Shown piece by piece: positions 1 to 64,000 of a DNA stretch of 64,000 bases (its first letter is position 1; every line of letters starts with the position of its first letter). Source of the DNA: Chitinophagales bacterium (lineage in GTDB: Bacteria; Bacteroidota; Bacteroidia; Chitinophagales; JADIYW01). The notes beneath the pieces were generated by a model. That model had not been told where the DNA came from. It was given only the letters and a program-made list of their open reading frames with translations, and did no database searches. The position numbers and the translations under genes were made by a program. The DNA lies in NCBI GenBank assembly GCA_019694955.1, contig JAIBAX010000003.1, positions 1 to 64,000 of the forward strand. The letters are read 5' to 3'.

Positions 1-981
1 GCCATCTTCGTAAATACCACCATCTTTGCCATCTGTTACTATAGTCTTCAATAATAGTTTGGTGGTAAACTCTACCTTCATTCCAAAATTCAACTTGTCT
101 TTGTAGGACAAATTCAAGCCCATCATGGGAGTAACACCATGGCCAATTTGCTTTACATCTATATCTCTATCTGTGTCAAACGCTTGAAATAAATCGTTGC
201 TTAATCCAAAAATAAACTTATCCAAAACATCAAAATTATTTTGCTCTGTCTGATAAAAGTTTTCCAAATAATCCTTTGGATCAATATCACCACCTCTCTC
301 CGGGTTGTTAATAGTTAAGTTTTTAAAACTACCTTTCGCACTTACATTATTGATAACATACCGCAATCCTGTAAAAACAGACATGACTTTATTGACTTCA
401 TAGGTGATGCCAAAACTAAAGGAAGGCGTATAGGCCAAACCTTTTGAATTAAAATCATACTTATACCCAGTAATATTACCATAAGCAGGTGAGAATCCAT
501 ACTTCTTATCAGCATATTGAAACACACCATCTCGCAAAAGTTGTGTCATATCAGCAATGGGTAATTCAGCAGATGGAAGATTACTATATGATATGCCACC
601 ACCACCACCGATAATTAGGAATGAGAAACTATAAGCAATTTTATTTTTTTTATAAGCCCCATAGATAGAAGGATATACATAGTTCTTTAATCCTCCTTTG
701 TAATATTGCTCCCCATTAGGAAGATTTTCATAATTAGCATAAATGTCTGTGGTAAGGAATTGAAATTGATTGGTAACATTAAAATGTAATCCTTCACAAA
801 GTTTTGACAATCCAGCGGGATTATGATATACGGCATCCAAAGAAGTACTAGCTTCTCTAGATGGATATCGGATGTAAGTGGAAGTAAGGTTTGGAATGGC
901 AAATAAGCTGACTTGCTGGTCGGTATTTTGACTATTACATAGGAATACCTGAAAAAATGCTAAAAAAAAAATTGTCCTCAT
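1..981 (-). CDS. FadL/OmpP1-like outer membrane protein, 3' end outside window
   Basis: An open frame runs from an ATG at 981 off the left edge (327 codons seen), so the C-terminus is missing. The first ~18 residues (MRTIFFLAFFQVFLCNSQ) are a signal peptide. Around residues 45-60 is YHNPAGLS, the NPAGLS-type motif near the N-terminus of FadL/TodX long-chain fatty acid and hydrocarbon porins. The rest alternates aromatic and polar residues as in a beta-barrel and has a Gly-rich loop (GGGGG). A purine-rich AAAGGAG lies just upstream of the start and a TATCTTTG -7-like box at 1001-1008. Beside fadE-fadA-fadN, a role in fatty-acid uptake across the outer membrane is reasonable inference. Family assignment rests on motif and context only. 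Confidence 0.7.
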   Translation of the reverse strand, partial: MRTIFFLAFFQVFLCNSQNTDQQVSLFAIPNLTSTYIRYPSREASTSLDAVYHNPAGLSKLCEGLHFNVTNQFQFLTTDIYANYENLPNGEQYYKGGLKNYVYPSIYGAYKKNKIAYSFSFLIIGGGGGISYSNLPSAELPIADMTQLLRDGVFQYADKKYGFSPAYGNITGYKYDFNSKGLAYTPSFSFGITYEVNKVMSVFTGLRYVINNVSAKGSFKNLTINNPERGGDIDPKDYLENFYQTEQNNFDVLDKFIFGLSNDLFQAFDTDRDIDVKQIGHGVTPMMGLNLSYKDKLNFGMKVEFTTKLLLKTIVTDGKDGGIYEDG

Positions 982-1124
982 GCTTATAAACTCCTTTAAA
1001 CAAAGATAGTTTATATTATTAATATATCACCATTTTTAGTGAGGAAAAATACCATGCATGTTTATTTATCGCAAAGAACATGAACGGCGTCGAGTAGCAC
1101 AAATATTCTCATTGGATAGGGCAT

Positions 1125-1172
1125 CAAGGCCAAAAAATAAAGGCAACTCTAACCAATGGTTAAAGTTGCCAA
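1125..1172 (-). terminator. Rho-independent terminator after fadE
   Basis: Inverted repeat GGCAACT-c-TAACC / GGTTA-a-AGTTGCC (1142-1170) with a 3-base loop. On the minus strand it is followed by a T-rich run (TTTATTTTTT) and lies about 25 bases past the fadE stop, so it probably ends the fad transcript. Confidence 0.75.
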
Positions 1173-1196
1173 ATAATTAAAAATTAATTAGAGATA

Positions 1197-2990
1197 TTAG
1201 AGATTATAACTTCCTGCTTCCAAGATGCTGTCTGCAATTCTTCTTCTAGCATCTTTAGTATTGAAAGGACTATATTTTGTAAATCTCTTCAAGCCCATCA
1301 ACATCATTCTCAACTCATCACCACCTGTAAATGCTTGTAGTGCTTCTTTACCACTGAAATTGATACGGGCTACAGCATCATTGAAGAATACTTTCAACAC
1401 ATCCATATAAATCGCTGCCTCTGTTTCTCCTCTGCTATCATATATCTTCTTCACCCTTGCCAATAATGACTCCATAGCATAAACATCAATGATCATGTCT
1501 GCAACGTTCATGAGAATCTCTTGCTCATCTTTCAACTTTTGCATTAATTTCTGAACACCTGCTCCTGCTACCATCAAAACTGCCTTTTTAGCATTCTTTA
1601 AAGTTTGCTCTTCTTCTCCGAAAGTTCCCTCCGGGCCACTGCCGAAATCTGGAATAGACGTTAGTTCTTTTGCTACTGCCATTGCAGGACTCATCATATC
1701 AATTTTTCCTGACATGGCACGTTTTAACAACATATCTACTGTCAACAGACGATTGATTTCGTTGGTTCCTTCATAAATACGGGCGATACGGCTATCACGG
1801 TAAGCACGACAAGCATCTGTTTCTTCTGAAAAGCCCATACCACCATGGATTTGTACTGTTTCATCTACCACATAATCCAACACTTCTGAACCAAATACTT
1901 TAGAGATGGCACACTCAATAGAATACTCCTCGGCAGCACCTAATAACGCTTCTGAGAAGGATTTTCCTTGCTCTTTCAGTTCGTGCTCTAACTTGCCAAT
2001 ATCCATGGCAACACGATTGGCTACCGCCTCCAGAGCGAATAACTTGATTGCTTGCTCTGCAATTTTGTATTTGATAGCACCGAAGGTAGCGATGGAAACG
2101 CCAAATTGGTTTCTGTCTAAGGCATATCTTACCCCTAAATTAAATGTTTGACGGGCACCACCCAATGCAGTACTACCTAATTTATAGCGACCAATATTTA
2201 AGATATTGAAAGCAATTTTATGTCCTTTTCCACGCTCTCCCAACATATTTTCTGCTGGAATCTCACAGTTTTCAAAAAATACCTGACGTGTGGAAGAACC
2301 TTTGATACCCATTTTGTCTTCTTCAGCGCCAAGGTTCAAACCAGGTGTACCTTTTTCAACAATAAATCCTGTAAAGTCTTTTCCATCAATTTTAGCAAAT
2401 ACGGTGAATACATCTGCAAAACCTGCATTGGTGATCCACATCTTTTGTCCATTCAATATCCATTTTGTACCGTCAGCACTTAAAACTGCTGTTGTCTTAG
2501 CACCTAGCGCATCGGAACCTGAACCTGGCTCTGTTAAGCAGTAGGATGCCTTCCACTCTCCAGTGGCCAATTTCGGAAGATATTTTGCCTTTTGTTCTTC
2601 ATTGCCAAAGTATAAAATCGGCAATGTTCCAATTCCTACGTGGCAGATGGCTGCTGTTGCAAAAGAACCTGTTCTACCGAATTCTTCTGCTAAGATAGTT
2701 CCGGTGATGACATCTTGCTCCATTCCACCATATTGCTCGGGAATAGCCGTTCCCAATAGACCGAGGGCACCTGCTTTTTCTAATAATTCAGGTACTAGAC
2801 CTTCACCTTTTTTCTTATCAATTTCTCTACCGAAAGGTATCACTTCTTTTTCTACGAAATCAGAAGCCATGCTTTTAATCATCAGGTGTTCTTCTGTAAA
2901 TTCTTCATTGGTGAATATCGTTTCCGGAGCAGCGTCTTTTACCAAAAATTCACCTCCTTTCAGCGACTTCAACATTTCTAATGTATCCAT
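1197..2990 (-). CDS. fadE: Acyl-CoA dehydrogenase (FadE type, ~600 aa)
   Basis: 597-residue FAD-dependent acyl-CoA dehydrogenase, catalysing the first step of fatty-acid beta-oxidation (acyl-CoA to trans-2-enoyl-CoA). Visible family motifs: YCLTEPGSGSDA (FAD/substrate region, ~res 150-160), WITNAG just after it, and QIHGGMGFSEE then YRDSRIARIYEGTNEI (C-terminal FAD-binding region, ~385-415). A C-terminal extension of ~170 residues beyond the core resembles the long Bacillus FadE type rather than the ~380-residue short-chain enzymes. It is the last gene of a minus-strand group tetR-fadN-(four-helix bundle)-fadA-fadE. The gap to fadA is ~47 bases and a terminator follows. Start chosen at the only N-terminal ATG (MDTLEMLKSL). 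Confidence 0.93.
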   Translation of the reverse strand: MDTLEMLKSLKGGEFLVKDAAPETIFTNEEFTEEHLMIKSMASDFVEKEVIPFGREIDKKKGEGLVPELLEKAGALGLLGTAIPEQYGGMEQDVITGTILAEEFGRTGSFATAAICHVGIGTLPILYFGNEEQKAKYLPKLATGEWKASYCLTEPGSGSDALGAKTTAVLSADGTKWILNGQKMWITNAGFADVFTVFAKIDGKDFTGFIVEKGTPGLNLGAEEDKMGIKGSSTRQVFFENCEIPAENMLGERGKGHKIAFNILNIGRYKLGSTALGGARQTFNLGVRYALDRNQFGVSIATFGAIKYKIAEQAIKLFALEAVANRVAMDIGKLEHELKEQGKSFSEALLGAAEEYSIECAISKVFGSEVLDYVVDETVQIHGGMGFSEETDACRAYRDSRIARIYEGTNEINRLLTVDMLLKRAMSGKIDMMSPAMAVAKELTSIPDFGSGPEGTFGEEEQTLKNAKKAVLMVAGAGVQKLMQKLKDEQEILMNVADMIIDVYAMESLLARVKKIYDSRGETEAAIYMDVLKVFFNDAVARINFSGKEALQAFTGGDELRMMLMGLKRFTKYSPFNTKDARRRIADSILEAGSYNL

Positions 2991-3037
2991 TTTATTATGA
3001 TTTAAAATTAAAAATTATGAATTAAAAATAAGTTTAA

Positions 3038-4213
3038 TTATAGTCTTTCAAATACAGATGCAATACCTTGCCCACCACCAATACAGGCTGATACCATACC
3101 ATATTTTTTGTTTTGACGCTTCATCTCATTCAACAATTGGATGGAGAGTTTCGCACCGGAACAACCGAGCGGGTGGCCTAAAGCGATAGCGCCGCCGTTT
3201 GGATTAATAATCTCCGGATTTAACCCTAACTCCTGAATAACTGCCAATGATTGCGCCGCAAATGCCTCATTCAACTCAATCATGTCTATGTTGTTCATGG
3301 TTAAACCTGCTAATGACAATGCTTTGGGAATGGCTGCAACCGGGCCAATACCCATAATTCTTGGTTCTACACCAACGGTTGTACAAGACAACATTCTGGC
3401 TATGGGTGTTAGGTTGAATTGCTTAACAATTTTCTCAGAACATACTATTACAAAGGCTGCTCCATCGGATGTTTGCGATGAATTTCCTGCTGTTACGGAA
3501 CCACCTTGCGCAAAAACAGGCTTTAGCGCCGCCAATCCTTCAACGGAAGTATCTTTTCTAGGCCCTTCATCAACAGCTACTACGTTGGTGCGTGTTTTGC
3601 GTTTGTTGTTGGCATCTAGATACACTTCTTCAACTGTAACAGGAACGATTTCATCTGTAAATTTACCTGCTTCAATTGCTTTAATAGCTTTCTGATGTGA
3701 ATTATAAGAGAAGATATCCTGTGCTTCACGGGAGATTTTAAACTGCTTAGCAACGGCTTCTGCTGTTAATCCCATACTGGAGTAATAATCAGGATTGCCT
3801 TTGGCAATTTCATAATTTAATACTGTTCTCCATCCTGTCATGGGCAATAAGGACATGGATTCAACACCACCGGCGATGATACAATCTGCCATGCCTGCCT
3901 TTATTTTTGCGGTTGCCATAGAGATGGTCTCTACGCCAGAACCACAATAACGGTTGACGGTAACACCTGCAACAGTAAGTGGTAATCCTGCACGCAGTGC
4001 TACCATTCTACCAATTTGCATGCCTTGCTCTGCTTCGGGGATGGCATTCCCACAAATTAAATCCTCTATCACTGACGGATCGAGGTTTGGAACTGATGCG
4101 ACAAGATGTTTGATAACATCGGCACCTAAATCGTCAGGGCGATAAAACCTAAATCCACCCTTTTTTGCTTTTGCTACTGCCGATCTATAACCGGCCACTA
4201 TGTATGCTTCCAT
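3038..4213 (-). CDS. fadA: Acetyl-CoA acyltransferase (3-ketoacyl-CoA thiolase)
   Basis: Thiolase performing the last beta-oxidation step. The catalytic Cys is in VNRYCGSGVETISMA, the His in LNEAFAAQ / GGAIALGHPLG and the second Cys in SACIGGGQG at the C-terminus. I place the start at the ATG at 4213 (MEAYIVAGYRS, 391 aa), the usual thiolase length. An upstream in-frame ATG at 4264 would add 17 residues, but those are just translation of the GCGTATTG repeat that precedes the gene. It sits downstream of the fadN and four-helix-bundle genes and upstream of fadE, and presumably works with FadN and FadE in one pathway. Confidence 0.93.
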   Translation of the reverse strand: MEAYIVAGYRSAVAKAKKGGFRFYRPDDLGADVIKHLVASVPNLDPSVIEDLICGNAIPEAEQGMQIGRMVALRAGLPLTVAGVTVNRYCGSGVETISMATAKIKAGMADCIIAGGVESMSLLPMTGWRTVLNYEIAKGNPDYYSSMGLTAEAVAKQFKISREAQDIFSYNSHQKAIKAIEAGKFTDEIVPVTVEEVYLDANNKRKTRTNVVAVDEGPRKDTSVEGLAALKPVFAQGGSVTAGNSSQTSDGAAFVIVCSEKIVKQFNLTPIARMLSCTTVGVEPRIMGIGPVAAIPKALSLAGLTMNNIDMIELNEAFAAQSLAVIQELGLNPEIINPNGGAIALGHPLGCSGAKLSIQLLNEMKRQNKKYGMVSACIGGGQGIASVFERL

Positions 4214-4218
4214 ATTTT

Positions 4219-4260
4219 TAGTTTTGCGTATTGCGTATTGCGTATTGCGAAATCCAATAA
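4219..4260. repeat. GCGTATTG tandem repeat; left flank of inserted gene
   Basis: Three head-to-tail GCGTATTG units followed by CGAAATCCAA. A diverged copy (TTTTACGAATTACGCATATCGGAAATCGAA) sits at 4638-4668 on the other side of the four-helix-bundle gene, so that gene is bracketed by direct repeats. Related GCGTATTGCG repeats occur at 15065-15430 and a degenerate one at 17932. Confidence 0.6.
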
Positions 4261-4276
4261 ACAATTGCTTTACAGA

Positions 4277-4630
4277 TTATTTAATCAATTTTTGTCTTAA
4301 GTTAAAGTTCATCTTTTGAATATGATCTATCTTGTCAGAAATTATTAAGAAATCTTCCATTGAAATAAATTCCAACTTATTAGCGATAATTAATTGCGTA
4401 TCTAATTCATTACAAGAACCATTTGAGAATGATAAAAAATTTAAGAACTCTTTTTCCGAATGGCGACCTGCTCCTTCAGCTATATTTGAAGGAATTGACA
4501 CTGCACTTCTTCGAATCTGAGAAGTAAGATTATATACTTCTTCTTTCGGAAAATTTGCAGTTAGTTTATAAATTTCAACAGCAAGGTCTATTGAATTCTC
4601 CCAAATCTTTAATTTCTTATAATTATTCAT
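4277..4630 (-). CDS. Four-helix-bundle protein (23S rRNA intervening-sequence family)
   Basis: 117 residues, all-helical, with the conserved N-terminal pattern of the family (LKIWENSIDLAVEIYKLT) and the central signature RRSAVSIPSNIAEGAGR followed by a conserved FLNFLSFS segment. Members (TIGR02436/PF05635 type) were first found inside 23S rRNA intervening sequences and are often stray single genes; a biochemical role is not established. Here the gene splits an otherwise standard fadN-fadA pair, lies on the same strand so the operon is probably still co-transcribed, and is flanked by direct GCGTATTG-type repeats, suggesting insertion. Confidence 0.88.
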   Translation of the reverse strand: MNNYKKLKIWENSIDLAVEIYKLTANFPKEEVYNLTSQIRRSAVSIPSNIAEGAGRHSEKEFLNFLSFSNGSCNELDTQLIIANKLEFISMEDFLIISDKIDHIQKMNFNLRQKLIK

Positions 4631-4671
4631 CGTTTTTGTTTTACGAATTACGCATATCGGAAATCGAACGA

Positions 4672-7065
4672 CTAGTTTCTCAACGGTTTACCTGTTTGTA
4701 GCATGGCTTGGATTCTTTCTAGCGTTTTCTTTTCTCCACATAGGGAAAGGAAAGCCTCTCTTTCTAAATCCAAGAGGTACTGCTCAGAAACTTGCGTTGG
4801 GCTGCTTAAATCTCCTCCACAAAGTGCGTAGGCAATTTTGCTGGCAATTTTTGCATCGTGGTCTGAGATATAGCCACCCATCTTGAAGGATTCTACACCC
4901 ACCGTTAAAGATCCTAATGCTGTTCTTCCCAGCACGGTAACATCTTTTCTTCGTGCAGGTTGGGTGTATCCGGCAGCTACCATGTCCAACACTTCTTTCT
5001 TCGCTTCTGCAATGACCCTTTTGGCATTCACTACTACCCTGTCTTTATTTTTGCGGAAGATGCCTAAATCGTAAGCTTCTGCTGCTGAGGTGGCTACTTT
5101 AGCCATAGCTATCGCCAGGAATCTGTCTTGAATGGATGGTATTTGCGTATCGCCATTCACGAAATCATCAGAAGCCCTTAGGGCAAACTCCTTGATTCCG
5201 CCACCTCCCGGCACTAAACCTACACCTACTTCTACCAATCCTATATATGTTTCAGCAGATGCTACTGCTCTATCGGCATGCATAGATAACTCACAACCAC
5301 CTCCTAATGTCATGCCGTGCGGTGCGGCAATTACAGGAACAGAAGAATATCTTGCCCTCATAGTCGTATTCTGGAAGGCTCTGATGGCAAAATCTAATTC
5401 ATCATACTCTTGCTCCATAGCCATCATGAATATCATCATGAGATTTGCTCCGACAGAAAAGTTGGGTGCATCATTGCCTATTACCAGACCATTGTAACCC
5501 TTCTCAGCAATTTCGATGGATTTATTGATGGATTCTAACACATCACCACCTAAAGAATTCATTTTTGAGGTGAACTCCAAACATAAAACGCCGTCGCCGA
5601 TGTCGTGTAGCGTACCACCTGTGTTTTTGTAAACGGCCTTTTTCTCTCTATAATTATCGAGAATAATGAATGTCTCTGCGCCCGGTATTGATTTATAAGA
5701 CTTAGTCGCTTGATCGTAGTATTTCCTTACACCGTCTTCAACTTTATAAAATCCGGTAGCGCCGGAAGCTGCAAATTCTTTCACCCAATTGCTAACGGTT
5801 AATCCTTCTGCTTCTGCCAATTCAATACCTTTCTGAACGCCAACGATATCCCAGTATTGGAAAGGACCGATATCCCAAGCAAATCCGGCACGCAATGCAT
5901 CGTCGATGGCATACAGGGCATCTGAGATTTCGGGTACTCTGTTTGAAACATATGCAAATAAACCACCTAAGGATTTTTGTACCAATTGCGCTCCTTTATC
6001 TGTCCCTTTTACAAAGGCTTTTACTTTACCTGCTAATGTCTCGGCTTGGTTGGCGGCATCTAAGGATGCGAACTTCACCTTTCCTACCGGTTCATACTGC
6101 AATGTATCTAATCTTAGCGCAAATACGGCTGGTTTGCCATCCGCACCTTTGTCTTTGTAGTAATATCCTTTTTTAGATTTATTGCCAAACCACTTGTTTT
6201 CGTGTAAGAATTCGATGAATTTATGTGGTTTGAAATTCTTCGCTTGCTCATCATCGGGACAATTGTCTTTGATGCCTTGTGCTACTTTAGTACCTGTATC
6301 AATACCTACTAAGTCGGATAATTTGAACGTTCCTGTTTTTGGTCTTCCCAATGCCGGACCTGTCAATTTATCGGCTTCTTCAATAGTAAGTCCTAAATCA
6401 ACGGTGAGTTGGATGATTCTTTCCATGGCGTAAACGCCTACACGGTTGGCAATGAAGGCTGGCGTGTCTTTACACAATACCATTTCTTTACCGAGATACT
6501 TATCGCCATACTCCATTAGAAAATCTACTACTGATGGATCTGTGGAAGGTGTTGGGATAATTTCCAATAACCTCAAATACCTTGGAGGGTTGAAGAAGTG
6601 CGTTCCGGCAAAGTTTTTCTTGAAATCTTCGCTTCTACCTTCGGAGAGCATGTGAATAGGAATTCCGGAAGTGTTGGAAGTAATCAACGTTCCGGGTTTG
6701 CGGAATTTCTCGACTTTCTCATACACAGATTTCTTGATGTCCAATCTTTCTACGACTACTTCGATAATCCAATCACAATCTTTGATTTTCTCCATGTCGT
6801 CATCAAAGTTTCCCAAGCTCACGCGACTTGCAACAGATGCATGATAGGCAGGATTGGGTTTTGATTTCACGGCAAAGGCGAATAAATCATTGACGATACG
6901 GTTGCGCATCTTAGGATTGTTCTTTTCTTCCTCTTTCAGGTCGAAAGGAACGATATCCATGAGCAATACTTCGCAGCCGATATTGGCAAAATGCAGGGCA
7001 ATCCCCGCTCCCATTACGCCGGCACCAAGGACGGCTACTTTTTTAATGGCTCGTTTGTTTTCCAT
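4672..7065 (-). CDS. fadN: 3-hydroxyacyl-CoA dehydrogenase / enoyl-CoA hydratase fusion
   Basis: 797-residue bifunctional beta-oxidation enzyme. The N-terminal NAD-binding fold has the VLGAGVMGAGIALHFA motif (~res 10-25), the HFFNPPRYLRLLEIIP segment (~160) and a dehydrogenase C-domain starting ITPSTD..KDTPAFIANRVG. The C-terminal third (~480-700) is a crotonase domain with GANLMM and HGMTLGGGCELSMHADR. Dehydrogenase-first, hydratase-second order and the length match FadN of Bacillus (fadN-fadA-fadE) rather than E. coli FadB, which has the opposite domain order. It follows the TetR gene by 22 bases, pointing to a shared transcript. Confidence 0.9.
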   Translation of the reverse strand: MENKRAIKKVAVLGAGVMGAGIALHFANIGCEVLLMDIVPFDLKEEEKNNPKMRNRIVNDLFAFAVKSKPNPAYHASVASRVSLGNFDDDMEKIKDCDWIIEVVVERLDIKKSVYEKVEKFRKPGTLITSNTSGIPIHMLSEGRSEDFKKNFAGTHFFNPPRYLRLLEIIPTPSTDPSVVDFLMEYGDKYLGKEMVLCKDTPAFIANRVGVYAMERIIQLTVDLGLTIEEADKLTGPALGRPKTGTFKLSDLVGIDTGTKVAQGIKDNCPDDEQAKNFKPHKFIEFLHENKWFGNKSKKGYYYKDKGADGKPAVFALRLDTLQYEPVGKVKFASLDAANQAETLAGKVKAFVKGTDKGAQLVQKSLGGLFAYVSNRVPEISDALYAIDDALRAGFAWDIGPFQYWDIVGVQKGIELAEAEGLTVSNWVKEFAASGATGFYKVEDGVRKYYDQATKSYKSIPGAETFIILDNYREKKAVYKNTGGTLHDIGDGVLCLEFTSKMNSLGGDVLESINKSIEIAEKGYNGLVIGNDAPNFSVGANLMMIFMMAMEQEYDELDFAIRAFQNTTMRARYSSVPVIAAPHGMTLGGGCELSMHADRAVASAETYIGLVEVGVGLVPGGGGIKEFALRASDDFVNGDTQIPSIQDRFLAIAMAKVATSAAEAYDLGIFRKNKDRVVVNAKRVIAEAKKEVLDMVAAGYTQPARRKDVTVLGRTALGSLTVGVESFKMGGYISDHDAKIASKIAYALCGGDLSSPTQVSEQYLLDLEREAFLSLCGEKKTLERIQAMLQTGKPLRN

Positions 7066-7087
7066 ATTTTTGAGCTTGTTTTAAAAA

Positions 7088-7699
7088 TTATTTAGAATTC
7101 GGTACTCCTGCTAATGCGAAGGATGCAAAACGGTCGTTGATACGTTCGTAAGCATTCTTCATAAATTTTGGGTCTTTAAAAATGCGTGTCATCATCACTG
7201 CTCCTTCTATCTCTGCTACGGTTTGTTCTGCCAGTTTGGTTGCTTCATACTCTCCAGTAATTTGAAGGAAGATATGCTCGGTAGCACGTATCCACTCTGC
7301 AAAGAACTCTTTAATCTCGTCTGAAAACTCCGGTATTACCCTTGCCGTTTCAACACCCACATTGCCCATCACATCGCCGCCGTCATCACTTAGCAACATC
7401 CGTTCTGATTTCTTAAACATCTTCTCCATACGCTCTTGTGGCGAAAGTTTCTCGTTGTAGGCGATAGAAAAAATCTCTTCTCTAAAATAACTGTGTACAA
7501 ATTGGATAACGGCATGCATAAGGGCTTCCTTGCTAGGAAAGTAATGATAAATGCTTCCTTTTAACAAACCACATGCCTCCGCAATATCTGCCACAGAGGT
7601 ATTGTGATAACTTTTTTGACGAAAAAGCTTCAGCGACTCCTTTAAGATAAAATCAACACTAACTTTCTGCTTTGGCACAATGACTATTTGACTTTTCAA
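7088..7699 (-). CDS. TetR/AcrR family transcriptional regulator of the fad genes
   Basis: 203 residues. The N-terminal helix-turn-helix is typical TetR: LFRQKSYHNTSVADIAEACG then KGSIYHYFPSKEALMHAVI (~res 25-65). The C-terminal ligand domain is variable. The start is uncertain: the frame opens with TTG at 7699 and a GTG lies a few codons in; no in-frame ATG precedes the HTH. The first gene of the fad group, it is preceded by a 28-bp palindrome (7717-7744) that is a good operator candidate. By analogy with TetR-type FadR of Bacillus/Thermus it probably represses the operon and is released by acyl-CoA; that is inference. Confidence 0.87.
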   Translation of the reverse strand: MKSQIVIVPKQKVSVDFILKESLKLFRQKSYHNTSVADIAEACGLLKGSIYHYFPSKEALMHAVIQFVHSYFREEIFSIAYNEKLSPQERMEKMFKKSERMLLSDDGGDVMGNVGVETARVIPEFSDEIKEFFAEWIRATEHIFLQITGEYEATKLAEQTVAEIEGAVMMTRIFKDPKFMKNAYERINDRFASFALAGVPNSK

Positions 7700-7716
7700 A
7701 TGTAATAAGAATGATT

Positions 7717-7744
7717 ATTTTACCAAACGGTTGTTTGGTAAAAT
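7717..7744. promoter_or_regulatory. Palindromic operator, probable TetR site
   Basis: Perfect inverted repeat ATTTTACCAAAC-GGTT-GTTTGGTAAAAT, 18 bases upstream of the tetR start. Position and symmetry fit autoregulation and control of the downstream fad genes. No terminator-like U-tract dominates either side, so an operator is preferred over a terminator. Confidence 0.7.
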
Positions 7745-8071
7745 GAATGTTAAGTTTTCGTGTGACTGTTTACTGTCCACGGTCAACGGACCACAGACCA
7801 CCGCTTCTTTGTGTACATTGTGCAATGCTTAGTGTTCTTTGTGGTTGTAATTATTCATAATCTACCTAATACAACTAAAAACCTACCACTTAAAACCAAA
7901 AACCTTGAAAATGTCCACGGTCAACGGACACCGCTTCTTTGGGGTGCTTTGTGTAATGCTTAGTTTTCTTTGTGGTTGGAATTATTCATAATCTACTTAA
8001 TACAACTAAAAACCTTCCGCTAATACCTAAAAGCTAAAAAAACAACTATTTTTGAGTACTTAATTTCAAGT
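7745..8071. repeat. Intergenic region with two diverged direct repeats
   Basis: 327 bases without a gene. Two ~110-120-base copies (about 7775-7890 and 7913-8030) share GTCCACGGTCAACGGAC, the stretch CTTTGTGGTTG-taattattcataatcta and ACAACTAAAAACCT. Same style of degenerate filler as at 15.1-15.4, 17.8 and 49.0 kb. No open frame or promoter stands out. Confidence 0.6.
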
Positions 8072-9649
8072 ATGGGTAATAATGTTTCGCGACGCCGTTT
8101 TTTGGGTTATTCCGCATTGTTAACTGCCGTTGGGTTGGGGTTAACGACTATTTCCTGTAAAAAGGATGCCGTTTCTTTGGAAGATGATTATGATGCCATC
8201 ATCATTGGTTCAGGCTTTGGTGGTGCCGTATGTGCTTTGCGTTTGTGTGAAGCCGGCAAGAAAACGCTGCTCATCGAAATGGGAAAAGCTTGGTTTAATG
8301 AAGGTAAGGATATCTTTTCTCCCAATTTTCCTCCCGACAAGCGTTCAACATGGCTGAATGGCAAAACAGAACTTCCCTTCGGTCCGACATTTAATATTGG
8401 CGGCAAATATGCCGGCGTGATGGATAAAGTTTCTTACCAGAACATGTCTATATATAGGAATGTGTGTTTGGGTGGTGGTTCGATTTCTAATGGTGGTGTA
8501 TTGCTGTTACCAAAAGAAACCCATTTTAATGCGTTTATGTTTTCCGATATTAATTATGGAGAGGTAGTCGCGAAAGCGGATATTGTGAAGCAGATGATGT
8601 CCGCAGCCGTTATGCCGGAGGATCTATTTAACTCCTCCTATTATCAATATGCGCAACTGACAAAACGCCATGCCCTGAATGCCGGATTGGAAGTAGAACA
8701 CGCTTATTCTTTCTATGATTTTGATATGTGGCGCAAGGAATTGAATGGCGACATCAAGAAATCTGCTTTGGCAGGTGAACTTTTATATGGCAATAATAAT
8801 GGCATCAAGAAATCTTTAGAGAAGAACTACCTGGCTGCTGCATTAGGAACAGGCCATCTGACCATCTCCACTTTAAGTCACGTAGAAGAGGTCAGGGTGT
8901 TAACGGATGGGCAGTATGAGGTAAATATTCAACGAACCAATGAGTTTGGCGACAATTTGGATAAGAAAACTTTCAATGCCAAACACTTATTTGTTTGCGC
9001 TGGAAGTATTGGCACTTCTGAGATTTTGGTAAAAGCCCGTGAAACGGGTGGATTGCCGGATCTTACCGAAGACGTTGGTAAACATTGGGGTGGCAATGGT
9101 ATGTCTTTTGCCTTCAGATCTGGTTTGGATGAACCTACAGGGAGCATTCATGCGAGTCCTCCCACCCTGACGGTGAAGCACCACGACAACCCCATTGCTC
9201 CAGTGAATGCCATGCAGGATATTTTTCCTTTAGGATTGGATTTGAGGATGGTGTTGATGGTAGGACAACCCTATAATGAAACCCACGGACAGTTCAACTA
9301 TGATTCGGGTAATGGCACTGCAATACTTACATGGCCGGAAAATGGTAATGAACAAGGTGCTTTGGCGATGCGCACCATGATAGAAAGGCTGAATGATGCA
9401 AACGGAGGCAAACTAGACACTGCCTTTATCCCGGAAGGTGTTTCGCAAAGCTATACTTATCATCCACTCGGTGGTGCGGTTTTGGGTAAAGCCAGCGATG
9501 CATATGGCAGATTAAAAGGTTATAAAAACTTATATGCCATAGATGGAAGCATGTTGCCGGGCAATTGCGGCTTAGTGAATCCCACTTTAGTGATTTCAGC
9601 ATTGGCAGAGCGGAATATTGAGCGAATTTTGTCGGAGGATTTTTCTTGA
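8072..9649 (+). CDS. GMC-family oxidoreductase, Tat-exported lipoprotein (cholesterol-oxidase-like)
   Basis: 525 residues. The N-terminus has a twin-arginine motif (SRRRFLG, 6-12), a hydrophobic stretch and a lipobox-like TISC with Cys29, so export by Tat and lipid anchoring are both plausible. FAD-binding GSGFGG is at residues 46-51. A central substrate domain follows, and the C-terminal FAD segment YHPLGGAVLG ... NLYAIDGSMLPGN ... NPTLVISALAER is characteristic of GMC oxidases close to cholesterol/sterol oxidases. Substrate cannot be read from sequence. Monocistronic as far as seen; 56 GMC-unrelated bases of A/T-rich leader precede the ATG. Confidence 0.88.
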   Translation: MGNNVSRRRFLGYSALLTAVGLGLTTISCKKDAVSLEDDYDAIIIGSGFGGAVCALRLCEAGKKTLLIEMGKAWFNEGKDIFSPNFPPDKRSTWLNGKTELPFGPTFNIGGKYAGVMDKVSYQNMSIYRNVCLGGGSISNGGVLLLPKETHFNAFMFSDINYGEVVAKADIVKQMMSAAVMPEDLFNSSYYQYAQLTKRHALNAGLEVEHAYSFYDFDMWRKELNGDIKKSALAGELLYGNNNGIKKSLEKNYLAAALGTGHLTISTLSHVEEVRVLTDGQYEVNIQRTNEFGDNLDKKTFNAKHLFVCAGSIGTSEILVKARETGGLPDLTEDVGKHWGGNGMSFAFRSGLDEPTGSIHASPPTLTVKHHDNPIAPVNAMQDIFPLGLDLRMVLMVGQPYNETHGQFNYDSGNGTAILTWPENGNEQGALAMRTMIERLNDANGGKLDTAFIPEGVSQSYTYHPLGGAVLGKASDAYGRLKGYKNLYAIDGSMLPGNCGLVNPTLVISALAERNIERILSEDFS

Positions 9650-9719
9650 GTTTTTGGAAGATTTGGAGATGTAGGTATATAGAAATTTGGAGATAATTCA
9701 TAAACCACCTTTATATTAA

Positions 9720-9832
9720 CTTTTTCTAGAGGAGTTCGCCATGCCTTTCAGAACATGTTGAACGGTTCAATTTACAAGGCATGGGTCGCAGAAAAAATCC
9801 ATGAATTGATATTGACCAAAAAGAAAGCGTAA
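9720..9832 (+). pseudogene. Coding-like remnant, 34 codons to a stop
   Basis: A plus-strand frame without a credible start reads GVRHAFQNMLNGSIYKAWV... and ends in a Lys-rich tail (TKKKA) at a TAA at ~9830. Composition looks protein-coding, unlike the filler around it, so this may be the 3' end of a lost gene. Parent family not recognised. Confidence 0.25.
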
Positions 9833-9835
9833 CGC

Positions 9836-12781
9836 TTATCGTATCAACGTCAGATTGCCTTTCCGTTCAAAGGCGAAGCCATGTTCATCTATTCCTTCAA
9901 CATGATAGAGATATACATCCAAAGGAGCATTCACACCTTTATACACGCCGTCCCAACGGCTTCTTAGGTCATTGGTTTCAAAAACAATCTCTCCCCAACG
10001 GTTAAATATCCTCAACACACCTGTCAACTTACAGACGGACAACACACCCCAAGTATCGTTGATCTGATCGTTATTCGGTGTAAATACATTGGAAAGATCT
10101 ACCAAACAGGGACATTGCTCTTTCTCTCCGATTATGATGGTATCTTTTGCAGTATTGCATTCATTCTTTGCAGACAAAATATATGTTCCGGGCTTTGTGA
10201 GCGTTCTTGGAATAAGAAAATCACCGTCTGACCATGTGTACAAATTGGCTATCGAATAATCTAAAGGTCGGATACTAATCATTTCACCGGGACATAGAGC
10301 CGTATCAATAGGAAGTTGAACACTGGCTAGCGGTAATTCAACCACATAAACAGCCGCTGTCTTAACGCAAAGTGAGTCTTTTACCATCCATTGATAGCTG
10401 CCTTCTTGATTTGTATTTATGATAGATTGTCCATTAATGGTATCATTATCCGGATTCACCCATTGGATGATTACAGCACCATGTCCTCCCGAATAGACCC
10501 CTTGAAGTACATTATTTACACCGGGACAAACTACCAAACTACCATTGATAGATACTTCTAGATTACACGTCGCACAATTCTTCTCTTTTATCAACAAGGT
10601 ATCTCGTTTTGAACCACAGCTATTGGTAGCATTTATCCAATATGTTCCGGCAGCATTTACAGAAATAGTGGTTCCTGTTGTGCCATTATTCCAAACATAA
10701 TTCGTATTTGCTTCGACGTTTTGCACTTGTAAAAGAACTGTTTCGTTTGGACATAGTTCTTTATCTGCACCCAAATTGGGCTTTGGCAACAAAATCTTGG
10801 ATAGTACGATGGTATCTTTTGCGGTACATGACCCATCGGTTATGCTGACAATATACTGACCTTCATTAGACGTTGATAATGAACTTGTTCCAACGATACT
10901 GCCACTGGGAGTAGTCCAATTATATGCGCCGGAATATGGATCTGAACCGGGTGGTATGGTGGTATTGATGGTGAAACTTGCATTCTCGCAGAAAGAAGTA
11001 GTTGTATTGGTAATATTTACTGCCAAATTGCAAGGACAAACAGCTTTCGGATTGACCAATATAGTATCTTGATTCGTGCCGCAATTATTGGTGGCAACTA
11101 CCCAATATGTTCCGGTGGTATTGGCGGTAAACTGCGTTCCCGTTGTGCCATTGTTCCATGCATAAGTAGTATTTGCTTCGACGTTTTGCACTTGTAAAAG
11201 AACTGTTTCGTTTGGACATAGTTCTTTATCTGCACCCAAATTGGGCTTTGGCAACAAAATCTTGGATAGTACGATGGTATCTTTTGCGGTACATGACCCA
11301 GCGGTTATGCTGACAATATACTGACCTTCAGTAGACGTTGATAATGAACTTGTTCCAACAATACTACCGCTGGGAGTAGTCCAATTATATGCACCGGAAT
11401 ATGGATCTGAACCGGATGGTATGGTGGTATTGATGGTAAAATTTGCATTCTCGCAAAAAGAAGTAGTTGTATTGGTAATATTTACTGCCAAATTACAAGG
11501 ACAAACAGCTTTCGGATTGACCAATATGGTATCTCGTTTCGTACCGCAACTATTGGTGGCATCTACCCAATATGTTCCGGTGGTATTGGCCGTAAACTGT
11601 GTTCCCGTTGTGCCATTGTTCCATGCATAAGTAGTATTTGCTTCGACGTTTTGCACTTGCAAAAGGGTTGTTTGTCCGGGGCAAATTTCCTTGTCGGCGC
11701 CTAAATTGGGATTGGGCAATAGTTTTTTAGTGATAACGATGGTATCTTTAGCGGTGCATGTTCCGGATGATATAGATACAATAAACTGCCCCACATTGGT
11801 GGTGTTAATGGAATTCGTTCCGATTATATTTCCTGTTGGCGTAGTCCAAGAATAAGTACCGGAGTAAGGGTCGGAACCTGCAGGAATGGTAGTATTGATG
11901 GTAAAACTTCCATTTTCGCAAAATGTCGTATCGGTATTGATTATATCAACATCTAAATTACACACCACCTGACAATTATCACTGATGATGCTCAACCCAT
12001 AAAACTCTGACCCCGAAAAATTTGACGTATGAAGTAAACTGGTTGCACCGGTATTAGGGTTTAACGAATATATTTTCTTTCCTACGGAAATATAGAAATT
12101 GCCATCTGCATCAGAAGTAAGTCCAAACACCTCATTTGAAGACCCGACACCTGTAATATTGACAGTAGTGAAAGATCCGTTGGAAATATCCAACTTGACC
12201 AATTTAAATGTTGGTGTGGAGATATACAAAAAACCATCTTTAAAGGCCAAATCCCCGGAACACTCATTTGGACTAATGTTATAGGTAGCTGTAGTCGAAT
12301 TGGAAGCAATATTGTATTGATACACCCGTGTATTGCCACTTCTGGTTCCGATATATAAGTTCCCGTTTTGGTCGGAACATAAACCGGATGTATTTCCGGA
12401 AATGGGTAAATCTATTACTAAAGTTTGTACGCCAGTATTGGGGTTGATAGCATATATTTCGCCATTAAAACCTGTACCGTAAAGAATTCCATTATCACTC
12501 CACGCCAAATCTGTAATGGTATTAGAGTAGTTTGCCAATTTTTTCTCTTCACCAGTAATGGGATTAAACCATACCAATTCTTTTGAGGAAGTGATCGCCC
12601 AAATTACAGTGCTTTGAATACACTCACAACTGGCATTGGTAAAATAGCAATCAGGATCCTCACAATCTATCAAGCCATCACCATCATCATCCGCCCCATT
12701 ACCGCAATCTTCTGCGCCAAAAGCATACATGCCTATCAAAAATAGTGACAGAAAGACAAATAATACCCTGTATTTTTTCAT
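9836..12781 (-). CDS. Large secreted surface protein with beta-propeller, repeated Ig/PKD-like domains and T9SS type B sorting domain
   Basis: 981 residues. Signal peptide (MKKYRVLFVFLSLFLIGMYAFGA), then a Cys/Asp-rich DCGNGADDDGDGLIDC calcium-binding-type segment (~24-45). About residues 55-275 form a beta-propeller-like region (repeats of the type GILYGTG, NGNLYIGT, DGNFYISVG). Next come three near-identical ~155-residue units, each with a SFTINTTIP..SDPYSG..WTTP domain and a PNLGADKE.CP..TTYAWNNGTTGT domain, then two more diverged domains. The C-terminal ~85 residues (NVFTPNNDQINDTWGV ... LRIFNRWGEIVF ... WDGVYKG ... YLYHVEG) are a gliding-motility/CHU_C type B T9SS signal. Likely cell-surface or released adhesin-like protein; ligand unknown. 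Confidence 0.88.
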   Translation of the reverse strand: MKKYRVLFVFLSLFLIGMYAFGAEDCGNGADDDGDGLIDCEDPDCYFTNASCECIQSTVIWAITSSKELVWFNPITGEEKKLANYSNTITDLAWSDNGILYGTGFNGEIYAINPNTGVQTLVIDLPISGNTSGLCSDQNGNLYIGTRSGNTRVYQYNIASNSTTATYNISPNECSGDLAFKDGFLYISTPTFKLVKLDISNGSFTTVNITGVGSSNEVFGLTSDADGNFYISVGKKIYSLNPNTGATSLLHTSNFSGSEFYGLSIISDNCQVVCNLDVDIINTDTTFCENGSFTINTTIPAGSDPYSGTYSWTTPTGNIIGTNSINTTNVGQFIVSISSGTCTAKDTIVITKKLLPNPNLGADKEICPGQTTLLQVQNVEANTTYAWNNGTTGTQFTANTTGTYWVDATNSCGTKRDTILVNPKAVCPCNLAVNITNTTTSFCENANFTINTTIPSGSDPYSGAYNWTTPSGSIVGTSSLSTSTEGQYIVSITAGSCTAKDTIVLSKILLPKPNLGADKELCPNETVLLQVQNVEANTTYAWNNGTTGTQFTANTTGTYWVVATNNCGTNQDTILVNPKAVCPCNLAVNITNTTTSFCENASFTINTTIPPGSDPYSGAYNWTTPSGSIVGTSSLSTSNEGQYIVSITDGSCTAKDTIVLSKILLPKPNLGADKELCPNETVLLQVQNVEANTNYVWNNGTTGTTISVNAAGTYWINATNSCGSKRDTLLIKEKNCATCNLEVSINGSLVVCPGVNNVLQGVYSGGHGAVIIQWVNPDNDTINGQSIINTNQEGSYQWMVKDSLCVKTAAVYVVELPLASVQLPIDTALCPGEMISIRPLDYSIANLYTWSDGDFLIPRTLTKPGTYILSAKNECNTAKDTIIIGEKEQCPCLVDLSNVFTPNNDQINDTWGVLSVCKLTGVLRIFNRWGEIVFETNDLRSRWDGVYKGVNAPLDVYLYHVEGIDEHGFAFERKGNLTLIR
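10566..11962. repeat. Three tandem 465-bp intragenic repeats
   Basis: The central part of the T9SS type B gene is three tandem units with a 465-base period (e.g. CATTCTCGCA at 10981 and 11446), equal to 155 codons. The two lower-coordinate units are almost identical in DNA, including third positions, which suggests recent duplication or gene conversion; the third is more diverged. Confidence 0.8.
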
Positions 12782-12795
12782 TATCTTACAAAATA

Positions 12796-12823
12796 CAAAT
12801 CTACAACAATTAATACAACCAAA
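12796..12823 (-). promoter_or_regulatory. Candidate Bacteroidota promoter of the T9SS type B gene
   Basis: On the minus strand TTTG (12820-12823), 16 bases, then TAGATTTG (12796-12803), close to the TTTG-N17-23-TAnnTTTG consensus, just upstream of the ATG at 12781. The implied 5' leader is very short. Confidence 0.4.
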
Positions 12824-12849
12824 TAGTTAAGGAAAAGTGTTTTTTTGCA

Positions 12850-12887
12850 CAACCTCGGAGGTTGGTGAAATCCAACCTCCGAGGTTG
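12850..12887. repeat. Palindromic repeat CAACCTCGGAGGTTG hairpin
   Basis: Two 15-base arms (12850-12864 and 12873-12887) are exact reverse complements, spacer 8 bases, and each arm is itself nearly palindromic. The same CAACCTCCGAGGTTG unit bounds the longer repeats at 36255, 41663, 44178 and 62876. It lies between the divergent T9SS gene and tex; the following TTTTTATTT could let it act as a terminator. Confidence 0.75.
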
Positions 12888-12937
12888 ATTTTTATTTATC
12901 CAAAAAAAACGCCATTCTTGCACCCTAAATCATCTGT

Positions 12938-15067
12938 ATGGAAGATATTTTATTTAAACGCATTGCTCAGGAAACCGGATTACAGTTGTTTCAGGTGAAA
13001 AACACCATTGCACTCCTGGATGAAAAGGCAACGATTCCCTTCATTTCTCGATATAGGAAAGAAAAAACGGGATCTTTAGATGAAACACAAGTAAGCGAAG
13101 TCAACCAAAAAATTCACAAATACAGGGAGTTGGTCAAAAGAAAAGAAACGATACTTCAAACAATAGAAGAACAAGGCAAGCTCTCAGATTCCCTCCGACA
13201 AAAAATTGAACAATGTTATGATGCTATCGAATTGGAAGATATCTATCTACCATATAAGCCCAAAAGGAAAACCAGGGCAGTAGTTGCCAAGGAAAACGGT
13301 CTTGAACCTCTGGCACTCATCTTATACAAACAATTTGATCAAGATCCGGAAAGTACTGCCGAAAAATTTTTGAATGATACAGTAACGTCTACCGAACAGG
13401 CACTCGCCGGTGCCCGTGATATCATCGCAGAATGGTTGAATGAAAAAGCGGACATACGCCATATCGTTCGCAAGTTTTTCGAAAAGGATGCTACTATTAG
13501 GACAAAAGCTGTAAAAGATGTCGCTGAAAAGGCTGATGCGCAGAAATTCAGGGATTATTTTGACTTCTCTGAACCCTTGCGTAAATGTCCTTCTCACAGG
13601 CTGTTGGCCATGCGCCGTGGCGAAGAAGAAGGTTTTCTACGACTATATATTGAACCGGAAGATGATAAAGTAATTGAAGCCATTGAAAGGAAAGAAGTAA
13701 AAGGTGGCAATGCCAGTGCAAAGCAGGTGCAACTTGCCGTTGAAGACGCTTACAAAAGATTGCTAAAACCTTCGCTAGAACTTGAATTCAGACATCTTTC
13801 CAAGGCGAAAGCAGATGAAGAAGCCATCCGCGTTTTTGCACTGAATTTAAGACAATTGTTACTTGCTGCTCCTTTAGGTCATAAGCGAATCATGGCCATA
13901 GATCCGGGTTATGTGACTGGGTGCAAGGTCGTTTGTTTGGACGAGCAAGGTGCTTTTCTGGAATATGCCACCATCTTTCCACATCCTCCACAACAACAAA
14001 AAGGTGCGGCACAAGACCTTATCAAAGCGTTGGTATATAGTCATCATATTGCTGCCATTGCCATCGGTAACGGCACTGCCGGAAGGGAAACCGAAACATG
14101 GATAAAAACCATACAGTTTGACAGGAAGGTAGACATTTTTATGGTCAATGAAAATGGTGCTTCCATTTACTCTGCATCTGATGTAGCACGGGAAGAGTTT
14201 CCAGATAAAGATGTTACTGTTCGGGGTGCTATTTCTATTGGAAGAAGGCTCATGGATCCTTTGGCAGAATTGGTAAAAATCGACCCCAAGTCTATTGGTG
14301 TCGGGCAATACCAGCATGATGTCAATCAGTCTGCCTTAAAAAATACGCTTGATGAAGTGGTGATGAGTTGCGTAAATGCAGTGGGTGTCAACTTAAACAC
14401 CGCCAGCAAACACTTGTTGGCATATGTTTCCGGCATCGGTCCGCAGTTGGCGGAAAATATCGTTGCCCATAGGGAGAGCAATGGGTTATTTGTTTCTAGG
14501 AGTTTACTAAAAAAAGTTCCTAGATTTGGCGACAAAGCCTTTGAACAAGCAGCCGGATTCTTAAGAATTCCTGAAGCTATACATCCTTTGGATAACAGTG
14601 CCGTACATCCAGAAGCATATCCTTTGGTAGAAAAAATGGCAAAAGATATCGGCATTAGCATCGACAAAATAATCGGCAATAAAAGCCTCCTACAAGACAT
14701 TGACCTCAAAAGATATATAACGCCGGAAATAGGTTTGCCTACTTTGCAAGATATCATCAAAGAACTGGAAAAGCCTGGCCGTGACCCGCGCGAGTCATTG
14801 GAAGCATTTTCTTTCGCAGATGTTCATACCATGAACGATTTGTATCAAGGGATGGTGCTACCCGGAATCGTTACCAATATCACCAATTTTGGTGCATTTA
14901 TCGACATTGGTGTCAAACAAGATGGCATGGTACATATTTCCGAAATCGCTAATAAATTTATCAAACATCCCTCCGAAGTATTGCAATTACAACAAAAAGT
15001 ACAAGTAAAAGTAATAGAAATAGATATCCAGCGAAAAAGAATCAACCTGAGTATCAAACAGGTTTAG
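12938..15067 (+). CDS. tex: Tex-family RNA-binding transcription accessory protein
   Basis: 709 residues, the usual Tex length. N-terminal helical region (TIPFISRYRKEKTGSLDE, ~30-50, highly conserved in Tex), a YqgF/RNase H-like domain around 320-450 (MAIDPGYVTGCKVVCLD ... IAIGNGTAGRETE), a helix-hairpin-helix block (VGVNLNTASKHLLAYVSGIGP ... NIVAHRESNG) and a C-terminal S1 domain (~635-709: GIVTNITNFGAFIDIGVKQDGMVH). Tex acts in the cytoplasm on RNA/transcription complexes. Stand-alone gene. Its stop codon abuts a GTACAGCGATATTCG dispersed repeat. Confidence 0.95.
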   Translation: MEDILFKRIAQETGLQLFQVKNTIALLDEKATIPFISRYRKEKTGSLDETQVSEVNQKIHKYRELVKRKETILQTIEEQGKLSDSLRQKIEQCYDAIELEDIYLPYKPKRKTRAVVAKENGLEPLALILYKQFDQDPESTAEKFLNDTVTSTEQALAGARDIIAEWLNEKADIRHIVRKFFEKDATIRTKAVKDVAEKADAQKFRDYFDFSEPLRKCPSHRLLAMRRGEEEGFLRLYIEPEDDKVIEAIERKEVKGGNASAKQVQLAVEDAYKRLLKPSLELEFRHLSKAKADEEAIRVFALNLRQLLLAAPLGHKRIMAIDPGYVTGCKVVCLDEQGAFLEYATIFPHPPQQQKGAAQDLIKALVYSHHIAAIAIGNGTAGRETETWIKTIQFDRKVDIFMVNENGASIYSASDVAREEFPDKDVTVRGAISIGRRLMDPLAELVKIDPKSIGVGQYQHDVNQSALKNTLDEVVMSCVNAVGVNLNTASKHLLAYVSGIGPQLAENIVAHRESNGLFVSRSLLKKVPRFGDKAFEQAAGFLRIPEAIHPLDNSAVHPEAYPLVEKMAKDIGISIDKIIGNKSLLQDIDLKRYITPEIGLPTLQDIIKELEKPGRDPRESLEAFSFADVHTMNDLYQGMVLPGIVTNITNFGAFIDIGVKQDGMVHISEIANKFIKHPSEVLQLQQKVQVKVIEIDIQRKRINLSIKQV

Positions 15068-15430
15068 TACAGCGATATTCGTATGGCGTATTGCGACATT
15101 TAAGTTATTAGTTTTGGGTGATGAGTTATTAGTACAGTGATATTCGTATTGCGTATTGTGACAATTAAGTTATTAGTTTTGGGTGATAGGTTTTTAGTAG
15201 GTCGATATTTATATTTCACCTAACTTAGAGCAGCTTTGTGAATCCTTAGTGGACTTAGTGATATTCCTTGAAAGTAGTACAGCGATATTCGTATGGCGTA
15301 TTGCGACATTTCTGTAAACGCCTGTGTACAATTCTCACATCTCCAAATCCGCACATCCCCACATTCCCAAAAGTCCGTGAACTGTGAACCTAGTTAGTAC
15401 AGCGATATTCGTATGGCGTATTGCGACATT
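15065..15430 (+). repeat. Dispersed AGTACAGCGATATTCGTATGGC repeat cluster
   Basis: Four copies of a ~37-base unit (TAGTACAGCGATATTCG... ending GCGTATTGCGACATT) at about 15065-15100, 15130-15163, 15274-15310 and 15394-15430; a degenerate copy is at 17932-17965. Spacers differ in length (roughly 30 to 110 bases) and contain other filler such as CTTTGTGAATCCTTAG, which recurs at 17825. No gene in this 420-base gap. Confidence 0.75.
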
Positions 15431-15488
15431 GACATTTTTCAAATCCCTACATTCCCAAATCTCCTCATTTCCTCATTTCCAAATTAAA

Positions 15489-17666
15489 TCAAAACTTCAT
15501 CACCTTAGCTGTAGAAACCTGATTACCTAATTGTATACTCAAAAAATATGTGCCGTAAGGAAGGTCGTTTAGGTTTAGGTTAAATGTTTTTATTCCTTCA
15601 TTAATATTTGACATTTCTATTTGTCGTCCGCTGATATCCGACAATATCCAAGAACCATTTCCAGTGAAAGGTAAATCTACCGTAAGCTGTCCGTTTGTAG
15701 GGTTGGGGAATAATTTAAAATCTAAGTTTTTATTGTTGGCAATTCCTGTAATAAGTTTTACTTCCGTAATAGCAAAATTAGTAATGACAGGTGCATTATA
15801 GTCGAAATAAATGGCGGCATTGTTTTCAATTTTCGTATCGATTGGCAATCCCGGTTTTGGTTGGATGGCAAACTGCACAAAGCCGTGCGACTTCGGTTCA
15901 TTAGTGCCACTATCGGGAAGGAAGATATTGGGGAAGACGAACTCTACAATATTCTTTTCTCGTACAATGAGTTGGTAATCATGGCTGGCGTTGATGACAC
16001 GCAAAGTGCTGATATTGAGGTTGTCGGGAATTTCGTCTTTTACACGCACATAAAACGCCGTATCGGTACCTGTATTTTGGAAACGGATGGTATAAATTAA
16101 TCGGTCTTTCTCTACATCATAATTCGGAGCGAGGGAAGTTTTGCTCACCAATTTATCATTTGGGTCGTAAGAACCACGTACGGTTTCTGTCCAGATTGCA
16201 TAGTTGTTTAAAGGAGTAGTGTCACCTTGAGTGCCATTTGCCCAGACTTCGTATAACAAAGCAGTACCCAACACTGCATTTTTTGGTACTTGTAGTTCTA
16301 CATAAAAATTGGAAGATTGCAAGAAATCGATGCTTACATTTTGCCATATCAATGTGTCGTTGGAGATAGTAGTAGGTGTAATGGATGTTGCTGTTACATC
16401 ATACCCATTTGGCTTTTTGAGTTTTACGGTAATGTTGGATTGGTTGGTTGTACCCACATTAGTTACAGAAACAGCGATATTGGTTTTGAAACCAGGGCGT
16501 GCTACCGTAGAACCTATTGCTACTTCTAAGTCTTTTATATTGGGAATGAAATGAATACCAAAATTATAGTCGCCGTCAATTAAACCGACTGTATCCGGAT
16601 TAAAAGAATAAGAGACTGGATTGATGGTAGCATATTTGGGTGGAGTACAACTCCAAGTATTATTAATAGTGGTATTTAATTTTACTATATATTGCCCATT
16701 TGCATCGCTTATTTTATACCAATTATTTGGTTCAATATGTATAATTTGTTTAGGTAAAATTGGCTCGATTGCGGAATTCCAAGTGCCATCGTTGTTAAGG
16801 TCATTATATACAATTCCTTCTGCATATGCATCTACTACTCTACAAATATCAAAAGGGCTAGTACATATGGGTACTATTGTATCAAAAAAAAGAAGATCTA
16901 ATTCATTTGGGAGGCACTTTATTTTAGTCGATCTTATACCTAAATCACGTATGCTTTTAGGTAATATGGGTAAACAGGTTAAAGGATTGGCAGCACAAAT
17001 TAAAGAAATTAAATTTTGAGGAAGGGCTGGTAATTCCGTTAACTGATTAGTACTACAAGACAAAAAAACTAAACTATCTGGGAGGCTTGGTAATTCCGTT
17101 AAATGTGTGACATCACAATCTAAAACTTTTAAACTATAAGGAAGGCTTGGTAGTTTCGTTAATTGATTAAAACTACAATCTATAGTTTTTAAACTATAAG
17201 GAAGGCTTGGTAGTTCAGTTAATTGATTTGAAGGGCAAGACAAACTTACTAAACTATCAGGAAGGGTTGGTAGTTCCTTTAATTGATTGGATTCACCATG
17301 TAAATATTTTAAACTAGTAGGAAGGGTTGGTAGTTCTGTTAATTGATTATAGTGAAATGTTAAACTTAATAAATTAGGAGGGAGGCTTGGTATTTCTTTT
17401 ATTTGATTGTGACTACAATCTATAGTTTTTAAATTTTTAAAATACTGAATACCATCTAAAGTCTTTATGTTATTTATAAAATATTCAAAATTCTCAACCT
17501 CCAAAATACTACTACAAGTCGTATCCATCATATTACTTGCATTAAAACATTCAGGATAAAGGATTTTTAAATACGACCTAAAATTAGCATCAGGAATAGT
17601 AACATATTGCGCATTTACAAAAGAGAAGGTTAAAAGAAAAATTAAAATGGATAGATTTCTTTTCAT
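15489..17666 (-). CDS. Secreted leucine-rich-repeat protein with T9SS type A sorting domain
   Basis: 725 residues. Signal peptide MKRNLSILIFLLTFSFVNAQ, a short cap (IPDANFRSYLK...), then about residues 70-260 of leucine-rich repeats with a strict 20-residue period (pattern LPSLPxSLxxLxCxxNQLTE). This short, Pro-rich repeat is the bacterial YopM/IpaH type. A linker resembling SdrD B-like/DUF11 repeats (YNDLNNDGTWNSAIEP, then VTNVGTTNQSNITVKLKKP and YTIRFQNTGTDTAFYVRVKDEIP, a DUF7619-like region) follows. The C-terminal ~80 residues (LFPNPTNGQLTV ... GTYFLSIQ ... AKVMKF) are a type A T9SS sorting domain. Probably a cell-surface binding protein. Confidence 0.88.
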   Translation of the reverse strand: MKRNLSILIFLLTFSFVNAQYVTIPDANFRSYLKILYPECFNASNMMDTTCSSILEVENFEYFINNIKTLDGIQYFKNLKTIDCSHNQIKEIPSLPPNLLSLTFHYNQLTELPTLPTSLKYLHGESNQLKELPTLPDSLVSLSCPSNQLTELPSLPYSLKTIDCSFNQLTKLPSLPYSLKVLDCDVTHLTELPSLPDSLVFLSCSTNQLTELPALPQNLISLICAANPLTCLPILPKSIRDLGIRSTKIKCLPNELDLLFFDTIVPICTSPFDICRVVDAYAEGIVYNDLNNDGTWNSAIEPILPKQIIHIEPNNWYKISDANGQYIVKLNTTINNTWSCTPPKYATINPVSYSFNPDTVGLIDGDYNFGIHFIPNIKDLEVAIGSTVARPGFKTNIAVSVTNVGTTNQSNITVKLKKPNGYDVTATSITPTTISNDTLIWQNVSIDFLQSSNFYVELQVPKNAVLGTALLYEVWANGTQGDTTPLNNYAIWTETVRGSYDPNDKLVSKTSLAPNYDVEKDRLIYTIRFQNTGTDTAFYVRVKDEIPDNLNISTLRVINASHDYQLIVREKNIVEFVFPNIFLPDSGTNEPKSHGFVQFAIQPKPGLPIDTKIENNAAIYFDYNAPVITNFAITEVKLITGIANNKNLDFKLFPNPTNGQLTVDLPFTGNGSWILSDISGRQIEMSNINEGIKTFNLNLNDLPYGTYFLSIQLGNQVSTAKVMKF
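17013..17410. repeat. Tandem 60-bp LRR-coding repeats
   Basis: Six or more 60-base units (GGAAGGCTTGGTAGTT... spacing, e.g. 17139 and 17199) encode the 20-residue LRRs. Units differ mainly at the variable positions. Confidence 0.75.
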
Positions 17667-18001
17667 TATCGTTATTTGTTGTAAAGGTAGGATTTTTCGA
17701 TATAAAATAATACAGTCTTTTGTAACAAATAGTGGGAAAGTTGAGTTTAATTTAAATCAAAATTCAATTATTGCTCCAATGTGCCGTGGCTTAATTTCGG
17801 GTCGATAAATCTTCTAACTTAGAGCAACTTTGTGAATCCTTGGTTGACTTTGTGATATTCCTTGAAAACCGTTAACTTTTTTTGCCACGAATGCACGAAT
17901 TAAGCTGTTAGTTTTTAGTGATAGGTTTTTAGTATAGTGATATTCGTATAGCGTTGTGCATATTTTAAGCATAACCTATCCTTAAAGATAGAATAAAGTA
18001 A
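17667..18001. other. Gene-free region with filler repeats
   Basis: Between divergent genes. 17814-17965 contains the CTTAGAGCAACTTTGTGAATCCTT and AGTGATATTCGTATAGCG repeat types also seen at 15.1-15.4 kb. No open frame of interest. Confidence 0.55.
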
Positions 18002-18009
18002 TACCTTTG
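18002..18009 (+). promoter_or_regulatory. Candidate -7 box of the ilv operon
   Basis: TACCTTTG fits the Bacteroidota TAnnTTTG box, 35 bases before the ilvB ATG. No clear -33 TTG at ideal spacing. The short leader leaves no room for a leader-peptide attenuator. Confidence 0.4.
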
Positions 18010-18043
18010 CACTTCTTTTTAATTATTATTAGTTTCGCAAACT

Positions 18044-19777
18044 ATGAGTAAAAATAAGGTATCATTGTCTCAAAATAAGCTTGGACAGCAAATTAGTGGC
18101 TCTGAAGCAGTAATTCTTTCTTTATTAGAAGCAGGCGTGGAAGTAATCTTCGGCTATCCCGGTGGTGCTATCATGCCCATATATGACGCATTGTTCAGTT
18201 ATACCGACGATATAAAACATGTCCTCACCAGACATGAGCAAGGTGCCACACATGCTGCCGAGGGCTGGGCAAGGATTAGAGGAAAAGCCACCGTGTGCTT
18301 TGCCACTTCCGGACCGGGCGCAACCAATTTGGTGACAGGCATTGCAGATGCCATGATGGACTCAACACCCATGGTGTGTATCACCGGGCAAGTCCCTAAA
18401 CACCTCTTGGGTACAGATGCCTTCCAGGAAACGGATGTTGTCGGTATCACCATGCCCATCACCAAATGGAATTATCAAGTTACTAAAGCCGAAGAAATAC
18501 CTTTTGCCATTGCTAAAGCATTCTATATCGCCAATACCGGAAAACCCGGCCCTGTGTTGGTGGATATTACAAAAAATGCACAGTTTGAAATGATGGAGTG
18601 GAAAGGATTTACCGCTTGTGAGGAAGTAAGGGGCTACCGACCTCGCCTCACTCCACAACCTTCAGACCTACAGCAAGCTGCTGATTTAATTAACCAAGCT
18701 AAGAAACCTTTTATCCTCGCCGGACAAGGCATCATCATCGCCGAAGCCAGAGCAGCCTTGGAAGCATTTTCTACAAAAACAGGCATTCCGGTAGTAACCA
18801 CTATGCAAGGATTGGGTGGCTTCTCCCCTGCACACCCCAATTATGTGGGCATTCCCGGTATGCACGGCAATTATGCCCCCAATATTAAAATGAACGAATG
18901 CGATGTTATGATTGCCATAGGTATGCGCTTCGACGACCGCGTAACCGGTGACGTAACACAGTTTGGCAAACAAGCGAAAGTAATTCATATAGAAATCGAC
19001 CCCGTTGAAATCAATAAAGTCGTGAAAACGGAGGTGGGCATTTGCGCCGATGCAAAAGAAGCATTGGAAGCCTTGTTGCCGTTAGTAAATAAAAACAATC
19101 ACCACGATTGGATACAAACGTTTAAAGATTTAGACGTAGCCGAAATGGATAAGGTTATTGATCAAGCGATTAGACCTGAGACGACTTCAATCAAAATGGG
19201 TGAAATCATGCACCTTATCGACAATGCCACAGATGGCAATGCCATTATTGTACCGGATGTAGGGCAACATCAAATGTATGCCATGCGTTATTATACTTAT
19301 AAGAAAGCGAATAGCTGGGTGAGCAGTGGTGGTTTAGGAACGATGGGTTTTGCTTTACCTGCCTCTATTGGCGCACAAATGGCAGCTCCCGACAGAACCG
19401 TCGTGGCCATTATCGGTGATGGATGCTTCCAAATGACCATCCAAGAATTGGGTACTATCTGCCAGAACAAACTCCCCGTGAAAGTGGTGATTTTCAACAA
19501 TAACTACCTCGGCATGGTGCGCCAATGGCAACAGTTGTTCTTTAACAACCGATACTCGCAAGTAGAATTGCACAACCCGGATTTCGTAGCCATTTCCAAA
19601 GGCTTCGGCATAGCATCTTCAAAAGTAACAGAACGCACAGACCTGAAAGATGCCATTGATCATATGTTAGCACATGACGGCCCTTATGTCTTGGAAGTTG
19701 TAGTGGAAAAAGAAGAAAACCTGTTTCCAATGGTACCGAGTGGTAAAGCTTGTAGTGATGTAATCCTTGAACCTTAA
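18044..19777 (+). CDS. ilvB: Acetolactate synthase large subunit
   Basis: 577-residue ThDP enzyme condensing two pyruvates (or pyruvate plus 2-ketobutyrate), first common step of valine/leucine/isoleucine synthesis. N-terminal VIFGYPGGAIMPIYDAL and TRHEQGATHAAEGWAR with the ThDP-activating Glu; FAD-region motif MIAIGMRFDDRVTG; C-terminal ThDP motif GDGCFQMTIQEL..N (~470-500). First gene of ilvB-ilvN-ilvC; the next gene begins 8 bases after the stop. Confidence 0.96.
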   Translation: MSKNKVSLSQNKLGQQISGSEAVILSLLEAGVEVIFGYPGGAIMPIYDALFSYTDDIKHVLTRHEQGATHAAEGWARIRGKATVCFATSGPGATNLVTGIADAMMDSTPMVCITGQVPKHLLGTDAFQETDVVGITMPITKWNYQVTKAEEIPFAIAKAFYIANTGKPGPVLVDITKNAQFEMMEWKGFTACEEVRGYRPRLTPQPSDLQQAADLINQAKKPFILAGQGIIIAEARAALEAFSTKTGIPVVTTMQGLGGFSPAHPNYVGIPGMHGNYAPNIKMNECDVMIAIGMRFDDRVTGDVTQFGKQAKVIHIEIDPVEINKVVKTEVGICADAKEALEALLPLVNKNNHHDWIQTFKDLDVAEMDKVIDQAIRPETTSIKMGEIMHLIDNATDGNAIIVPDVGQHQMYAMRYYTYKKANSWVSSGGLGTMGFALPASIGAQMAAPDRTVVAIIGDGCFQMTIQELGTICQNKLPVKVVIFNNNYLGMVRQWQQLFFNNRYSQVELHNPDFVAISKGFGIASSKVTERTDLKDAIDHMLAHDGPYVLEVVVEKEENLFPMVPSGKACSDVILEP

Positions 19778-19784
19778 TCCGGAA

Positions 19785-20033
19785 ATGAACATGCAAAAAT
19801 ATAAATTAGAGATATTATCGTATAATCAGCCCGTATTAATCGGCGGGTTTATGTTGATTTTTTCCAGGAGAAGAGTAGATGTGACAGATTTTTACTACAA
19901 AAATATCAATGACACAGACGGACTTTTCACTATTGAATTTAATTCGGAAGAATGGGCAGCGCAAAATCTGGAAAAGCAATGCAATAAGCATATAGATATT
20001 TTTGAAGCGAAACTCGTTTCAATTGTTAAATAA
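19785..20033 (+). CDS. ilvN: Acetolactate synthase small (regulatory) subunit, short ACT-domain type
   Basis: About 82 residues from the ATG at 19785 (another ATG at 19791; a TTG at 19767 would overlap ilvB). One beta-alpha-beta ACT-like unit: YKLEILSYNQPVLIGGFMLIFSRR then VDVTDFYYKN and a final LEKQCNKHIDIFEAKLV, comparable to the small IlvM/IlvN regulatory subunits. The position between ilvB and ilvC is the main support. It is much shorter than the ~160-residue IlvN, so feedback by valine through a C-terminal domain is unlikely. Confidence 0.75.
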   Translation: MNMQKYKLEILSYNQPVLIGGFMLIFSRRRVDVTDFYYKNINDTDGLFTIEFNSEEWAAQNLEKQCNKHIDIFEAKLVSIVK

Positions 20034-20062
20034 TTTATCAATAAACCAAAAAATACTAAAGA

Positions 20063-21106
20063 ATGGCAATTATGAATTTTGGCGGAGTAGAAGAGAATGT
20101 GGTTACCCGCGATGAATTTCCTTTAGAAAAGGCTAGAGAAGTTTTAAAAAATGAAACCATTGCCGTCATCGGTTATGGCGTTCAAGGTCCGGGACAGGCA
20201 CTTAATCTCAGAGATAATGGCTTTAATGTTATTATTGGCCAAAGAAGACCCTCGAAATCTTGGGACAAAGCCGTAGCAGATGGTTTTTTAGAGGGCGTTA
20301 CTTTATTTGAACCGGAAGCAGCTTTGGAAAAAGCTACCATCATCATGTATTTGCTTTCAGATGCTGCACAAATAGAGATGTGGCCGACGGTCCAAAAATA
20401 TCTTACGGCAGGCAAAGCACTCTACTTCTCTCATGGCTTCGGTATCACCTATAAGGAAAGAACCGGCATCATCCCTCCGGCTGATGTGGACGTAATATTA
20501 ACAGCACCAAAAGGTTCCGGAACTTCTTTGAGAAGATTATTCCTAGAAGGAAAAGGGTTAAATTCTTCTTATGCCATCTTCCAAGATGCTACCGGAAGAG
20601 CTTTCGACAGAACCATAGCTTTGGGAATCGGCATCGGATCGGGATATTTATTTGAAACGACCTTCTTAAAAGAAGTATATAGCGACCTTACAGGCGAAAG
20701 AGGCGTACTCATGGGTGCGTTAGCGGGTGTGATGGAAGCACAATACAACGTATTGCGCAAAAATGGTCACTCCCCATCAGAAGCTTTTAACGAAACAGTG
20801 GAAGAACTCACAGAAAGTTTGATAAAACTAGTAGGCGAAAACGGCATGGACTGGATGTATGCCAACTGTTCTACAACCGCACAAAGAGGTGCTTTAGACT
20901 GGAAAGGTCCTTTCAGGGATGCCGTTGCACCCGTTTTTGAAGAACTATATGCAAAAGTAAAAGCCGGAGAAGAAGCACAACGCTCGATAGATTCCAACTC
21001 ACAAGCCGATTATAGAGTAAAATTGGAAGAAGAGTTAAGAGAAATCAGAGAAAGCGAAATGTGGCAAGCCGGAAAAGCCGTTAGAAGCTTGAGACCGGGA
21101 AGATAA
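20063..21106 (+). CDS. ilvC: Ketol-acid reductoisomerase
   Basis: 347 residues, class I size. N-terminal Rossmann motif VIGYGVQGPGQALNLRDNG and IGQRRPSKSW (NADPH contact), then the knotted C-terminal domain with DLTGERGVLMGALAGVMEAQ, VEELTESLIKLVGENGMDWMYANCSTTAQRGALDW and the acidic metal ligands. Converts acetolactate to dihydroxy-isovalerate. Last gene of the ilv group; strong terminator 20 bases on. ilvD, ilvA and leu genes are not in the window. Confidence 0.96.
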   Translation: MAIMNFGGVEENVVTRDEFPLEKAREVLKNETIAVIGYGVQGPGQALNLRDNGFNVIIGQRRPSKSWDKAVADGFLEGVTLFEPEAALEKATIIMYLLSDAAQIEMWPTVQKYLTAGKALYFSHGFGITYKERTGIIPPADVDVILTAPKGSGTSLRRLFLEGKGLNSSYAIFQDATGRAFDRTIALGIGIGSGYLFETTFLKEVYSDLTGERGVLMGALAGVMEAQYNVLRKNGHSPSEAFNETVEELTESLIKLVGENGMDWMYANCSTTAQRGALDWKGPFRDAVAPVFEELYAKVKAGEEAQRSIDSNSQADYRVKLEEELREIRESEMWQAGKAVRSLRPGR

Positions 21107-21126
21107 TGATGATTTTTCGATAAAAT

Positions 21127-21166
21127 AAAGAGGCTGTCCGAAAACTTTGGACAGCCTCTTTTTATT
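21127..21166 (+). terminator. Rho-independent terminator of ilvBNC
   Basis: Stem AAAGAGGCTGTCC / GGACAGCCTCTTT (13 bp, 21127-21139 with 21149-21161), 9-base loop, T-run TTTTTATT. Confidence 0.9.
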
Positions 21167-21321
21167 ACTTTTATGCCTTTGAAATTGAATTATAGTCAAA
21201 CCCTTTTAAATTAAATTCTAAAAACTCATCACATAAAACTACATACTTTATTAATACACAGATAAACTGACAAAATGTCATTTGGAATAATTATTGATTT
21301 ATACTATTCAAAAATTATATC

Positions 21322-21612
21322 ATGAAAGAATTAATTGAAAAATTAACAGCGAAAGTAGGTATTACTGAAGAGCAAGCAAAAAATGCTATTGACACAGTAG
21401 GCGAATTTGTAAAAAGCAAATTACCTGCACCACTTCACAAAGCTATCGACGGTGCTTTAAATGGCGAGTCTTTATCTGAAGGTCTGAAAAATCAAATTGA
21501 AGACTTAGGTGGAAAAATCAATGAAACTGCTGAAAATCTTCGTGAAAAAGCTGAAGAACTCGGCGAAGACCTAAAAGAAAAAATTACAGGTCTTTTCGGA
21601 AGTAAAAAGTAA
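21322..21612 (+). CDS. Small helical protein of unknown function
   Basis: 96 residues, no signal peptide. The first half (MKELIEKLTAKVGITEEQAKNAIDTV ... VKSKLPAPLHKAID) looks like the short DUF2267/DUF2780-like helical module common in small Bacteroidota proteins. The second half is an acidic/basic amphipathic helix rich in Glu/Lys (KINETAENLREKAEEL). Preceded by ~215 bases of non-coding DNA and followed closely by a terminator, so it is an independent, probably well expressed unit. Function not known. Confidence 0.7.
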   Translation: MKELIEKLTAKVGITEEQAKNAIDTVGEFVKSKLPAPLHKAIDGALNGESLSEGLKNQIEDLGGKINETAENLREKAEELGEDLKEKITGLFGSKK

Positions 21613-21631
21613 TACCAATACTTCTAACGAT

Positions 21632-21662
21632 AAAGAGGCAATCCAATGGGTTGCCTTTTTTG
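21632..21662 (+). terminator. Rho-independent terminator
   Basis: AGGCAATCC-aat-GGGTTGCCT (one G-U pair) followed by TTTTTT, directly after the small helical protein gene. Confidence 0.8.
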
Positions 21663-21711
21663 GTTTATAGCACCTGTTTTTATTAAACGCTACTTTGACA
21701 CAAGCAAAATG

Positions 21712-23064
21712 CTATTTTAGCGCATTTAAGAAATCGTTTAATAGTCCCTGTAATGTATTAAGCTCCTTTTTTTCTTTTGGAAAAAATTGGTAATGATCAA
21801 CATAATCATTCGAATAGCTCGACCAAAAGCAACTTCTCTCACCCTTACATTGTAATTTTATTTTGTTCTCACTACTCAAAGGCACTAAGGATGTAGATTG
21901 CAATAAGTTAGATTTACTAATCTTGGAATAATATACCGATGAAAAAACATAGAAATAGAAGTATACATCGTCGCCTTTTACTTCAATATTTTTATATACA
22001 TCTTTATTGAATGTCGGTAAATAATCGTTTAGTTTCTTAAGAGAAGCGGCATACTTAGCTTCATCAACTGTATTGGTAGGCTCTTCTGAATCTACACCGT
22101 CCAAAAAATATGCCCATGAGTCATCTTCACTTTCATTATTTTCTTTTTCACGTCCTGATGTAGAATTCTTGTCGCCGGAATTAGAATCCGTATTACTTTT
22201 ATGGTTAATACAATTATTTACCGTGGTGAGAAGATTATTGAGCAAGGTTTCTACTTTTGTTAAATTTGCCCCAGATGCATTAAAATTAAAATAATCATGA
22301 TTGCCATTTGTGATGGATGAGTGAACACAATTATTATTGCCTTTACATGCAAGTTTTGCGAAATTATTTACTTTATTAATTTCCACACGGTCAATATCTT
22401 CGATTTTAGCTTTAGAATATCCACCATTTGTAAAATGGCTGATAAAATATCCATCCGTAACTTCCATCCCCGCGTACCTGCCATTATCTAAACTAGGTAA
22501 AAACTCATTTAGGTCGCTCAGCGCTTTATTAGCCTTTTCCAATTTAGTAGCATATTCGTCAGTACTATTATTGGAAGCGTTTGGTATATCAACATCAGAT
22601 AGATGATTGTCGATATTCGCTTCTTCAGATGTATTATCTAGTTTATCCTCAGTTTGATTTTGTCGTTGATTCCTTTTATAGGCTGTTAGAAGGTTATTTA
22701 ATAATCCTACCAATTCTGATTTATTAAAGTAGGCAGATTGCGAAAAGCTGATGGTCGAATGGTAAGAATCTGTATAGGTTGAATAAACACATGACTTACC
22801 ATCTAAACACTCAATAATCACCTTGTACTCTGATGTTGATTCCACAGCCCTACCCAAATATTTTATTTCAGACTTGCTATATTTCCCCGATTTAAATCTA
22901 TCATACAAATAACCATCGATGATTTCAAGATAGCCATAATACCCATTATCGAAAGTTTTCAAGTATTCATTTACAGCCTCTAACGCTTTGCTATATCCTT
23001 GGGCGGAAACATTTGCTGATAAAAAGATAGTAAAAACTAAAGCAAAAATCTTTTTCATAATCAT
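21712..23064 (-). CDS. Secreted protein with three copies of an unrecognised ~110-residue domain
   Basis: 450 residues; the signal peptide ends around NVSAQ. Start at 23064 (MIMKK) or the ATG two codons later. Three homologous modules at about 23-130, 175-290 and 335-450, each beginning Y(A/S)K.LE..N..L..F(D)NG and containing G.Y(F/L).. ..G.YSKx(K/E)I, a CxGxxxCV/CF disulfide-like pair and a final L.(G/N)LLN(N/D)(L/F)L. Linkers are Asn/Ser/Asp/Glu-rich low complexity. The Cys pair in each module (e.g. ECLDGKSCV, ACKGNNNCV, QCKGERSCF) supports an extracytoplasmic location. Family not recognised. Monocistronic. Confidence 0.75.
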   Translation of the reverse strand: MIMKKIFALVFTIFLSANVSAQGYSKALEAVNEYLKTFDNGYYGYLEIIDGYLYDRFKSGKYSKSEIKYLGRAVESTSEYKVIIECLDGKSCVYSTYTDSYHSTISFSQSAYFNKSELVGLLNNLLTAYKRNQRQNQTEDKLDNTSEEANIDNHLSDVDIPNASNNSTDEYATKLEKANKALSDLNEFLPSLDNGRYAGMEVTDGYFISHFTNGGYSKAKIEDIDRVEINKVNNFAKLACKGNNNCVHSSITNGNHDYFNFNASGANLTKVETLLNNLLTTVNNCINHKSNTDSNSGDKNSTSGREKENNESEDDSWAYFLDGVDSEEPTNTVDEAKYAASLKKLNDYLPTFNKDVYKNIEVKGDDVYFYFYVFSSVYYSKISKSNLLQSTSLVPLSSENKIKLQCKGERSCFWSSYSNDYVDHYQFFPKEKKELNTLQGLLNDFLNALK

Positions 23065-23291
23065 TATAATTTCTTATCTCTTAAAAATAAAAAGTCATCA
23101 TTTAAATTTCACACTAAGATATAAATATTTCAAATCTATGTTACAAATTAAAAATTAATATAATTTATAATGTATTAGTAATTTTTGGGGTCATATACCC
23201 GTATTTATTTATATAAAATCCTTTATATAGCCGTATTATTTTTTTATTAAATGCTTTTATCATGCTTATTGTTAACAATTGAAATTTGAAT
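23065..23291. other. A/T-rich gap, no feature seen
   Basis: 227 bases, strongly A/T-rich. A TAGATTTG box lies on the minus strand near 23130, which could serve the upstream edge of the three-module gene, but no -33 partner is convincing. Confidence 0.3.
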
Positions 23292-24278
23292 TTACTTATA
23301 ATAATATGAGCAAATAAAAGGTTCAAAAATCTGACATACGTACACATTGCCTTTATAAACCAATCCCGAAGAAACACCACTAATGATGCTTCCATCGTTT
23401 TCAGCCAATTTTCGATAGTCACCGTTTTCCGGTTCTATCTCATACACTGCCCAAGGTGAAATGGATTTTTCACTTAGTGAATGAGCGATGAATTTTGCTT
23501 GGTCAGTATGTCTGGCGCCAATTATCTTTCCTTCGCAAACACGCAAATTATCCCAACCATCGAGATTACACAATTCTTGCTTGTTAGTCAAACTTCCTTC
23601 GGCTTGTATATCATACACAAAAACACCTTTATTTCTGGATGTTGCCAAATACAATTTTTTGCCTATTGTACAAATACCATTGGAGAAACGGATATACTCC
23701 TCCACTTTGCGCCAATTTTCACTGCCATCAAAATAAACAACTGTGCCCCCTAAAGGATTAAAAAGTTGTTCGACAACCACATCTCCCCCACCATCGTCAT
23801 TGCTGACATAAAAACTGCCCTCTGGCATCACGGTTAATGCATTGGGAGACACTAGTAGCGGATGCAAATATATATCTTCAAAAATCAACTTATCTGCTTC
23901 AATTTTATACTTCAGCACAGCATTTGTTGAATCATTGAAAGAATAATGTGAGATAACATATAAACGCACTTCGCCATCTACTTTTTGAATGGCGATTCCA
24001 TGAGGATTCAACGTCAATCCTTCAGGTTCTCCTTCTCGTGGCAACAGCACTAGTTGATTATTTTCTGTGTTCATTGCATAAATTTCCCCTTCTAATGGCT
24101 GATATGCTCTTCTAGTATTGCAGGAAATCAATATTCTTGCGGGACTTGTACTTTCATCCAAAACCATATCTTCCGGTCCATATCCAGTGGTTATTTTGAG
24201 TGGTTGTTTTACGGGATGTACTTCTTTTTTACATGAGAAAAATCCCAGTAAGGCAACTATGAACAAATACCTTCTCAT
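23292..24278 (-). CDS. Paraoxonase/SMP-30-like six-bladed propeller lipoprotein
   Basis: 328 residues with a lipoprotein signal (LLGFFSC, Cys16 followed by KK). The body shows the paraoxonase/arylesterase pattern: LNPHGIAI, SPNALTVMPEGSFYVSNDDG (like the P-N-D/ASND calcium-site segments of PON enzymes), GGTVVYFDG, FSNGI and GKLYLATSRNKGVFVYD. Lactonase/esterase activity is possible, but the substrate is not predictable. The P450 gene ends 6 bases upstream on the same strand, so the two are very likely co-transcribed. Confidence 0.75.
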   Translation of the reverse strand: MRRYLFIVALLGFFSCKKEVHPVKQPLKITTGYGPEDMVLDESTSPARILISCNTRRAYQPLEGEIYAMNTENNQLVLLPREGEPEGLTLNPHGIAIQKVDGEVRLYVISHYSFNDSTNAVLKYKIEADKLIFEDIYLHPLLVSPNALTVMPEGSFYVSNDDGGGDVVVEQLFNPLGGTVVYFDGSENWRKVEEYIRFSNGICTIGKKLYLATSRNKGVFVYDIQAEGSLTNKQELCNLDGWDNLRVCEGKIIGARHTDQAKFIAHSLSEKSISPWAVYEIEPENGDYRKLAENDGSIISGVSSGLVYKGNVYVCQIFEPFICSYYYK

Positions 24279-24284
24279 GGTTGT

Positions 24285-25640
24285 TTAATTTTTACTTTCG
24301 CGAAGATGGGTTTGAATACCATATCTTGGCTTTAAAGTAACAAGTGGCTGAAAATCGATTTTTTGATCTTCAACTAATGTGAAGTCAAAGTGATACATCA
24401 TCATTCCCAGTACCAAAGTCGTTTCCATCAGTGCGAAGTGATTGCCGATGCACATCCGCGGCCCTCCACCAAAGGGATAGTAAGCTTTTTTTATGGCTTC
24501 CTTCTCTCCATTTTCTCCAAAACGTTCCGGATTAAATACCTCTGGGTTTTGCCAGTATTTCTTATTCCTGTGCAAGTATAGTGTTGAGAGCAAAACGACA
24601 TGACCTTCAGGCAATGCAACACCATTCACACGATCATTTTCTTTTATTAGTCGGCTTAAGAGGTATGCCGTTGGATAAAGTCGCAGTGTTTCATCAATAA
24701 TCTGTCTTGTGTACACCAATTCCTTCAAGGTATCCATTCCCTGAAAGCCTTTGCTGAAAACGCTGTTGACTTCTGCCTTTACCTTAGCATACACCTCCGG
24801 ATTTTTGCCAATGGCATAAAATGCCCATGCTAAAGTATAACCCGATGTTTCATGTCCCGCAACATAAATAGTGATCAACTCATCTCTTAATTGTTTATCT
24901 GACATACCTTCTCCGGTATCTGCATCCTTCGCTTCCAGCAACATTGTAATCAAGTCATTCCCCGGCACGGACTTTTTCTTTTCATCGATAATTCGATATA
25001 TTATTTTATCAAATGTCTCCATAATCTTATTAAACTGATTGTGGGAGCCATCCAAATGTGAGAAGGGTGCAAAGAAAGGGTTGCGGATGCGTTTAATCAG
25101 GTGTTCCTGTACATCTACAAATTTTTGTTGCATGTAAATGAGCTCGTCAGTTTTTTCCGTTCCCAACAAGGTAATAATAGCAATATCTGAGGTAAGCGCC
25201 ATCATTTCTTTATCAATAAAAGTCGGTTGTTTGGAGTTCCTTGCTTTCAATCCCTTGATATATTCATTGCTGATATTAAACATTACCTCAAAAAGTGCAT
25301 CCAATCTTTTCTTGTAAAAGGCCGGTTGCGCCAACCTTCTCTGTTTCCACCACGACTCGCCTTCGTTTGTCAGCAAACCTCTTCCCAATGCCAAACTTAG
25401 CTGATGCATAGCAAAATCTTTGCTATAGTTGCGGTGATTGAGTTGTAAGACATGTTCAAAAACAAAAGGATCGCTAGTAGCTACTAATTTTCTTGGGCCA
25501 ATATAAAAGGTGAAATTTTCACCTAAAGCACTAAAATTTTTGCCAAGGAAGCCAATGGGATTTGGAGCAAACTCAAATATACTCCCCAGCAATGGCAATG
25601 CCTTTGCCTTTGGCAACACTAATTTATCGGAAACTTCCAT
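24285..25640 (-). CDS. Cytochrome P450
   Basis: 451 residues. I-helix AGHETSG (~270), K-helix ETLRLYP (ExxR), PERF, and heme-binding FGGGPRMCIG with the axial Cys at 397. The order and PKAKALPLLGSIFEFAP N-terminus resemble the soluble, fatty-acid-hydroxylase-like (CYP4/CYP102-related) bacterial group; no fused reductase. Sits 6 bases before the paraoxonase-like gene, suggesting joint oxidation/hydrolysis of a lipophilic compound (inference). Redox partners are not in the window. Confidence 0.93.
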   Translation of the reverse strand: MEVSDKLVLPKAKALPLLGSIFEFAPNPIGFLGKNFSALGENFTFYIGPRKLVATSDPFVFEHVLQLNHRNYSKDFAMHQLSLALGRGLLTNEGESWWKQRRLAQPAFYKKRLDALFEVMFNISNEYIKGLKARNSKQPTFIDKEMMALTSDIAIITLLGTEKTDELIYMQQKFVDVQEHLIKRIRNPFFAPFSHLDGSHNQFNKIMETFDKIIYRIIDEKKKSVPGNDLITMLLEAKDADTGEGMSDKQLRDELITIYVAGHETSGYTLAWAFYAIGKNPEVYAKVKAEVNSVFSKGFQGMDTLKELVYTRQIIDETLRLYPTAYLLSRLIKENDRVNGVALPEGHVVLLSTLYLHRNKKYWQNPEVFNPERFGENGEKEAIKKAYYPFGGGPRMCIGNHFALMETTLVLGMMMYHFDFTLVEDQKIDFQPLVTLKPRYGIQTHLRESKN

Positions 25641-25693
25641 ACCACTTTTTGTTAAATAGTAAAATTAGCGCATTTTTATAATATTTTTATAGT

Positions 25694-26131
25694 ATGAAAG
25701 GCATATTCGTTAAAATCATCGCATATGGCGATAATGATTACTTAGAAAGTATTCAATTAAGAACAAAAATACTTAGAGAACCGCTTGGATTGGTGTACAC
25801 GGAGGAACAACTTGCCGGAGAAGCAACGCAAGTACATATTGCCGCATTTTCCGAACAAAGATTAGTAGGTATTTTACTCATGCAACCTTTAGATGATGTC
25901 GTAGTAAAAATGAGACAAGTTGCTGTGGATGGCACTTTCCAGCAACAGGGCGTTGGACGTAAACTCGTAGCCTTTTCTGAACAATGGGCAAGGGAGCAGC
26001 AATTCAAAACCATAGAACTCCATGCCAGAGAGGTGGCCGTACCATTTTATGAAAAATGTCAATACGAGAAAGTAGGGAATTTCTTTTACGAAGTAGGGAT
26101 TGGGCATTGGAAGATGAAGAAAGAATTATAA
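25694..26131 (+). CDS. GNAT family N-acetyltransferase
   Basis: 145 residues with the GNAT acetyl-CoA motif MRQVAVDGTFQQQGVGRKLVAFSE (Q/R-x-x-G-x-G/A) at ~78-100 and the FYEKCQYEKVG C-terminal motif. Closest in style to ElaA/YjcF-like small acetyltransferases; acceptor unknown. Divergent from P450; the GH5-like gene follows at 21 bases. Confidence 0.85.
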   Translation: MKGIFVKIIAYGDNDYLESIQLRTKILREPLGLVYTEEQLAGEATQVHIAAFSEQRLVGILLMQPLDDVVVKMRQVAVDGTFQQQGVGRKLVAFSEQWAREQQFKTIELHAREVAVPFYEKCQYEKVGNFFYEVGIGHWKMKKEL

Positions 26132-26152
26132 CGCAAAAACAAAATCAGCTTT

Positions 26153-27055
26153 ATGAATCGAATCATTTATTCCATTTTTTTGTACAGTCTTTTAATCTTT
26201 GCCTGTAAAAAAGATGGCAGCGAAGACAGCTATACACAAAGACTAAAAATTTGGGAGCAACAAGCCGGAGTATTGGGAAATGGTGTAAACTTACAACCTT
26301 CTTATTATCATTCCGGCGATGTAGATTTGGGCTGGTCGTTGATGAAAGCATATTCAAAAATCACTACTGTTAGGATAGAAATAGAACCTTTCATGAATAT
26401 TGAAACGGTAAAAAGGTGGATATCTGAAGCTTCCTCAAATGGATATGCCATCATTTGCACTTACCATCATTATCCGCATAATGTTTCCTCGAATGTACAA
26501 ACCCTTATTCAAGGTGCACAGTGGTGGAAAGAAAACTACGCTGCGTTGCGCTCAGCCGGAATTTTTTATGTGAATTTAATGAATGAATGGGGTGGACTCT
26601 CTACAACTACCGAAGAATATACTAAAGCGTATAATCAGGCTATCCCAATTCTTCGTGAAGTATACAATGGTCCGATTATTATCGATGTTTGTTTGGCGGG
26701 TAGCAAAACAGATATAACTGTAGATGCGGTAAACGGAAATAACGGCAACAAAATTCTAGATGATTTTATCATTTTATCCACCCATATATATGGTTACAGC
26801 GTTCAACTCAAAGAAGACCTCAACAAAATGAAAGGAACAGGTAAGAAATGTATCGTCGGTGAGTTTGGGAGAACACCCGGTTCTCAAAACTGGAGCAGTT
26901 TGGTTAAATATGCCAAAGAATTAGGTTGGCCAGTAATCGGTTGGGCATGGAATGGCGATGGTGAAGACCTCAATATGATAAGTCCACAGTTTTCACCTGC
27001 GCCAGCAACATATGTTGTCTCGCCCTATTTTGATGTGATATATGAATTGTTGTAA
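26153..27055 (+). CDS. Glycoside hydrolase family 5-like lipoprotein (cellulase/mannanase type)
   Basis: 300 residues; lipobox IFAC with Cys18. (beta/alpha)8 features of clan GH-A: ...RIEIEPF, ICTYHHYPHN, the acid/base Glu135 in NLMNEWGG, THIYGYS, and nucleophile Glu227 in IVGEFGR, then VIGWAWNG with the conserved Trp. Likely hydrolyses a beta-glycan (mannan/cellulose type) in the periplasm or at the surface. Exact substrate not derivable. The retron begins directly downstream. Confidence 0.82.
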   Translation: MNRIIYSIFLYSLLIFACKKDGSEDSYTQRLKIWEQQAGVLGNGVNLQPSYYHSGDVDLGWSLMKAYSKITTVRIEIEPFMNIETVKRWISEASSNGYAIICTYHHYPHNVSSNVQTLIQGAQWWKENYAALRSAGIFYVNLMNEWGGLSTTTEEYTKAYNQAIPILREVYNGPIIIDVCLAGSKTDITVDAVNGNNGNKILDDFIILSTHIYGYSVQLKEDLNKMKGTGKKCIVGEFGRTPGSQNWSSLVKYAKELGWPVIGWAWNGDGEDLNMISPQFSPAPATYVVSPYFDVIYELL

Positions 27056-27072
27056 TTATTTTGCCAATAAGG

Positions 27073-27102
27073 TTGCAAGAATTGCTGAATCTAGTATATT
27101 TG
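27073..27102 (+). promoter_or_regulatory. Promoter of the retron RNA
   Basis: TTG (27073-27075), 19-base spacer, TATATTTG (27095-27102): an excellent match to the Bacteroidota TTTG/TTG-N17-23-TAnnTTTG promoter. It predicts a transcript start near 27108, exactly where the a1 arm of the retron RNA begins. Confidence 0.65.
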
Positions 27103-27107
27103 CATTT

Positions 27108-27315
27108 GACATTACCTTGCTTTTCTGAATAAGAAATGATGATGTTTCGTCATCGGTGTAAGATTGTAAATCATACTACACTACCTACTATCTTTATGGT
27201 GAGAATAGGTACTATACGTGCCTTTTCAGACCATTTTCCATGAAATTAAAGGCACGTATAGTACCTATTCTCTGGAGTTGATAGATGTAGTCCTAAGAAG
27301 ATACGAAGGCATGTC
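27108..27315 (+). ncRNA. Retron msr-msd non-coding RNA
   Basis: A structured RNA upstream of the reverse transcriptase. Terminal a1/a2 pairing: GACAT (27108-27112), CCTT (27115-27118) and TTTCT (27122-27126) pair with ATGTC (27311-27315), AAGG (27306-27309) and AGAAG (27296-27300). msr hairpin: GATGATG-TTT-CGTCATC (27138-27154). msd: a perfect 25-bp stem, 27201-27225 with 27248-27272, 22-base loop, extended below by CTATC/GATAG and ACTACA/TGTAGT with bulges. This layout (a1, msr hairpin, long msd stem, a2, RT gene) is the standard retron plan. The exact branching G and msr/msd boundary cannot be fixed by eye. Confidence 0.8.
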
Positions 27316-27317
27316 AC

Positions 27318-27352
27318 AAGGCTCTATGTTTAAAAAATATAGGGCCTTTTTT
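27318..27352 (+). terminator. Terminator hairpin between retron RNA and RT gene
   Basis: AAGGCTCTAT (27318-27327) pairs with ATAGGGCCTT (27339-27348; one G-U), followed by T-run 27347-27352. Lies 20 bases before the RT ATG. It could set a high RNA-to-protein ratio by partial termination. Confidence 0.7.
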
Positions 27353-27371
27353 AATTAAAAAAACAAATAAA

Positions 27372-28883
27372 ATGTCGAAGGTATTAAGCAGACAAGAGAT
27401 TTATGATAGGATCAGAAACTCCTCGAAAGATTACTATATCCTTGAAGAAATGAAGAGATTGGGATTTTGGAAAGAATCATCTGTTCCAACTGTTGCAGAA
27501 TCTTTGATCCAGCGAGAAGCGCTCTTGAATAAAGAATTACAAGAACTTATCGCAAAAGACAAAAAGTATCAAAACCAAGAACTGATGCTCAGAGAGATGC
27601 GTAAAAAACGCATGAAAGAAGCCAAGGAAAAAAGAGAAGAAACCAAACAAAAAAATGAACGGGCGCGTATTGAGAGAAGTGAAAAATGGAAGAAAATCCA
27701 TGCTGCTCAAATTATTTACTTAGGTGATGATTATTCAGCCGGGTTAAATAACTCTGCTCCAATAAATTCGATTAACGCTTTACTGCCGACATTTAGTGAT
27801 GTTCAGGATTTGGCTGCAAAAATGGGTATTGATTTGTCTACATTAAGATTCTTAAGCTTTCATCGTAAAGTATCAAAGAATTGCCATTACCATAGTTATG
27901 AGATCAAAAAAAAATCCGGTGGTACAAGAAACATCTCAGTTCCGAAGGGAAAATTGAAGAAAGCGCAACATTGGGTGTTGCAAAACATCCTCAATAAAAT
28001 AGAAATAAACGATAGTGCTCATGGATTCATCAAAGGAAAGTCTATCGTTACCAATGCTCAGCAACATGTAAATAAAGCTGTTATCATTAACCTTGACCTA
28101 AAAGATTTCTTTCCCACCATCCATTATAAAAGGGTGAAAGGGTTGTTTATAAAATTAGGTTATCCAGAACAATTAGCGATTATTTTCAGTCTTCTTTGCA
28201 CACATGCACATACTGAAGAGGTATTTTTAGATGGCATTAGGTATTATGTTCAGAACGGAGAAAGATTTCTACCGCAAGGTTCTCCGGCAAGCCCGGCTAT
28301 CAGCAATTTAATTTGTTATAAGTTGGACAAAAGGTTAGATGGTTTAGCAAAAAAATATGGCGCTGTATACTCCAGATATGCTGACGACATCACTTTCTCA
28401 TTAGACGACAACGAAAACATCTCAAAACTTCTTTTTTATGCACATAAAATTATTGAAGGGGAGGATCTCCAGATCAACAAAGCAAAGACCCATATCATGC
28501 GAAAAAATGCGCAGCAAAAGGTAACAGGCATTGTGGTCAACCAACAGCCAACAGTAGAAAGGAGAATTCTTAGAAAGTTTAGGGCTTTACTGCATAATAT
28601 CCTAAAAAATGGTTGGCAAGAACAAAAGTGGGGAAACGGTAGTAATCTTTTACACAGTATTGAAGGATATATCAACTATATCCACATGGTTCATCCAACG
28701 AAGGCTCAAAGCTACAGGGTTTCTCTAAAAACAATCCTAGAAAAACATGGCACACCGGAAATTAAGGTGAACATTCCTATAAACATTGTTCCACCTCCTC
28801 AAATTGCCTCAACAGAAGAAGATCCAAAAGACAGTGCACCAGAACAGAAAAAAGAAGAAACGGATTGGTGGAATTTATTCTAA
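27372..28883 (+). CDS. Retron reverse transcriptase with N-terminal extension
   Basis: 503 residues. RT core at about 155-455: retron signature NAQQH (228-232, the NAxxH motif), catalytic motif A LDLKDFFP (241-248), PQGSPASP (301-308), catalytic YADD (336-339) and the retron VTG motif (384-386). Residues 1-125 are an extension rich in Lys/Glu (about 45-108 likely coiled coil) not found in compact retron RTs. The C-terminal tail (~470-503) is acidic and proline-rich, ending DWWNLF. It reverse-transcribes the msd of the adjacent RNA to make msDNA. Two accessory genes follow with gaps of 9 and 3 bases, so one operon. Confidence 0.93.
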   Translation: MSKVLSRQEIYDRIRNSSKDYYILEEMKRLGFWKESSVPTVAESLIQREALLNKELQELIAKDKKYQNQELMLREMRKKRMKEAKEKREETKQKNERARIERSEKWKKIHAAQIIYLGDDYSAGLNNSAPINSINALLPTFSDVQDLAAKMGIDLSTLRFLSFHRKVSKNCHYHSYEIKKKSGGTRNISVPKGKLKKAQHWVLQNILNKIEINDSAHGFIKGKSIVTNAQQHVNKAVIINLDLKDFFPTIHYKRVKGLFIKLGYPEQLAIIFSLLCTHAHTEEVFLDGIRYYVQNGERFLPQGSPASPAISNLICYKLDKRLDGLAKKYGAVYSRYADDITFSLDDNENISKLLFYAHKIIEGEDLQINKAKTHIMRKNAQQKVTGIVVNQQPTVERRILRKFRALLHNILKNGWQEQKWGNGSNLLHSIEGYINYIHMVHPTKAQSYRVSLKTILEKHGTPEIKVNIPINIVPPPQIASTEEDPKDSAPEQKKEETDWWNLF

Positions 28884-28892
28884 TATGATATT

Positions 28893-31800
28893 ATGAAAAT
28901 TATTAAGCAGGTAAAACTATTTTATTTTGAAGGCAACTCTGACAAGGTCTATGAAATTGACTTATGTGAAGTTGGTCAGGATAAGTTTGTAGTCAACTTC
29001 AGATATGGTCGAAGAGGAAGTACGCTTAAAGAAGGTACTAAAACAAGTGCATTTGTTGACAGGAACAAAGCTGAAAGTATCTTCAGTGATTTAGAAAAGG
29101 AAAAACGTCAAAAAGGTTATCAGTCAGAAGTGGAGGTTTTTGTAGAATTACCGACATTAGATAAATTAGATAACAAAACGATTAAATGGACCATTTTAAA
29201 GAGATTGGAAGATGCCACACAACATACACAATCCTTTAAGACGCAATGGAAAACGTCTCGTGTTATATGGAAAGCTGCCGATCTTAATATAGTTGAGGCG
29301 ATTCCCTTTATTCTAAAATTAGCAACTAAGGGGGATGAAATGCAGTTATATGCCTCAATGTATGCCTTTAAAGTACTGCATGCAACTGAGGCTATCGGTC
29401 TTCTACTGAGTATTGCTGAGAGCAAGCGACATAAATCTTATATACAAAATCTCGCTTTAGAATCGCTTCTCACTATTGGAGATGAAAATATCGTTTTAAA
29501 TACCCTTTCTCTTATACTTGATTTACAATCAAAAGAAATTAAATACTTTATCGATACAGAACAGGATGAACTGTTAAAGGGCCATCTTTTTGATAAAATA
29601 CGGAAAGAAGAAGCTATAGAAACGCTCGATAAATTATACCTCATTTCTAAGGCTTACCCTTCTTTACACCCCATTTTAATGGATATTGTGGCACAATTGC
29701 CTTTAAAACCACCTTACTTTAAGCCCATAAGAGCTTTATATAAATTATCGAAATTCAGAAATGACAACAAAATGCTGTCATTGATTGCTTATCGTATTGA
29801 GAAAACACCCTATTTCTACCAAAGAAAAGTTAGCTTGAGACCGGATGCTGAATCAAACAGCCAATATATATTTCCACTCCAACAATATATTGATATTAGG
29901 AAAGAACTAAAAAGCAATGATAGCAGGATAGCTTTTTCTAATTACACAAAATTATACTTCCAAAGTAATTGCATTCAACACCTAAACAATTTAGGAAAAA
30001 GCAACGATGCAAAAGAATATCTCAATTTTGCTGTCAATGTACTTCTACAATATAAAGAAACAGATTTTAAACCTGCATTCCGCAAACCTATCAGTAATTA
30101 TGGAAGTTATGATTTTAAAAAGCGAACATATTACTTTACAGTAATTGATTATCCTGACTGTTATGACTCGTACTTGTTAACGACCATATTATATGGTAAT
30201 GATAAAAAAAGACAGCTGAATAATCAACTGCATTTTTATATCGCTAAGAATGATTATGAAAGTAATGAGTTTTATTACAGACCTGAAACCTGTACTTTAA
30301 TTGAAAGAAAAGAAAAGACACAATCCTCAAAAGTAGAAACGCCAACCGTACTTTCTTATTTAACCAATACTTTTAAAGGACTCTTCTCCAAAAAAGAAAC
30401 CGCAGAACCAGCATCGCAACCTGTCACTAATGTTCCTGCTCCTGAAAATCAAAGACCTGAGGTTTTCTCCCATTTTTGGGATCAATATCCTGAGTCATAT
30501 ATTCAGCTTTTAATGCAAGCTAACATGTCCCTAGTACTCCGTTTTGCATTTGACAACCTTCGCAAACATGTACAATATGGCTCTGTAATGGAGAAGATAG
30601 ATGCAACTGGAATCTTGAAACTACTGTATCGCGACAATAATATTCCGCAGGAGTTTGGTTTCGAAATTATCCTTAATCAGGAACAGAAACTGCTATCCGA
30701 TGACATTTTTATTGCTAAAACGTTCTATTCTGACCATAAAAAAACCCGAGAATGGGCAAAAAAAGCGATTACAAACAATTTTAACACTTATAGCAAAAAT
30801 GCGGATTTCATGGTGTTGTTGCTCTTATGTCCAACTGAAGAAGAGAAAGAATACATTTCTAGTTTACTACACTCAGCGCACATTCTACCAACTGAAAAAC
30901 AAGTCATCGTTGAAAAAACAATTATCGAATTACTGGCAAAAGAAAACAATGCCAGCAATAATTTCGTGGCAGAATTGGCTACTCAAAGATTGATGAACAT
31001 CGCTCCGGAAACGTTGAAAGAACTTAGTTGGGAAATGATTGCACAACTATTGGCAAGCCCACTAGAAAACAACACCCTACTGGCAAGTGAAATTATTCTT
31101 ACTAAGTCTGAAGCTATTCCTTCGCAAGAAATTCCATTTTCATTAATTGAGCGCTTACTGAAAAATGGGCATCCTATTATCAGACAAAACGGAATTAGCT
31201 TGCTGAACAAGTATTCAGAAAACACCCTTCATTTGGAATTAAAAAACATTCTTAATAACTACAAAAGTCATTATATTGAAGTAATAGAAGCCATTAACTG
31301 CGTAACCCAAAAAGTAGTTGCCTTTGAATCTAATGGCGAGTTAATTACAGAAAGTTTGGTTTATGCGCTCATAAGAAAAGAAAATTTTGAAGGAGCCCAC
31401 AGTCTATTTAAAACCTACCTTACAGAGCAATATGCTAGATTATTACCTCAAATTCCAACGAAACTCGTCATTAAACTTCTATTCTCATCTACAAAAGAAG
31501 GTTCGCTCACAGGATATGAGTTATTAAAAGGGATTACAGATGATGCTTCGTTTACTATCAAACAGGTAATAGCGCTCTCTAATCATGAAATGCTTGCTGT
31601 TCGGCAATGGAGTTGGAATTTCTTTAAAAACAATGTCGCCAGAATACGATTAGAGCGTGAAGTAGCATTTAATATACTCGACTCCGATTGGGATGATACA
31701 AGAGAATTTGCATTCCATTTCTTCAATACAGCATTCAATGAATACGACTGGGATGTCGTTACCTTGGTAAGTTTAGTCGACTCGATTCGCTCGGATGTCG

Positions 31801-32204
31801 AGCGATTCGGAAGGAATCTTATTACACAATTTTTCAAACCTGAGCATGGGTTGGAATATTTAACAAAACTAAGTGAGCATCCGAGTATTAATGTACAGTT
31901 ATTTGTAACAAACTACTTAGAAGAATTTGCGCAAGACAATCCGGAGAAATTGCAAGAACTGGAATTTTATATCCGTTCGGTTCTAGGAAAGGTGAATAAA
32001 GCCCGTATTGCCAAAAAAAGGATATTTGCTTTTCTGGAAAGAGAAAGCAAAAAATCTGAAAAATTGGCCACTATCATTGCCGGAATTTTAGATGACGTCT
32101 CTGCAATATCCGCAATAAGAGATAAGGCACGATGTATACAAATTCTTACTGGAATTCAACGGCTTTATCCAAATATTTCCTCACATTTAATCTTAACCAA
32201 TTAA
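28893..32204 (+). CDS. Retron accessory protein: WGR domain plus HEAT/ARM repeats
   Basis: 1103 residues. N-terminal WGR domain (~1-85: KLFYFEGNSDKVYEIDL ... VNFRYGRRGST ... VDRNKAESIFSDLEKEK), a nucleic-acid-associated module. The remainder is helical repeat (HEAT/ARM-like) throughout, e.g. AIPFILKLATKGDEMQLYASMYAFKVLHATEAIGLLLSI-type helix pairs, with a low-complexity insert near 490-520. No catalytic motif seen. Lies between RT and the SWIM protein with almost no spacing. In retrons such proteins act as effector or effector partner held inactive by RT-msDNA; its exact role is not known to me. Confidence 0.85.
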   Translation: MKIIKQVKLFYFEGNSDKVYEIDLCEVGQDKFVVNFRYGRRGSTLKEGTKTSAFVDRNKAESIFSDLEKEKRQKGYQSEVEVFVELPTLDKLDNKTIKWTILKRLEDATQHTQSFKTQWKTSRVIWKAADLNIVEAIPFILKLATKGDEMQLYASMYAFKVLHATEAIGLLLSIAESKRHKSYIQNLALESLLTIGDENIVLNTLSLILDLQSKEIKYFIDTEQDELLKGHLFDKIRKEEAIETLDKLYLISKAYPSLHPILMDIVAQLPLKPPYFKPIRALYKLSKFRNDNKMLSLIAYRIEKTPYFYQRKVSLRPDAESNSQYIFPLQQYIDIRKELKSNDSRIAFSNYTKLYFQSNCIQHLNNLGKSNDAKEYLNFAVNVLLQYKETDFKPAFRKPISNYGSYDFKKRTYYFTVIDYPDCYDSYLLTTILYGNDKKRQLNNQLHFYIAKNDYESNEFYYRPETCTLIERKEKTQSSKVETPTVLSYLTNTFKGLFSKKETAEPASQPVTNVPAPENQRPEVFSHFWDQYPESYIQLLMQANMSLVLRFAFDNLRKHVQYGSVMEKIDATGILKLLYRDNNIPQEFGFEIILNQEQKLLSDDIFIAKTFYSDHKKTREWAKKAITNNFNTYSKNADFMVLLLLCPTEEEKEYISSLLHSAHILPTEKQVIVEKTIIELLAKENNASNNFVAELATQRLMNIAPETLKELSWEMIAQLLASPLENNTLLASEIILTKSEAIPSQEIPFSLIERLLKNGHPIIRQNGISLLNKYSENTLHLELKNILNNYKSHYIEVIEAINCVTQKVVAFESNGELITESLVYALIRKENFEGAHSLFKTYLTEQYARLLPQIPTKLVIKLLFSSTKEGSLTGYELLKGITDDASFTIKQVIALSNHEMLAVRQWSWNFFKNNVARIRLEREVAFNILDSDWDDTREFAFHFFNTAFNEYDWDVVTLVSLVDSIRSDVERFGRNLITQFFKPEHGLEYLTKLSEHPSINVQLFVTNYLEEFAQDNPEKLQELEFYIRSVLGKVNKARIAKKRIFAFLERESKKSEKLATIIAGILDDVSAISAIRDKARCIQILTGIQRLYPNISSHLILTN

Positions 32205-32207
32205 ACT

Positions 32208-33857
32208 ATGGAATTCTCGTACCTATTTAATAAGCATACACATATAGAAAATACTTCTTCCGGCACTGTCATGGATTTTGCTCCGGACTTACAAAGAGAT
32301 CCGACTTTTTTTGTTGGAAATCTTAATAAAAAATTGCCTTTTCGGGAAGCTATCTCTGCCTTGCATGATGTAGTAGTTTCTGACTTGAGATTCAAACCCA
32401 AAGACAGAACTGCCTATAAACAATGGTTGGAAGAACAAGAGAAGCTTTGGCTCGGCGATTTTATGGCTTCTTACCAGATAGAAGAAATAAAAGCAAGAAT
32501 TGCTGGCATAAAACAAGAACTTAGTCAAATATACAATGAAAAGTATAAGGTTTCCGCTCCATTTAATCAGGCAAAAAAAGCTTATTTTGATTATTTATAT
32601 AAACATGATAGAGATGCGTGGTTTGTATTAGATCCTGTTATAACAGTACATCCTGACGAAGTATTTTTTGAGTGCTTAAGTATAGACGAATCTACTTATG
32701 GTAAGTTAAGTTGCAATTATAATGTCTTCAATGGTATTGACGATTTTAAATGCGGCACCACAAATATTGATTATTCTACAGATTTATATAATGAATTCCA
32801 GAAAATCAGGGGCTATAAAGACACCGTCTTTAAGATTGACCCAAGTGGTTTTGAGGTACAAACTACCGATGAAAACACTTATAAGGAAACAAAAATTGAC
32901 CTTCCCGACTCTTGGGTAAGGGGTTTTCTTCAGGTAAGTACTGCTATGACTTTGCCTTCGATAGCGTTTCATCTCCATCCAATGGATATTTTTACCCTTT
33001 GTCAGTTTTTGAGGCGATTTAAAGAAAAGAAAGGCCCTCGTGCATTGCGGTACATTTTAGAACCCGGCAAACCAATACAAGCTGTATTTGAACCATGGTT
33101 TGAAACAATTACCTTTCATCGTTCCATCTATCAAGGACCACACAGCAAAACTATCAGGGTATGGGGAAGACGGAGGTTGTTAATTTTGGAACGACTAATA
33201 CCCATTGCTAAATCCTTTAAAGTTACGCTTCTGGGGAATGGGCTTCCCTCCTATTATGTCGCTGACCTTGGTGATATGACATTTACGTTAGGACTTTCTG
33301 GTTGGACAGCCAACGATTGGAGTACGGCAGGCAATTTCGATTTAATGGCTGCACGTGGAGAGGTCGATATTGCCACCCAGCAGAAAATATTCCATGCCTT
33401 AAAAGAAACTTGGTTTGCTACTCCACAACAATTATCAGAAAAATTAGGCATTCACACATCTGTTGTTTCCTCTGCCATGACGGCTTATACGCAAGCAGGA
33501 AGGGTAATTTATGACCTACATAAAGGCGTTTATAGGGTCAGAGAGTTGACGCAGGAACCATTAGATATAACACAACTGCGTTTCTCAAGTCCACAAGAAG
33601 AAAAAGCCCATCAACTTCTTCAGGACAAAAAAATACGCATTTCGCATAAAATATTGAACGATAAGTTAGTCATTGAGGGCGTTATGCAAGACAATAAGGC
33701 TAGTCTTAAAGCGTCTGCAGAAGTAGATAAGGATGGAAGATTAACCGATGGGAAGTGTATCTGCAATTTTTACATTAACAACCAACTAAAGAAAGGACCT
33801 TGTGAGCATATTTTAGCTGCCAAGATGCTGTTCTTTAGAAATGAAAATCACTCGTAA
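32208..33857 (+). CDS. Retron accessory protein: winged-helix plus SWIM zinc finger (WHSWIM)
   Basis: 549 residues. Unassigned N-terminal ~360 residues, a winged-helix-like segment at about 395-445 (HALKETWFATPQQLSEKLGIHTSVVSSAM...AGRVIYD), and a C-terminal SWIM zinc finger with Cys517, Cys519, Cys532 and His534 (CxC-x12-CxH). SWIM fingers usually bind DNA or protein. Third gene of the retron operon (3-base gap from the HEAT protein); convergent with the EF-G gene across a shared terminator. RT + ARM/HEAT + WHSWIM is the set described for type XIII retrons. Confidence 0.87.
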   Translation: MEFSYLFNKHTHIENTSSGTVMDFAPDLQRDPTFFVGNLNKKLPFREAISALHDVVVSDLRFKPKDRTAYKQWLEEQEKLWLGDFMASYQIEEIKARIAGIKQELSQIYNEKYKVSAPFNQAKKAYFDYLYKHDRDAWFVLDPVITVHPDEVFFECLSIDESTYGKLSCNYNVFNGIDDFKCGTTNIDYSTDLYNEFQKIRGYKDTVFKIDPSGFEVQTTDENTYKETKIDLPDSWVRGFLQVSTAMTLPSIAFHLHPMDIFTLCQFLRRFKEKKGPRALRYILEPGKPIQAVFEPWFETITFHRSIYQGPHSKTIRVWGRRRLLILERLIPIAKSFKVTLLGNGLPSYYVADLGDMTFTLGLSGWTANDWSTAGNFDLMAARGEVDIATQQKIFHALKETWFATPQQLSEKLGIHTSVVSSAMTAYTQAGRVIYDLHKGVYRVRELTQEPLDITQLRFSSPQEEKAHQLLQDKKIRISHKILNDKLVIEGVMQDNKASLKASAEVDKDGRLTDGKCICNFYINNQLKKGPCEHILAAKMLFFRNENHS

Positions 33858-33880
33858 TATCGTGAATAAATCCCTAACAA

Positions 33881-33915
33881 AAAGGGTTCGCAGAAAAACG
33901 CTGCGAACCCCTTCT
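33881..33915. terminator. Bidirectional terminator between retron and EF-G gene
   Basis: GGGTTCGCAG (33884-33893) pairs with CTGCGAACCC (33901-33910), 7-base loop, A-run before and CTTCTC after. It lies between convergent stops. Confidence 0.75.
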
Positions 33916-35963
33916 CAATTAGAGACTTCTTGGAAATGTGACAATCGCATGCTAATGGTTGCCCTACCACTGGTAATAGTTCTCAAATCTGAAATATACC
34001 CGAATGTATTACTCAATGGCACCCAGGCAAGGAATATATTTCTGCCACTCTTGTAAGAAATGGACTGAATTACGCCCTTTCGCCTATTAATATCACCGCT
34101 AATAGAACCTGTATGTTCTTCTAATCCGACTATTTCTACCAACATAATGGGTTCCATCAGCACGGGCATACACAAATGCGCCATCTCTCGGAAGGCATTC
34201 CTTGCAGCTATCTCAAAATCCATGGCATGAGAATCCACTTTATGGGTGCTACCATCTTTAAGAACAATACGCATGTTTTCCAATGGATATCCACCAATGG
34301 GACCTTCCTTCATCGCTTCTTCGAAACCTTTTTTCACATATGAAATAAACTCCTTAGGAATAACACCACCATGAACATCATCGACAAAATCTAACCCTTC
34401 AAGGCCATCTTCAGCCGGTCCAATTGTGAATACAATCTCTGCAAATTGACCACTGCCGCTATTCTGCTTTACGAAGCGCTCTTTCCATTCTAAAGTCTTA
34501 ATAAACTTCTCTTTGTAGAACACCTTTGGCTTTCCGGTAATTACTTCCAACCCATGATTGATCAGCATCCTTTCGATGGTTACTTCCAGATGTAATTCTC
34601 CCATACCACTCAAAATGGTCTGTCCTGTCTGCTCATCCATTCGCATACTCAGCGATGGATCTTCCAATAAAACATTCGACAACACCTTTGCAAACAAACG
34701 TTCATCCTCAGAAGATTTCGGCTCTATGGCAAGACTCAGCACAGGAACAGGAAAAGAAATTGCTTCCAGCATTATTGGTCGCTCCATTGAACAGATGGTA
34801 TCTCCGGTACGAATATCTTTGATACCAATTAATCCTACAATATCACCTGCAACAGCATTTTGAATATCTATTGCCTTATTGGATCTGATTTGAAGAATTC
34901 TGCTGATGCGCACCCGTTCTCTGGTTCGAGGTAAAAAGACGGTATCTCCACACGCTATCCGACCGGAGTAAACCCTTACCATCGACAATTTGCCCATATA
35001 TTTATCTGTAACAATCTTAAAGGCTAGTGCAGAGAAATGCTCATCTGCTTCACGCCGCAACTTAACTGTTTCTTCTGTTTCCGGGACAATGCCTTCAACA
35101 TCCGGTCGATCATTTGGGGCAGGAAGGAACTTAGCAATGGCATCTATTAATGGTTGTACTGCTTTGTTTCTGTATGCAGCACCGCATAAAATAGGCGTCA
35201 GACTACCATTAAGAGTAGTCCTCCGTATAGCAGCTACGATATCTGCGTTTCCCAACAATTGGCCTTCAGTGAAATATCGCTCAAAGAATACCTCATCGTG
35301 TTCTGCCAATGTTTCCAATAAAGCATTTCTATACTCAAGAACCATCGGCAACATCGCATCCGGGATAGGTCGTGTTAGCCATGTATCTCCCGTCTCGTCT
35401 TCCCAATACAATGCTTCTTCTTCAATCAAATCTATCATTCCACAGAAATTGTCTTCCGCACCAATCGGTATTTGTAACACCAGCGGCGTTGCAGATAGCT
35501 GCGATCTTATTTCTTCTACAATAGCAAAGAAGTCAGCGCCTTGTCTATCCATTTTATTGATGAAACATAAACGGGGAATATCGTACTTTACTGCCTGAAA
35601 CCATACCTGTTCTGTCTGCGGTTGTACTCCGGAGGTGGCACATAACAGGGCAACTACCCCATCTAAAACACGCAGCGACCTTTCCACTTCAACCATAAAA
35701 TCAATATGTCCCGGTGTATCTATGATATTGATGGGGTACATTTCACCATCTACAGTCCATTTCGTTGAAATGGCAGCAGATGAAATGGTAATGCCTTTTT
35801 GTCTTTCAATAGCATCCGTATCCATGGTAGTATTCCCATCGTCCACATTGCCAATTCGGTGGATTTGTCCGGTATAATAAAGTATGCGTTCCGTCAAAGT
35901 TGTCTTTCCGGCATCTACATGGGCAATAATTCCTATATTTCTCGTGTTGTAGTTCTTTCTCAT
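33915..35963 (-). CDS. fusA: Elongation factor G-type GTPase, stand-alone copy
   Basis: 682 residues from the ATG at 35963 (MRKNYNTRNIG; an ATG 7 codons upstream is less likely). All GTPase motifs are intact: AHVDAGKTT (G1), RQKGITI (G2), DTPGHIDF (G3), INKMD (G4). Domains II-V follow, with GMGELHLEV and the C-terminal GYPLENMRIVL ... GSISGDINRRKG. Length is that of EF-G, longer than TetM-type protection proteins. It is not next to rpsG/rpsL/tuf, so it is probably a second EF-G (EF-G2-type) rather than the housekeeping gene. It is preceded by a leader peptide and a terminator, implying induction when translation stalls. Confidence 0.88.
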   Translation of the reverse strand: MRKNYNTRNIGIIAHVDAGKTTLTERILYYTGQIHRIGNVDDGNTTMDTDAIERQKGITISSAAISTKWTVDGEMYPINIIDTPGHIDFMVEVERSLRVLDGVVALLCATSGVQPQTEQVWFQAVKYDIPRLCFINKMDRQGADFFAIVEEIRSQLSATPLVLQIPIGAEDNFCGMIDLIEEEALYWEDETGDTWLTRPIPDAMLPMVLEYRNALLETLAEHDEVFFERYFTEGQLLGNADIVAAIRRTTLNGSLTPILCGAAYRNKAVQPLIDAIAKFLPAPNDRPDVEGIVPETEETVKLRREADEHFSALAFKIVTDKYMGKLSMVRVYSGRIACGDTVFLPRTRERVRISRILQIRSNKAIDIQNAVAGDIVGLIGIKDIRTGDTICSMERPIMLEAISFPVPVLSLAIEPKSSEDERLFAKVLSNVLLEDPSLSMRMDEQTGQTILSGMGELHLEVTIERMLINHGLEVITGKPKVFYKEKFIKTLEWKERFVKQNSGSGQFAEIVFTIGPAEDGLEGLDFVDDVHGGVIPKEFISYVKKGFEEAMKEGPIGGYPLENMRIVLKDGSTHKVDSHAMDFEIAARNAFREMAHLCMPVLMEPIMLVEIVGLEEHTGSISGDINRRKGVIQSISYKSGRNIFLAWVPLSNTFGYISDLRTITSGRATISMRLSHFQEVSN

Positions 35964-36076
35964 ATTCTTATATTTTAAGATCAATAATTTTTGCGCATGG
36001 ATTCGATTCCATTATCGCTAAAGGGTTTTAATTTAATAATGTTAAAAATTGGGAGATAGGATTCCCTTAGGTAGCA

Positions 36077-36105
36077 TAAAAAAGCCCTTCCAAGAGGAAA
36101 GGCTT
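36077..36105 (-). terminator. Attenuator-type terminator upstream of EF-G gene
   Basis: Read on the minus strand, AAGCCTTTCC-tctt-GGAAGGGCTT (36096-36105 with 36082-36091) is followed by a T-run (36083-36077). It sits between the leader peptide stop (36129) and the EF-G start (35963), so it would stop EF-G transcription unless read through. Confidence 0.8.
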
Positions 36106-36128
36106 ATACTTATTATAAGATATTCTTC

Positions 36129-36188
36129 TTAGAAACGCAAAATCATACTACCAAAGAGCACTGCCCTGATAGCACCATTTATAGACAT
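36129..36188 (-). CDS. 19-residue leader peptide of the EF-G gene
   Basis: A short frame ATG(36188)-TAA encoding MSINGAIRAVLFGSMILRF. It begins ~34 bases after the predicted transcript start and ends 24 bases before the terminator stem. Its position makes it a probable ribosome-sensing leader: stalling on it would change RNA folding and allow read-through into EF-G. No experimental evidence; the regulatory role is inferred from layout. Confidence 0.6.
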   Translation of the reverse strand: MSINGAIRAVLFGSMILRF

Positions 36189-36228
36189 AATATGTTTGTT
36201 TAGATATAACATCTTCAATAATTCGGTG

Positions 36229-36257
36229 CAAAGGTAATGAAAATTTTCAAAATTCAA
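36229..36257 (-). promoter_or_regulatory. Promoter of the EF-G leader transcript
   Basis: Minus strand: TTG (36257-36255), 18-base spacer, TACCTTTG (36236-36229). The TTG is the last three bases of the palindrome CAACCTCCGAGGTTG that ends the adjacent repeat. Confidence 0.6.
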
Positions 36258-36365
36258 CCTCCGAGGTTGTCTGGAAGAAAAATTATTTACATAAACTTGA
36301 TTATCAATTATATATAAATAGTTTCACAATATAAAATCAGAAAAGCAACGTCAACCCTCGAGGTT
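36255..36365. repeat. 111-bp palindrome-ended repeat, copy A
   Basis: Starts CAACCTCCGAGGTTG-tctggaa, has a middle with TTGATTATCAATTATAT and ATAAAATCAG, and ends GCAACGT-CAACCCTCGAGGTT. Copies B (41663-41774) and C (44178-44290) share the same layout; a fourth related copy is at 62768-62893 and a bare hairpin at 12850-12887. Confidence 0.85.
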
Positions 36366-36608
36366 AAGTGTAAGATTTGTATTGCAGTTTAAAATAATAA
36401 AATGCTTCAATGTAATTTTTTCGTTGTTACAAAATGTCTGTCTGCCTTGTGAAAAAGCTGACATCATATTGCCCGATAGATGTGAAAATCCCAATTGTTT
36501 TTGAAGTTCTTTTAGATCTTTTTTGTTATTATTTCGTAAGTTCCTTACTTTACATTTTTTCAGAAATTCGCTAAATGCTTTGTCGTCCATTTTTTTGAAA
36601 TTTATCAT
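36351..36608 (-). pseudogene. Decayed small ORF of repeated element, copy A
   Basis: 85-codon frame starting MINFKKMDDKAFSEF and running through KKDLKELQKQLG. The second copy (41905-42066) shares the start but carries 15 extra codons and a nonsense codon, and the sequence after KKDLKELQKQ is out of frame between the copies, so at least one has frameshifted. The last residues LTLNLEG and the stop are translated from the palindromic repeat. Probably not a functional protein; a short helix-turn-helix-like gene may be the ancestor. Confidence 0.5.
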
Positions 36609-36734
36609 AGCTTAAGTTTGTCTATCACAAAATCAAGTCCTATTTCTTTTTTCCTTTTCACAAAATAAATTTACGAAATATTTTTTAGTCTTACAATCGT
36701 CCAACGTTGAGGAGGGTGCGGTTTTGGCATTTTC

Positions 36735-36869
36735 ATATAACATTTTGCAGATTTGCGATTGGCGGGCTTTTCCGCACAAATGTTCATGCGGAGTACAAAA
36801 CTTGCTGTAATCACTATACTGTCTGCTGAGCACGAAACCCCGCCTATTGTAAATGTGCTGTTAGCTGCC
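36735..36869 (-). other. attC-like recombination site 1 (end of DUF4241 cassette)
   Basis: On the minus strand it runs from GGCAGCTAAC to ATGTTATATG. Long imperfect stem: 36747-36766 (GCAGATTTGCGATTGGCGGG) with 36839-36858 (CCCGCCTATTGTAAATGTGC). The outer box GTTAGCTGCC (36860-36869) is the exact reverse complement of GGCAGCTAAC at the other end of the cassette (37678-37687), as required for an integron cassette. The loop carries GCACAAATGTTCA, shared with site 2. Confidence 0.65.
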
Positions 36870-36876
36870 GTTATTC

Positions 36877-37626
36877 TCATTCGTCTGTTTCGTCAGTTAG
36901 TTGAATAAAGTCAACAATTAGTTTTACTGCTTGTCTGTTTTTGTCAAAGCCAACATATCGAGGATATAAGCCGTCACCCCAGCCAGAACCAAACATAATA
37001 ATATTCGCACTTGAATTTGTCGGAGTATAATTTATCCAGTCTTCACCTCTTGAACTTGCTGGCGTGTTTGCATTTGCCTTAAAATACTTTTCTAAAACGT
37101 CATTGTAATAGTTAGCATCCTTGTCCTTTGTATAAAAGTCCGTAATTTCTTGATTGTATAATTTCCAAGTTTCAAAGTCAGAAAAACTCCCAAGTCCGTT
37201 TTCAACAGGAAACACACCATTCATTTTTTTCTCAAAGTCGTCCGCCAATAATGTTTCTGAAATTAAGGATAACTCCCAACTAACTGGAACTTCGTCTTTG
37301 AAGTTTAGTTCGGCATAGGCAACCCGTCCACCGAAATCGTCATCAAGTCCAATGTAAAGATAAACGGGATAGTCGCCAGGCTTTACAGTCCAAGATTGAG
37401 GAAGTCCTAATTCTCTATACATTGGGTCTGTGCAAACGACTTGTCCGCTTGGTAATTTAAGGTCGCCAACGAAAAACCTGTCGTATGATTTATTTGCTTT
37501 TAGGTTTTCAAAGTCTGAGTAGTCAAACTCAGTCTCTTCATTAAAAATTGTTTGCTTGACTTTTTTGTTTGTCGTGTCCTGCTCTGTCTGAGAAGTCTTC
37601 CCGAATAGCTTATCAAATAGTCCCAT
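36877..37626 (-). CDS. DUF4241 domain protein, cassette-borne
   Basis: 249 residues, cytoplasmic (no signal). Short N-terminal MGLFDKLFGK tail, then the DUF4241 pattern: GDLKLPSGQVVCTDPMYRELG, GDYPVYLYIGLDDD..RVAYAELNF, the middle DFETWKLY and C-terminal MFGSGWGDGLYPRYVGFDKN. Function of the family is unknown; members are frequent in mobile and integron-type contexts. It fills one ~0.95-kb cassette between complementary ends at 36860 and 37687. Confidence 0.85.
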   Translation of the reverse strand: MGLFDKLFGKTSQTEQDTTNKKVKQTIFNEETEFDYSDFENLKANKSYDRFFVGDLKLPSGQVVCTDPMYRELGLPQSWTVKPGDYPVYLYIGLDDDFGGRVAYAELNFKDEVPVSWELSLISETLLADDFEKKMNGVFPVENGLGSFSDFETWKLYNQEITDFYTKDKDANYYNDVLEKYFKANANTPASSRGEDWINYTPTNSSANIIMFGSGWGDGLYPRYVGFDKNRQAVKLIVDFIQLTDETDE

Positions 37627-37677
37627 ATATATATATTAATGTCATCTTGTTTGATTATTGCGTTGTCGTCATATAAT

Positions 37678-37817
37678 GGCAGCTAACGGTTTGGGGCTTT
37701 GCGAAGTTGGGGCATTCAAGGCACAAATGTTCAATTTAGCACAAATGTTCATTAGAATTACCAATGCTTAAATTTAGCACTTCTGCCCCAATTTTGCAAA
37801 ACCCTTGTTATCGGCTG
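37678..37817 (-). other. attC-like recombination site 2 (end of copper cassette)
   Basis: Plus-strand arm GGGGCTTTGCGAAGTTGGGGC (~37693-37713) pairs with GCCCCAATTTTGCAAAACCC (~37785-37804), flanked by GCTAAC and GTTATCGGC boxes. Loop has GGCACAAATGTTCAATTTAGC and a near-repeat of it. The box GTTATCGGCTGTTC (37807-37820) is complementary in 13 of 14 bases to GAATAGCCGATAAC at 41591-41604, the other end of the copper cassette. Confidence 0.7.
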
Positions 37818-37851
37818 TTCTTCTTTCGTCCGTGTCCGTTTTTTTGTTGGT

Positions 37852-40116
37852 TTAGTAGTTTAAAAATACTCCGAAACCAAGTCCCATATCGCTGTCGTAA
37901 TGTGTTGTTAATCCTATGTTTTTGTTTACAATGTAACGCAAACCTGCCATATATTCTTTGTCGGTATTTACCATAAATGATGCTCTAACTCTTTTTGAAA
38001 TTGGAATATCTTCTCTCATTAGTTGTACTCTTAAATTCCCATCGTGGTAAATTTCGGTCTGTAAAACTACAAGCATTGGCAAAGTATAGGCAACTCCTAA
38101 ACTAAACTGGCGTCTGTTGTCTTTGGTGTTGGTTTGTCCAAAAAGGTTTTTTTCTCCGTGTACATTTCCCATTGCATCGGTTTCTAATTTTCTGTAACGC
38201 CAATCAAAACCGATAAACGGCATTAGCCATTGCATTTTTCCAATGTATCGTCCAATATGCGTTTCAGTTTCGTAGCCGTGATGGTCGTTGTACCCCAAAC
38301 GCCATTCTGTCCCAATGCTCCAACGTGTGCCTTGAACCATTGCCATTCCATCGTTTCCATTGGTGGCAAAATCGTTTTCAGCCATAAAATGAAATGCTCT
38401 ATCATCTGCAAATAATTTTCTTTGTGCCAATTTTGGATTTGGAATTAATGGATTTGGTGCTTGATTTTCATAACTAAAAACTCTACCCATTCCGCTCATC
38501 ATATGGTACAAAATATGACAATGAAAAAACCAATCGCCTTCAACATTGGCGTTAAATTCCAAAGTGTCGGTTTCCATTGGCATAATGTCCACAATGTTTT
38601 TTAGTGGTGCATTTTCGCCTTGTCCGTTTAGCAAACGAAAGTCGTGTCCGTGCAAGTGCATTGGATGTCGCATCATTGAGCCATTGTAAAGCACAATTCT
38701 AACATTTTCGCCTTTTTTGATAAGGATTTTATCGGTTTCTGAAACTACTTTATTATCTAAACTCCAAACATAGCGGTTCATATTTCCTGTGAGTTCAAAC
38801 TTTAATTCTTTTACTGGTGCATTTTGTGGCAAAGAAGTATTATTTGGCGATTTCAGCATTGCATAATTCAGCGTAACAATATCTGCCAAAGCATTGGCAT
38901 TGTAGCGATTTGGGTCGTTTTCGCTTTGTTTGGGTTTGCTGTCGCCTGTAATTTCTGGATACATTACCACATTCATATCCATTTGGTTTAGGCTCATATT
39001 CATTCCCATATCGTCAAGGTCGCCATTCATTTTCATCATATCGTTCATCATTTTCATACCTTCAAAATACTTCAATCTTGGTTGGGGCGATTGTAATTGC
39101 TTAATGCCATTACCAATATACATTGATGCTGAATTGGTTCGGTCTTCGGTAGTTGCCAAAAACTCAAAAGCCGTATTTTCGGCTGGAATAGTTACAACAA
39201 TATCGTAAGTTTCAGAAACGGCAATAATTAACCTATCCACTTCCACAGGTTCTACATCGTTGCCATCATTGGCAACTACGGTAATTTTCCCACCTGCATA
39301 CGTAAGCCAAAAATAGGAAGATGCACCACCATTTGAAATTCTTAAACGAACTTTATCGCCTGCTTTTAATTCCTTGCCGTCAATGCTTTTTAAGTCAGAA
39401 CTGGGTTTACCGTTCATCAATATTTTTTCATAATACACATCACTTACATCCATTGCCAACATTCTTTTCCATTCGTTTTTGAGTTTGGTTTTAAAATGTC
39501 CTGCTTTGATGGCTTCGCCATAACTCTGAACGGAATTTTTTTTCAACGCAGGGTAATCGTTGGCATTGTGCAACATTCTGTGAATGTTTTCAGGTTTTAC
39601 GTTTGTCCATTCGCTTAAAACTATTGGTAAGGTCGGTAAATCATCAATTCCATTTCTAAATGTTTTATCGTCTGCTTTTTTAAGCATTACAAAGTTGCCA
39701 TACATTCCAATTTGCTCTTGTAATCCTGAATGTGAATGATACCAATGTGTACCATTTTGTATAATTGGAAATTTATAAATATGGGTAGTGTTTGGCTTAA
39801 TTGGCATTTGCGTAAGGTTGGGAACACCATCTTCTTTGTTGGGTAAAAATAAACCGTGCCAATGCAAAGAAGTTTCTTCTTTGAGCAAATTATGAACGTG
39901 AATTTCCGCTGTGTCGCCTTCGGTAAAAGTCAAAGTTGGCATAGGAATTTGTCCGTTTACCGCAATAGCTCGTTTTTCTTTCCCTGCAAAATTTACCAAA
40001 GTATCTTTTACATATAGGTCATAACGTACTACTTTTTGGGCGAATGTATTTGTAGTTGTCAATAGCAATATTGCTATCGGCAACAGTTTTTTATAAATAT
40101 TTTTTTGATTATCCAT
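37852..40116 (-). CDS. Multicopper oxidase (CopA-like) with C-terminal barrel-like domain
   Basis: 754 residues with a signal peptide (to ~FAQ27). Cupredoxin copper ligands: SLHWHG and HWYHSH in domain 1; HPMHLHGHDF and FHCHILYHMMSGMGRVF in the last cupredoxin domain (type 1/2/3 sites all intact). A Met/Asp-rich segment (MKMMNDMMKMNGDLDDMGMNM) lies between, as in CueO/CopA metal-binding inserts. After ~570 about 185 residues of alternating aromatic beta-strand sequence ending GFGVFLNY follow, resembling a CopB-like outer-membrane barrel. Likely periplasmic cuprous oxidase in copper tolerance; last gene of a three-gene copper unit. Confidence 0.88.
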   Translation of the reverse strand: MDNQKNIYKKLLPIAILLLTTTNTFAQKVVRYDLYVKDTLVNFAGKEKRAIAVNGQIPMPTLTFTEGDTAEIHVHNLLKEETSLHWHGLFLPNKEDGVPNLTQMPIKPNTTHIYKFPIIQNGTHWYHSHSGLQEQIGMYGNFVMLKKADDKTFRNGIDDLPTLPIVLSEWTNVKPENIHRMLHNANDYPALKKNSVQSYGEAIKAGHFKTKLKNEWKRMLAMDVSDVYYEKILMNGKPSSDLKSIDGKELKAGDKVRLRISNGGASSYFWLTYAGGKITVVANDGNDVEPVEVDRLIIAVSETYDIVVTIPAENTAFEFLATTEDRTNSASMYIGNGIKQLQSPQPRLKYFEGMKMMNDMMKMNGDLDDMGMNMSLNQMDMNVVMYPEITGDSKPKQSENDPNRYNANALADIVTLNYAMLKSPNNTSLPQNAPVKELKFELTGNMNRYVWSLDNKVVSETDKILIKKGENVRIVLYNGSMMRHPMHLHGHDFRLLNGQGENAPLKNIVDIMPMETDTLEFNANVEGDWFFHCHILYHMMSGMGRVFSYENQAPNPLIPNPKLAQRKLFADDRAFHFMAENDFATNGNDGMAMVQGTRWSIGTEWRLGYNDHHGYETETHIGRYIGKMQWLMPFIGFDWRYRKLETDAMGNVHGEKNLFGQTNTKDNRRQFSLGVAYTLPMLVVLQTEIYHDGNLRVQLMREDIPISKRVRASFMVNTDKEYMAGLRYIVNKNIGLTTHYDSDMGLGFGVFLNY

Positions 40117-40173
40117 TTTAAGAATTTCATCGTTAAAATTATTAATAGGGTAGCCGAAGGCTACCCTATATTT

Positions 40174-41037
40174 TTACTTAATTGTTTCAACTACTTTACC
40201 ACAAGTAAGCATTTGAGAGCCGTAATATGGATTTTTAACTGCATTCTCTTTGCTCAGCCAATTGGCACCTTTTCCATCGTTTGCCATTGGGCAAAATTGA
40301 TAGTAAGTAGGTGTTTCGGTTTTGGAAACTTTGATTAAAGCGTACATATTTTCTGAAAGGGGCATAAAATGGTCTCTTTGGTGTGAGGCATCTTTTGTGT
40401 CTGCAATGTGTTCAGCATCAAAAGCCAAATCTTTCATTACTTTCATCCAAACGGTATGTTCTTCGGTGGTTAATTTGTCCATTTTTACGGCATTGATTGC
40501 AGTAAGCAACTCCTTTGCTTTGGTAGATGAAGTATTTCCGTCAGTTTTTACCAAGGCATCTTTTACGGCAAAATAATTGTCAAAAACGGCTTTGAGTTGT
40601 GAAACATCTTGCCTTGTTTCTGTCATAGCCGAATGGTTATGTGTCGAATGGTCTTCTTTCACCTCCGTTTTTGGTGTTTCAACTTTTGCAACTGTTTGTG
40701 CTTTTCTTTCGTACTGGCAACAATCAGGCAATTTTGCATACACATCATTTGGGGCAAGAAATTTTTCGCTATCATAACCACTCAATGCTATGCGTTTCAA
40801 GATTTCGTCTGGATTGGTTAGCTTTGCATCGTAAGTGATGGTTGCCATTTTGGTGTCCTTATTCCAATCTACTTTGACAACTTTACTCTTATTTCCTGCT
40901 TTTTCAATGGTTGTTTCACACATACCACAATTACCGTATATTTTTACGCTTTCGGTTTTAGCGTTTTTGATTTGAGCGTTACACGCTGTGAACGATAGCA
41001 ATACAGATATTGCCATCAATATTTTTATTGATTTCAT
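40174..41037 (-). CDS. Copper-binding lipoprotein: HMA domain plus DUF3347
   Basis: 287 residues from the ATG at 41037 (MKSIKILMAISVLLSFTACN; lipobox FTAC). An upstream ATG at 41082 would add 15 residues ahead of the signal. HMA fold with metal-binding Cys in GNCGMCETTIE (~30-95), followed by His/Met-rich DHSTHNHSAMTE and a DUF3347 domain ending YYQFCPMANDGKGANWLSKE ... NPYYGSQMLTCG, the same domain found at the end of CusB-like proteins. Probably a periplasmic copper carrier delivering to the oxidase. Co-transcribed with its neighbours. Confidence 0.86.
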   Translation of the reverse strand: MKSIKILMAISVLLSFTACNAQIKNAKTESVKIYGNCGMCETTIEKAGNKSKVVKVDWNKDTKMATITYDAKLTNPDEILKRIALSGYDSEKFLAPNDVYAKLPDCCQYERKAQTVAKVETPKTEVKEDHSTHNHSAMTETRQDVSQLKAVFDNYFAVKDALVKTDGNTSSTKAKELLTAINAVKMDKLTTEEHTVWMKVMKDLAFDAEHIADTKDASHQRDHFMPLSENMYALIKVSKTETPTYYQFCPMANDGKGANWLSKENAVKNPYYGSQMLTCGKVVETIK

Positions 41038-41128
41038 TTTTTGAAAATTTAAACTTTGATAAATAATTGATTTTGAAAGCAATGTTTTTGCTTTCGATTA
41101 GACAGACCTCTGGTGTCAAGGTAAGAAA

Positions 41129-41512
41129 TTAGCCTATATTAGGCGGTGTCCAAATGGATTTAAAACCATCAGAAAGATAGTTTTCGTTGTAGTAATTTTT
41201 TATTTTTTTGCTTTCAGCAAAGTAGGTTTTTACTTTTGTTTCAGTCCAAAATGGTAATGCAAAAGCACAATGATTTGTTGGGCAACTGCAATTTGAATTA
41301 TTGCATTTTCCGATACAACTATTTTTGTCTTTGTCGCTTTTAGACTTATGATTTTTGCAACAGTCTTTTTTGCTATTTTTTTCGGTTTCTGATTTTTTGC
41401 AACAAGATTTTTCTGTTTTTGTTGATTTTGTTCCACAAGCATAAGTCAGCGTTGGCGTCGCAAAGAAACCAAGTGTCAAGATGATGAGTAATATGTGAAA
41501 CTTTTTTGTCAT
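41129..41512 (-). CDS. Small exported Cys/Lys-rich protein of the copper cassette
   Basis: 127 residues: signal peptide (to ~TYA), then ~65 residues rich in Lys, Ser and Cys pairs (SCCKK, DCCKN, CIGKC, CSC), ten Cys in all, then a conserved-looking tail (FWTETKVKTYFAESKKIKNYY). Metal binding is likely from composition. First gene of the copper unit; a TAACTTTG -7-like box is at 41530-41537. Confidence 0.7.
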   Translation of the reverse strand: MTKKFHILLIILTLGFFATPTLTYACGTKSTKTEKSCCKKSETEKNSKKDCCKNHKSKSDKDKNSCIGKCNNSNCSCPTNHCAFALPFWTETKVKTYFAESKKIKNYYNENYLSDGFKSIWTPPNIG

Positions 41513-41529
41513 TCTCTTTTAAAAACGGT

Positions 41530-41537
41530 CAAAGTTA
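41530..41537 (-). promoter_or_regulatory. Candidate promoter box of the copper unit
   Basis: TAACTTTG on the minus strand, 18 bases before the ATG of the Cys-rich gene, inside the cassette. No good -33 TTG seen. Confidence 0.35.
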
Positions 41538-41590
41538 CAAATTATTTTCTATTTGTTGTACTTCTGTTGAAGTTTGTACGGTCGCTGTTA

Positions 41591-41604
41591 GAATAGCCGA
41601 TAAC
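41591..41604 (-). other. Cassette boundary (start of copper cassette)
   Basis: GAATAGCCGATAAC, complementary to the box at 37807, directly abutting TCATTAATTGACGAAG of repeat element B. The same TCATTAATTGACGAAG follows the ATPase cassette boundary at 44119, so both cassettes joined the same 3-base GTT point of a common sequence. Confidence 0.6.
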
Positions 41605-42199
41605 TCATTAATTGACGAAGTTATTGAAAAAAATGAATAATAACAAGGTGCTTTCCAAAATTCAACCTCCGAGGTTGTCTGGAAAAAGAATTTATTCACA
41701 TATATTTGATTATCAATTATATAGAAATAACACTATAATATAAAATCAGAATAACAACGTCAACCCTCGAGGTTAAGTGTAAGATTTGTATTGCAGTTTA
41801 AAATAATAAAATGCTTCAATGTAATTTTTTCGTTGTTACAAAATGTCTGTCTACCTTGTGAAAAAGCTGCCACCATATTGCCAAACAGATACTTGCGAAA
41901 GTCCCTATTGTTTTTGAAGTTCTTTTAGATCTTTTTTGTTATTATTTCGTAAGGTCCTTACTTTACGTTTTTTCAGAAATTCGCTAAACGCTTTGTCGTC
42001 TTTCTCGCTCAAGTTTTTGTTGACAAAAACAAAATCTTTGTCGTCCATTTTTTTGAAATTTATCATAGCTTAAGTTTGTCTATCACAAAATCAAGTCCTA
42101 TTTCCTTTTTCCTTTTCACAAAGTAAATTTACGAAGTATTTTTTAGTCTTACAATCGTCAAACGTTGAGGAGGGTGCGGTTTTGGCATTTTCACATAAC
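41605..42199. repeat. Repeated element B (~595 bp)
   Basis: Near-identical over long stretches to element A (36255-36741): same small decayed ORF, same GAGGAGGGTGCGGTTTTGGCATTTTCA end, same palindromic core (41663-41774). B has 45 extra bases bounded by TTTGTCGTC direct repeats. It also carries the left arm TCATTAATTGACGAAGTTATTG that A lost. Confidence 0.8.
41905..42066 (-). pseudogene. Decayed small ORF of repeated element, copy B
   Basis: 53 codons: starts MINFKKMDDKDFVFVNKN, includes SEKDDKAFSEFLKK, and stops at a TAG (41905-41907) where copy A has TTG (Leu). The sequence past the stop reads GLSQVSVWQYGG, helix-turn-helix-like, in a frame continuous with the ORF, so this copy looks truncated by a nonsense change. 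Confidence 0.45.
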
Positions 42200-42327
42200 G
42201 TTTTGGGTATTTATGAAGTGGCGGTTTTGAAAACCGAAACTTTGAATTAGCACAGAAGTTCATTAATTGCACTTCGCTTGTTTTTAGCACTTTAGCCGCC
42301 ATTTAATAAATACCTTGTTAGCAACTG
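42195..42327 (-). other. attC-like recombination site 3 (end of ATPase cassette)
   Basis: Arm GGGTATTTATGAAGTGGCGG (42205-42224) pairs with CCGCCATTTAATAAATACC (42296-42314). The box GTTAGCAAC (42317-42325) is the exact complement of GTTGCTAAC at 44111-44119. The ATPase stop codon (42318-42320) lies inside this box, a common feature of integron cassettes. Confidence 0.7.
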
Positions 42328-44096
42328 GCATTTGTTATTTTTATTAACCATTTTTTTATTTTGGAATTATTATATATCACATCTTGATATTCAGTTTTGG
42401 TATCAAGCATATTGCAAATATTTTTTGAAAGTAATAATTTCATTTCTAAAGTGTCGAACTTTAATTCATAGGGTTTGTCGGTGTTATTGTGTCTTGTTAT
42501 TTCATTAAGAAAATCTAAAATAGGTTTGTTTTTATATACAGGCAAAAGCCTTGTTGTTCTATCCTTAGATTTTATTATTGAAAATCCTCGTTTTCTAATA
42601 ATTTTATTAGCTGAATCAATTACTATATCAAAAGGTATTAAATCTTCAATTTCAATATTATCAGGTTGTTTCCCATCATAATTTATTACAAATTCATTTA
42701 TCAAGTTGATATTATTTAAATTCGATTTCTTTTTATCACTATTTAATGAGTTATATTCACTTCTACCTGCACTATCTTTATCATAAAGAGCAATTACTGT
42801 GGGTTTAAATGTTAAATCATCACAGTAATCATTAATGAATTGTAAGTACCCAGAAAATTTTGATGTACCTCCTGCACTTAATATATTTGGAATAGGAATA
42901 TTATAAATTCTCAATAAAGATATGAGATAGTCTTTATCTTCTAATCCTTCAACTAAAATATTATGAGGCATAATTTCCCAAGTGTCATTCCTTTTTAATC
43001 CGAAATTGGTTTTTATTCGTTCTGCTTTTTCAAAATCTTGTCCTTCAAACAATATCGTGTCCAATTTATGGTATATAGTATTATTTTTTCTTACATATGG
43101 CTGTGAATCAATTTTACTTTCAAACAAAAAAGTATTTTCAAGATTATTAATGTTTATAAAAAACTGAGAATGTGTTGTAATAATAATCTGATTTTTTACT
43201 GACTCATCTTGGAGCTTATTATAAAGGCTCTTTTGTAAACTGGCTTGAAGAAACGCTTCTGGTTCATCAATCGCCCAAATAACATCTTTATTTGTTTTAG
43301 AATTTACATAATGAATTAAAGAAAGTAAAACAGTTCTTTGAATTCCACTTCCTTTTGTTTCTAACATTCTCTCGTTCGTATCAAACAAAGTAAAATCAAT
43401 CATATTTGAAATCGCTTCTCTCAAGTAAGAATATTCAGGGAATTTAATTTTTAATTTCCATTCTTTTGTATCTAACGATTCAACATCTTTAAGTAGGGAT
43501 AAAAATATTTTTGTTAAATCATCTTCAATTTTCCCTACAACAACCTTTGATTGTTCTATAAAATCTTCAAGTTTATTTAAAGATTCCATTTGACTTTTGC
43601 TTCTTCTCTTATCTAAACTAAGAGGAAGTATTTCATCATTTATTATTTCTGAAATTAATTTAGGTATATTAACATTGCTTGCTTCAATAAAGAAAAATTT
43701 GAATTTAGTGTCAAGAAATTTAATTATTTCACTCTCGCTTAATTCTTTAGTTCCTTTCTTTCCAGTGATAGTAATGCTTTTACCATTTTTTGTTTCAGTA
43801 TATACTTGTTTAATTGTATAAATTTCTTTCGTGTCTATTTCTAAAATCTGAGCAATTAATGTTGTTTTAAAACCACCACCTCTGCTACCTTCAACAATAT
43901 GATAAGGTATATCATCATTAGCATTGAAGTTTTTATCATATGGACTGAAGAATAAATTTAATGCTCGCAAGAAGTTTGTTTTACCAACATTATTAATTCC
44001 ACAAATAGTTAAAAAATTATTTTCATTTGGTTTTATATCCAGCTTTAAGATTGAACGAAAATTTCTGATTTTAAAAGATTGTATTTTATACTTCAT
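42318..44096 (-). CDS. OLD-family ATP-dependent nuclease (AAA ATPase + TOPRIM), cassette-borne
   Basis: 592 residues. ABC-type ATPase: Walker A GINNVGKT (33-40), signature-like ETKGSGIQRTVLLSL, Walker B VIWAIDEPEAF, His switch IITTHSQ. The C-terminal TOPRIM has the Glu motif NILVEGLEDKDYL and VIALYDKDSAG. This is the overcoming-lysogenization-defect layout also used by Gabija GajA and several phage-defence nucleases; no GajB-like helicase is adjacent. Only 23 bases separate its ATG from the cassette start and no promoter is visible, so expression must come from upstream. Likely phage defence (inference). Confidence 0.87.
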   Translation of the reverse strand: MKYKIQSFKIRNFRSILKLDIKPNENNFLTICGINNVGKTNFLRALNLFFSPYDKNFNANDDIPYHIVEGSRGGGFKTTLIAQILEIDTKEIYTIKQVYTETKNGKSITITGKKGTKELSESEIIKFLDTKFKFFFIEASNVNIPKLISEIINDEILPLSLDKRRSKSQMESLNKLEDFIEQSKVVVGKIEDDLTKIFLSLLKDVESLDTKEWKLKIKFPEYSYLREAISNMIDFTLFDTNERMLETKGSGIQRTVLLSLIHYVNSKTNKDVIWAIDEPEAFLQASLQKSLYNKLQDESVKNQIIITTHSQFFININNLENTFLFESKIDSQPYVRKNNTIYHKLDTILFEGQDFEKAERIKTNFGLKRNDTWEIMPHNILVEGLEDKDYLISLLRIYNIPIPNILSAGGTSKFSGYLQFINDYCDDLTFKPTVIALYDKDSAGRSEYNSLNSDKKKSNLNNINLINEFVINYDGKQPDNIEIEDLIPFDIVIDSANKIIRKRGFSIIKSKDRTTRLLPVYKNKPILDFLNEITRHNNTDKPYELKFDTLEMKLLLSKNICNMLDTKTEYQDVIYNNSKIKKWLIKITNASC

Positions 44097-44119
44097 TTCG
44101 TTTTATGCTTGTTGCTAAC

Positions 44120-44290
44120 TCATTAATTGACGAAGTTATTGAAAAAAATGAATAATAACAAGGTACTTTCCAAAATCCAACCTCCGAGGTTGTCTGGAAG
44201 AAAAATATTTCTTACACACTATTGATTATCAATTATATACAAATATTTATATAGCATAAAATCAGTAAAGCAACGTCAACCCTCGAGGTT
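44120..44290. repeat. Repeated element C, truncated
   Basis: Shares TCATTAATTGACGAAG..., AATGAATAATAACAAGGT and the palindromic core (44178-44290) with element B, then stops inside the DinB gene end. Marks the right edge of the cassette island. Confidence 0.8.
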
Positions 44291-44821
44291 AAGTATCCGC
44301 TCTAGCTGCTTCATATGTCTTAAGTTATGGTTGATAACAAAATGAAAAGTATCACCGAGTGTTAGTTTGATAAACTTGGATATAGAAGTGCTTACTTTCA
44401 CTTTATCCAAGCTATAAGTTTTAGATGTTTCTAAGAGCTCAATAAGTGTTGTTTGCTGTTGCAGAAATCTATCTATGGTTGTCTTATCCAATGGTGCATT
44501 CAGCGGGTTTTTATCCTTAAAGGTTTTCATTCTGTTTAATTTCTCCTTTGGCAACATCTTCTTCGCAAAATAATTCCCTAGAAAACCGCCGTTAAATGTC
44601 TGGTTACTTTTATTTATACTGCTTTCCATTGCATTCTTTATCGCTGGAATATAAAAATCTCCATATAAATTTAAGTGTTCCAAACATTCTAGCACACTCC
44701 ATGATGCCGGATTTGCCTTCCATGTTAGCGCATACAAATCCTTATCGCTTAACTGTGCTACCTGACGCATTATTTCCTGAGTCTCCTGTATTCGCTGTTG
44801 AATAAAATGGTCGCTTTGCAT
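44276..44821 (-). CDS. DinB-family protein (metal-dependent four-helix bundle)
   Basis: 181 residues, DinB/YfiT fold: SVLECLEHLNLYGDFY (first His ligand, ~43-56) and the C-terminal FHFVINHNLRHMKQLERIL with the other two His. Family members are thiol-transferase-like or stress proteins; exact reaction unknown. The final residues NLEG and the stop codon come from the end of repeat element C, so the native C-terminus may have been replaced. Start ATG 44821 (MQSDHFIQQ). Confidence 0.85.
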   Translation of the reverse strand: MQSDHFIQQRIQETQEIMRQVAQLSDKDLYALTWKANPASWSVLECLEHLNLYGDFYIPAIKNAMESSINKSNQTFNGGFLGNYFAKKMLPKEKLNRMKTFKDKNPLNAPLDKTTIDRFLQQQTTLIELLETSKTYSLDKVKVSTSISKFIKLTLGDTFHFVINHNLRHMKQLERILNLEG

Positions 44822-44859
44822 AAAATATTATTTTATGGCAAAATTGCATTGGCTCTTTT

Positions 44860-45426
44860 TTATAAATCTTGATTGAAATCAAGACTTTTTAAGCGCGATA
44901 ATGTTTCTGCGCTCATCCTAAGATAATTTGCAATGTATCGATTAGGAATCTCCTGAAATAATTGGGGACTTCTTTTCAGTACTCGTTGAAATCTTTCCTT
45001 GGGGGAACTTGTCAGAAGGTCTATTTCTCGTTCAATTTGTTGTAAGACTAAATCCTCCAGAATAGCATTCCACAATAACCCATTATTGCCTTCCCGCAAG
45101 AAACTGTTTAACTGGGCGCTTGTAATTACTTTAATAACTGATTTCTTGAGGGCTTGTATGAAAAAAATCGATGGCTTTTGAGTAAAAAAAGAATCTAAAG
45201 AGGCAATAAGGCTTCCTTTATATCCCAATCTTATAATTTGCTCATCATTATCATTGATGACATAAATTTTAACACTTCCACTTTGAATAAAATAGATATT
45301 TGTATCAACACTACCTGCCTGTTTGACAAACCCATTTCTTTCTATTATAATGGTTTTCGTGGATAATGCTACTATTTCCTTCATGGATTCCATTATTTGA
45401 TTTCTAAGATTCCATGAAATTGGCAA
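44860..45426 (-). CDS. Crp/Fnr-type regulator with cyclic-nucleotide-binding fold
   Basis: 188 residues: cNMP-binding beta-roll (NGFVKQAGSVDTNIYFIQSGSVKIYV..D..QIIRLGYKGSL, ~30-75) and a C-terminal winged helix (SPKERFQRVLKRSPQLFQEIPNRYIANYLRMSAETLSRLKS). It lacks FNR-type Fe-S Cys clusters. The start is 45426 or the ATG 11 codons in; the former overlaps the upstream membrane-protein gene by 23 bases. Target genes unknown. Confidence 0.85.
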   Translation of the reverse strand: MPISWNLRNQIMESMKEIVALSTKTIIIERNGFVKQAGSVDTNIYFIQSGSVKIYVINDNDEQIIRLGYKGSLIASLDSFFTQKPSIFFIQALKKSVIKVITSAQLNSFLREGNNGLLWNAILEDLVLQQIEREIDLLTSSPKERFQRVLKRSPQLFQEIPNRYIANYLRMSAETLSRLKSLDFNQDL

Positions 45427-45724
45427 ACATATCTACAAAAACACCAACAAATGCTAACGATATGGCAATAATGAAATAGCGAAGTGTTTTTTTGTAATAT
45501 ATTGCTTCATCCACCTCCAATGGCGGTATACTGAGTACTCTAAACAATACATAAATGAGCATTACTACGCCTGTCAACACACAAAAACCTATAAAATAAG
45601 CCCATGCATCACTCAATGAACTCTCTGCTTTCACCCATGTGGAGGCAAAGTTTAAAATAAACCCCAGAATAATACCGGCTGCGGTAACCAATGGTTGGCG
45701 GTAAGGTTGTATCTTATCTTCCAT
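45404..45724 (-). CDS. Small membrane protein, three predicted TM helices
   Basis: 106 residues: hydrophobic segments at about 12-30, 42-62 and 85-103, separated by polar loops. Family not recognised. Overlaps the Crp-like gene at its 3' end, so the two are probably translated from one mRNA. Confidence 0.65.
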   Translation of the reverse strand: MEDKIQPYRQPLVTAAGIILGFILNFASTWVKAESSLSDAWAYFIGFCVLTGVVMLIYVLFRVLSIPPLEVDEAIYYKKTLRYFIIAISLAFVGVFVDMFANFMES

Positions 45725-45750
45725 ATAAACGAACTAATCTTCTTTTGAAA

Positions 45751-47403
45751 CTATTGCTCCACCAAATCTTTCGCATTCTCTAAAGCTGCCTTCGTTGGCT
45801 GGTCGCCACTTAACATCTTTGCGATTTCTACTATGCGCTCCTCCCCTGTCAAAGACTTTATCATTGTTGCAGTGATATCTGCGCCATGGTCTTTATAAAC
45901 GAAGAAGTGCGCATCAGCCTTCGCCGCTACTTGTGGTAAATGGGTAATGGCTATCAATTGATGGTTGCGTGTCATCCTCCGAAATAAGTGACCCACTTTT
46001 ATCGCTACTTCTCCCGAAATACCGGTATCTATCTCGTCAAAAATCATCGTTGGCATCGACATATTATCTGCTACTACCGACTTTATCGCTAACATCAACC
46101 TGGACTTTTCACCGCCGGAACCCACTTGTTGGAGCGTTTTGGGCGCAATCCCTTTATTGGGACTAAAATACAACTCAACGGCATCCATACCTGATGTCGT
46201 CAAATCGACTGTTGAAAAATTAAGTGTCACAAAACCGAACGGCATGCCAATATCTTTTAAAACATCGGAAACTTGCCGTTCAAACCAAGCCTGTTTTTCC
46301 TTTCTCGCATGGGTAATCTCCTTAGCTTGTAAGGTCAATAGGTCTTTTTGTTCCGCAGTTTCTCTCTCTAATCTTGCTATCTCCTCATCACTGCCAATGA
46401 TGGATTGAAGTTGATTTTCAATACTTTGTTGCACACTTAACAATCCCACAATATCACTGCATTGATGTTTTTGCATCAACTTATTAAGGAGATTGGTCCG
46501 ATCTTGTAGCCATTGAAACCGCTCTTGGTCGAAATGTGTATGTTGCGCAAGATGCTGACAACTTTTAGACATTTCTCGCAACTCTAACAGCACTTCCTCA
46601 TTTTTTTCTTTAAATCCCTCCATCTCAGCAGAAAGTCCGGCAAGTGTCTGCAAGATGCGGTTGATTTCCCGCAATTGGTTCAGAACACACCACTCCCCTT
46701 CATCCAATAACGCAGTAACCTTTCCCATTTGCATTTGAATATGCTCTGCATGCTGCATGAGACGCAGTTCTTCTTCCAAACCAAGGTCTGTTTCCGGTTG
46801 TATGTTTGCATTTGCAAATTCCTCTACCTGAAATTGAAGAAAATCAGCTTCTTTCTGATTGCTGGCAGCCTTGTTTTTCAACTGTGTCAACTGACGGAGG
46901 TTTGTCTGATACTTTCGAAAGGCGGTGCTATAACTTTGAACCGCTTCTTCAATACCTGCAATATTATCCAACACATCCAAATAAAAATCTTCCCGCAACA
47001 GCGATTGCGTTTCATGTTGCGCAACTATATCTACCAAGTGTGCCGTCAGTTCCTTCAATAAGTCTAGATTTACAGGAAGGTCGTTGACAAAAGCACGCGA
47101 CTTACCTGCCGGGTTTATCTCTCGGCGAATAATGCACTCATCTGCATAATCTAGGTCGTTCTCTTCAAAGAATGGCTGCAGTTGATACGCCTGTACCGAA
47201 AAGAAGGCTTCTACAACACATTTTTCTTGCGGATTGCGCAACACCTGCGTATCGGCTCTTCTTCCCAAAATCAACCCTAAAGCACCCATCAGTATTGACT
47301 TTCCGGCTCCGGTTTCTCCGGTAATCATATTCAGACCTTTATCAAAACGCATTTCAACCGCTTCGATAATGGCATAATTGCGTATGTTTAACCTGAGTAG
47401 CAT
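45751..47403 (-). CDS. recN: DNA repair protein RecN
   Basis: 550-residue SMC-like ATPase for double-strand break repair. N-terminal IRNYAIIEAVEMRFDKGLNMITGETGAGKS (Walker A GETGAGKS 29-36), long central coiled coil (~150-360), C-terminal signature VGSGGEKSRLMLAIK and Walker B TMIFDEIDTGISG then ITHLPQVAAKADAH. Followed (upstream) by a conserved acidic protein gene 6 bases away. Confidence 0.95.
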   Translation of the reverse strand: MLLRLNIRNYAIIEAVEMRFDKGLNMITGETGAGKSILMGALGLILGRRADTQVLRNPQEKCVVEAFFSVQAYQLQPFFEENDLDYADECIIRREINPAGKSRAFVNDLPVNLDLLKELTAHLVDIVAQHETQSLLREDFYLDVLDNIAGIEEAVQSYSTAFRKYQTNLRQLTQLKNKAASNQKEADFLQFQVEEFANANIQPETDLGLEEELRLMQHAEHIQMQMGKVTALLDEGEWCVLNQLREINRILQTLAGLSAEMEGFKEKNEEVLLELREMSKSCQHLAQHTHFDQERFQWLQDRTNLLNKLMQKHQCSDIVGLLSVQQSIENQLQSIIGSDEEIARLERETAEQKDLLTLQAKEITHARKEKQAWFERQVSDVLKDIGMPFGFVTLNFSTVDLTTSGMDAVELYFSPNKGIAPKTLQQVGSGGEKSRLMLAIKSVVADNMSMPTMIFDEIDTGISGEVAIKVGHLFRRMTRNHQLIAITHLPQVAAKADAHFFVYKDHGADITATMIKSLTGEERIVEIAKMLSGDQPTKAALENAKDLVEQ

Positions 47404-47409
47404 GTATGA

Positions 47410-47901
47410 CTATGCCGTAGCTATTTCGAATGCTTCGATGATCACCTTCAAGTTGGTATATGCCAACCCCATTTCTTCTTCCGAAAAACTGGAAGGATAT
47501 TCCTCATCACCTCCTAAGATATCGTTGCAATATTCCATAAGGTCGGGTTGCGTTTGGTGTTTTTCGATGAAGGCGAACTGAGCATCCTCTTCTTCAATAC
47601 TTTCCAATTCCTGTAATAGGCTGATCACTTTTTCTTCTGCTTCATCCAATATCTCTTCCGTAATATGCGGCACTTCTCCACCTTTCATATCTGTATAAGA
47701 GATATAGATTATCGCCAATAAGAAGACCATATCTTCACTGGCTTCCTCGCGTTCCAAAGATTCTGCAAACTCCATCAAGTAACCAAAAACGATGGGTTGC
47801 TGGTTTGCTAAATTGTCGAAGAAAGCCTCGTATTGGTTTTCATCCAGTTTGTCAAGCTTGTCGAATGCGTCAAGAATGACCGTATCTTTAATTTGATCCA
47901 T
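47410..47901 (-). CDS. Acidic helical protein next to recN
   Basis: 163 residues, strongly acidic, no signal or TM; helices with Leu/Glu runs (EVPHITEEILDEAEEKVISLL). Six bases before recN on the same strand, so presumably co-transcribed. No recognised domain. Confidence 0.7.
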   Translation of the reverse strand: MDQIKDTVILDAFDKLDKLDENQYEAFFDNLANQQPIVFGYLMEFAESLEREEASEDMVFLLAIIYISYTDMKGGEVPHITEEILDEAEEKVISLLQELESIEEEDAQFAFIEKHQTQPDLMEYCNDILGGDEEYPSSFSEEEMGLAYTNLKVIIEAFEIATA

Positions 47902-48290
47902 GGCACAAAATTACCAAGATTTTTGAGATTTATCACCTATAAATCATAGCATTTTTTAGTCTTGCGATATGCATTGTGCGATAACCGATAAAAATTTATG
48001 ATTCCTAAACACCTTGCTGGAAGATTCATTTAAAATTTATAATTATCAATTTAAAATTCAATCTTATAATAGAATGATTTATAAAGCATTGCACTCACGT
48101 TCTCGTGGAGACGCAAGAACACGGAATTGGATTTTTTGAGATTTTTTACCTTTAAATTATAGCATTTTTTAGTCTTGCGATGTGTGTTGTGCGATAACCG
48201 ATAAAAAATTTATGATCCCTAAACACCTTGCTGGAAGATTCATTTAAAATTTATAATCATTAATTTATAATTTAAAATTTATCTCACTTG
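47902..48290. repeat. Gene-free region with a ~145-bp direct repeat
   Basis: Copies at about 47921-48060 and 48137-48280 share TATAGCATTTTTTAGTCTTGCGAT, GTGCGATAACCGATAAAAA and the stretch CCTAAACACCTTGCTGGAAG. Between them is an ATGATTTATAAAG..ACTC motif that recurs at 52335 and 52735. Confidence 0.75.
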
Positions 48291-48296
48291 GGCATG

Positions 48297-48385
48297 CCAC
48301 CACCTCATCCAAATACGCTTGGATAAGGTGGTGTCGGGCTTTCGTCGCACACGGTTGCTCCTCTATCCCTCATGCAAATAGTACC
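48297..48385. repeat. Hairpin repeat with TCGGGCT ... CTATCCCTCATGC
   Basis: CACCACCTcATCCAA (48300-48314 approx.) pairs with TTGGATaAGGTGGTG (48321-48335 approx.), followed by TCGGGCTTTCGTCGCAC and CTATCCCTCATGC. The CGGGCT...ATCCCTC combination is a common dispersed Bacteroidota intergenic motif. No transposase nearby. Confidence 0.6.
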
Positions 48386-48613
48386 AATTGTTGTTATAAT
48401 TTAGTCTAATCTAATGTATAATTTACAATGGTAAATGCCGATATAGCATAAAAATAGAACAATCACGTAAAACGAAGATTGGACTATATTGAAAGCATAA
48501 TCGGTTTAACTTAGAAAAATATAGCACTTGCGAGCTGATTCATTCAAAATTCAACATTTATCATTCAACATTTAAAACCAAACACATACATTTGCCTTAA
48601 ATAACTTATAAGT
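48386..48613. other. A/T-rich gap before DUF423 gene
   Basis: No gene or clear structured element seen. Confidence 0.3.
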
Positions 48614-49006
48614 ATGAAATTTTTTATTCTGGCAGCCTGTGTTACTGGTGCATTAGCGGTCGTTTTCGGAGCCTTTGGCGCACATGGACTGAAACCACAT
48701 TTGTCACCTGAACAATTACAGTCTTATGAAACGGCAGTAAAATATCAGTTTTATCATACCTTTGCGCTTTTAGCTATTGGCATCCTAATGAATATATATC
48801 CAAAATTGAATCTCGCTCTTGCCGGAGATTTTTTCTTGGTAGGAATTATTTTGTTTAGTGGTTCTATCTATTTACTGTCTTGCAAAGAACTATTAGGATT
48901 GGGCAATTTCTCAAAAATCCTTGGACCCATCACCCCAATCGGCGGACTTTGTTTTATTGTGGGTTGGGTAATTACTTTTATTCGCTTTTGGAGCTTTAAA
49001 CCATAA
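48614..49006 (+). CDS. DUF423 family small membrane protein
   Basis: 130 residues, four hydrophobic segments. DUF423/YgdD hallmarks: GALAVVFGAFGAHGLKPHLSPEQLQSYETAVKYQFYHTFALL, GSIYLLSC, and TPIGGLCFIVGW. Inner-membrane protein of unknown function. Confidence 0.93.
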   Translation: MKFFILAACVTGALAVVFGAFGAHGLKPHLSPEQLQSYETAVKYQFYHTFALLAIGILMNIYPKLNLALAGDFFLVGIILFSGSIYLLSCKELLGLGNFSKILGPITPIGGLCFIVGWVITFIRFWSFKP

Positions 49007-49026
49007 TTATTCTAAAGGATTGAATG

Positions 49027-49150
49027 TGAAATATTATATCACAAAGGCACACAAAGTAGCGCGAAGGCACACAAAGTACGATTGTAATTTTTCGACAATA
49101 AAGATTCTCTGTGTTCTTTGTGCCTTCTTTGAGAAACTCTGTGATACAAT
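49027..49150. repeat. Inverted repeat of CAAAGGCACACAAAG-type filler
   Basis: TATCACAAAGGCACACAAAG plus GCGAAGGCACACAAAG on the left face CTGTGTTCTTTGTGCC and AACTCTGTGATA on the right. Sits immediately before the GxxExxY gene. Confidence 0.5.
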
Positions 49151-49202
49151 CTTGACCTGTCAATTCCTTTATTAACTTTATACAATTGAAACCATATCTT
49201 AT

Positions 49203-49577
49203 ATGACAGAAGAAAATGAAATATCTAATAAAATAATAGGATGTGCCTTAAATGTACATAAACAACTCGGTCCTGGTTTACTTGAATCTGCATATAGAGA
49301 ATGTTTATTTTACGAGCTTAAAGAGCTTGGTCTAAGCGTTCAAAAAGAAAAACCCATGCCAATTTTATATAAAGAAGTGAAATTAGATCATGGCTATAGG
49401 ATTGACCTATTGGTTGAAAACAAAGTTGTTGTTGAAATAAAAACTGTTGATATACTGAATGATGTCCACAAAGCCCAAATCCTAACATATCTCAAACTTG
49501 GGAACTATAAACTTGGATTGCTATTAAATTTTCATGTATCTATTCTTAAAAATGGAATTAAAAGAATCATAAACTAA
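49203..49577 (+). CDS. GxxExxY protein (PDDEXK_3-like)
   Basis: 124 residues. The name-giving motif is GPGLLESAYREC (res ~24-35, G-x-x-E-x-x-Y), then VQKEKPMPILYK, and the nuclease-like core GYRIDLLVENKVVVEIKTVD ... HKAQILTYLKL (D...ExK...Q). The PD-(D/E)xK-type active residues appear complete. Function unknown; often occurs as a scattered single gene in Bacteroidota. Confidence 0.92.
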   Translation: MTEENEISNKIIGCALNVHKQLGPGLLESAYRECLFYELKELGLSVQKEKPMPILYKEVKLDHGYRIDLLVENKVVVEIKTVDILNDVHKAQILTYLKLGNYKLGLLLNFHVSILKNGIKRIIN

Positions 49578-49582
49578 ATAAT

Positions 49583-51064
49583 ATGTCGTCGGAAAAATAT
49601 CATCAATGGACTAAACAATTACAAAAAATTGCAGACCTTAGATACACTCAAGCTTTATTGGAGTGGGATCAGGAAACGTATATGCCGGAAAAAGGCGCTG
49701 AATTCAGGGGTCAGCAGATTGCAACGCTGGCATCCATTGCACATGAGTTATTCACTTCTGAAGAATTATACCTCAAAACGCATGAACTTTTGCAAGCAGA
49801 CTACTTGATTTCTGCCGAAAAGAAAAATGTTGCACTCATCCATCAAGACATTTCAAAGGAAAAAAAGCTTCCCGGAACTTTCGTTGAGAAATTAAGCCGG
49901 GCGACTTCAACATCATTTCATGCTTGGCATAAGGCTAAAAACAGTAATGATTTCTCCATTTTTAGGGAAGATTTGGAAAAGATGGTTGCCATCAAGAGAG
50001 AACAAGCTGAATTGATTGGGTATGAAAGACATCCTTACAACGCACTCTTGGACGAATATGAACCCGGCACCGATGTTGCCTTTCTCGAAAATATTTTCTC
50101 CGATATCAAAACAAAGCTCAAACCACTCTTAGATGAGATCTTGTCGAAAAGGGTAGTTAAACCCAATCTCTTACATGGTGCTTTCAGCAAAGAAAAATCG
50201 CTGGAACTGAGTGTATTCATCCTCCAAAAAATGGGATATGACATGAATGCTGGCCGACAAGATGAGGCAGCACATCCCTTTTGCACCACCATAAGTCCGC
50301 TTGATGTACGCACAACGACCAGATATACGCCCGGATTGTTTGCAGACATGTTGCTGAGTACCATTCATGAAGGTGGTCATGCTTTATATGAACAAGGACT
50401 TTTACCCGAAAACTATGGTCTTCCTGCTGGAAGTGCAACTTCATTGGGCATCCACGAGTCGCAATCTCGTTTCTGGGAAAATAATATTGGCAGAAGCAAG
50501 CCCTTTTGGACAGCACTCTATCCGACGTTACAACAGATTTTTGGTCAAGAAATAGCGCATCTCCAAGTGGATGATTTCTACTATGGTGTAAACGAAATCA
50601 CCCCTTCCCTCATTAGAACGCAAGCAGATGAACTGACCTACCATTTCCACATTCTTATCCGTTATGAAATTGAAAAGGCATTGATGGGAAAAGAGATTGA
50701 AGTGAAAGACCTGCCTTCAGTATGGAATGAACAATATGAGAAATATTTGGGCATAAAAGTACCTTCAGATGACAAAGGTTTATTACAAGACGTACATTGG
50801 GCACATGGCGGATTCGGTTATTTTCCCACCTATTCTTTGGGCAGTTTCTATGCCGCACAATTCTTCCAAACGGCAACCAAATCTTTGGAAAATTTAAGTA
50901 GCGACATCGGCCGCCTTGAATTTGGAAGGTTAAAAGCATGGTTAAATGAAAACATACATCAATATGGAAGGTTAAAATCTGCTGATGAAATCTGCAAAGA
51001 TGTAACGGGAGAAAGTTTAAATATCGATTATTTTATCGCATATATTAGAGGGAAACATCTATGA
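49583..51064 (+). CDS. Carboxypeptidase Taq, family M32
   Basis: 493 residues, length typical of M32. Zinc motif HEGGH at 262-266, followed by GLPAGSATSLGIHESQSRFWEN (third ligand Glu) and further family blocks: DEYEPGTD, RYTPGLF, DVHWAHGGFGYFPTYSLGSFYAAQ. Cytosolic metallocarboxypeptidase. Begins 5 bases after the GxxExxY gene, but functional coupling is doubtful. Confidence 0.94.
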   Translation: MSSEKYHQWTKQLQKIADLRYTQALLEWDQETYMPEKGAEFRGQQIATLASIAHELFTSEELYLKTHELLQADYLISAEKKNVALIHQDISKEKKLPGTFVEKLSRATSTSFHAWHKAKNSNDFSIFREDLEKMVAIKREQAELIGYERHPYNALLDEYEPGTDVAFLENIFSDIKTKLKPLLDEILSKRVVKPNLLHGAFSKEKSLELSVFILQKMGYDMNAGRQDEAAHPFCTTISPLDVRTTTRYTPGLFADMLLSTIHEGGHALYEQGLLPENYGLPAGSATSLGIHESQSRFWENNIGRSKPFWTALYPTLQQIFGQEIAHLQVDDFYYGVNEITPSLIRTQADELTYHFHILIRYEIEKALMGKEIEVKDLPSVWNEQYEKYLGIKVPSDDKGLLQDVHWAHGGFGYFPTYSLGSFYAAQFFQTATKSLENLSSDIGRLEFGRLKAWLNENIHQYGRLKSADEICKDVTGESLNIDYFIAYIRGKHL

Positions 51065-51122
51065 TAAATACGGTTGAAGATTCAGTGATGGTTTATAAAC
51101 CCAAACGCTCTAATTGGCGATA

Positions 51123-52247
51123 TCACTTTATCTTCAACACCTCATTCCTTATTTTCATGAATGCCGGATCTTTCTCCAATTCATCAAAGGCGGTATCTGT
51201 GATAAACTCATTTCTATTCACAAATTCTTTAAAAAATCCTGCTTTCTTCGCTTTTTTGAGATACAGTTCTGTCTCTTCAATATTATTTTGGAGTGCATAA
51301 GTCTTCGCCAGATAGTATAAACATCTCGGTTTCTTTTCTTCATCCAGATTTATGGCCTTATTAAAATCTATTTTTGCGCTCTCATAGTTCTTCATCAGCA
51401 GGTGGGTTAGTCCTCTTTCCATATAGGTCTCCGCATAATAGTTGGCAATCTTTTCTGCTTCATTGAAGGATGCTATTGCCAAATCATATTTTTGCATTTT
51501 CGAATATACCTTTCCTAAATTAAAATATACGCGATCATCCATAGGTTCTAACCGCTTGGCTATCAGCAAATCCTGATAAGCTTCTGTTAGTTCATTTAGG
51601 TGCATATGTACGACACCTCTATTTCGGTATGCCATAGAAAACTGTGGGTTGATTTCTATGGCTTTGGAGAAATCCTGTTCTGCTCTCCGCAAATCTTCCA
51701 CACTGGGATTCTCCAAGCTTTGGTTATTGAAACGCGCCGTTCCACGGTTATTGTAGGCTGTTGCATCCGTCGTATCTAAACGAATAATATGATCGAAATC
51801 TAAAAATGCAGCATTGAATTTTTCAATATGCAATAGTACCATACCCCGATTGTTCAAAAAAGTGGTATTATCCGGCTCGATTCCAACAGCTTTATCTAAT
51901 AATGTTAACGCCTTTTCGTACTCTCCAAAATAGTCAAACAGCGACCCTAAAGCGTTCATCGCATGCGCCGATTTAGGGTTGAGTTTATGTGCCAACTCCA
52001 AGTCCGTAAATGCTTCATTATATCTCCCCATCTTTGACAACACCACCCCTCTCCAATAGAGACCTTCCCAATCTAAAGGATCTTTCTTCAAATATTGATT
52101 GAAAGCATTTAGCGCTAAAGTATAATTCTTCTGACCAAAGTATAACTGCCCGGTCTGCAACCATGGATTGGTACTTGTCTCGGGATTCTGTGCCAATAAC
52201 ACCCAAGTACATAAAAGAAAATATATGCTTGTCAGCAGTTTCTTCAT
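51123..52247 (-). CDS. TPR-repeat protein, exported
   Basis: 374 residues from ATG 52247 (MKKLLTSIYFLLCTWVLLAQ, a clear signal peptide); an upstream ATG at 52298 would add 17 unlikely residues. At least eight TPR helix pairs at roughly 34-residue spacing (e.g. LYFGQKNYTLALNAFNQYLKKDP, WRGVVLSKMGRYNEAFTDLELAHKLNP). Periplasmic scaffold; partners unknown. Confidence 0.85.
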   Translation of the reverse strand: MKKLLTSIYFLLCTWVLLAQNPETSTNPWLQTGQLYFGQKNYTLALNAFNQYLKKDPLDWEGLYWRGVVLSKMGRYNEAFTDLELAHKLNPKSAHAMNALGSLFDYFGEYEKALTLLDKAVGIEPDNTTFLNNRGMVLLHIEKFNAAFLDFDHIIRLDTTDATAYNNRGTARFNNQSLENPSVEDLRRAEQDFSKAIEINPQFSMAYRNRGVVHMHLNELTEAYQDLLIAKRLEPMDDRVYFNLGKVYSKMQKYDLAIASFNEAEKIANYYAETYMERGLTHLLMKNYESAKIDFNKAINLDEEKKPRCLYYLAKTYALQNNIEETELYLKKAKKAGFFKEFVNRNEFITDTAFDELEKDPAFMKIRNEVLKIK

Positions 52248-52320
52248 ATGTACAAAGTTAAGGTGTATTATCCTTTTCGGCAAATTAGTTACGCACAATT
52301 TTGATGGACAGATTTTTTAC

Positions 52321-52411
52321 ATTAACGGCAAATAACATGATGATTTATAAAGTAGTCTACTCGTGTTCACGTGAACTGGGAATTGGATTTTACTAACGGA
52401 CTTTTTTATAA
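52321..52411. repeat. Dispersed repeat copy (GATTTATAAAGTAGTCTACTC)
   Basis: Shares ATTTATAAAGTAGTC.ACTC and GGGAATTG.ATTTTAC with 52734-52828 and, more loosely, 48073-48135. The two ~100-base copies bracket the small membrane-protein gene at 52412-52720. Confidence 0.6.
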
Positions 52412-52720
52412 TTACTTTTGTGATAATAAACAAACAAAAAAAATACATGGCAACACTATAAGAAAACCTAAAAACAGCATGTTTGATTGCTTATCCGTAA
52501 ATTTATACCTAACGACCTTTATCAGGTACACTATTGTTCCGATGATATAAAACAGGAAAAGAATAACATGGATACTATCCAATAAAAAATAATAATCGTG
52601 CAGTTGAATAGCGATTTCTTTAGATAAAGTAAACCCGTTGCCACAAAAAACCAAAAGTACGGTTAATAGTAGCAATGACAATAATAAAGTGATTTCTTTA
52701 ATCCATTTTTGCTTGTTCAT
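52412..52720 (-). CDS. Small membrane protein, three TM helices
   Basis: 102 residues with hydrophobic segments at ~11-27, 47-66 and 82-99. Family not recognised. Flanked on both sides by copies of the same dispersed repeat, so it may have been carried in with them. Confidence 0.55.
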   Translation of the reverse strand: MNKQKWIKEITLLLSLLLLTVLLVFCGNGFTLSKEIAIQLHDYYFLLDSIHVILFLFYIIGTIVYLIKVVRYKFTDKQSNMLFLGFLIVLPCIFFVCLLSQK

Positions 52721-52733
52721 ATGTTATAACATT

Positions 52734-52828
52734 ATGATTCATAAAGTAGTCCACTCATGCTTTAGTGTTTACACGAAAATAGGGAATTGAATTTTACAAC
52801 TGGCCTATTTTAATTACTTTTGTGATTA
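52734..52828. repeat. Dispersed repeat copy flanking the small membrane protein gene
   Basis: ATTCATAAAGTAGTCCACTC ... GGGAATTGAATTTTAC ... TAATTACTTTTGTGAT, matching 52321-52437. Confidence 0.6.
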
Positions 52829-54832
52829 TTACCTTTTCACCCATTTAAGGATCTTGAAATCTCTCTTTTGAATCACTTCTGCCCTACTACCGTTTACTAT
52901 ATTTATGTCATACTCATTAGGAATCTTGATATATACGGTAGGTTTGCAGACAAGCCCCTCACTAAAGTCTAATCGCAGCTCTTCATCCACCAAATAAATG
53001 TTGTCAATCTCAGCAGCAGGAAAAATATGCCCAACTGTTCCGGCTATAGCAAAAGGATTCAACCCTACATGATACAATATACTTGCTTCATGAGCAGGTA
53101 CTTCCCACATGGTATTTCCTTCAACTAATACACCGCCTGTGCCATCAAAATATAGGCCTGCCGGCAATTTCACCCGCTTTAAACTATCCGACAGGTTGAA
53201 AAATGCAATATACTGACGCTCTTTAACTTGAAAGGAAATGCGATAAAAAGATTGCCCGGTTTCCACCTTCATATTTTGTGGTTTCTGGAGCGGAAAAATA
53301 GACTTAAAGTGTGCCATCATTTCGCCATCATACATCGCAACGTCATCACTAGTGAAGATTAAGTCTCCAAACATGACATTGGCGAGCAAAAGTGCATATT
53401 TTTCTCCCTTGGTCAATTTATTATGCTCTTTTCTCAAGATAAACACGTCGGGGTCGTTTAAAAAACCTTGATGGGAAAGTTGTCTCCTGTTGATGGTATT
53501 TCCAATGGCGTTGAAATTGGAAGGGCGCTCCCGGTTATTCAGCCATTTTAAAATCGCAAAATCCCATTTCAGGTGAATATCCGGACCTATTCTGCAATAA
53601 TCTACTCTCCCAAATGCTGATATCAAAGGAACGCCACAACCCAATATCAGCTTATCGCCCACACATTCACGCAAGAACATCATTGCTTCTGCCATTATCT
53701 TCCCGCGTGTTTTTCCGTTTCTTGGCATAGGAGCTGCACCAAACAGAAAATCTAACTTCACAAGATCGAAATGCCAATCATTTATTACGGTGTTAAATAC
53801 TTCTTTCAAATATACTCTTACTTCGGAATGATAAAAATCCAACGCATAAAACCATCCATCCCACATGGGATTGTATCCCATCTTTATGACCTTACCTGCG
53901 CCATCTTTCAGCAACCAATCGGGGTGTTTTTGTGCTATCTCTGATTTCTTAGAAACTAGAAAGGGTGCCAACCAAAGTCCGGGTACGAATCCCAATGCTT
54001 TAATTTCATCCGCTACTTTTGCCATTCCATTTGGAAACTTATTATTTACCTTTAGCCAATCTCCCGTTTTTTCCTGAAAGCCATCATCGATTTGGAAATA
54101 GGTTAACGGCAATCCGGCATCCTTCACTGCACGGGCATTTTTTAGAATAATTTCCTCGCTGATATTGGTATAATAATGGTACCAACTCGTCCATCCTGCT
54201 GCTTGTTCCACGGTAGGATAATCTCTGTCAAGTGCAGCAAAATAATGATGAAAAGCCTTCAATTCCCGTTCTAAACCCATGTGAAAACTTGCTAATAATT
54301 GTTTTTCCTCTATACACCATCCTTCCACATCTTTATATATTCTGAGCATGCCGCGATTGACATCTACTTCAACATAAGTGTAAGCATCATCCTCATTGAC
54401 ACCTCCGATAAAAAAAATCTCTGGTTGTGTTAGTTTAAAATAGGTATATCCCCATGAATGAAACTGGCCTTTCTTACCTGAATAAGCATAAAATCTATCA
54501 TCACTATAATACTGACACATGGGGCGGATTATAGGATGTAATTTCGATATTTTCTCGTCAGGAGTAAATACCCTAGAATCTGTCCAGGATTGGAAGCCAT
54601 TGGCAAAAACACCTTTTACTTGTGAGGTATCAAATGCATACTCAAGATAAAAGGAACTTAACTCCAAAGGATGTGGGACAGAAATCTCCATATCTACCTG
54701 ACTAAAGTTTCCTTTTTGTGCCGTTGCTATTTGTAGGGAGCAATAGTCATTAGAAATACTTTCTAACGACTTGAAAGTCATTTCTTTACGATCTTTAACT
54801 CGCACACACCCCTGAATAAATTTTAACTGCAT
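52829..54832 (-). CDS. Alpha-galactosidase-like glycoside hydrolase, family GH36 type
   Basis: 667 residues. Beta-sandwich N-domain (~1-205), then a clan GH-D barrel: GWTSWYHYYTNISEE, TYFQIDDGFQ, GLWLAPFLVSKKS, catalytic nucleophile Asp361 in LVKLDFLF, acid/base Asp418 in CRIGPDIHLKW. No signal peptide, so intracellular. Substrate is probably alpha-galactosides or related sugars; the divergence from classic GH36 prevents a firm call. Divergent from the 3-hydroxyacyl-CoA dehydrogenase gene. Confidence 0.85.
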   Translation of the reverse strand: MQLKFIQGCVRVKDRKEMTFKSLESISNDYCSLQIATAQKGNFSQVDMEISVPHPLELSSFYLEYAFDTSQVKGVFANGFQSWTDSRVFTPDEKISKLHPIIRPMCQYYSDDRFYAYSGKKGQFHSWGYTYFKLTQPEIFFIGGVNEDDAYTYVEVDVNRGMLRIYKDVEGWCIEEKQLLASFHMGLERELKAFHHYFAALDRDYPTVEQAAGWTSWYHYYTNISEEIILKNARAVKDAGLPLTYFQIDDGFQEKTGDWLKVNNKFPNGMAKVADEIKALGFVPGLWLAPFLVSKKSEIAQKHPDWLLKDGAGKVIKMGYNPMWDGWFYALDFYHSEVRVYLKEVFNTVINDWHFDLVKLDFLFGAAPMPRNGKTRGKIMAEAMMFLRECVGDKLILGCGVPLISAFGRVDYCRIGPDIHLKWDFAILKWLNNRERPSNFNAIGNTINRRQLSHQGFLNDPDVFILRKEHNKLTKGEKYALLLANVMFGDLIFTSDDVAMYDGEMMAHFKSIFPLQKPQNMKVETGQSFYRISFQVKERQYIAFFNLSDSLKRVKLPAGLYFDGTGGVLVEGNTMWEVPAHEASILYHVGLNPFAIAGTVGHIFPAAEIDNIYLVDEELRLDFSEGLVCKPTVYIKIPNEYDINIVNGSRAEVIQKRDFKILKWVKR

Positions 54833-54883
54833 ACTGAAAATTTGAAGCTACTTTCTTAACTTTCCCACAAATATCATAAAAAT

Positions 54884-55768
54884 ATGCAACAAGTAACAGT
54901 AATAGGCGCCGGAACCATGGGAAACGGCATTGCTCATGTATTTGCACAAACCGGATTTATGGTGAACCTCGTTGACACACAACCGGAAGCGCTGTCCCGA
55001 GCCATAAATACCATCGGTAAAAATCTCGATAGGATGATTGTCAAAGGCAGCCTCACGGAAGAACAAAAACAAACCACCCTCGCTCGACTAACAACTTTTA
55101 CGGAACTGGATAAAGCCTGTAGCGGTAGTTTTCTAGTGGTAGAAGCGGCTTCAGAAAATTTTAATATTAAAGAAAAAATATTTAAGCAATTAGATGCTAT
55201 TTGTGACAAGACCACTATCCTTGCCTCCAATACTTCTTCAATTTCTATAACAAAAATTGGTGCTTGTACCCAACGCCCTAATCAGGTGATCGGTATGCAT
55301 TTTATGAACCCTGTTCCGGTGATGAAACTGGTAGAAGTCATTCGTGGTTATGCTACCTCTGATGAAGTAACCAAAACCATTATGGAGATGTCGCAGCAAT
55401 TGGGAAAAGTACCTGTTGAGGTAAACGATTATCCGGGGTTTGTTGCGAATCGAATCTTGATGCCGATGATTAATGAAGCGATTTATACCTTATATGAAGG
55501 CGTTGCGGGAGTTTATGAAATCGATACGGTTATGAAACTGGGCATGGCGCACCCGATGGGTCCTTTACAGTTGGCAGATTTCATCGGTTTAGACGTTTGT
55601 CTGGCGATATTAAACGTTCTTCACCAAGGTTTTGGCAACCCAAAATATGCACCTTGCCCATTATTGGTAAATATGGTAACTGCCGGATATTTAGGCGTAA
55701 AAACGGGTGAAGGATTTTACACCTACACCGCTGGCTCCAAGGACTTGGTAGTTAGTAGCCGATTTTAA
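54884..55768 (+). CDS. hbd: 3-hydroxybutyryl-CoA (3-hydroxyacyl-CoA) dehydrogenase
   Basis: 294 residues, single-domain type. NAD motif VIGAGTMGNGIAHVFAQTG at the N-terminus, then VEAASENFNIK, the catalytic His in GMHFMNPVPVMKLVE, PGFVANRILMPMINEA and the substrate-pocket LGMAHPMGPLQLADFIGLD near the end. Acts in short-chain acyl-CoA metabolism (butanoate/phenylacetate/polyhydroxybutyrate-type routes). Distinct from the bifunctional fadN. Ends in a paired-hairpin terminator zone. Confidence 0.93.
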   Translation: MQQVTVIGAGTMGNGIAHVFAQTGFMVNLVDTQPEALSRAINTIGKNLDRMIVKGSLTEEQKQTTLARLTTFTELDKACSGSFLVVEAASENFNIKEKIFKQLDAICDKTTILASNTSSISITKIGACTQRPNQVIGMHFMNPVPVMKLVEVIRGYATSDEVTKTIMEMSQQLGKVPVEVNDYPGFVANRILMPMINEAIYTLYEGVAGVYEIDTVMKLGMAHPMGPLQLADFIGLDVCLAILNVLHQGFGNPKYAPCPLLVNMVTAGYLGVKTGEGFYTYTAGSKDLVVSSRF

Positions 55769-55782
55769 CTTTATGCAGATGC

Positions 55783-55842
55783 GCCACACTTTTGAAGTGT
55801 GGCACATCTAAACCTGACAGGTTTCTAAAACCTGTCAGGTTT
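55783..55842. terminator. Paired hairpins between convergent genes
   Basis: Hairpin 1: GCCACACTT-ttg-AAGTGTGGC (55783-55803). Hairpin 2: exact 15-base arms AAACCTGACAGGTTT and AAACCTGTCAGGTTT (55810-55824, 55828-55842), 3-base loop. Likely bidirectional terminators for the dehydrogenase and the TPR gene; both arms are also common Bacteroidota repeat units. Confidence 0.7.
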
Positions 55843-55863
55843 AATACAAAATTTGAAAGATTT

Positions 55864-56481
55864 TTATTTTATTAATCCTAGTCCTTCCAAAGCGCTTGAA
55901 TCATTGGGTGTGATAACCAACACCTTATTAAACAAGACTTTTGCCTCGCTCATATTGCCAAGAAAATAGTTTGTCCACGCACTCATCAAAGTACCATTAT
56001 AGTCGAAAGGATATAGATTGATGACTACATCGAAATACTTTTTAGCTTGTACATAATTTTTATTGTAATAATTGCTTAACCCTAGTCGATAGTTCGCAGT
56101 TGAGTTCTTTGGATCTAATTTAAGTATTGCCTGATAAGTTTTCTCTACCTCTGACCATTTCTCTGCTGCTAATAATGGATTTACTAATCCCCAAAGTGGT
56201 TCTACTGCTGCGGGCATCAGATCGATGGCCTTTTGGTAATATGAAATTGATTCCGTATTCTTTCCTTGTAAATAGTACAACCAACCATATCGTAGATTGC
56301 ATTCGTACGAGGTGGCAGAGTAAACGGTTTTCAAATCAGTAAGTGCATCAACGTATTTTCCTTGTGTTTCGTGGCTGTAGCTGTTGGAAAAGGCTGTTTG
56401 TAATGTTTTTGCATCTTGTGCAAAGCTGTTCATTGCGCTCATAACCAATAAGCACATGAATGATGTTTTTAGAAATTCCAT
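55864..56481 (-). CDS. TPR-repeat protein, exported
   Basis: 205 residues; signal peptide MEFLKTSFMCLLVMSAMNSFAQ. Four to five TPRs (GKYVDALTDLKTVYSAT, LQGKNTESISYYQKAIDLMP, AEKWSEVEKTYQAILKLDP, NKNYVQAKKYFDVVINLYP). Its start overlaps the 3' end of the TPR/barrel gene by 13 bases (56469-56481). Last gene of the PqqD-ATP-grasp operon. Confidence 0.8.
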   Translation of the reverse strand: MEFLKTSFMCLLVMSAMNSFAQDAKTLQTAFSNSYSHETQGKYVDALTDLKTVYSATSYECNLRYGWLYYLQGKNTESISYYQKAIDLMPAAVEPLWGLVNPLLAAEKWSEVEKTYQAILKLDPKNSTANYRLGLSNYYNKNYVQAKKYFDVVINLYPFDYNGTLMSAWTNYFLGNMSEAKVLFNKVLVITPNDSSALEGLGLIK

Positions 56482-57785
56482 TGTAACGACATTTTAATTA
56501 AGTGATCGAAATATGTTTGTGTTTGAATAATACCTAATGGTGTTTCAGCAGAATATTGCAAGGTGCTTCGCTCCTTCTGACGGAAGTTATATCCCGGATT
56601 GAACACAAAGTGTTTCCCGGCATGAATGTCAAAATTAATACCTGCCAATAATAATATGGGGTCAAAAGTATTATATGTCAGGAAGGTGTTACTTTGTTGA
56701 TAATTGGATAAGTTTCCATACATAAATTCGGCTTGATACCAGATTTTTTGCAATAGTTTGCCCCCAATTTTTTGACTAACTACGTACTGTTGTTGTGTTC
56801 CATTTTTTAGAAAAGCTGCGGTTGTCATACCATAAAAATGATTGTTCTGAAATGGATAATACAATAATGATGCCTCAACTTGTATTTGCTGATCGGGCGC
56901 CAAATTAGAAAAGCTCAAAGAGATACCGGGCTGTATTCCTTTAAATCGCTTGCCCACATAAAAACTCCCCATAAAGGAATTGCTTACTGACTTTTGTTCC
57001 AAAAATTCCACTTGGCTGGTATTTTCTGTATTTAGATAGGGTAAATAATTGGAAGTCCTAAAATAGCCCAACCCCGCAGAGATATTCCAATCCTTCTTGG
57101 TGGTATGTGACATACCGATATTATACTGTAGGTTGGAATTATTGTGTTCTGTAAGCCATTTTTCATTGCTTTCACCAAAATTTACGGATTGTGTAGAAAA
57201 CAGTGAAAACTGATGGTAGAGGTGCACTTTCTCTTTGATGCGATTTTCAAGGTTAATGCCCATAAATGCAACATTTCCGTTTAACACGCCTGATGCGGCA
57301 TTAAAACCTGTAGAGATATGATTTTCTCCTTTGTTATCAGCGATATTATCTGTCAGCGTAATACCTCCGGTAAGCGCTATCTGAACAAATGGTTTTTTAG
57401 CATAGCCAACTTTTTTTTGGAAAACATCATTCTCCTTTACTGCCAATTGTCTGGCGAAATCCACACGATTGGTAAAAATATAGCTGAAATAAAGATATTC
57501 TTTGGTAATTGGATCATTTGGAAAAAATTCCAATGCTTTTTCAAAATGTGGGATGGCTTCTTCATATTTTTTCTCTTCGTAAGCAAGAATTCCGGTTCTT
57601 GTTCTTAGATAGAAAAAGTCAATTCCATTGGCTAAGGCACACGCCGTTAATGATTTCAAGGATGGATAATCCTTCTCCATATAAAAATGAAATGATTGTT
57701 TATCTATCTCATCTCTATTCATACAGGTTTGTGCAAACAATGAAGCATATGAGAGCCACAAAATGATAATTGCTATGATACGCAT
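56469..57785 (-). CDS. Outer-membrane protein: TPR N-domain plus beta-barrel
   Basis: 438 residues. Signal peptide to ~FAQ19, a short TPR pair (YEEKKYEEAIPHFEKALEFFPNDP, ~68-92), then from ~130 alternating strands ending FDHLIKMSLQWNF, a barrel with the C-terminal aromatic residue expected for OM insertion. Overlaps the upstream transporter-peptidase gene by 13 bases. Likely OM partner of the operon (secretion or anchoring). Confidence 0.75.
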   Translation of the reverse strand: MRIIAIIILWLSYASLFAQTCMNRDEIDKQSFHFYMEKDYPSLKSLTACALANGIDFFYLRTRTGILAYEEKKYEEAIPHFEKALEFFPNDPITKEYLYFSYIFTNRVDFARQLAVKENDVFQKKVGYAKKPFVQIALTGGITLTDNIADNKGENHISTGFNAASGVLNGNVAFMGINLENRIKEKVHLYHQFSLFSTQSVNFGESNEKWLTEHNNSNLQYNIGMSHTTKKDWNISAGLGYFRTSNYLPYLNTENTSQVEFLEQKSVSNSFMGSFYVGKRFKGIQPGISLSFSNLAPDQQIQVEASLLYYPFQNNHFYGMTTAAFLKNGTQQQYVVSQKIGGKLLQKIWYQAEFMYGNLSNYQQSNTFLTYNTFDPILLLAGINFDIHAGKHFVFNPGYNFRQKERSTLQYSAETPLGIIQTQTYFDHLIKMSLQWNF

Positions 57786-59965
57786 ATATACGTTGTTTTT
57801 TTGTTGTTTTTTAAAAGAGAGATGCTGCTGATTCTACCTTGACTTAATTCCAGTTCATGTTTGATTACACCTGTTTTTAATCCTAAAAATTGTGCATGTA
57901 CGGTGCTTTCAATAGTAATTTTTTCAGGTGCATAAGTGTTATCAATTTCTTTTACTTTGGAATGATAACGGGCTTTCGTAAATAGGATAAATGGTGCAAA
58001 AAAATCCTGGACAGTTAGAAAAATAGGATGACTAAAATAATTAACAGGGATAAAGTCTTCAATTTCCACTTCTTTATAATATCCCAACAAAATCCTGTAA
58101 GTAGTCAAATAAAAACTAAACAGCAATGAATGCCGATTTCCTTCAAAATCAGTACAATAAAACATCGTGCCGTCATTGACAAAATATGCCACCGATTTAG
58201 TTGCTTTACACAAAATATATGTTCGATTCCAGGCGTCTGTAAACACTTCCCACTCAATGAGCTTCTTTGGTGTCATTTCGTTATAAAAAACAATTTTCTT
58301 TCCCGGGATGAGATAAAAACTATCTTTTAGTAAAGGAGTGGTTTCAACATTACTAATCAACGCTCCTTCTTTTGGAACTTCATTCAACTTCAGCGCCATT
58401 CCCTTCTTGCCATATTCTAAAAAGTAAGCAAATGGATATGCCATCGTTTTAGCACCAATCTCCGACGTCATCTGGACTTGGAAATGTATATGAGGCTCCG
58501 GCGAGCGCCCACTATTACCGCAGGTCGCCAAGGTAGTTCCCTGCGTTACATAGTCGCCGACTTTAACTTTAAAACTATCCCTTTTAATATGACTTACTTG
58601 ACTGAACAATCCATTCAAGTGATTGATAACGAGTGTATTTCCCCAATTCGCATTCATATTAACATCTGCTATTTGATTATCTTCTACCATATTTTCTATG
58701 GCATATACATAACCATCTAAAGGTGCTAATACGGGTTTATTATAGCAATAAAAGTCATTGGTATGCATACCTTCATTTCTATATGTCTTTTGGTCTTCGT
58801 CCACAATTACAAAATCCAGGGCATTCCTCCAATCTTCCAAATGTGTAATACCGCCGTTGTATCCTTGGCTTACCTTCCATACTCCCCAAAATGGCAGCGA
58901 TAGTTTTGCATATTGGTCAAACTGATACCGCTTATTATAAATGGATTGCTTATACACGGATTTTTCCGGTGAATAATATTGGATGGTAATCAACGAAAGG
59001 AACTTATATAACCAACCCTGATGAATAAAATATAAGAATACCGTTACAAGCACACAAAATGAAAGTGTATAAGCCTTTAACTGAAATACTGATAACATCT
59101 TCGCTAAAAAAAACAATAACATCATCAATACGGGGCTCAATAAAAACACGGTTAAAAAACTATGCTTACTTGGCATAATGAAAAATGCACCAATGGCAAT
59201 CGCCATGAATATAAAATTTGAACCCGCTAATTGGCTTCTTAATATTTCGATATCGGCACCCAACAACTTGAAGAAAAAAACCGCACTTATAAAACCAACC
59301 CATGTCAATAGGAAAGATATCCTTGAGTGTATTAATACGCCTATACTGATCAATATCCCACCTAAGATGCTGGATTGGAAGAAAATACCTGTAAGTGTTT
59401 TAAAATAAACCTGCAATACTTCCGGCAGATGAAGGTTATCCATACTGTGTGCCATCTTATAGAAAAAAGTGTCTTTCAACTTTAGTTGCTCATTTATTTC
59501 GTAGATTCTACTTTCATCGAAATGTATCAAAGAGAAGTTTGAAACTGAATGTGCTACCAGCCAATAGGTGACTAAGAAGGGAAAAACCAAAAACGGCAAG
59601 TTTTTCTTCGAGAAAAAACCACTGATCCAAACGGTAGAGATGAGCAGAATACATACGGCTATCACTAAAAGCACCCAAAATTGGGTACTCGGCTCAAAAT
59701 TATACCGCAGGGCAATCCCTAAAAGAACGGCATTAAAACCGTAAGTGCCCTGCCGGATGGTTTCTCTATTTACAATAGCAACATAAGCAACTGCATTGAT
59801 GAGTACCACACAAAGCAATCCTACACCGCCTAATTTCGGTGAAAAGAAAGTCACAAAAGCAATTAGGAGTCCTAAAATTTTGTTTTGGGAAAAGAAAATC
59901 TGGCTATAGCTATGCACAATAGTTTCGAACCAGAATTTCATTGTATTTATTAATTTCTCCGACAT
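57773..59965 (-). CDS. Urea-transporter-like membrane domain fused to M23 (LytM) peptidase
   Basis: 730 residues. About 1-320: ~10 TM helices with the urea-transporter signature GTYGFNAVLLGIAL (73-86) and a second half repeat. About 370-535: M23 metallopeptidase with first ligand region THLEDWRNALDFV, then GLFSQVSHIKRDS..VKVGDYVTQGTTLATCGNSGRSPEPHIHFQV (lysostaphin-type HxH). The C-terminal ~190 residues are unassigned beta-rich. In the operon it follows the PLP enzyme by 14 bases. Import or efflux of a small molecule coupled to wall or peptide cleavage is possible; not established. Confidence 0.82.
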   Translation of the reverse strand: MSEKLINTMKFWFETIVHSYSQIFFSQNKILGLLIAFVTFFSPKLGGVGLLCVVLINAVAYVAIVNRETIRQGTYGFNAVLLGIALRYNFEPSTQFWVLLVIAVCILLISTVWISGFFSKKNLPFLVFPFLVTYWLVAHSVSNFSLIHFDESRIYEINEQLKLKDTFFYKMAHSMDNLHLPEVLQVYFKTLTGIFFQSSILGGILISIGVLIHSRISFLLTWVGFISAVFFFKLLGADIEILRSQLAGSNFIFMAIAIGAFFIMPSKHSFLTVFLLSPVLMMLLFFLAKMLSVFQLKAYTLSFCVLVTVFLYFIHQGWLYKFLSLITIQYYSPEKSVYKQSIYNKRYQFDQYAKLSLPFWGVWKVSQGYNGGITHLEDWRNALDFVIVDEDQKTYRNEGMHTNDFYCYNKPVLAPLDGYVYAIENMVEDNQIADVNMNANWGNTLVINHLNGLFSQVSHIKRDSFKVKVGDYVTQGTTLATCGNSGRSPEPHIHFQVQMTSEIGAKTMAYPFAYFLEYGKKGMALKLNEVPKEGALISNVETTPLLKDSFYLIPGKKIVFYNEMTPKKLIEWEVFTDAWNRTYILCKATKSVAYFVNDGTMFYCTDFEGNRHSLLFSFYLTTYRILLGYYKEVEIEDFIPVNYFSHPIFLTVQDFFAPFILFTKARYHSKVKEIDNTYAPEKITIESTVHAQFLGLKTGVIKHELELSQGRISSISLLKNNKKTTYICVS

Positions 59966-59979
59966 GCAATATGGAATGA

Positions 59980-61338
59980 CTATATGGAAAATTCCTTCAG
60001 GTGAGCGGGATTCTTTTCATACCTGTTCATTGTTTCGAATGTTTCATGCTCCCTAACAACATGTGTTTTTCCTTCCATGTCTATCAAAACGATTTTTGGT
60101 CTCATGTGTATGAATTGCATCCATTGCGTCATATTGTATGCACCTACCCTGTGTACCACCACATGATCATTCTTATTCAAGAGTGGAAGTGAGATATTCT
60201 CACGAATTACATCAATATTCATACACAACGGTCCGTATAGTACCATTTCTTCACTATGGAAGGAAAATTCTTGTGCCGGAGAAATTTTGTGGTTGTACCA
60301 AAATGAGGTGAACAAAAGATTTACCCCGAAATCGAGGATGGTGGCTCTTCTTCCATCACTCAATCGCTTAGTTGCTACAACAGACCCCAACAACCAGCCT
60401 GCATCGTCAATAAGTGCTCTTCCTGTTTCCAAGATAATGGTGGGCAATTCATTTGCTTTGAAGCCAAAGTTCAGTACAGTAGAAGTAATGGCTTCCGCAT
60501 AATCGTCCATGGTAGGAATGATATCGGCACCTTGCAGATAAGAACCTTTTAGGGTGTTTGCTGAACAGAAACCACCACCTAAATCAATATATTGCAGCGT
60601 TTTTGACCATTTATTTCGGATATGGCTCGCTAAATCACATAGTTTCCATGCCGCTATCGAATAGGCATTTGCCGACAACATATATGTTCCAATGTGACAA
60701 TGAAGTCCTACTAAATCAAGTTTTTCCTGAGACATGATCTTATTGATAGCATTCCAAGCCTGACCATTTTCATAATTGAATCCAAATCTATCCCAAATCG
60801 GGTAAACGCCTGTATCCATATTGACACGAATGGCCACACGGGCTTTTTTGTCGATATTTTTCATTAAATCGGTCAACTCGTACAACTCGTCAAAATGGTC
60901 TATATGGATGAGTGATTCATTTTCAACAGCTTTCTGCAAGTCGGCGCGACTTTTTTCGGGACCATTGAAGATGATTTTATTTCCCGGTACGCCGTTGTTG
61001 AGCGCTTTTTCATATTCAAAGATAGAGACCACTTCTGCCCAAGAGCCTTCCTGATGAAAGATATTACAAACGGAATTTAGGTAGTTTGTTTTGTAGCTCC
61101 ATGCAAACTGAACCTTTGGATACCTGGTTTTAAAAGCACGTAAGGCGTCTTTATATGTTTTGCGGATGGTTTTTTCCGAGATAACGAAACACGGAGAGCC
61201 GTATTCTTCGATAATTTTTTTAACGGGAACACCATCTATTTGTGTAACAGGTGTATATTCGGTACGTGTTCCAAATTTATTCATTGTGCCGGTATTCAAT
61301 TTCTGGATGAATGGCCGCTCATAAGTTTGCTTAGTCAT
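59980..61338 (-). CDS. PLP-dependent fold-III enzyme (diaminopimelate/ornithine-decarboxylase-like)
   Basis: 452 residues. PLP Lys83 in FAWSYKTNYL, then EVVSIFEYEKAL, VGLHCHIGTYM (HIG, PLP ring), DLGGGFCS (phosphate-binding Gly-rich), ETGRALIDDAGWLLG, and a C-terminal DHVVVHRVGAYNMTQWMQF resembling the LysA/ODC tail with Tyr. Fold type III (alanine racemase/decarboxylase) is sure; amino-acid substrate is not. It sits after the ATP-grasp gene and before the transporter fusion, and likely makes or modifies an amino-acid-derived building block. Confidence 0.85.
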   Translation of the reverse strand: MTKQTYERPFIQKLNTGTMNKFGTRTEYTPVTQIDGVPVKKIIEEYGSPCFVISEKTIRKTYKDALRAFKTRYPKVQFAWSYKTNYLNSVCNIFHQEGSWAEVVSIFEYEKALNNGVPGNKIIFNGPEKSRADLQKAVENESLIHIDHFDELYELTDLMKNIDKKARVAIRVNMDTGVYPIWDRFGFNYENGQAWNAINKIMSQEKLDLVGLHCHIGTYMLSANAYSIAAWKLCDLASHIRNKWSKTLQYIDLGGGFCSANTLKGSYLQGADIIPTMDDYAEAITSTVLNFGFKANELPTIILETGRALIDDAGWLLGSVVATKRLSDGRRATILDFGVNLLFTSFWYNHKISPAQEFSFHSEEMVLYGPLCMNIDVIRENISLPLLNKNDHVVVHRVGAYNMTQWMQFIHMRPKIVLIDMEGKTHVVREHETFETMNRYEKNPAHLKEFSI

Positions 61339-61368
61339 AGTATAATTTTTTTGTGGTTAAAAAGTGGG

Positions 61369-62418
61369 TTATAATTCCCCTTGTGTGGAGATTTTTTCGA
61401 ATTCTTCAATATCAACAATCTGATCATAAGAATATCTTACGAACATCTTCCCCGTTTGATAGTTCTGAAAAGGTTCTACGGACTCTTCAAGTGCCAGTTT
61501 TACGAGACTCTCGGGATGGTTTTGCCCACAACCTACCGACAAATATACCCATGCCGGAAACCGGGGATTCATCTCCAGCAGATAATACTCACCTTCTTTT
61601 GTTTTTATAAATTCCAATTCGCAGCCACCTTTCCATTTGGAATTGCCTATCACTCGATTGGTAATTTCAATGAGCTGCTCATCACCTAAGGATATTCCGG
61701 CCCATGCTTTTCCTTTATCTGTAATATATAACTTGCGCATGGGTACTGCGCCAATGCAACTCCCTTTACCATCCCCAATAGCCGTTACATTCACCTCATT
61801 TCCTGAAACGAACTCCTGTATGATGATGGGTAGCCCCCACTTCGCACTTATTTTATAAAAATAATTAACTGCTTGTTCGGGCGTAGCAGCGATAGATGCA
61901 TCGTAGTACTTTCCCTTTACAACCAATGGATACGTGAATTCATTCTTGAGATCGTTGATTTCTGTAACATTAAAAAGCATCTTGCTAAAAGGCACTTTCA
62001 CCTCATTTTTCTCACCGAACTCATATAAGACTGATTTATGTCTTTCTTCAAACTGCTCTAAAGTAGGTAAGAAAGTTTTAATGCCTAATTCGTACTTAAG
62101 CTTATCACTAAGCTTGATAAAATTGTACAATTCTGCATCAAAATTTGGGATGAGTACATCGATATGTTCTTTATCCTGAATATATGCCAATCTCTCATAA
62201 AGTGTTGCAGTACCTGCGGACGGCATGGGTATTTGGTAGGACTTATCTACCAAATCATGCATATACAATCCCGGTTCTAACGTTTCATACGATAGGCCGA
62301 TAATTCGCACTTCGAAATAGCGACTTTCCTTGAGTGCCCGTATCACCGGAATACCGGGACCGGGACTATCGATATTATTCAGACCCGTTACGGCGACGGT
62401 TATTTTTTTCTTATCCAT
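61369..62418 (-). CDS. ATP-grasp ligase
   Basis: 349 residues: N-terminal Rossmann-like preATP-grasp (VAVTGLNNIDSPGPGIPVIRAL), ATP-grasp core YPLVVKGKYYDASIAATPEQA, PIIIQEFVSGNEVNVTAIGDG and catalytic Mg/ATP motif GGCELEFIKTKEGEYYLLEMNPRFPAWV (CarB/D-Ala-ligase type). Ligates a carboxylate to an amine or thiol; partners unknown. Overlaps the PqqD-like gene by 8 bases, indicating translational coupling. Confidence 0.85.
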   Translation of the reverse strand: MDKKKITVAVTGLNNIDSPGPGIPVIRALKESRYFEVRIIGLSYETLEPGLYMHDLVDKSYQIPMPSAGTATLYERLAYIQDKEHIDVLIPNFDAELYNFIKLSDKLKYELGIKTFLPTLEQFEERHKSVLYEFGEKNEVKVPFSKMLFNVTEINDLKNEFTYPLVVKGKYYDASIAATPEQAVNYFYKISAKWGLPIIIQEFVSGNEVNVTAIGDGKGSCIGAVPMRKLYITDKGKAWAGISLGDEQLIEITNRVIGNSKWKGGCELEFIKTKEGEYYLLEMNPRFPAWVYLSVGCGQNHPESLVKLALEESVEPFQNYQTGKMFVRYSYDQIVDIEEFEKISTQGEL

Positions 62419-62659
62419 GGCTGATGATTAATTGATAGTTTTCCAACATTTGAAAGAAGTCTTGAAGATCCTTTTCTACTACCTGTGCTTCTACATCAAA
62501 TTCTTCTGTAATGCTCGTAATAATATGGTCGGGTGTTTGCCCTTCTTTTAGGAAGTGTATCACCTTCATGCCGATATGGTTGGTAGAAAATGAATCTCCG
62601 GATGTTGGATTGAAGATAAATCCGGAATCACTGATGGCAATATTCTTGTTGATTTCCAT
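62411..62659 (-). CDS. PqqD-like RiPP recognition protein
   Basis: 82 residues from ATG 62659 (MEINKNIAISDSGF); an upstream ATG (62680) adds 7 residues. PqqD-fold features: NKNIAISDSGFIFNPTSGDSFSTNHIGMKVIHFLKEG then IITSITEEFDVEAQVVEKDLQDFFQML. Such proteins bind leader peptides of ribosomally made, post-translationally modified peptides. No precursor ORF is obvious next to it. First gene of the operon. Confidence 0.75.
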   Translation of the reverse strand: MEINKNIAISDSGFIFNPTSGDSFSTNHIGMKVIHFLKEGQTPDHIITSITEEFDVEAQVVEKDLQDFFQMLENYQLIISHG

Positions 62660-62767
62660 AAAAATTATTTTATGAAACAAATATGTGCCTGATTTCTTTT
62701 TAAAAGAAATATTATCGGTAAAGGGCGGAAATGTATCGGTTTTTTGAACGATTTAACAGAAATTAAA

Positions 62768-62893
62768 CCAACCCTCGAGGTTGAAATCTTTCAACCTCGA
62801 GGGTTGGCAAATTACAACATATTGATTTTCAATATAAAAATACAAATTCTACTAAAATCAGCAGCGTTGCTTTCATTCAACCTCCGAGGTCGG
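62768..62893. repeat. Fourth palindromic repeat (variant of the 111-bp family)
   Basis: Begins with a long hairpin CCAACCCTCGAGGTTGAAA / TTTCAACCTCGAGGGTTGG (62768-62807). Then ATTGATTTTCAATATAAAA and AAAATCAGCAGCGTTGC, ending TTCAACCTCCGAGGT at 62893, one base from the LytTR stop. Confidence 0.75.
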
Positions 62894-62894
62894 A

Positions 62895-63593
62895 TTAGTA
62901 GATGGTTTTTCCGTATTGTTTCAAGAAATCCTTTTCATAAGTACTGCTAATAGGAATTTCCTTATTGTAGAGGTACACCATTTTACCCCTAACTGCCTCT
63001 ACTTTACTCAGAGGCACGCAGAATGAACGATGTATGCGCATAAATTCATTTGCCGGCAATTTCTCCATCATAGCCTTCATTGACATGAGCGTGATAACAG
63101 GTTTTTTACCTAAAAGATGGATTTTTACATAATCATCCATTGTTTCGATGAACAAGATATCCTGCAATAGTATTTTCACAAGACTATACTCTGAACGCAC
63201 CATTATGTATTTCACGTCACCTTCCTCCTCTTTTGAAAAGCGTTGATATTCTCTTGCTTTTTCAAGCGATTTCATAAAACGCTCATAGGTAAATGGCTTC
63301 AATAAGTAATCGATAGCGTTCAATTCAAAGCCCTCAACAGCATATTCCCTATATGCCGTTGTAAAAATGACCATTGGTTTTATCGCTTGATTTCTATAAA
63401 AATCAATCCCGGAGATACCCGGCATTTGTATATCCAACAAAAGTAGATCTACTATATTTTCCTTTAGGTATTTTTCTGCCATACCAACACTAACGAAGGT
63501 TTTTTTGAGTTCTACAAATGAGCTGTCTTTACAAAAAGCGTTAATCAACTCTAGTGCTAATGGCTCATCATCAATGGCAATACATGTCATCAT
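62895..63593 (-). CDS. LytTR-family response regulator
   Basis: 232 residues. Receiver domain with acidic pair Asp8/Asp9 region, phospho-acceptor Asp54 (LLLLDIQMPG), switch Thr in TTAYREYA and Lys in LLKPFT; C-terminal LytTR DNA-binding domain (~145-232: DILFIETMDDYVKIHL ... FMRIHRSFCVPLSKVE). ATGA-type overlap with the kinase gene. Lies upstream of the PqqD operon on the same strand, separated by the palindromic repeat. Confidence 0.92.
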   Translation of the reverse strand: MMTCIAIDDEPLALELINAFCKDSSFVELKKTFVSVGMAEKYLKENIVDLLLLDIQMPGISGIDFYRNQAIKPMVIFTTAYREYAVEGFELNAIDYLLKPFTYERFMKSLEKAREYQRFSKEEEGDVKYIMVRSEYSLVKILLQDILFIETMDDYVKIHLLGKKPVITLMSMKAMMEKLPANEFMRIHRSFCVPLSKVEAVRGKMVYLYNKEIPISSTYEKDFLKQYGKTIY

Positions 63594-64000
63594 AAAAGTG
63601 GTAGAATGAGTGATGTAATGTATTTATCTTTGGCATCAATTATATTCAATTTATAATTTCCACCATATAAGAGATCTAACCGCTTCTTTGCATTGTCAAT
63701 GCCAATTCCCAGGCTTTGTGCCTCATGATGCAGGTCTTCAAATTTTCTATTTTCTGCATAAAACTCCAAATGCTTATTATTGACGGACAGGTGAATGATG
63801 ATTTCACAATCTTCTTCTGTAGAAACGCCATATTTCATTGCATTTTCAATGTAGGTCATGAGTAGCAATGGTGCTATTTTTTTATTGTCAGCCTTGCCGT
63901 TGATTTCAAAATCTAGTTGCACATTTTCAGGCAATCTTAGTCTTTGCAAAGCCATGAAGTCTTTTATATAATCTAATTCATCTTCTACTGCCACAAAGGG
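63590..64000 (-). CDS. LytS/YehU-type histidine kinase, N-terminus outside window
   Basis: Open frame to the right edge (137 codons seen): catalytic ATP-binding part of the His_kinase/HATPase_c type. VEDELDYIKDFMALQRLRLP (the conserved segment after the phospho-His of LytS-like kinases), N-box LLLMTYIENAMKYGV, and G-box LGIGIDNAKKRLDLLYG. The upstream sensor and His are not in the window. Pairs with the LytTR regulator that overlaps its stop. Confidence 0.88.
   Translation of the reverse strand, partial: PFVAVEDELDYIKDFMALQRLRLPENVQLDFEINGKADNKKIAPLLLMTYIENAMKYGVSTEEDCEIIIHLSVNNKHLEFYAENRKFEDLHHEAQSLGIGIDNAKKRLDLLYGGNYKLNIIDAKDKYITSLILPLL

Follow-up and report, generated by a model that had tools for sequence, protein, structure and literature searches.

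A probable msr-msd template RNA beside the type XIII retron genes of a Chitinophagales bacterium, and its tandem counterparts in relatives

We analysed a stretch of 64,000 nt from a Chitinophagales bacterium (hereafter the window) and find that positions 27108-27315 encode, with a probability of about 0.9, the msr-msd template RNA of a complete type XIII retron, made up of the ncRNA, a reverse transcriptase (RT), a WGR/HEAT protein and a SWIM protein. Very probably this RNA is copied into a small hairpin DNA by the bacterial RT. The element is a further member of a retron type that is already known as an antiviral system and has been little studied; the typing follows Mestre et al. 2020. The RNA, its fold and its pairing with type XIII genes are established by comparison, whereas we infer the priming site, the ends of the msDNA, the guarding of effectors and the trigger.

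All three proteins match the type XIII models of PADLOC over nearly their whole length, and the gaps between RT and WGR (9 nt) and between WGR and SWIM (3 nt) place the genes in the same operon. This joint presence of WGR/HEAT-ARM and SWIM proteins in one operon is a mark of type XIII, and the RT falls in the XIII clade, with RT_XIII scoring far better than the next-best model, RT_other (4.6e-176 against 4.3e-92). The motifs YADD, NAxxH (here NAQQH) and VTG are conserved across an alignment of 25 RT sequences and assign the enzyme to the retron clade. The best 25 families among its PADLOC matches are all retron-type RT models, leaving it outside the DRT clade; among solved structures the Ec86 RT comes closest (E 5.7e-71), and DRT2 reaches only 4e-8. 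As in retrons generally, there is an adjoining ncRNA with an a1/a2 duplex, an msr hairpin and a long msd hairpin. Residues C517, C519, G530, P531, C532 and H534 of the SWIM protein are invariant. A profile search of the SWIM and WGR proteins against solved structures returned weak helical-repeat and winged-helix-like matches only, and a structure prediction for the SWIM protein, made from two sequences, was discarded (pLDDT 34). Genome G000 also holds a second retron-like RT (L003:1501-2421, corresponding to contig C86:36959-37879), which is closest to the PADLOC models RT-Protease_XI and RT-TIR_XII.

Table 1. Genes, RNA elements and signals of the type XIII retron locus, in window coordinates.
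Feature	Position	Strand	Evidence
Predicted Bacteroidota-type promoter: GTTG (-33), 19-nt spacer, TATATTTG (-7, 27095-27102)	27072..27102	+	read from sequence
Outer a1, GACAU	27108..27112	+	pairs with AUGUC 27311-27315; fold
Inner a1, CCUU	27115..27118	+	pairs with AAGG 27306-27309; helix 1, 96.8% of cells paired in 95 copies
Predicted branching G (2'-OH primer)	27119	+	invariant in 33-sequence alignment (CUUGC); placed as in Eco1/Ec86
Short local msr hairpin, UUUCU/AGAAA	27121..27136	+	folds of 7 relatives; rival to third a1/a2 block
msr hairpin, 7 bp, UUU loop in GUUUCG	27138..27154	+	helix 2, 98% of cells paired in 95 copies
Basal helix P2, 5' strand ACUAC	27180..27184	+	with 27287-27291; helix 3, 92% paired; 5/5 pairs with compensatory change
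Basal helix P3, 5' strand CUAUC	27188..27192	+	with 27280-27284; helix 4, 90.3% paired; 5/5 pairs with compensatory change
msd stem, 5' arm, 25 bp	27201..27225	+	helix 6, 97% paired in 95 copies
msd apical loop, 22 nt; inner UUUC..GAAA hairpin possible	27226..27247	+	fold
msd stem, 3' arm	27248..27272	+	exact reverse complement of 5' arm
Conserved GGAGUUGA motif 3' of stem	27274..27281	+	alignment A1; G, G, U, G of motif invariant
Predicted first template base C27304, with G27305, opposite branching G	27304..27305	+	invariant CGAAG; Eco1 analogy
a2: AAGG 27306-27309 and AUGUC 27311-27315	27306..27315	+	fold
Intrinsic terminator, 14-pair stem 27318-27348, then T run	27318..27353	+	shuffles give 0.3
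Reverse transcriptase RT_XIII, 503 aa	27372..28883	+	PADLOC E 4.6e-176; conserved motifs; Ec86 RT kinship
WGR_XIII, WGR/HEAT-like effector partner, 1103 aa	28893..32204	+	PADLOC E 2.7e-304; Pfam WGR
SWIM_XIII, SWIM zinc-finger effector partner, 549 aa	32208..33857	+	PADLOC E 2.6e-230; CxC..GPCxH conserved

The preliminary description of this DNA had read the region as a retron RNA with a perfect 25-bp msd stem, two further pairings below it and a 7-bp msr hairpin, and each of these elements returns in the predicted fold (Table 1). The minimum free energy of 27108-27315 is -70.2 kcal/mol against -41.8 +/- 4.3 in dinucleotide shuffles (z -6.6), and none of 200 shuffles folds as well. Both arms of the msd stem are exact reverse complements, and their 25 bp exceed every other perfect inverted repeat in the window (18 bp for the runner-up, and 15 bp for the best of 20 shuffled windows). 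The second-longest repeat (62768-62807, with 18-bp arms and a 4-nt loop) is probably a terminator.

Of the three blocks of a1/a2 pairing that had been proposed, GACAU/AUGUC and CCUU/AAGG hold. Relatives build the outer duplex from other sequences, for instance GTTAAAT/ATTTAAC in L005, and in the L006 group it measures 14 bp. The third block (UUUUCU 27121-27126 with AGAAGA) is part of the minimum free energy structure but competes with a short local hairpin at 27121-27136. We prefer the local hairpin, since relatives keep it with different sequences (UUUUCUU/AAGAAAA, CCUG/CAGG and UUCC/GGAA) and since base pairs spanning the branch site would hinder priming. The predicted branch site itself is framed by the invariant bases CUUGC (27116-27120) and CGAAG (27304-27308) in the alignment of 33 sequences. 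Based on position, conservation and the anatomy of Eco1, we predict that G27119 is the branching G and that the template starts with C27304. The 3' end of the msDNA is expected in the region of the P3 5' strand (27188-27192); a predicted msDNA that spans 27304 to about 27183 forms the msd hairpin as well when folded (z -8.4).

To place the RNA among its relatives, we gathered RT_XIII genes from whole genomes and one named contig, of Chryseobacterium pennae, and found the same order of RNA elements in the sequences upstream. Alignment A1 of 33 such RNAs yields a consensus of 41 pairs, 33 of which have both sides changed and the pair kept in at least one sequence. Covariation over these RNAs amounts to 0.633, against 0.194 in shuffles and a maximum of 0.127 when the pairing is slid. 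A covariance model made from Bacteroidota RNAs only (R1) places the window RNA at 27110-27313 and has it as the single match in its own genome. When 95 copies are aligned to R1, 94.5% of the pair cells are kept, 38 of the 41 pairs show compensatory change and covariation rises to 0.785 (0.185 in shuffles), although this alignment leans to the model, a bias from which A1 is free. The preliminary description had staked its reading on the fold recurring in homologues; an RNA matching R1 is indeed present in 32 of the 34 genomes with an RT_XIII gene. The two genomes without a match to R1 (G875 and G292) perhaps lack it because of cut contigs or divergence. An independent test of R1 across phyla is given by Methylobacterium bullatum, whose alphaproteobacterial type XIII RT gene is accompanied by a match of 105 bits at the expected place, between SWIM and RT. 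Viral copies of the ncRNA were considered and rejected: 27 viral contigs that fitted a loose DNA pattern of the ncRNA tail are chance matches, since the covariance model recognised none of them, which also served to check its specificity, and none encoded homologues of RT, WGR or SWIM. A search for the window msd stem gave chance-level matches only in phages, and none in viral contigs.

A promoter at 27073-27102 and a terminator after a2 had also been proposed from the sequence. The terminator stands (14 pairs and a T run, where shuffles give 0.3), and terminators of differing sequence lie at the matching place in L001, L004 and L005. For the promoter a scan for sigma-70 sites remains at chance level (3 sites against 2.3 expected), and judging from its motifs the region at 27072-27102 fits the Bacteroidota type better (GTTG-N19-TATATTTG). 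The end of TATATTTG sits 12 nt 5' of CCUUGC, and TAnnTTTG occurs within 60 nt upstream of 17 of the 95 ncRNA copies (against 3.7% of random windows). Both ends of the transcript are predictions. In the clade of the window the terminator lies between ncRNA and RT and leaves only some 20 nt up to the RT start; expression of the RT therefore probably depends on read-through and is lower than that of the ncRNA.

Gene order varies around the RNA. The window has the order ncRNA-RT-WGR-SWIM in common with its closest relatives (L001, L103 and L104), most other relatives have WGR-SWIM-ncRNA(s)-RT, and a distant group shows ncRNA(s)-HEAT-SWIM-RT, with the ncRNA kilobases upstream of the RT. For one locus of the distant group (L100), whose genome is fragmented, RT and SWIM are found on a separate contig. 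The RNA thus stays with the type XIII system but is no fixed leader of the RT gene.

The window carries one ncRNA copy, whereas relatives often have 2-6 tandem copies before one RT (arrays at L038, L039, L040, L041, L042, L083-L102, L121 and L122; e.g. L092:9922-10722 and L083:10176-10729). In one family of the same order the RNA is found in 31 of 298 genomes, with at least two copies in 24; in 23 of these 24 the copies are in tandem on one contig, up to four in number. L100 has six copies in a row before a HEAT_XIII gene (the sixth being a weak match), and G900 holds two arrays of four. Within arrays the mean identity is 78% for the msr and 81% for the tail, but 54% for the stem arms (shuffled arms align at 44%). 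The contrast is clearest in L083, where msr, apical loop and tail are 97%, 100% and 98% identical and the arms 62%, and in L092, where msr and tail reach 97% and 94% and the arms fall as low as 50%; pairing is intact in both. In a tree of the non-stem parts 9 of 23 arrays form single clades and the rest share copies between genomes. The sister arrays L038 and L039 contain the same four stem types in the orders 1,2,3,4 and 1,2,4,3, which suggests that array units were reshuffled. The array genomes are mostly fragmented assemblies; the copies are nonetheless hard to explain as assembly errors, because divergent and structurally intact copies occur in many genomes.

In the stem arms of 79 copies TpA steps are in strong excess, numbering 230 where 125 would be expected (z 13, with related stems kept in the count), and so are words such as TACTA, GGTAC and GTACTA (the first two with one stem per cluster). 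The idea that msd stems serve as general palindromic methylation targets was rejected: clear enrichment is confined to palindromes that have TA at their centre (GTAC, CTAG, TATA) and follows mostly from the excess of TpA, and 6-mer palindromes show none. A separate promoter for each array copy was likewise dropped, the -7 motif being absent before most copies. Given that msr, branch site and tail are near constant, that the msd stems are hypervariable with full pairing and that one RT serves each array, it might tentatively be argued, at slightly worse than even odds, that an array-bearing retron makes a panel of msDNA baits that differ in sequence and respond to different phage enzymes, and that the window RNA is the single-copy form.

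Three other explanations of the window RNA were weighed. As a cis-acting leader or attenuator its hairpins would only set the read-through into the RT-effector operon, and no DNA would be templated. This agrees with the RNA preceding the RT and with a terminator that ends 20 nt before the RT start, but in other lineages the RNA follows WGR-SWIM or lies kilobases upstream with HEAT and SWIM before the RT. Attenuation moreover has no need of invariant branch-site bases and a1/a2 pairing, and 2-6 tandem copies speak against it too, so that we regard a leader as very unlikely. The RNA could also be of the kind found with defence-associated RTs (DRTs), with protein-primed or untemplated synthesis instead of 2'-5' branched priming; according to PMC12483538 and PMC12039810, structured neighbouring RNAs are used by other antiviral RTs as well. 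Here the best families and nearest solved structures are nevertheless retron RTs (DRT2 at 1e-8 against 1e-71), the window RT carries NAxxH and VTG, and the elements of the RNA (a1/a2, msr hairpin, msd hairpin) follow one another as in retrons, which renders this option less probable still.

Mobile elements and ordinary terminators can also yield long perfect inverted repeats, and the stem might be such a remnant or terminator, beside the RT by chance. Its own genome has no second copy, however, and the stem is embedded in a conserved structure of 200 nt whose covariation across genera and phyla already refutes this explanation, to which we attach hardly any weight. The template RNA of a type XIII retron remains our preferred reading.

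In the mechanism that we propose, the a1/a2 duplex would bring G27119 beside the template start, and the RT, bound to the msr hairpin, would prime from the 2'-OH of this G. From C27304 the enzyme would copy leftwards, pass the stem and come to a halt close to the basal helices (about 27180-27192), giving an RNA-linked DNA of about 110-125 nt that holds the 25-bp hairpin. Together with RT and ncRNA the msDNA may keep the WGR and SWIM proteins inactive, as in guard-type retrons, until a phage damages or modifies the msDNA or the complex, which would free both proteins and stop the cell. Guarding, trigger and toxicity are put forward for type XIII as suppositions. For other retrons it is reported that phage adenine methyltransferases can be the trigger, through sites in the RT-DNA on which they act (PMC12548924).

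The present work offers an RNA model, backed by covariation, for a retron type that is absent from Rfam and hardly mentioned in the literature searched, and the predicted branch G and template start make this model testable. Constant frames with swapped stems in the arrays suggest that retrons may diversify their DNA bait; if true, this bears on what retron msDNA recognises, and arrays that work as they look would provide several baits for one effector set. In the papers searched the type XIII retron was found only once, as a PADLOC annotation in Variovorax (PMC11953036). Neither the type XIII RNA nor its arrays were described in the literature searched, outside of which stand Mestre 2020 and Khan 2024, and priority is not claimed.

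Among known systems, the locus resembles the type XIII retron as modelled in PADLOC (RT_XIII, WGR_XIII and SWIM_XIII) in all three proteins and in having the ncRNA in the operon. It differs from most type XIII relatives in placing the ncRNA first and in having one ncRNA where they often have several in tandem. The window RNA is the same kind of molecule in function as the msr RNA of Rfam (RF00170), but a search of Rfam 15 gave no match to this or any other retron family, even at E values up to 10. Eco1/Ec86 (type II-A) has the closest solved RT. The effector of Eco1 is a nucleoside deoxyribosyltransferase-like protein and differs from those of type XIII. Its branch site reads CCUUAGC / GACGUAAGG, with the layout CCUU-(A)GC / ACG-(U)AAGG. 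Presumably the window RNA shares with Eco1 this layout, the msr hairpin with its GUUUCG loop and the msd hairpin, whereas in sequence the type XIII RNAs are an alignable family of their own.
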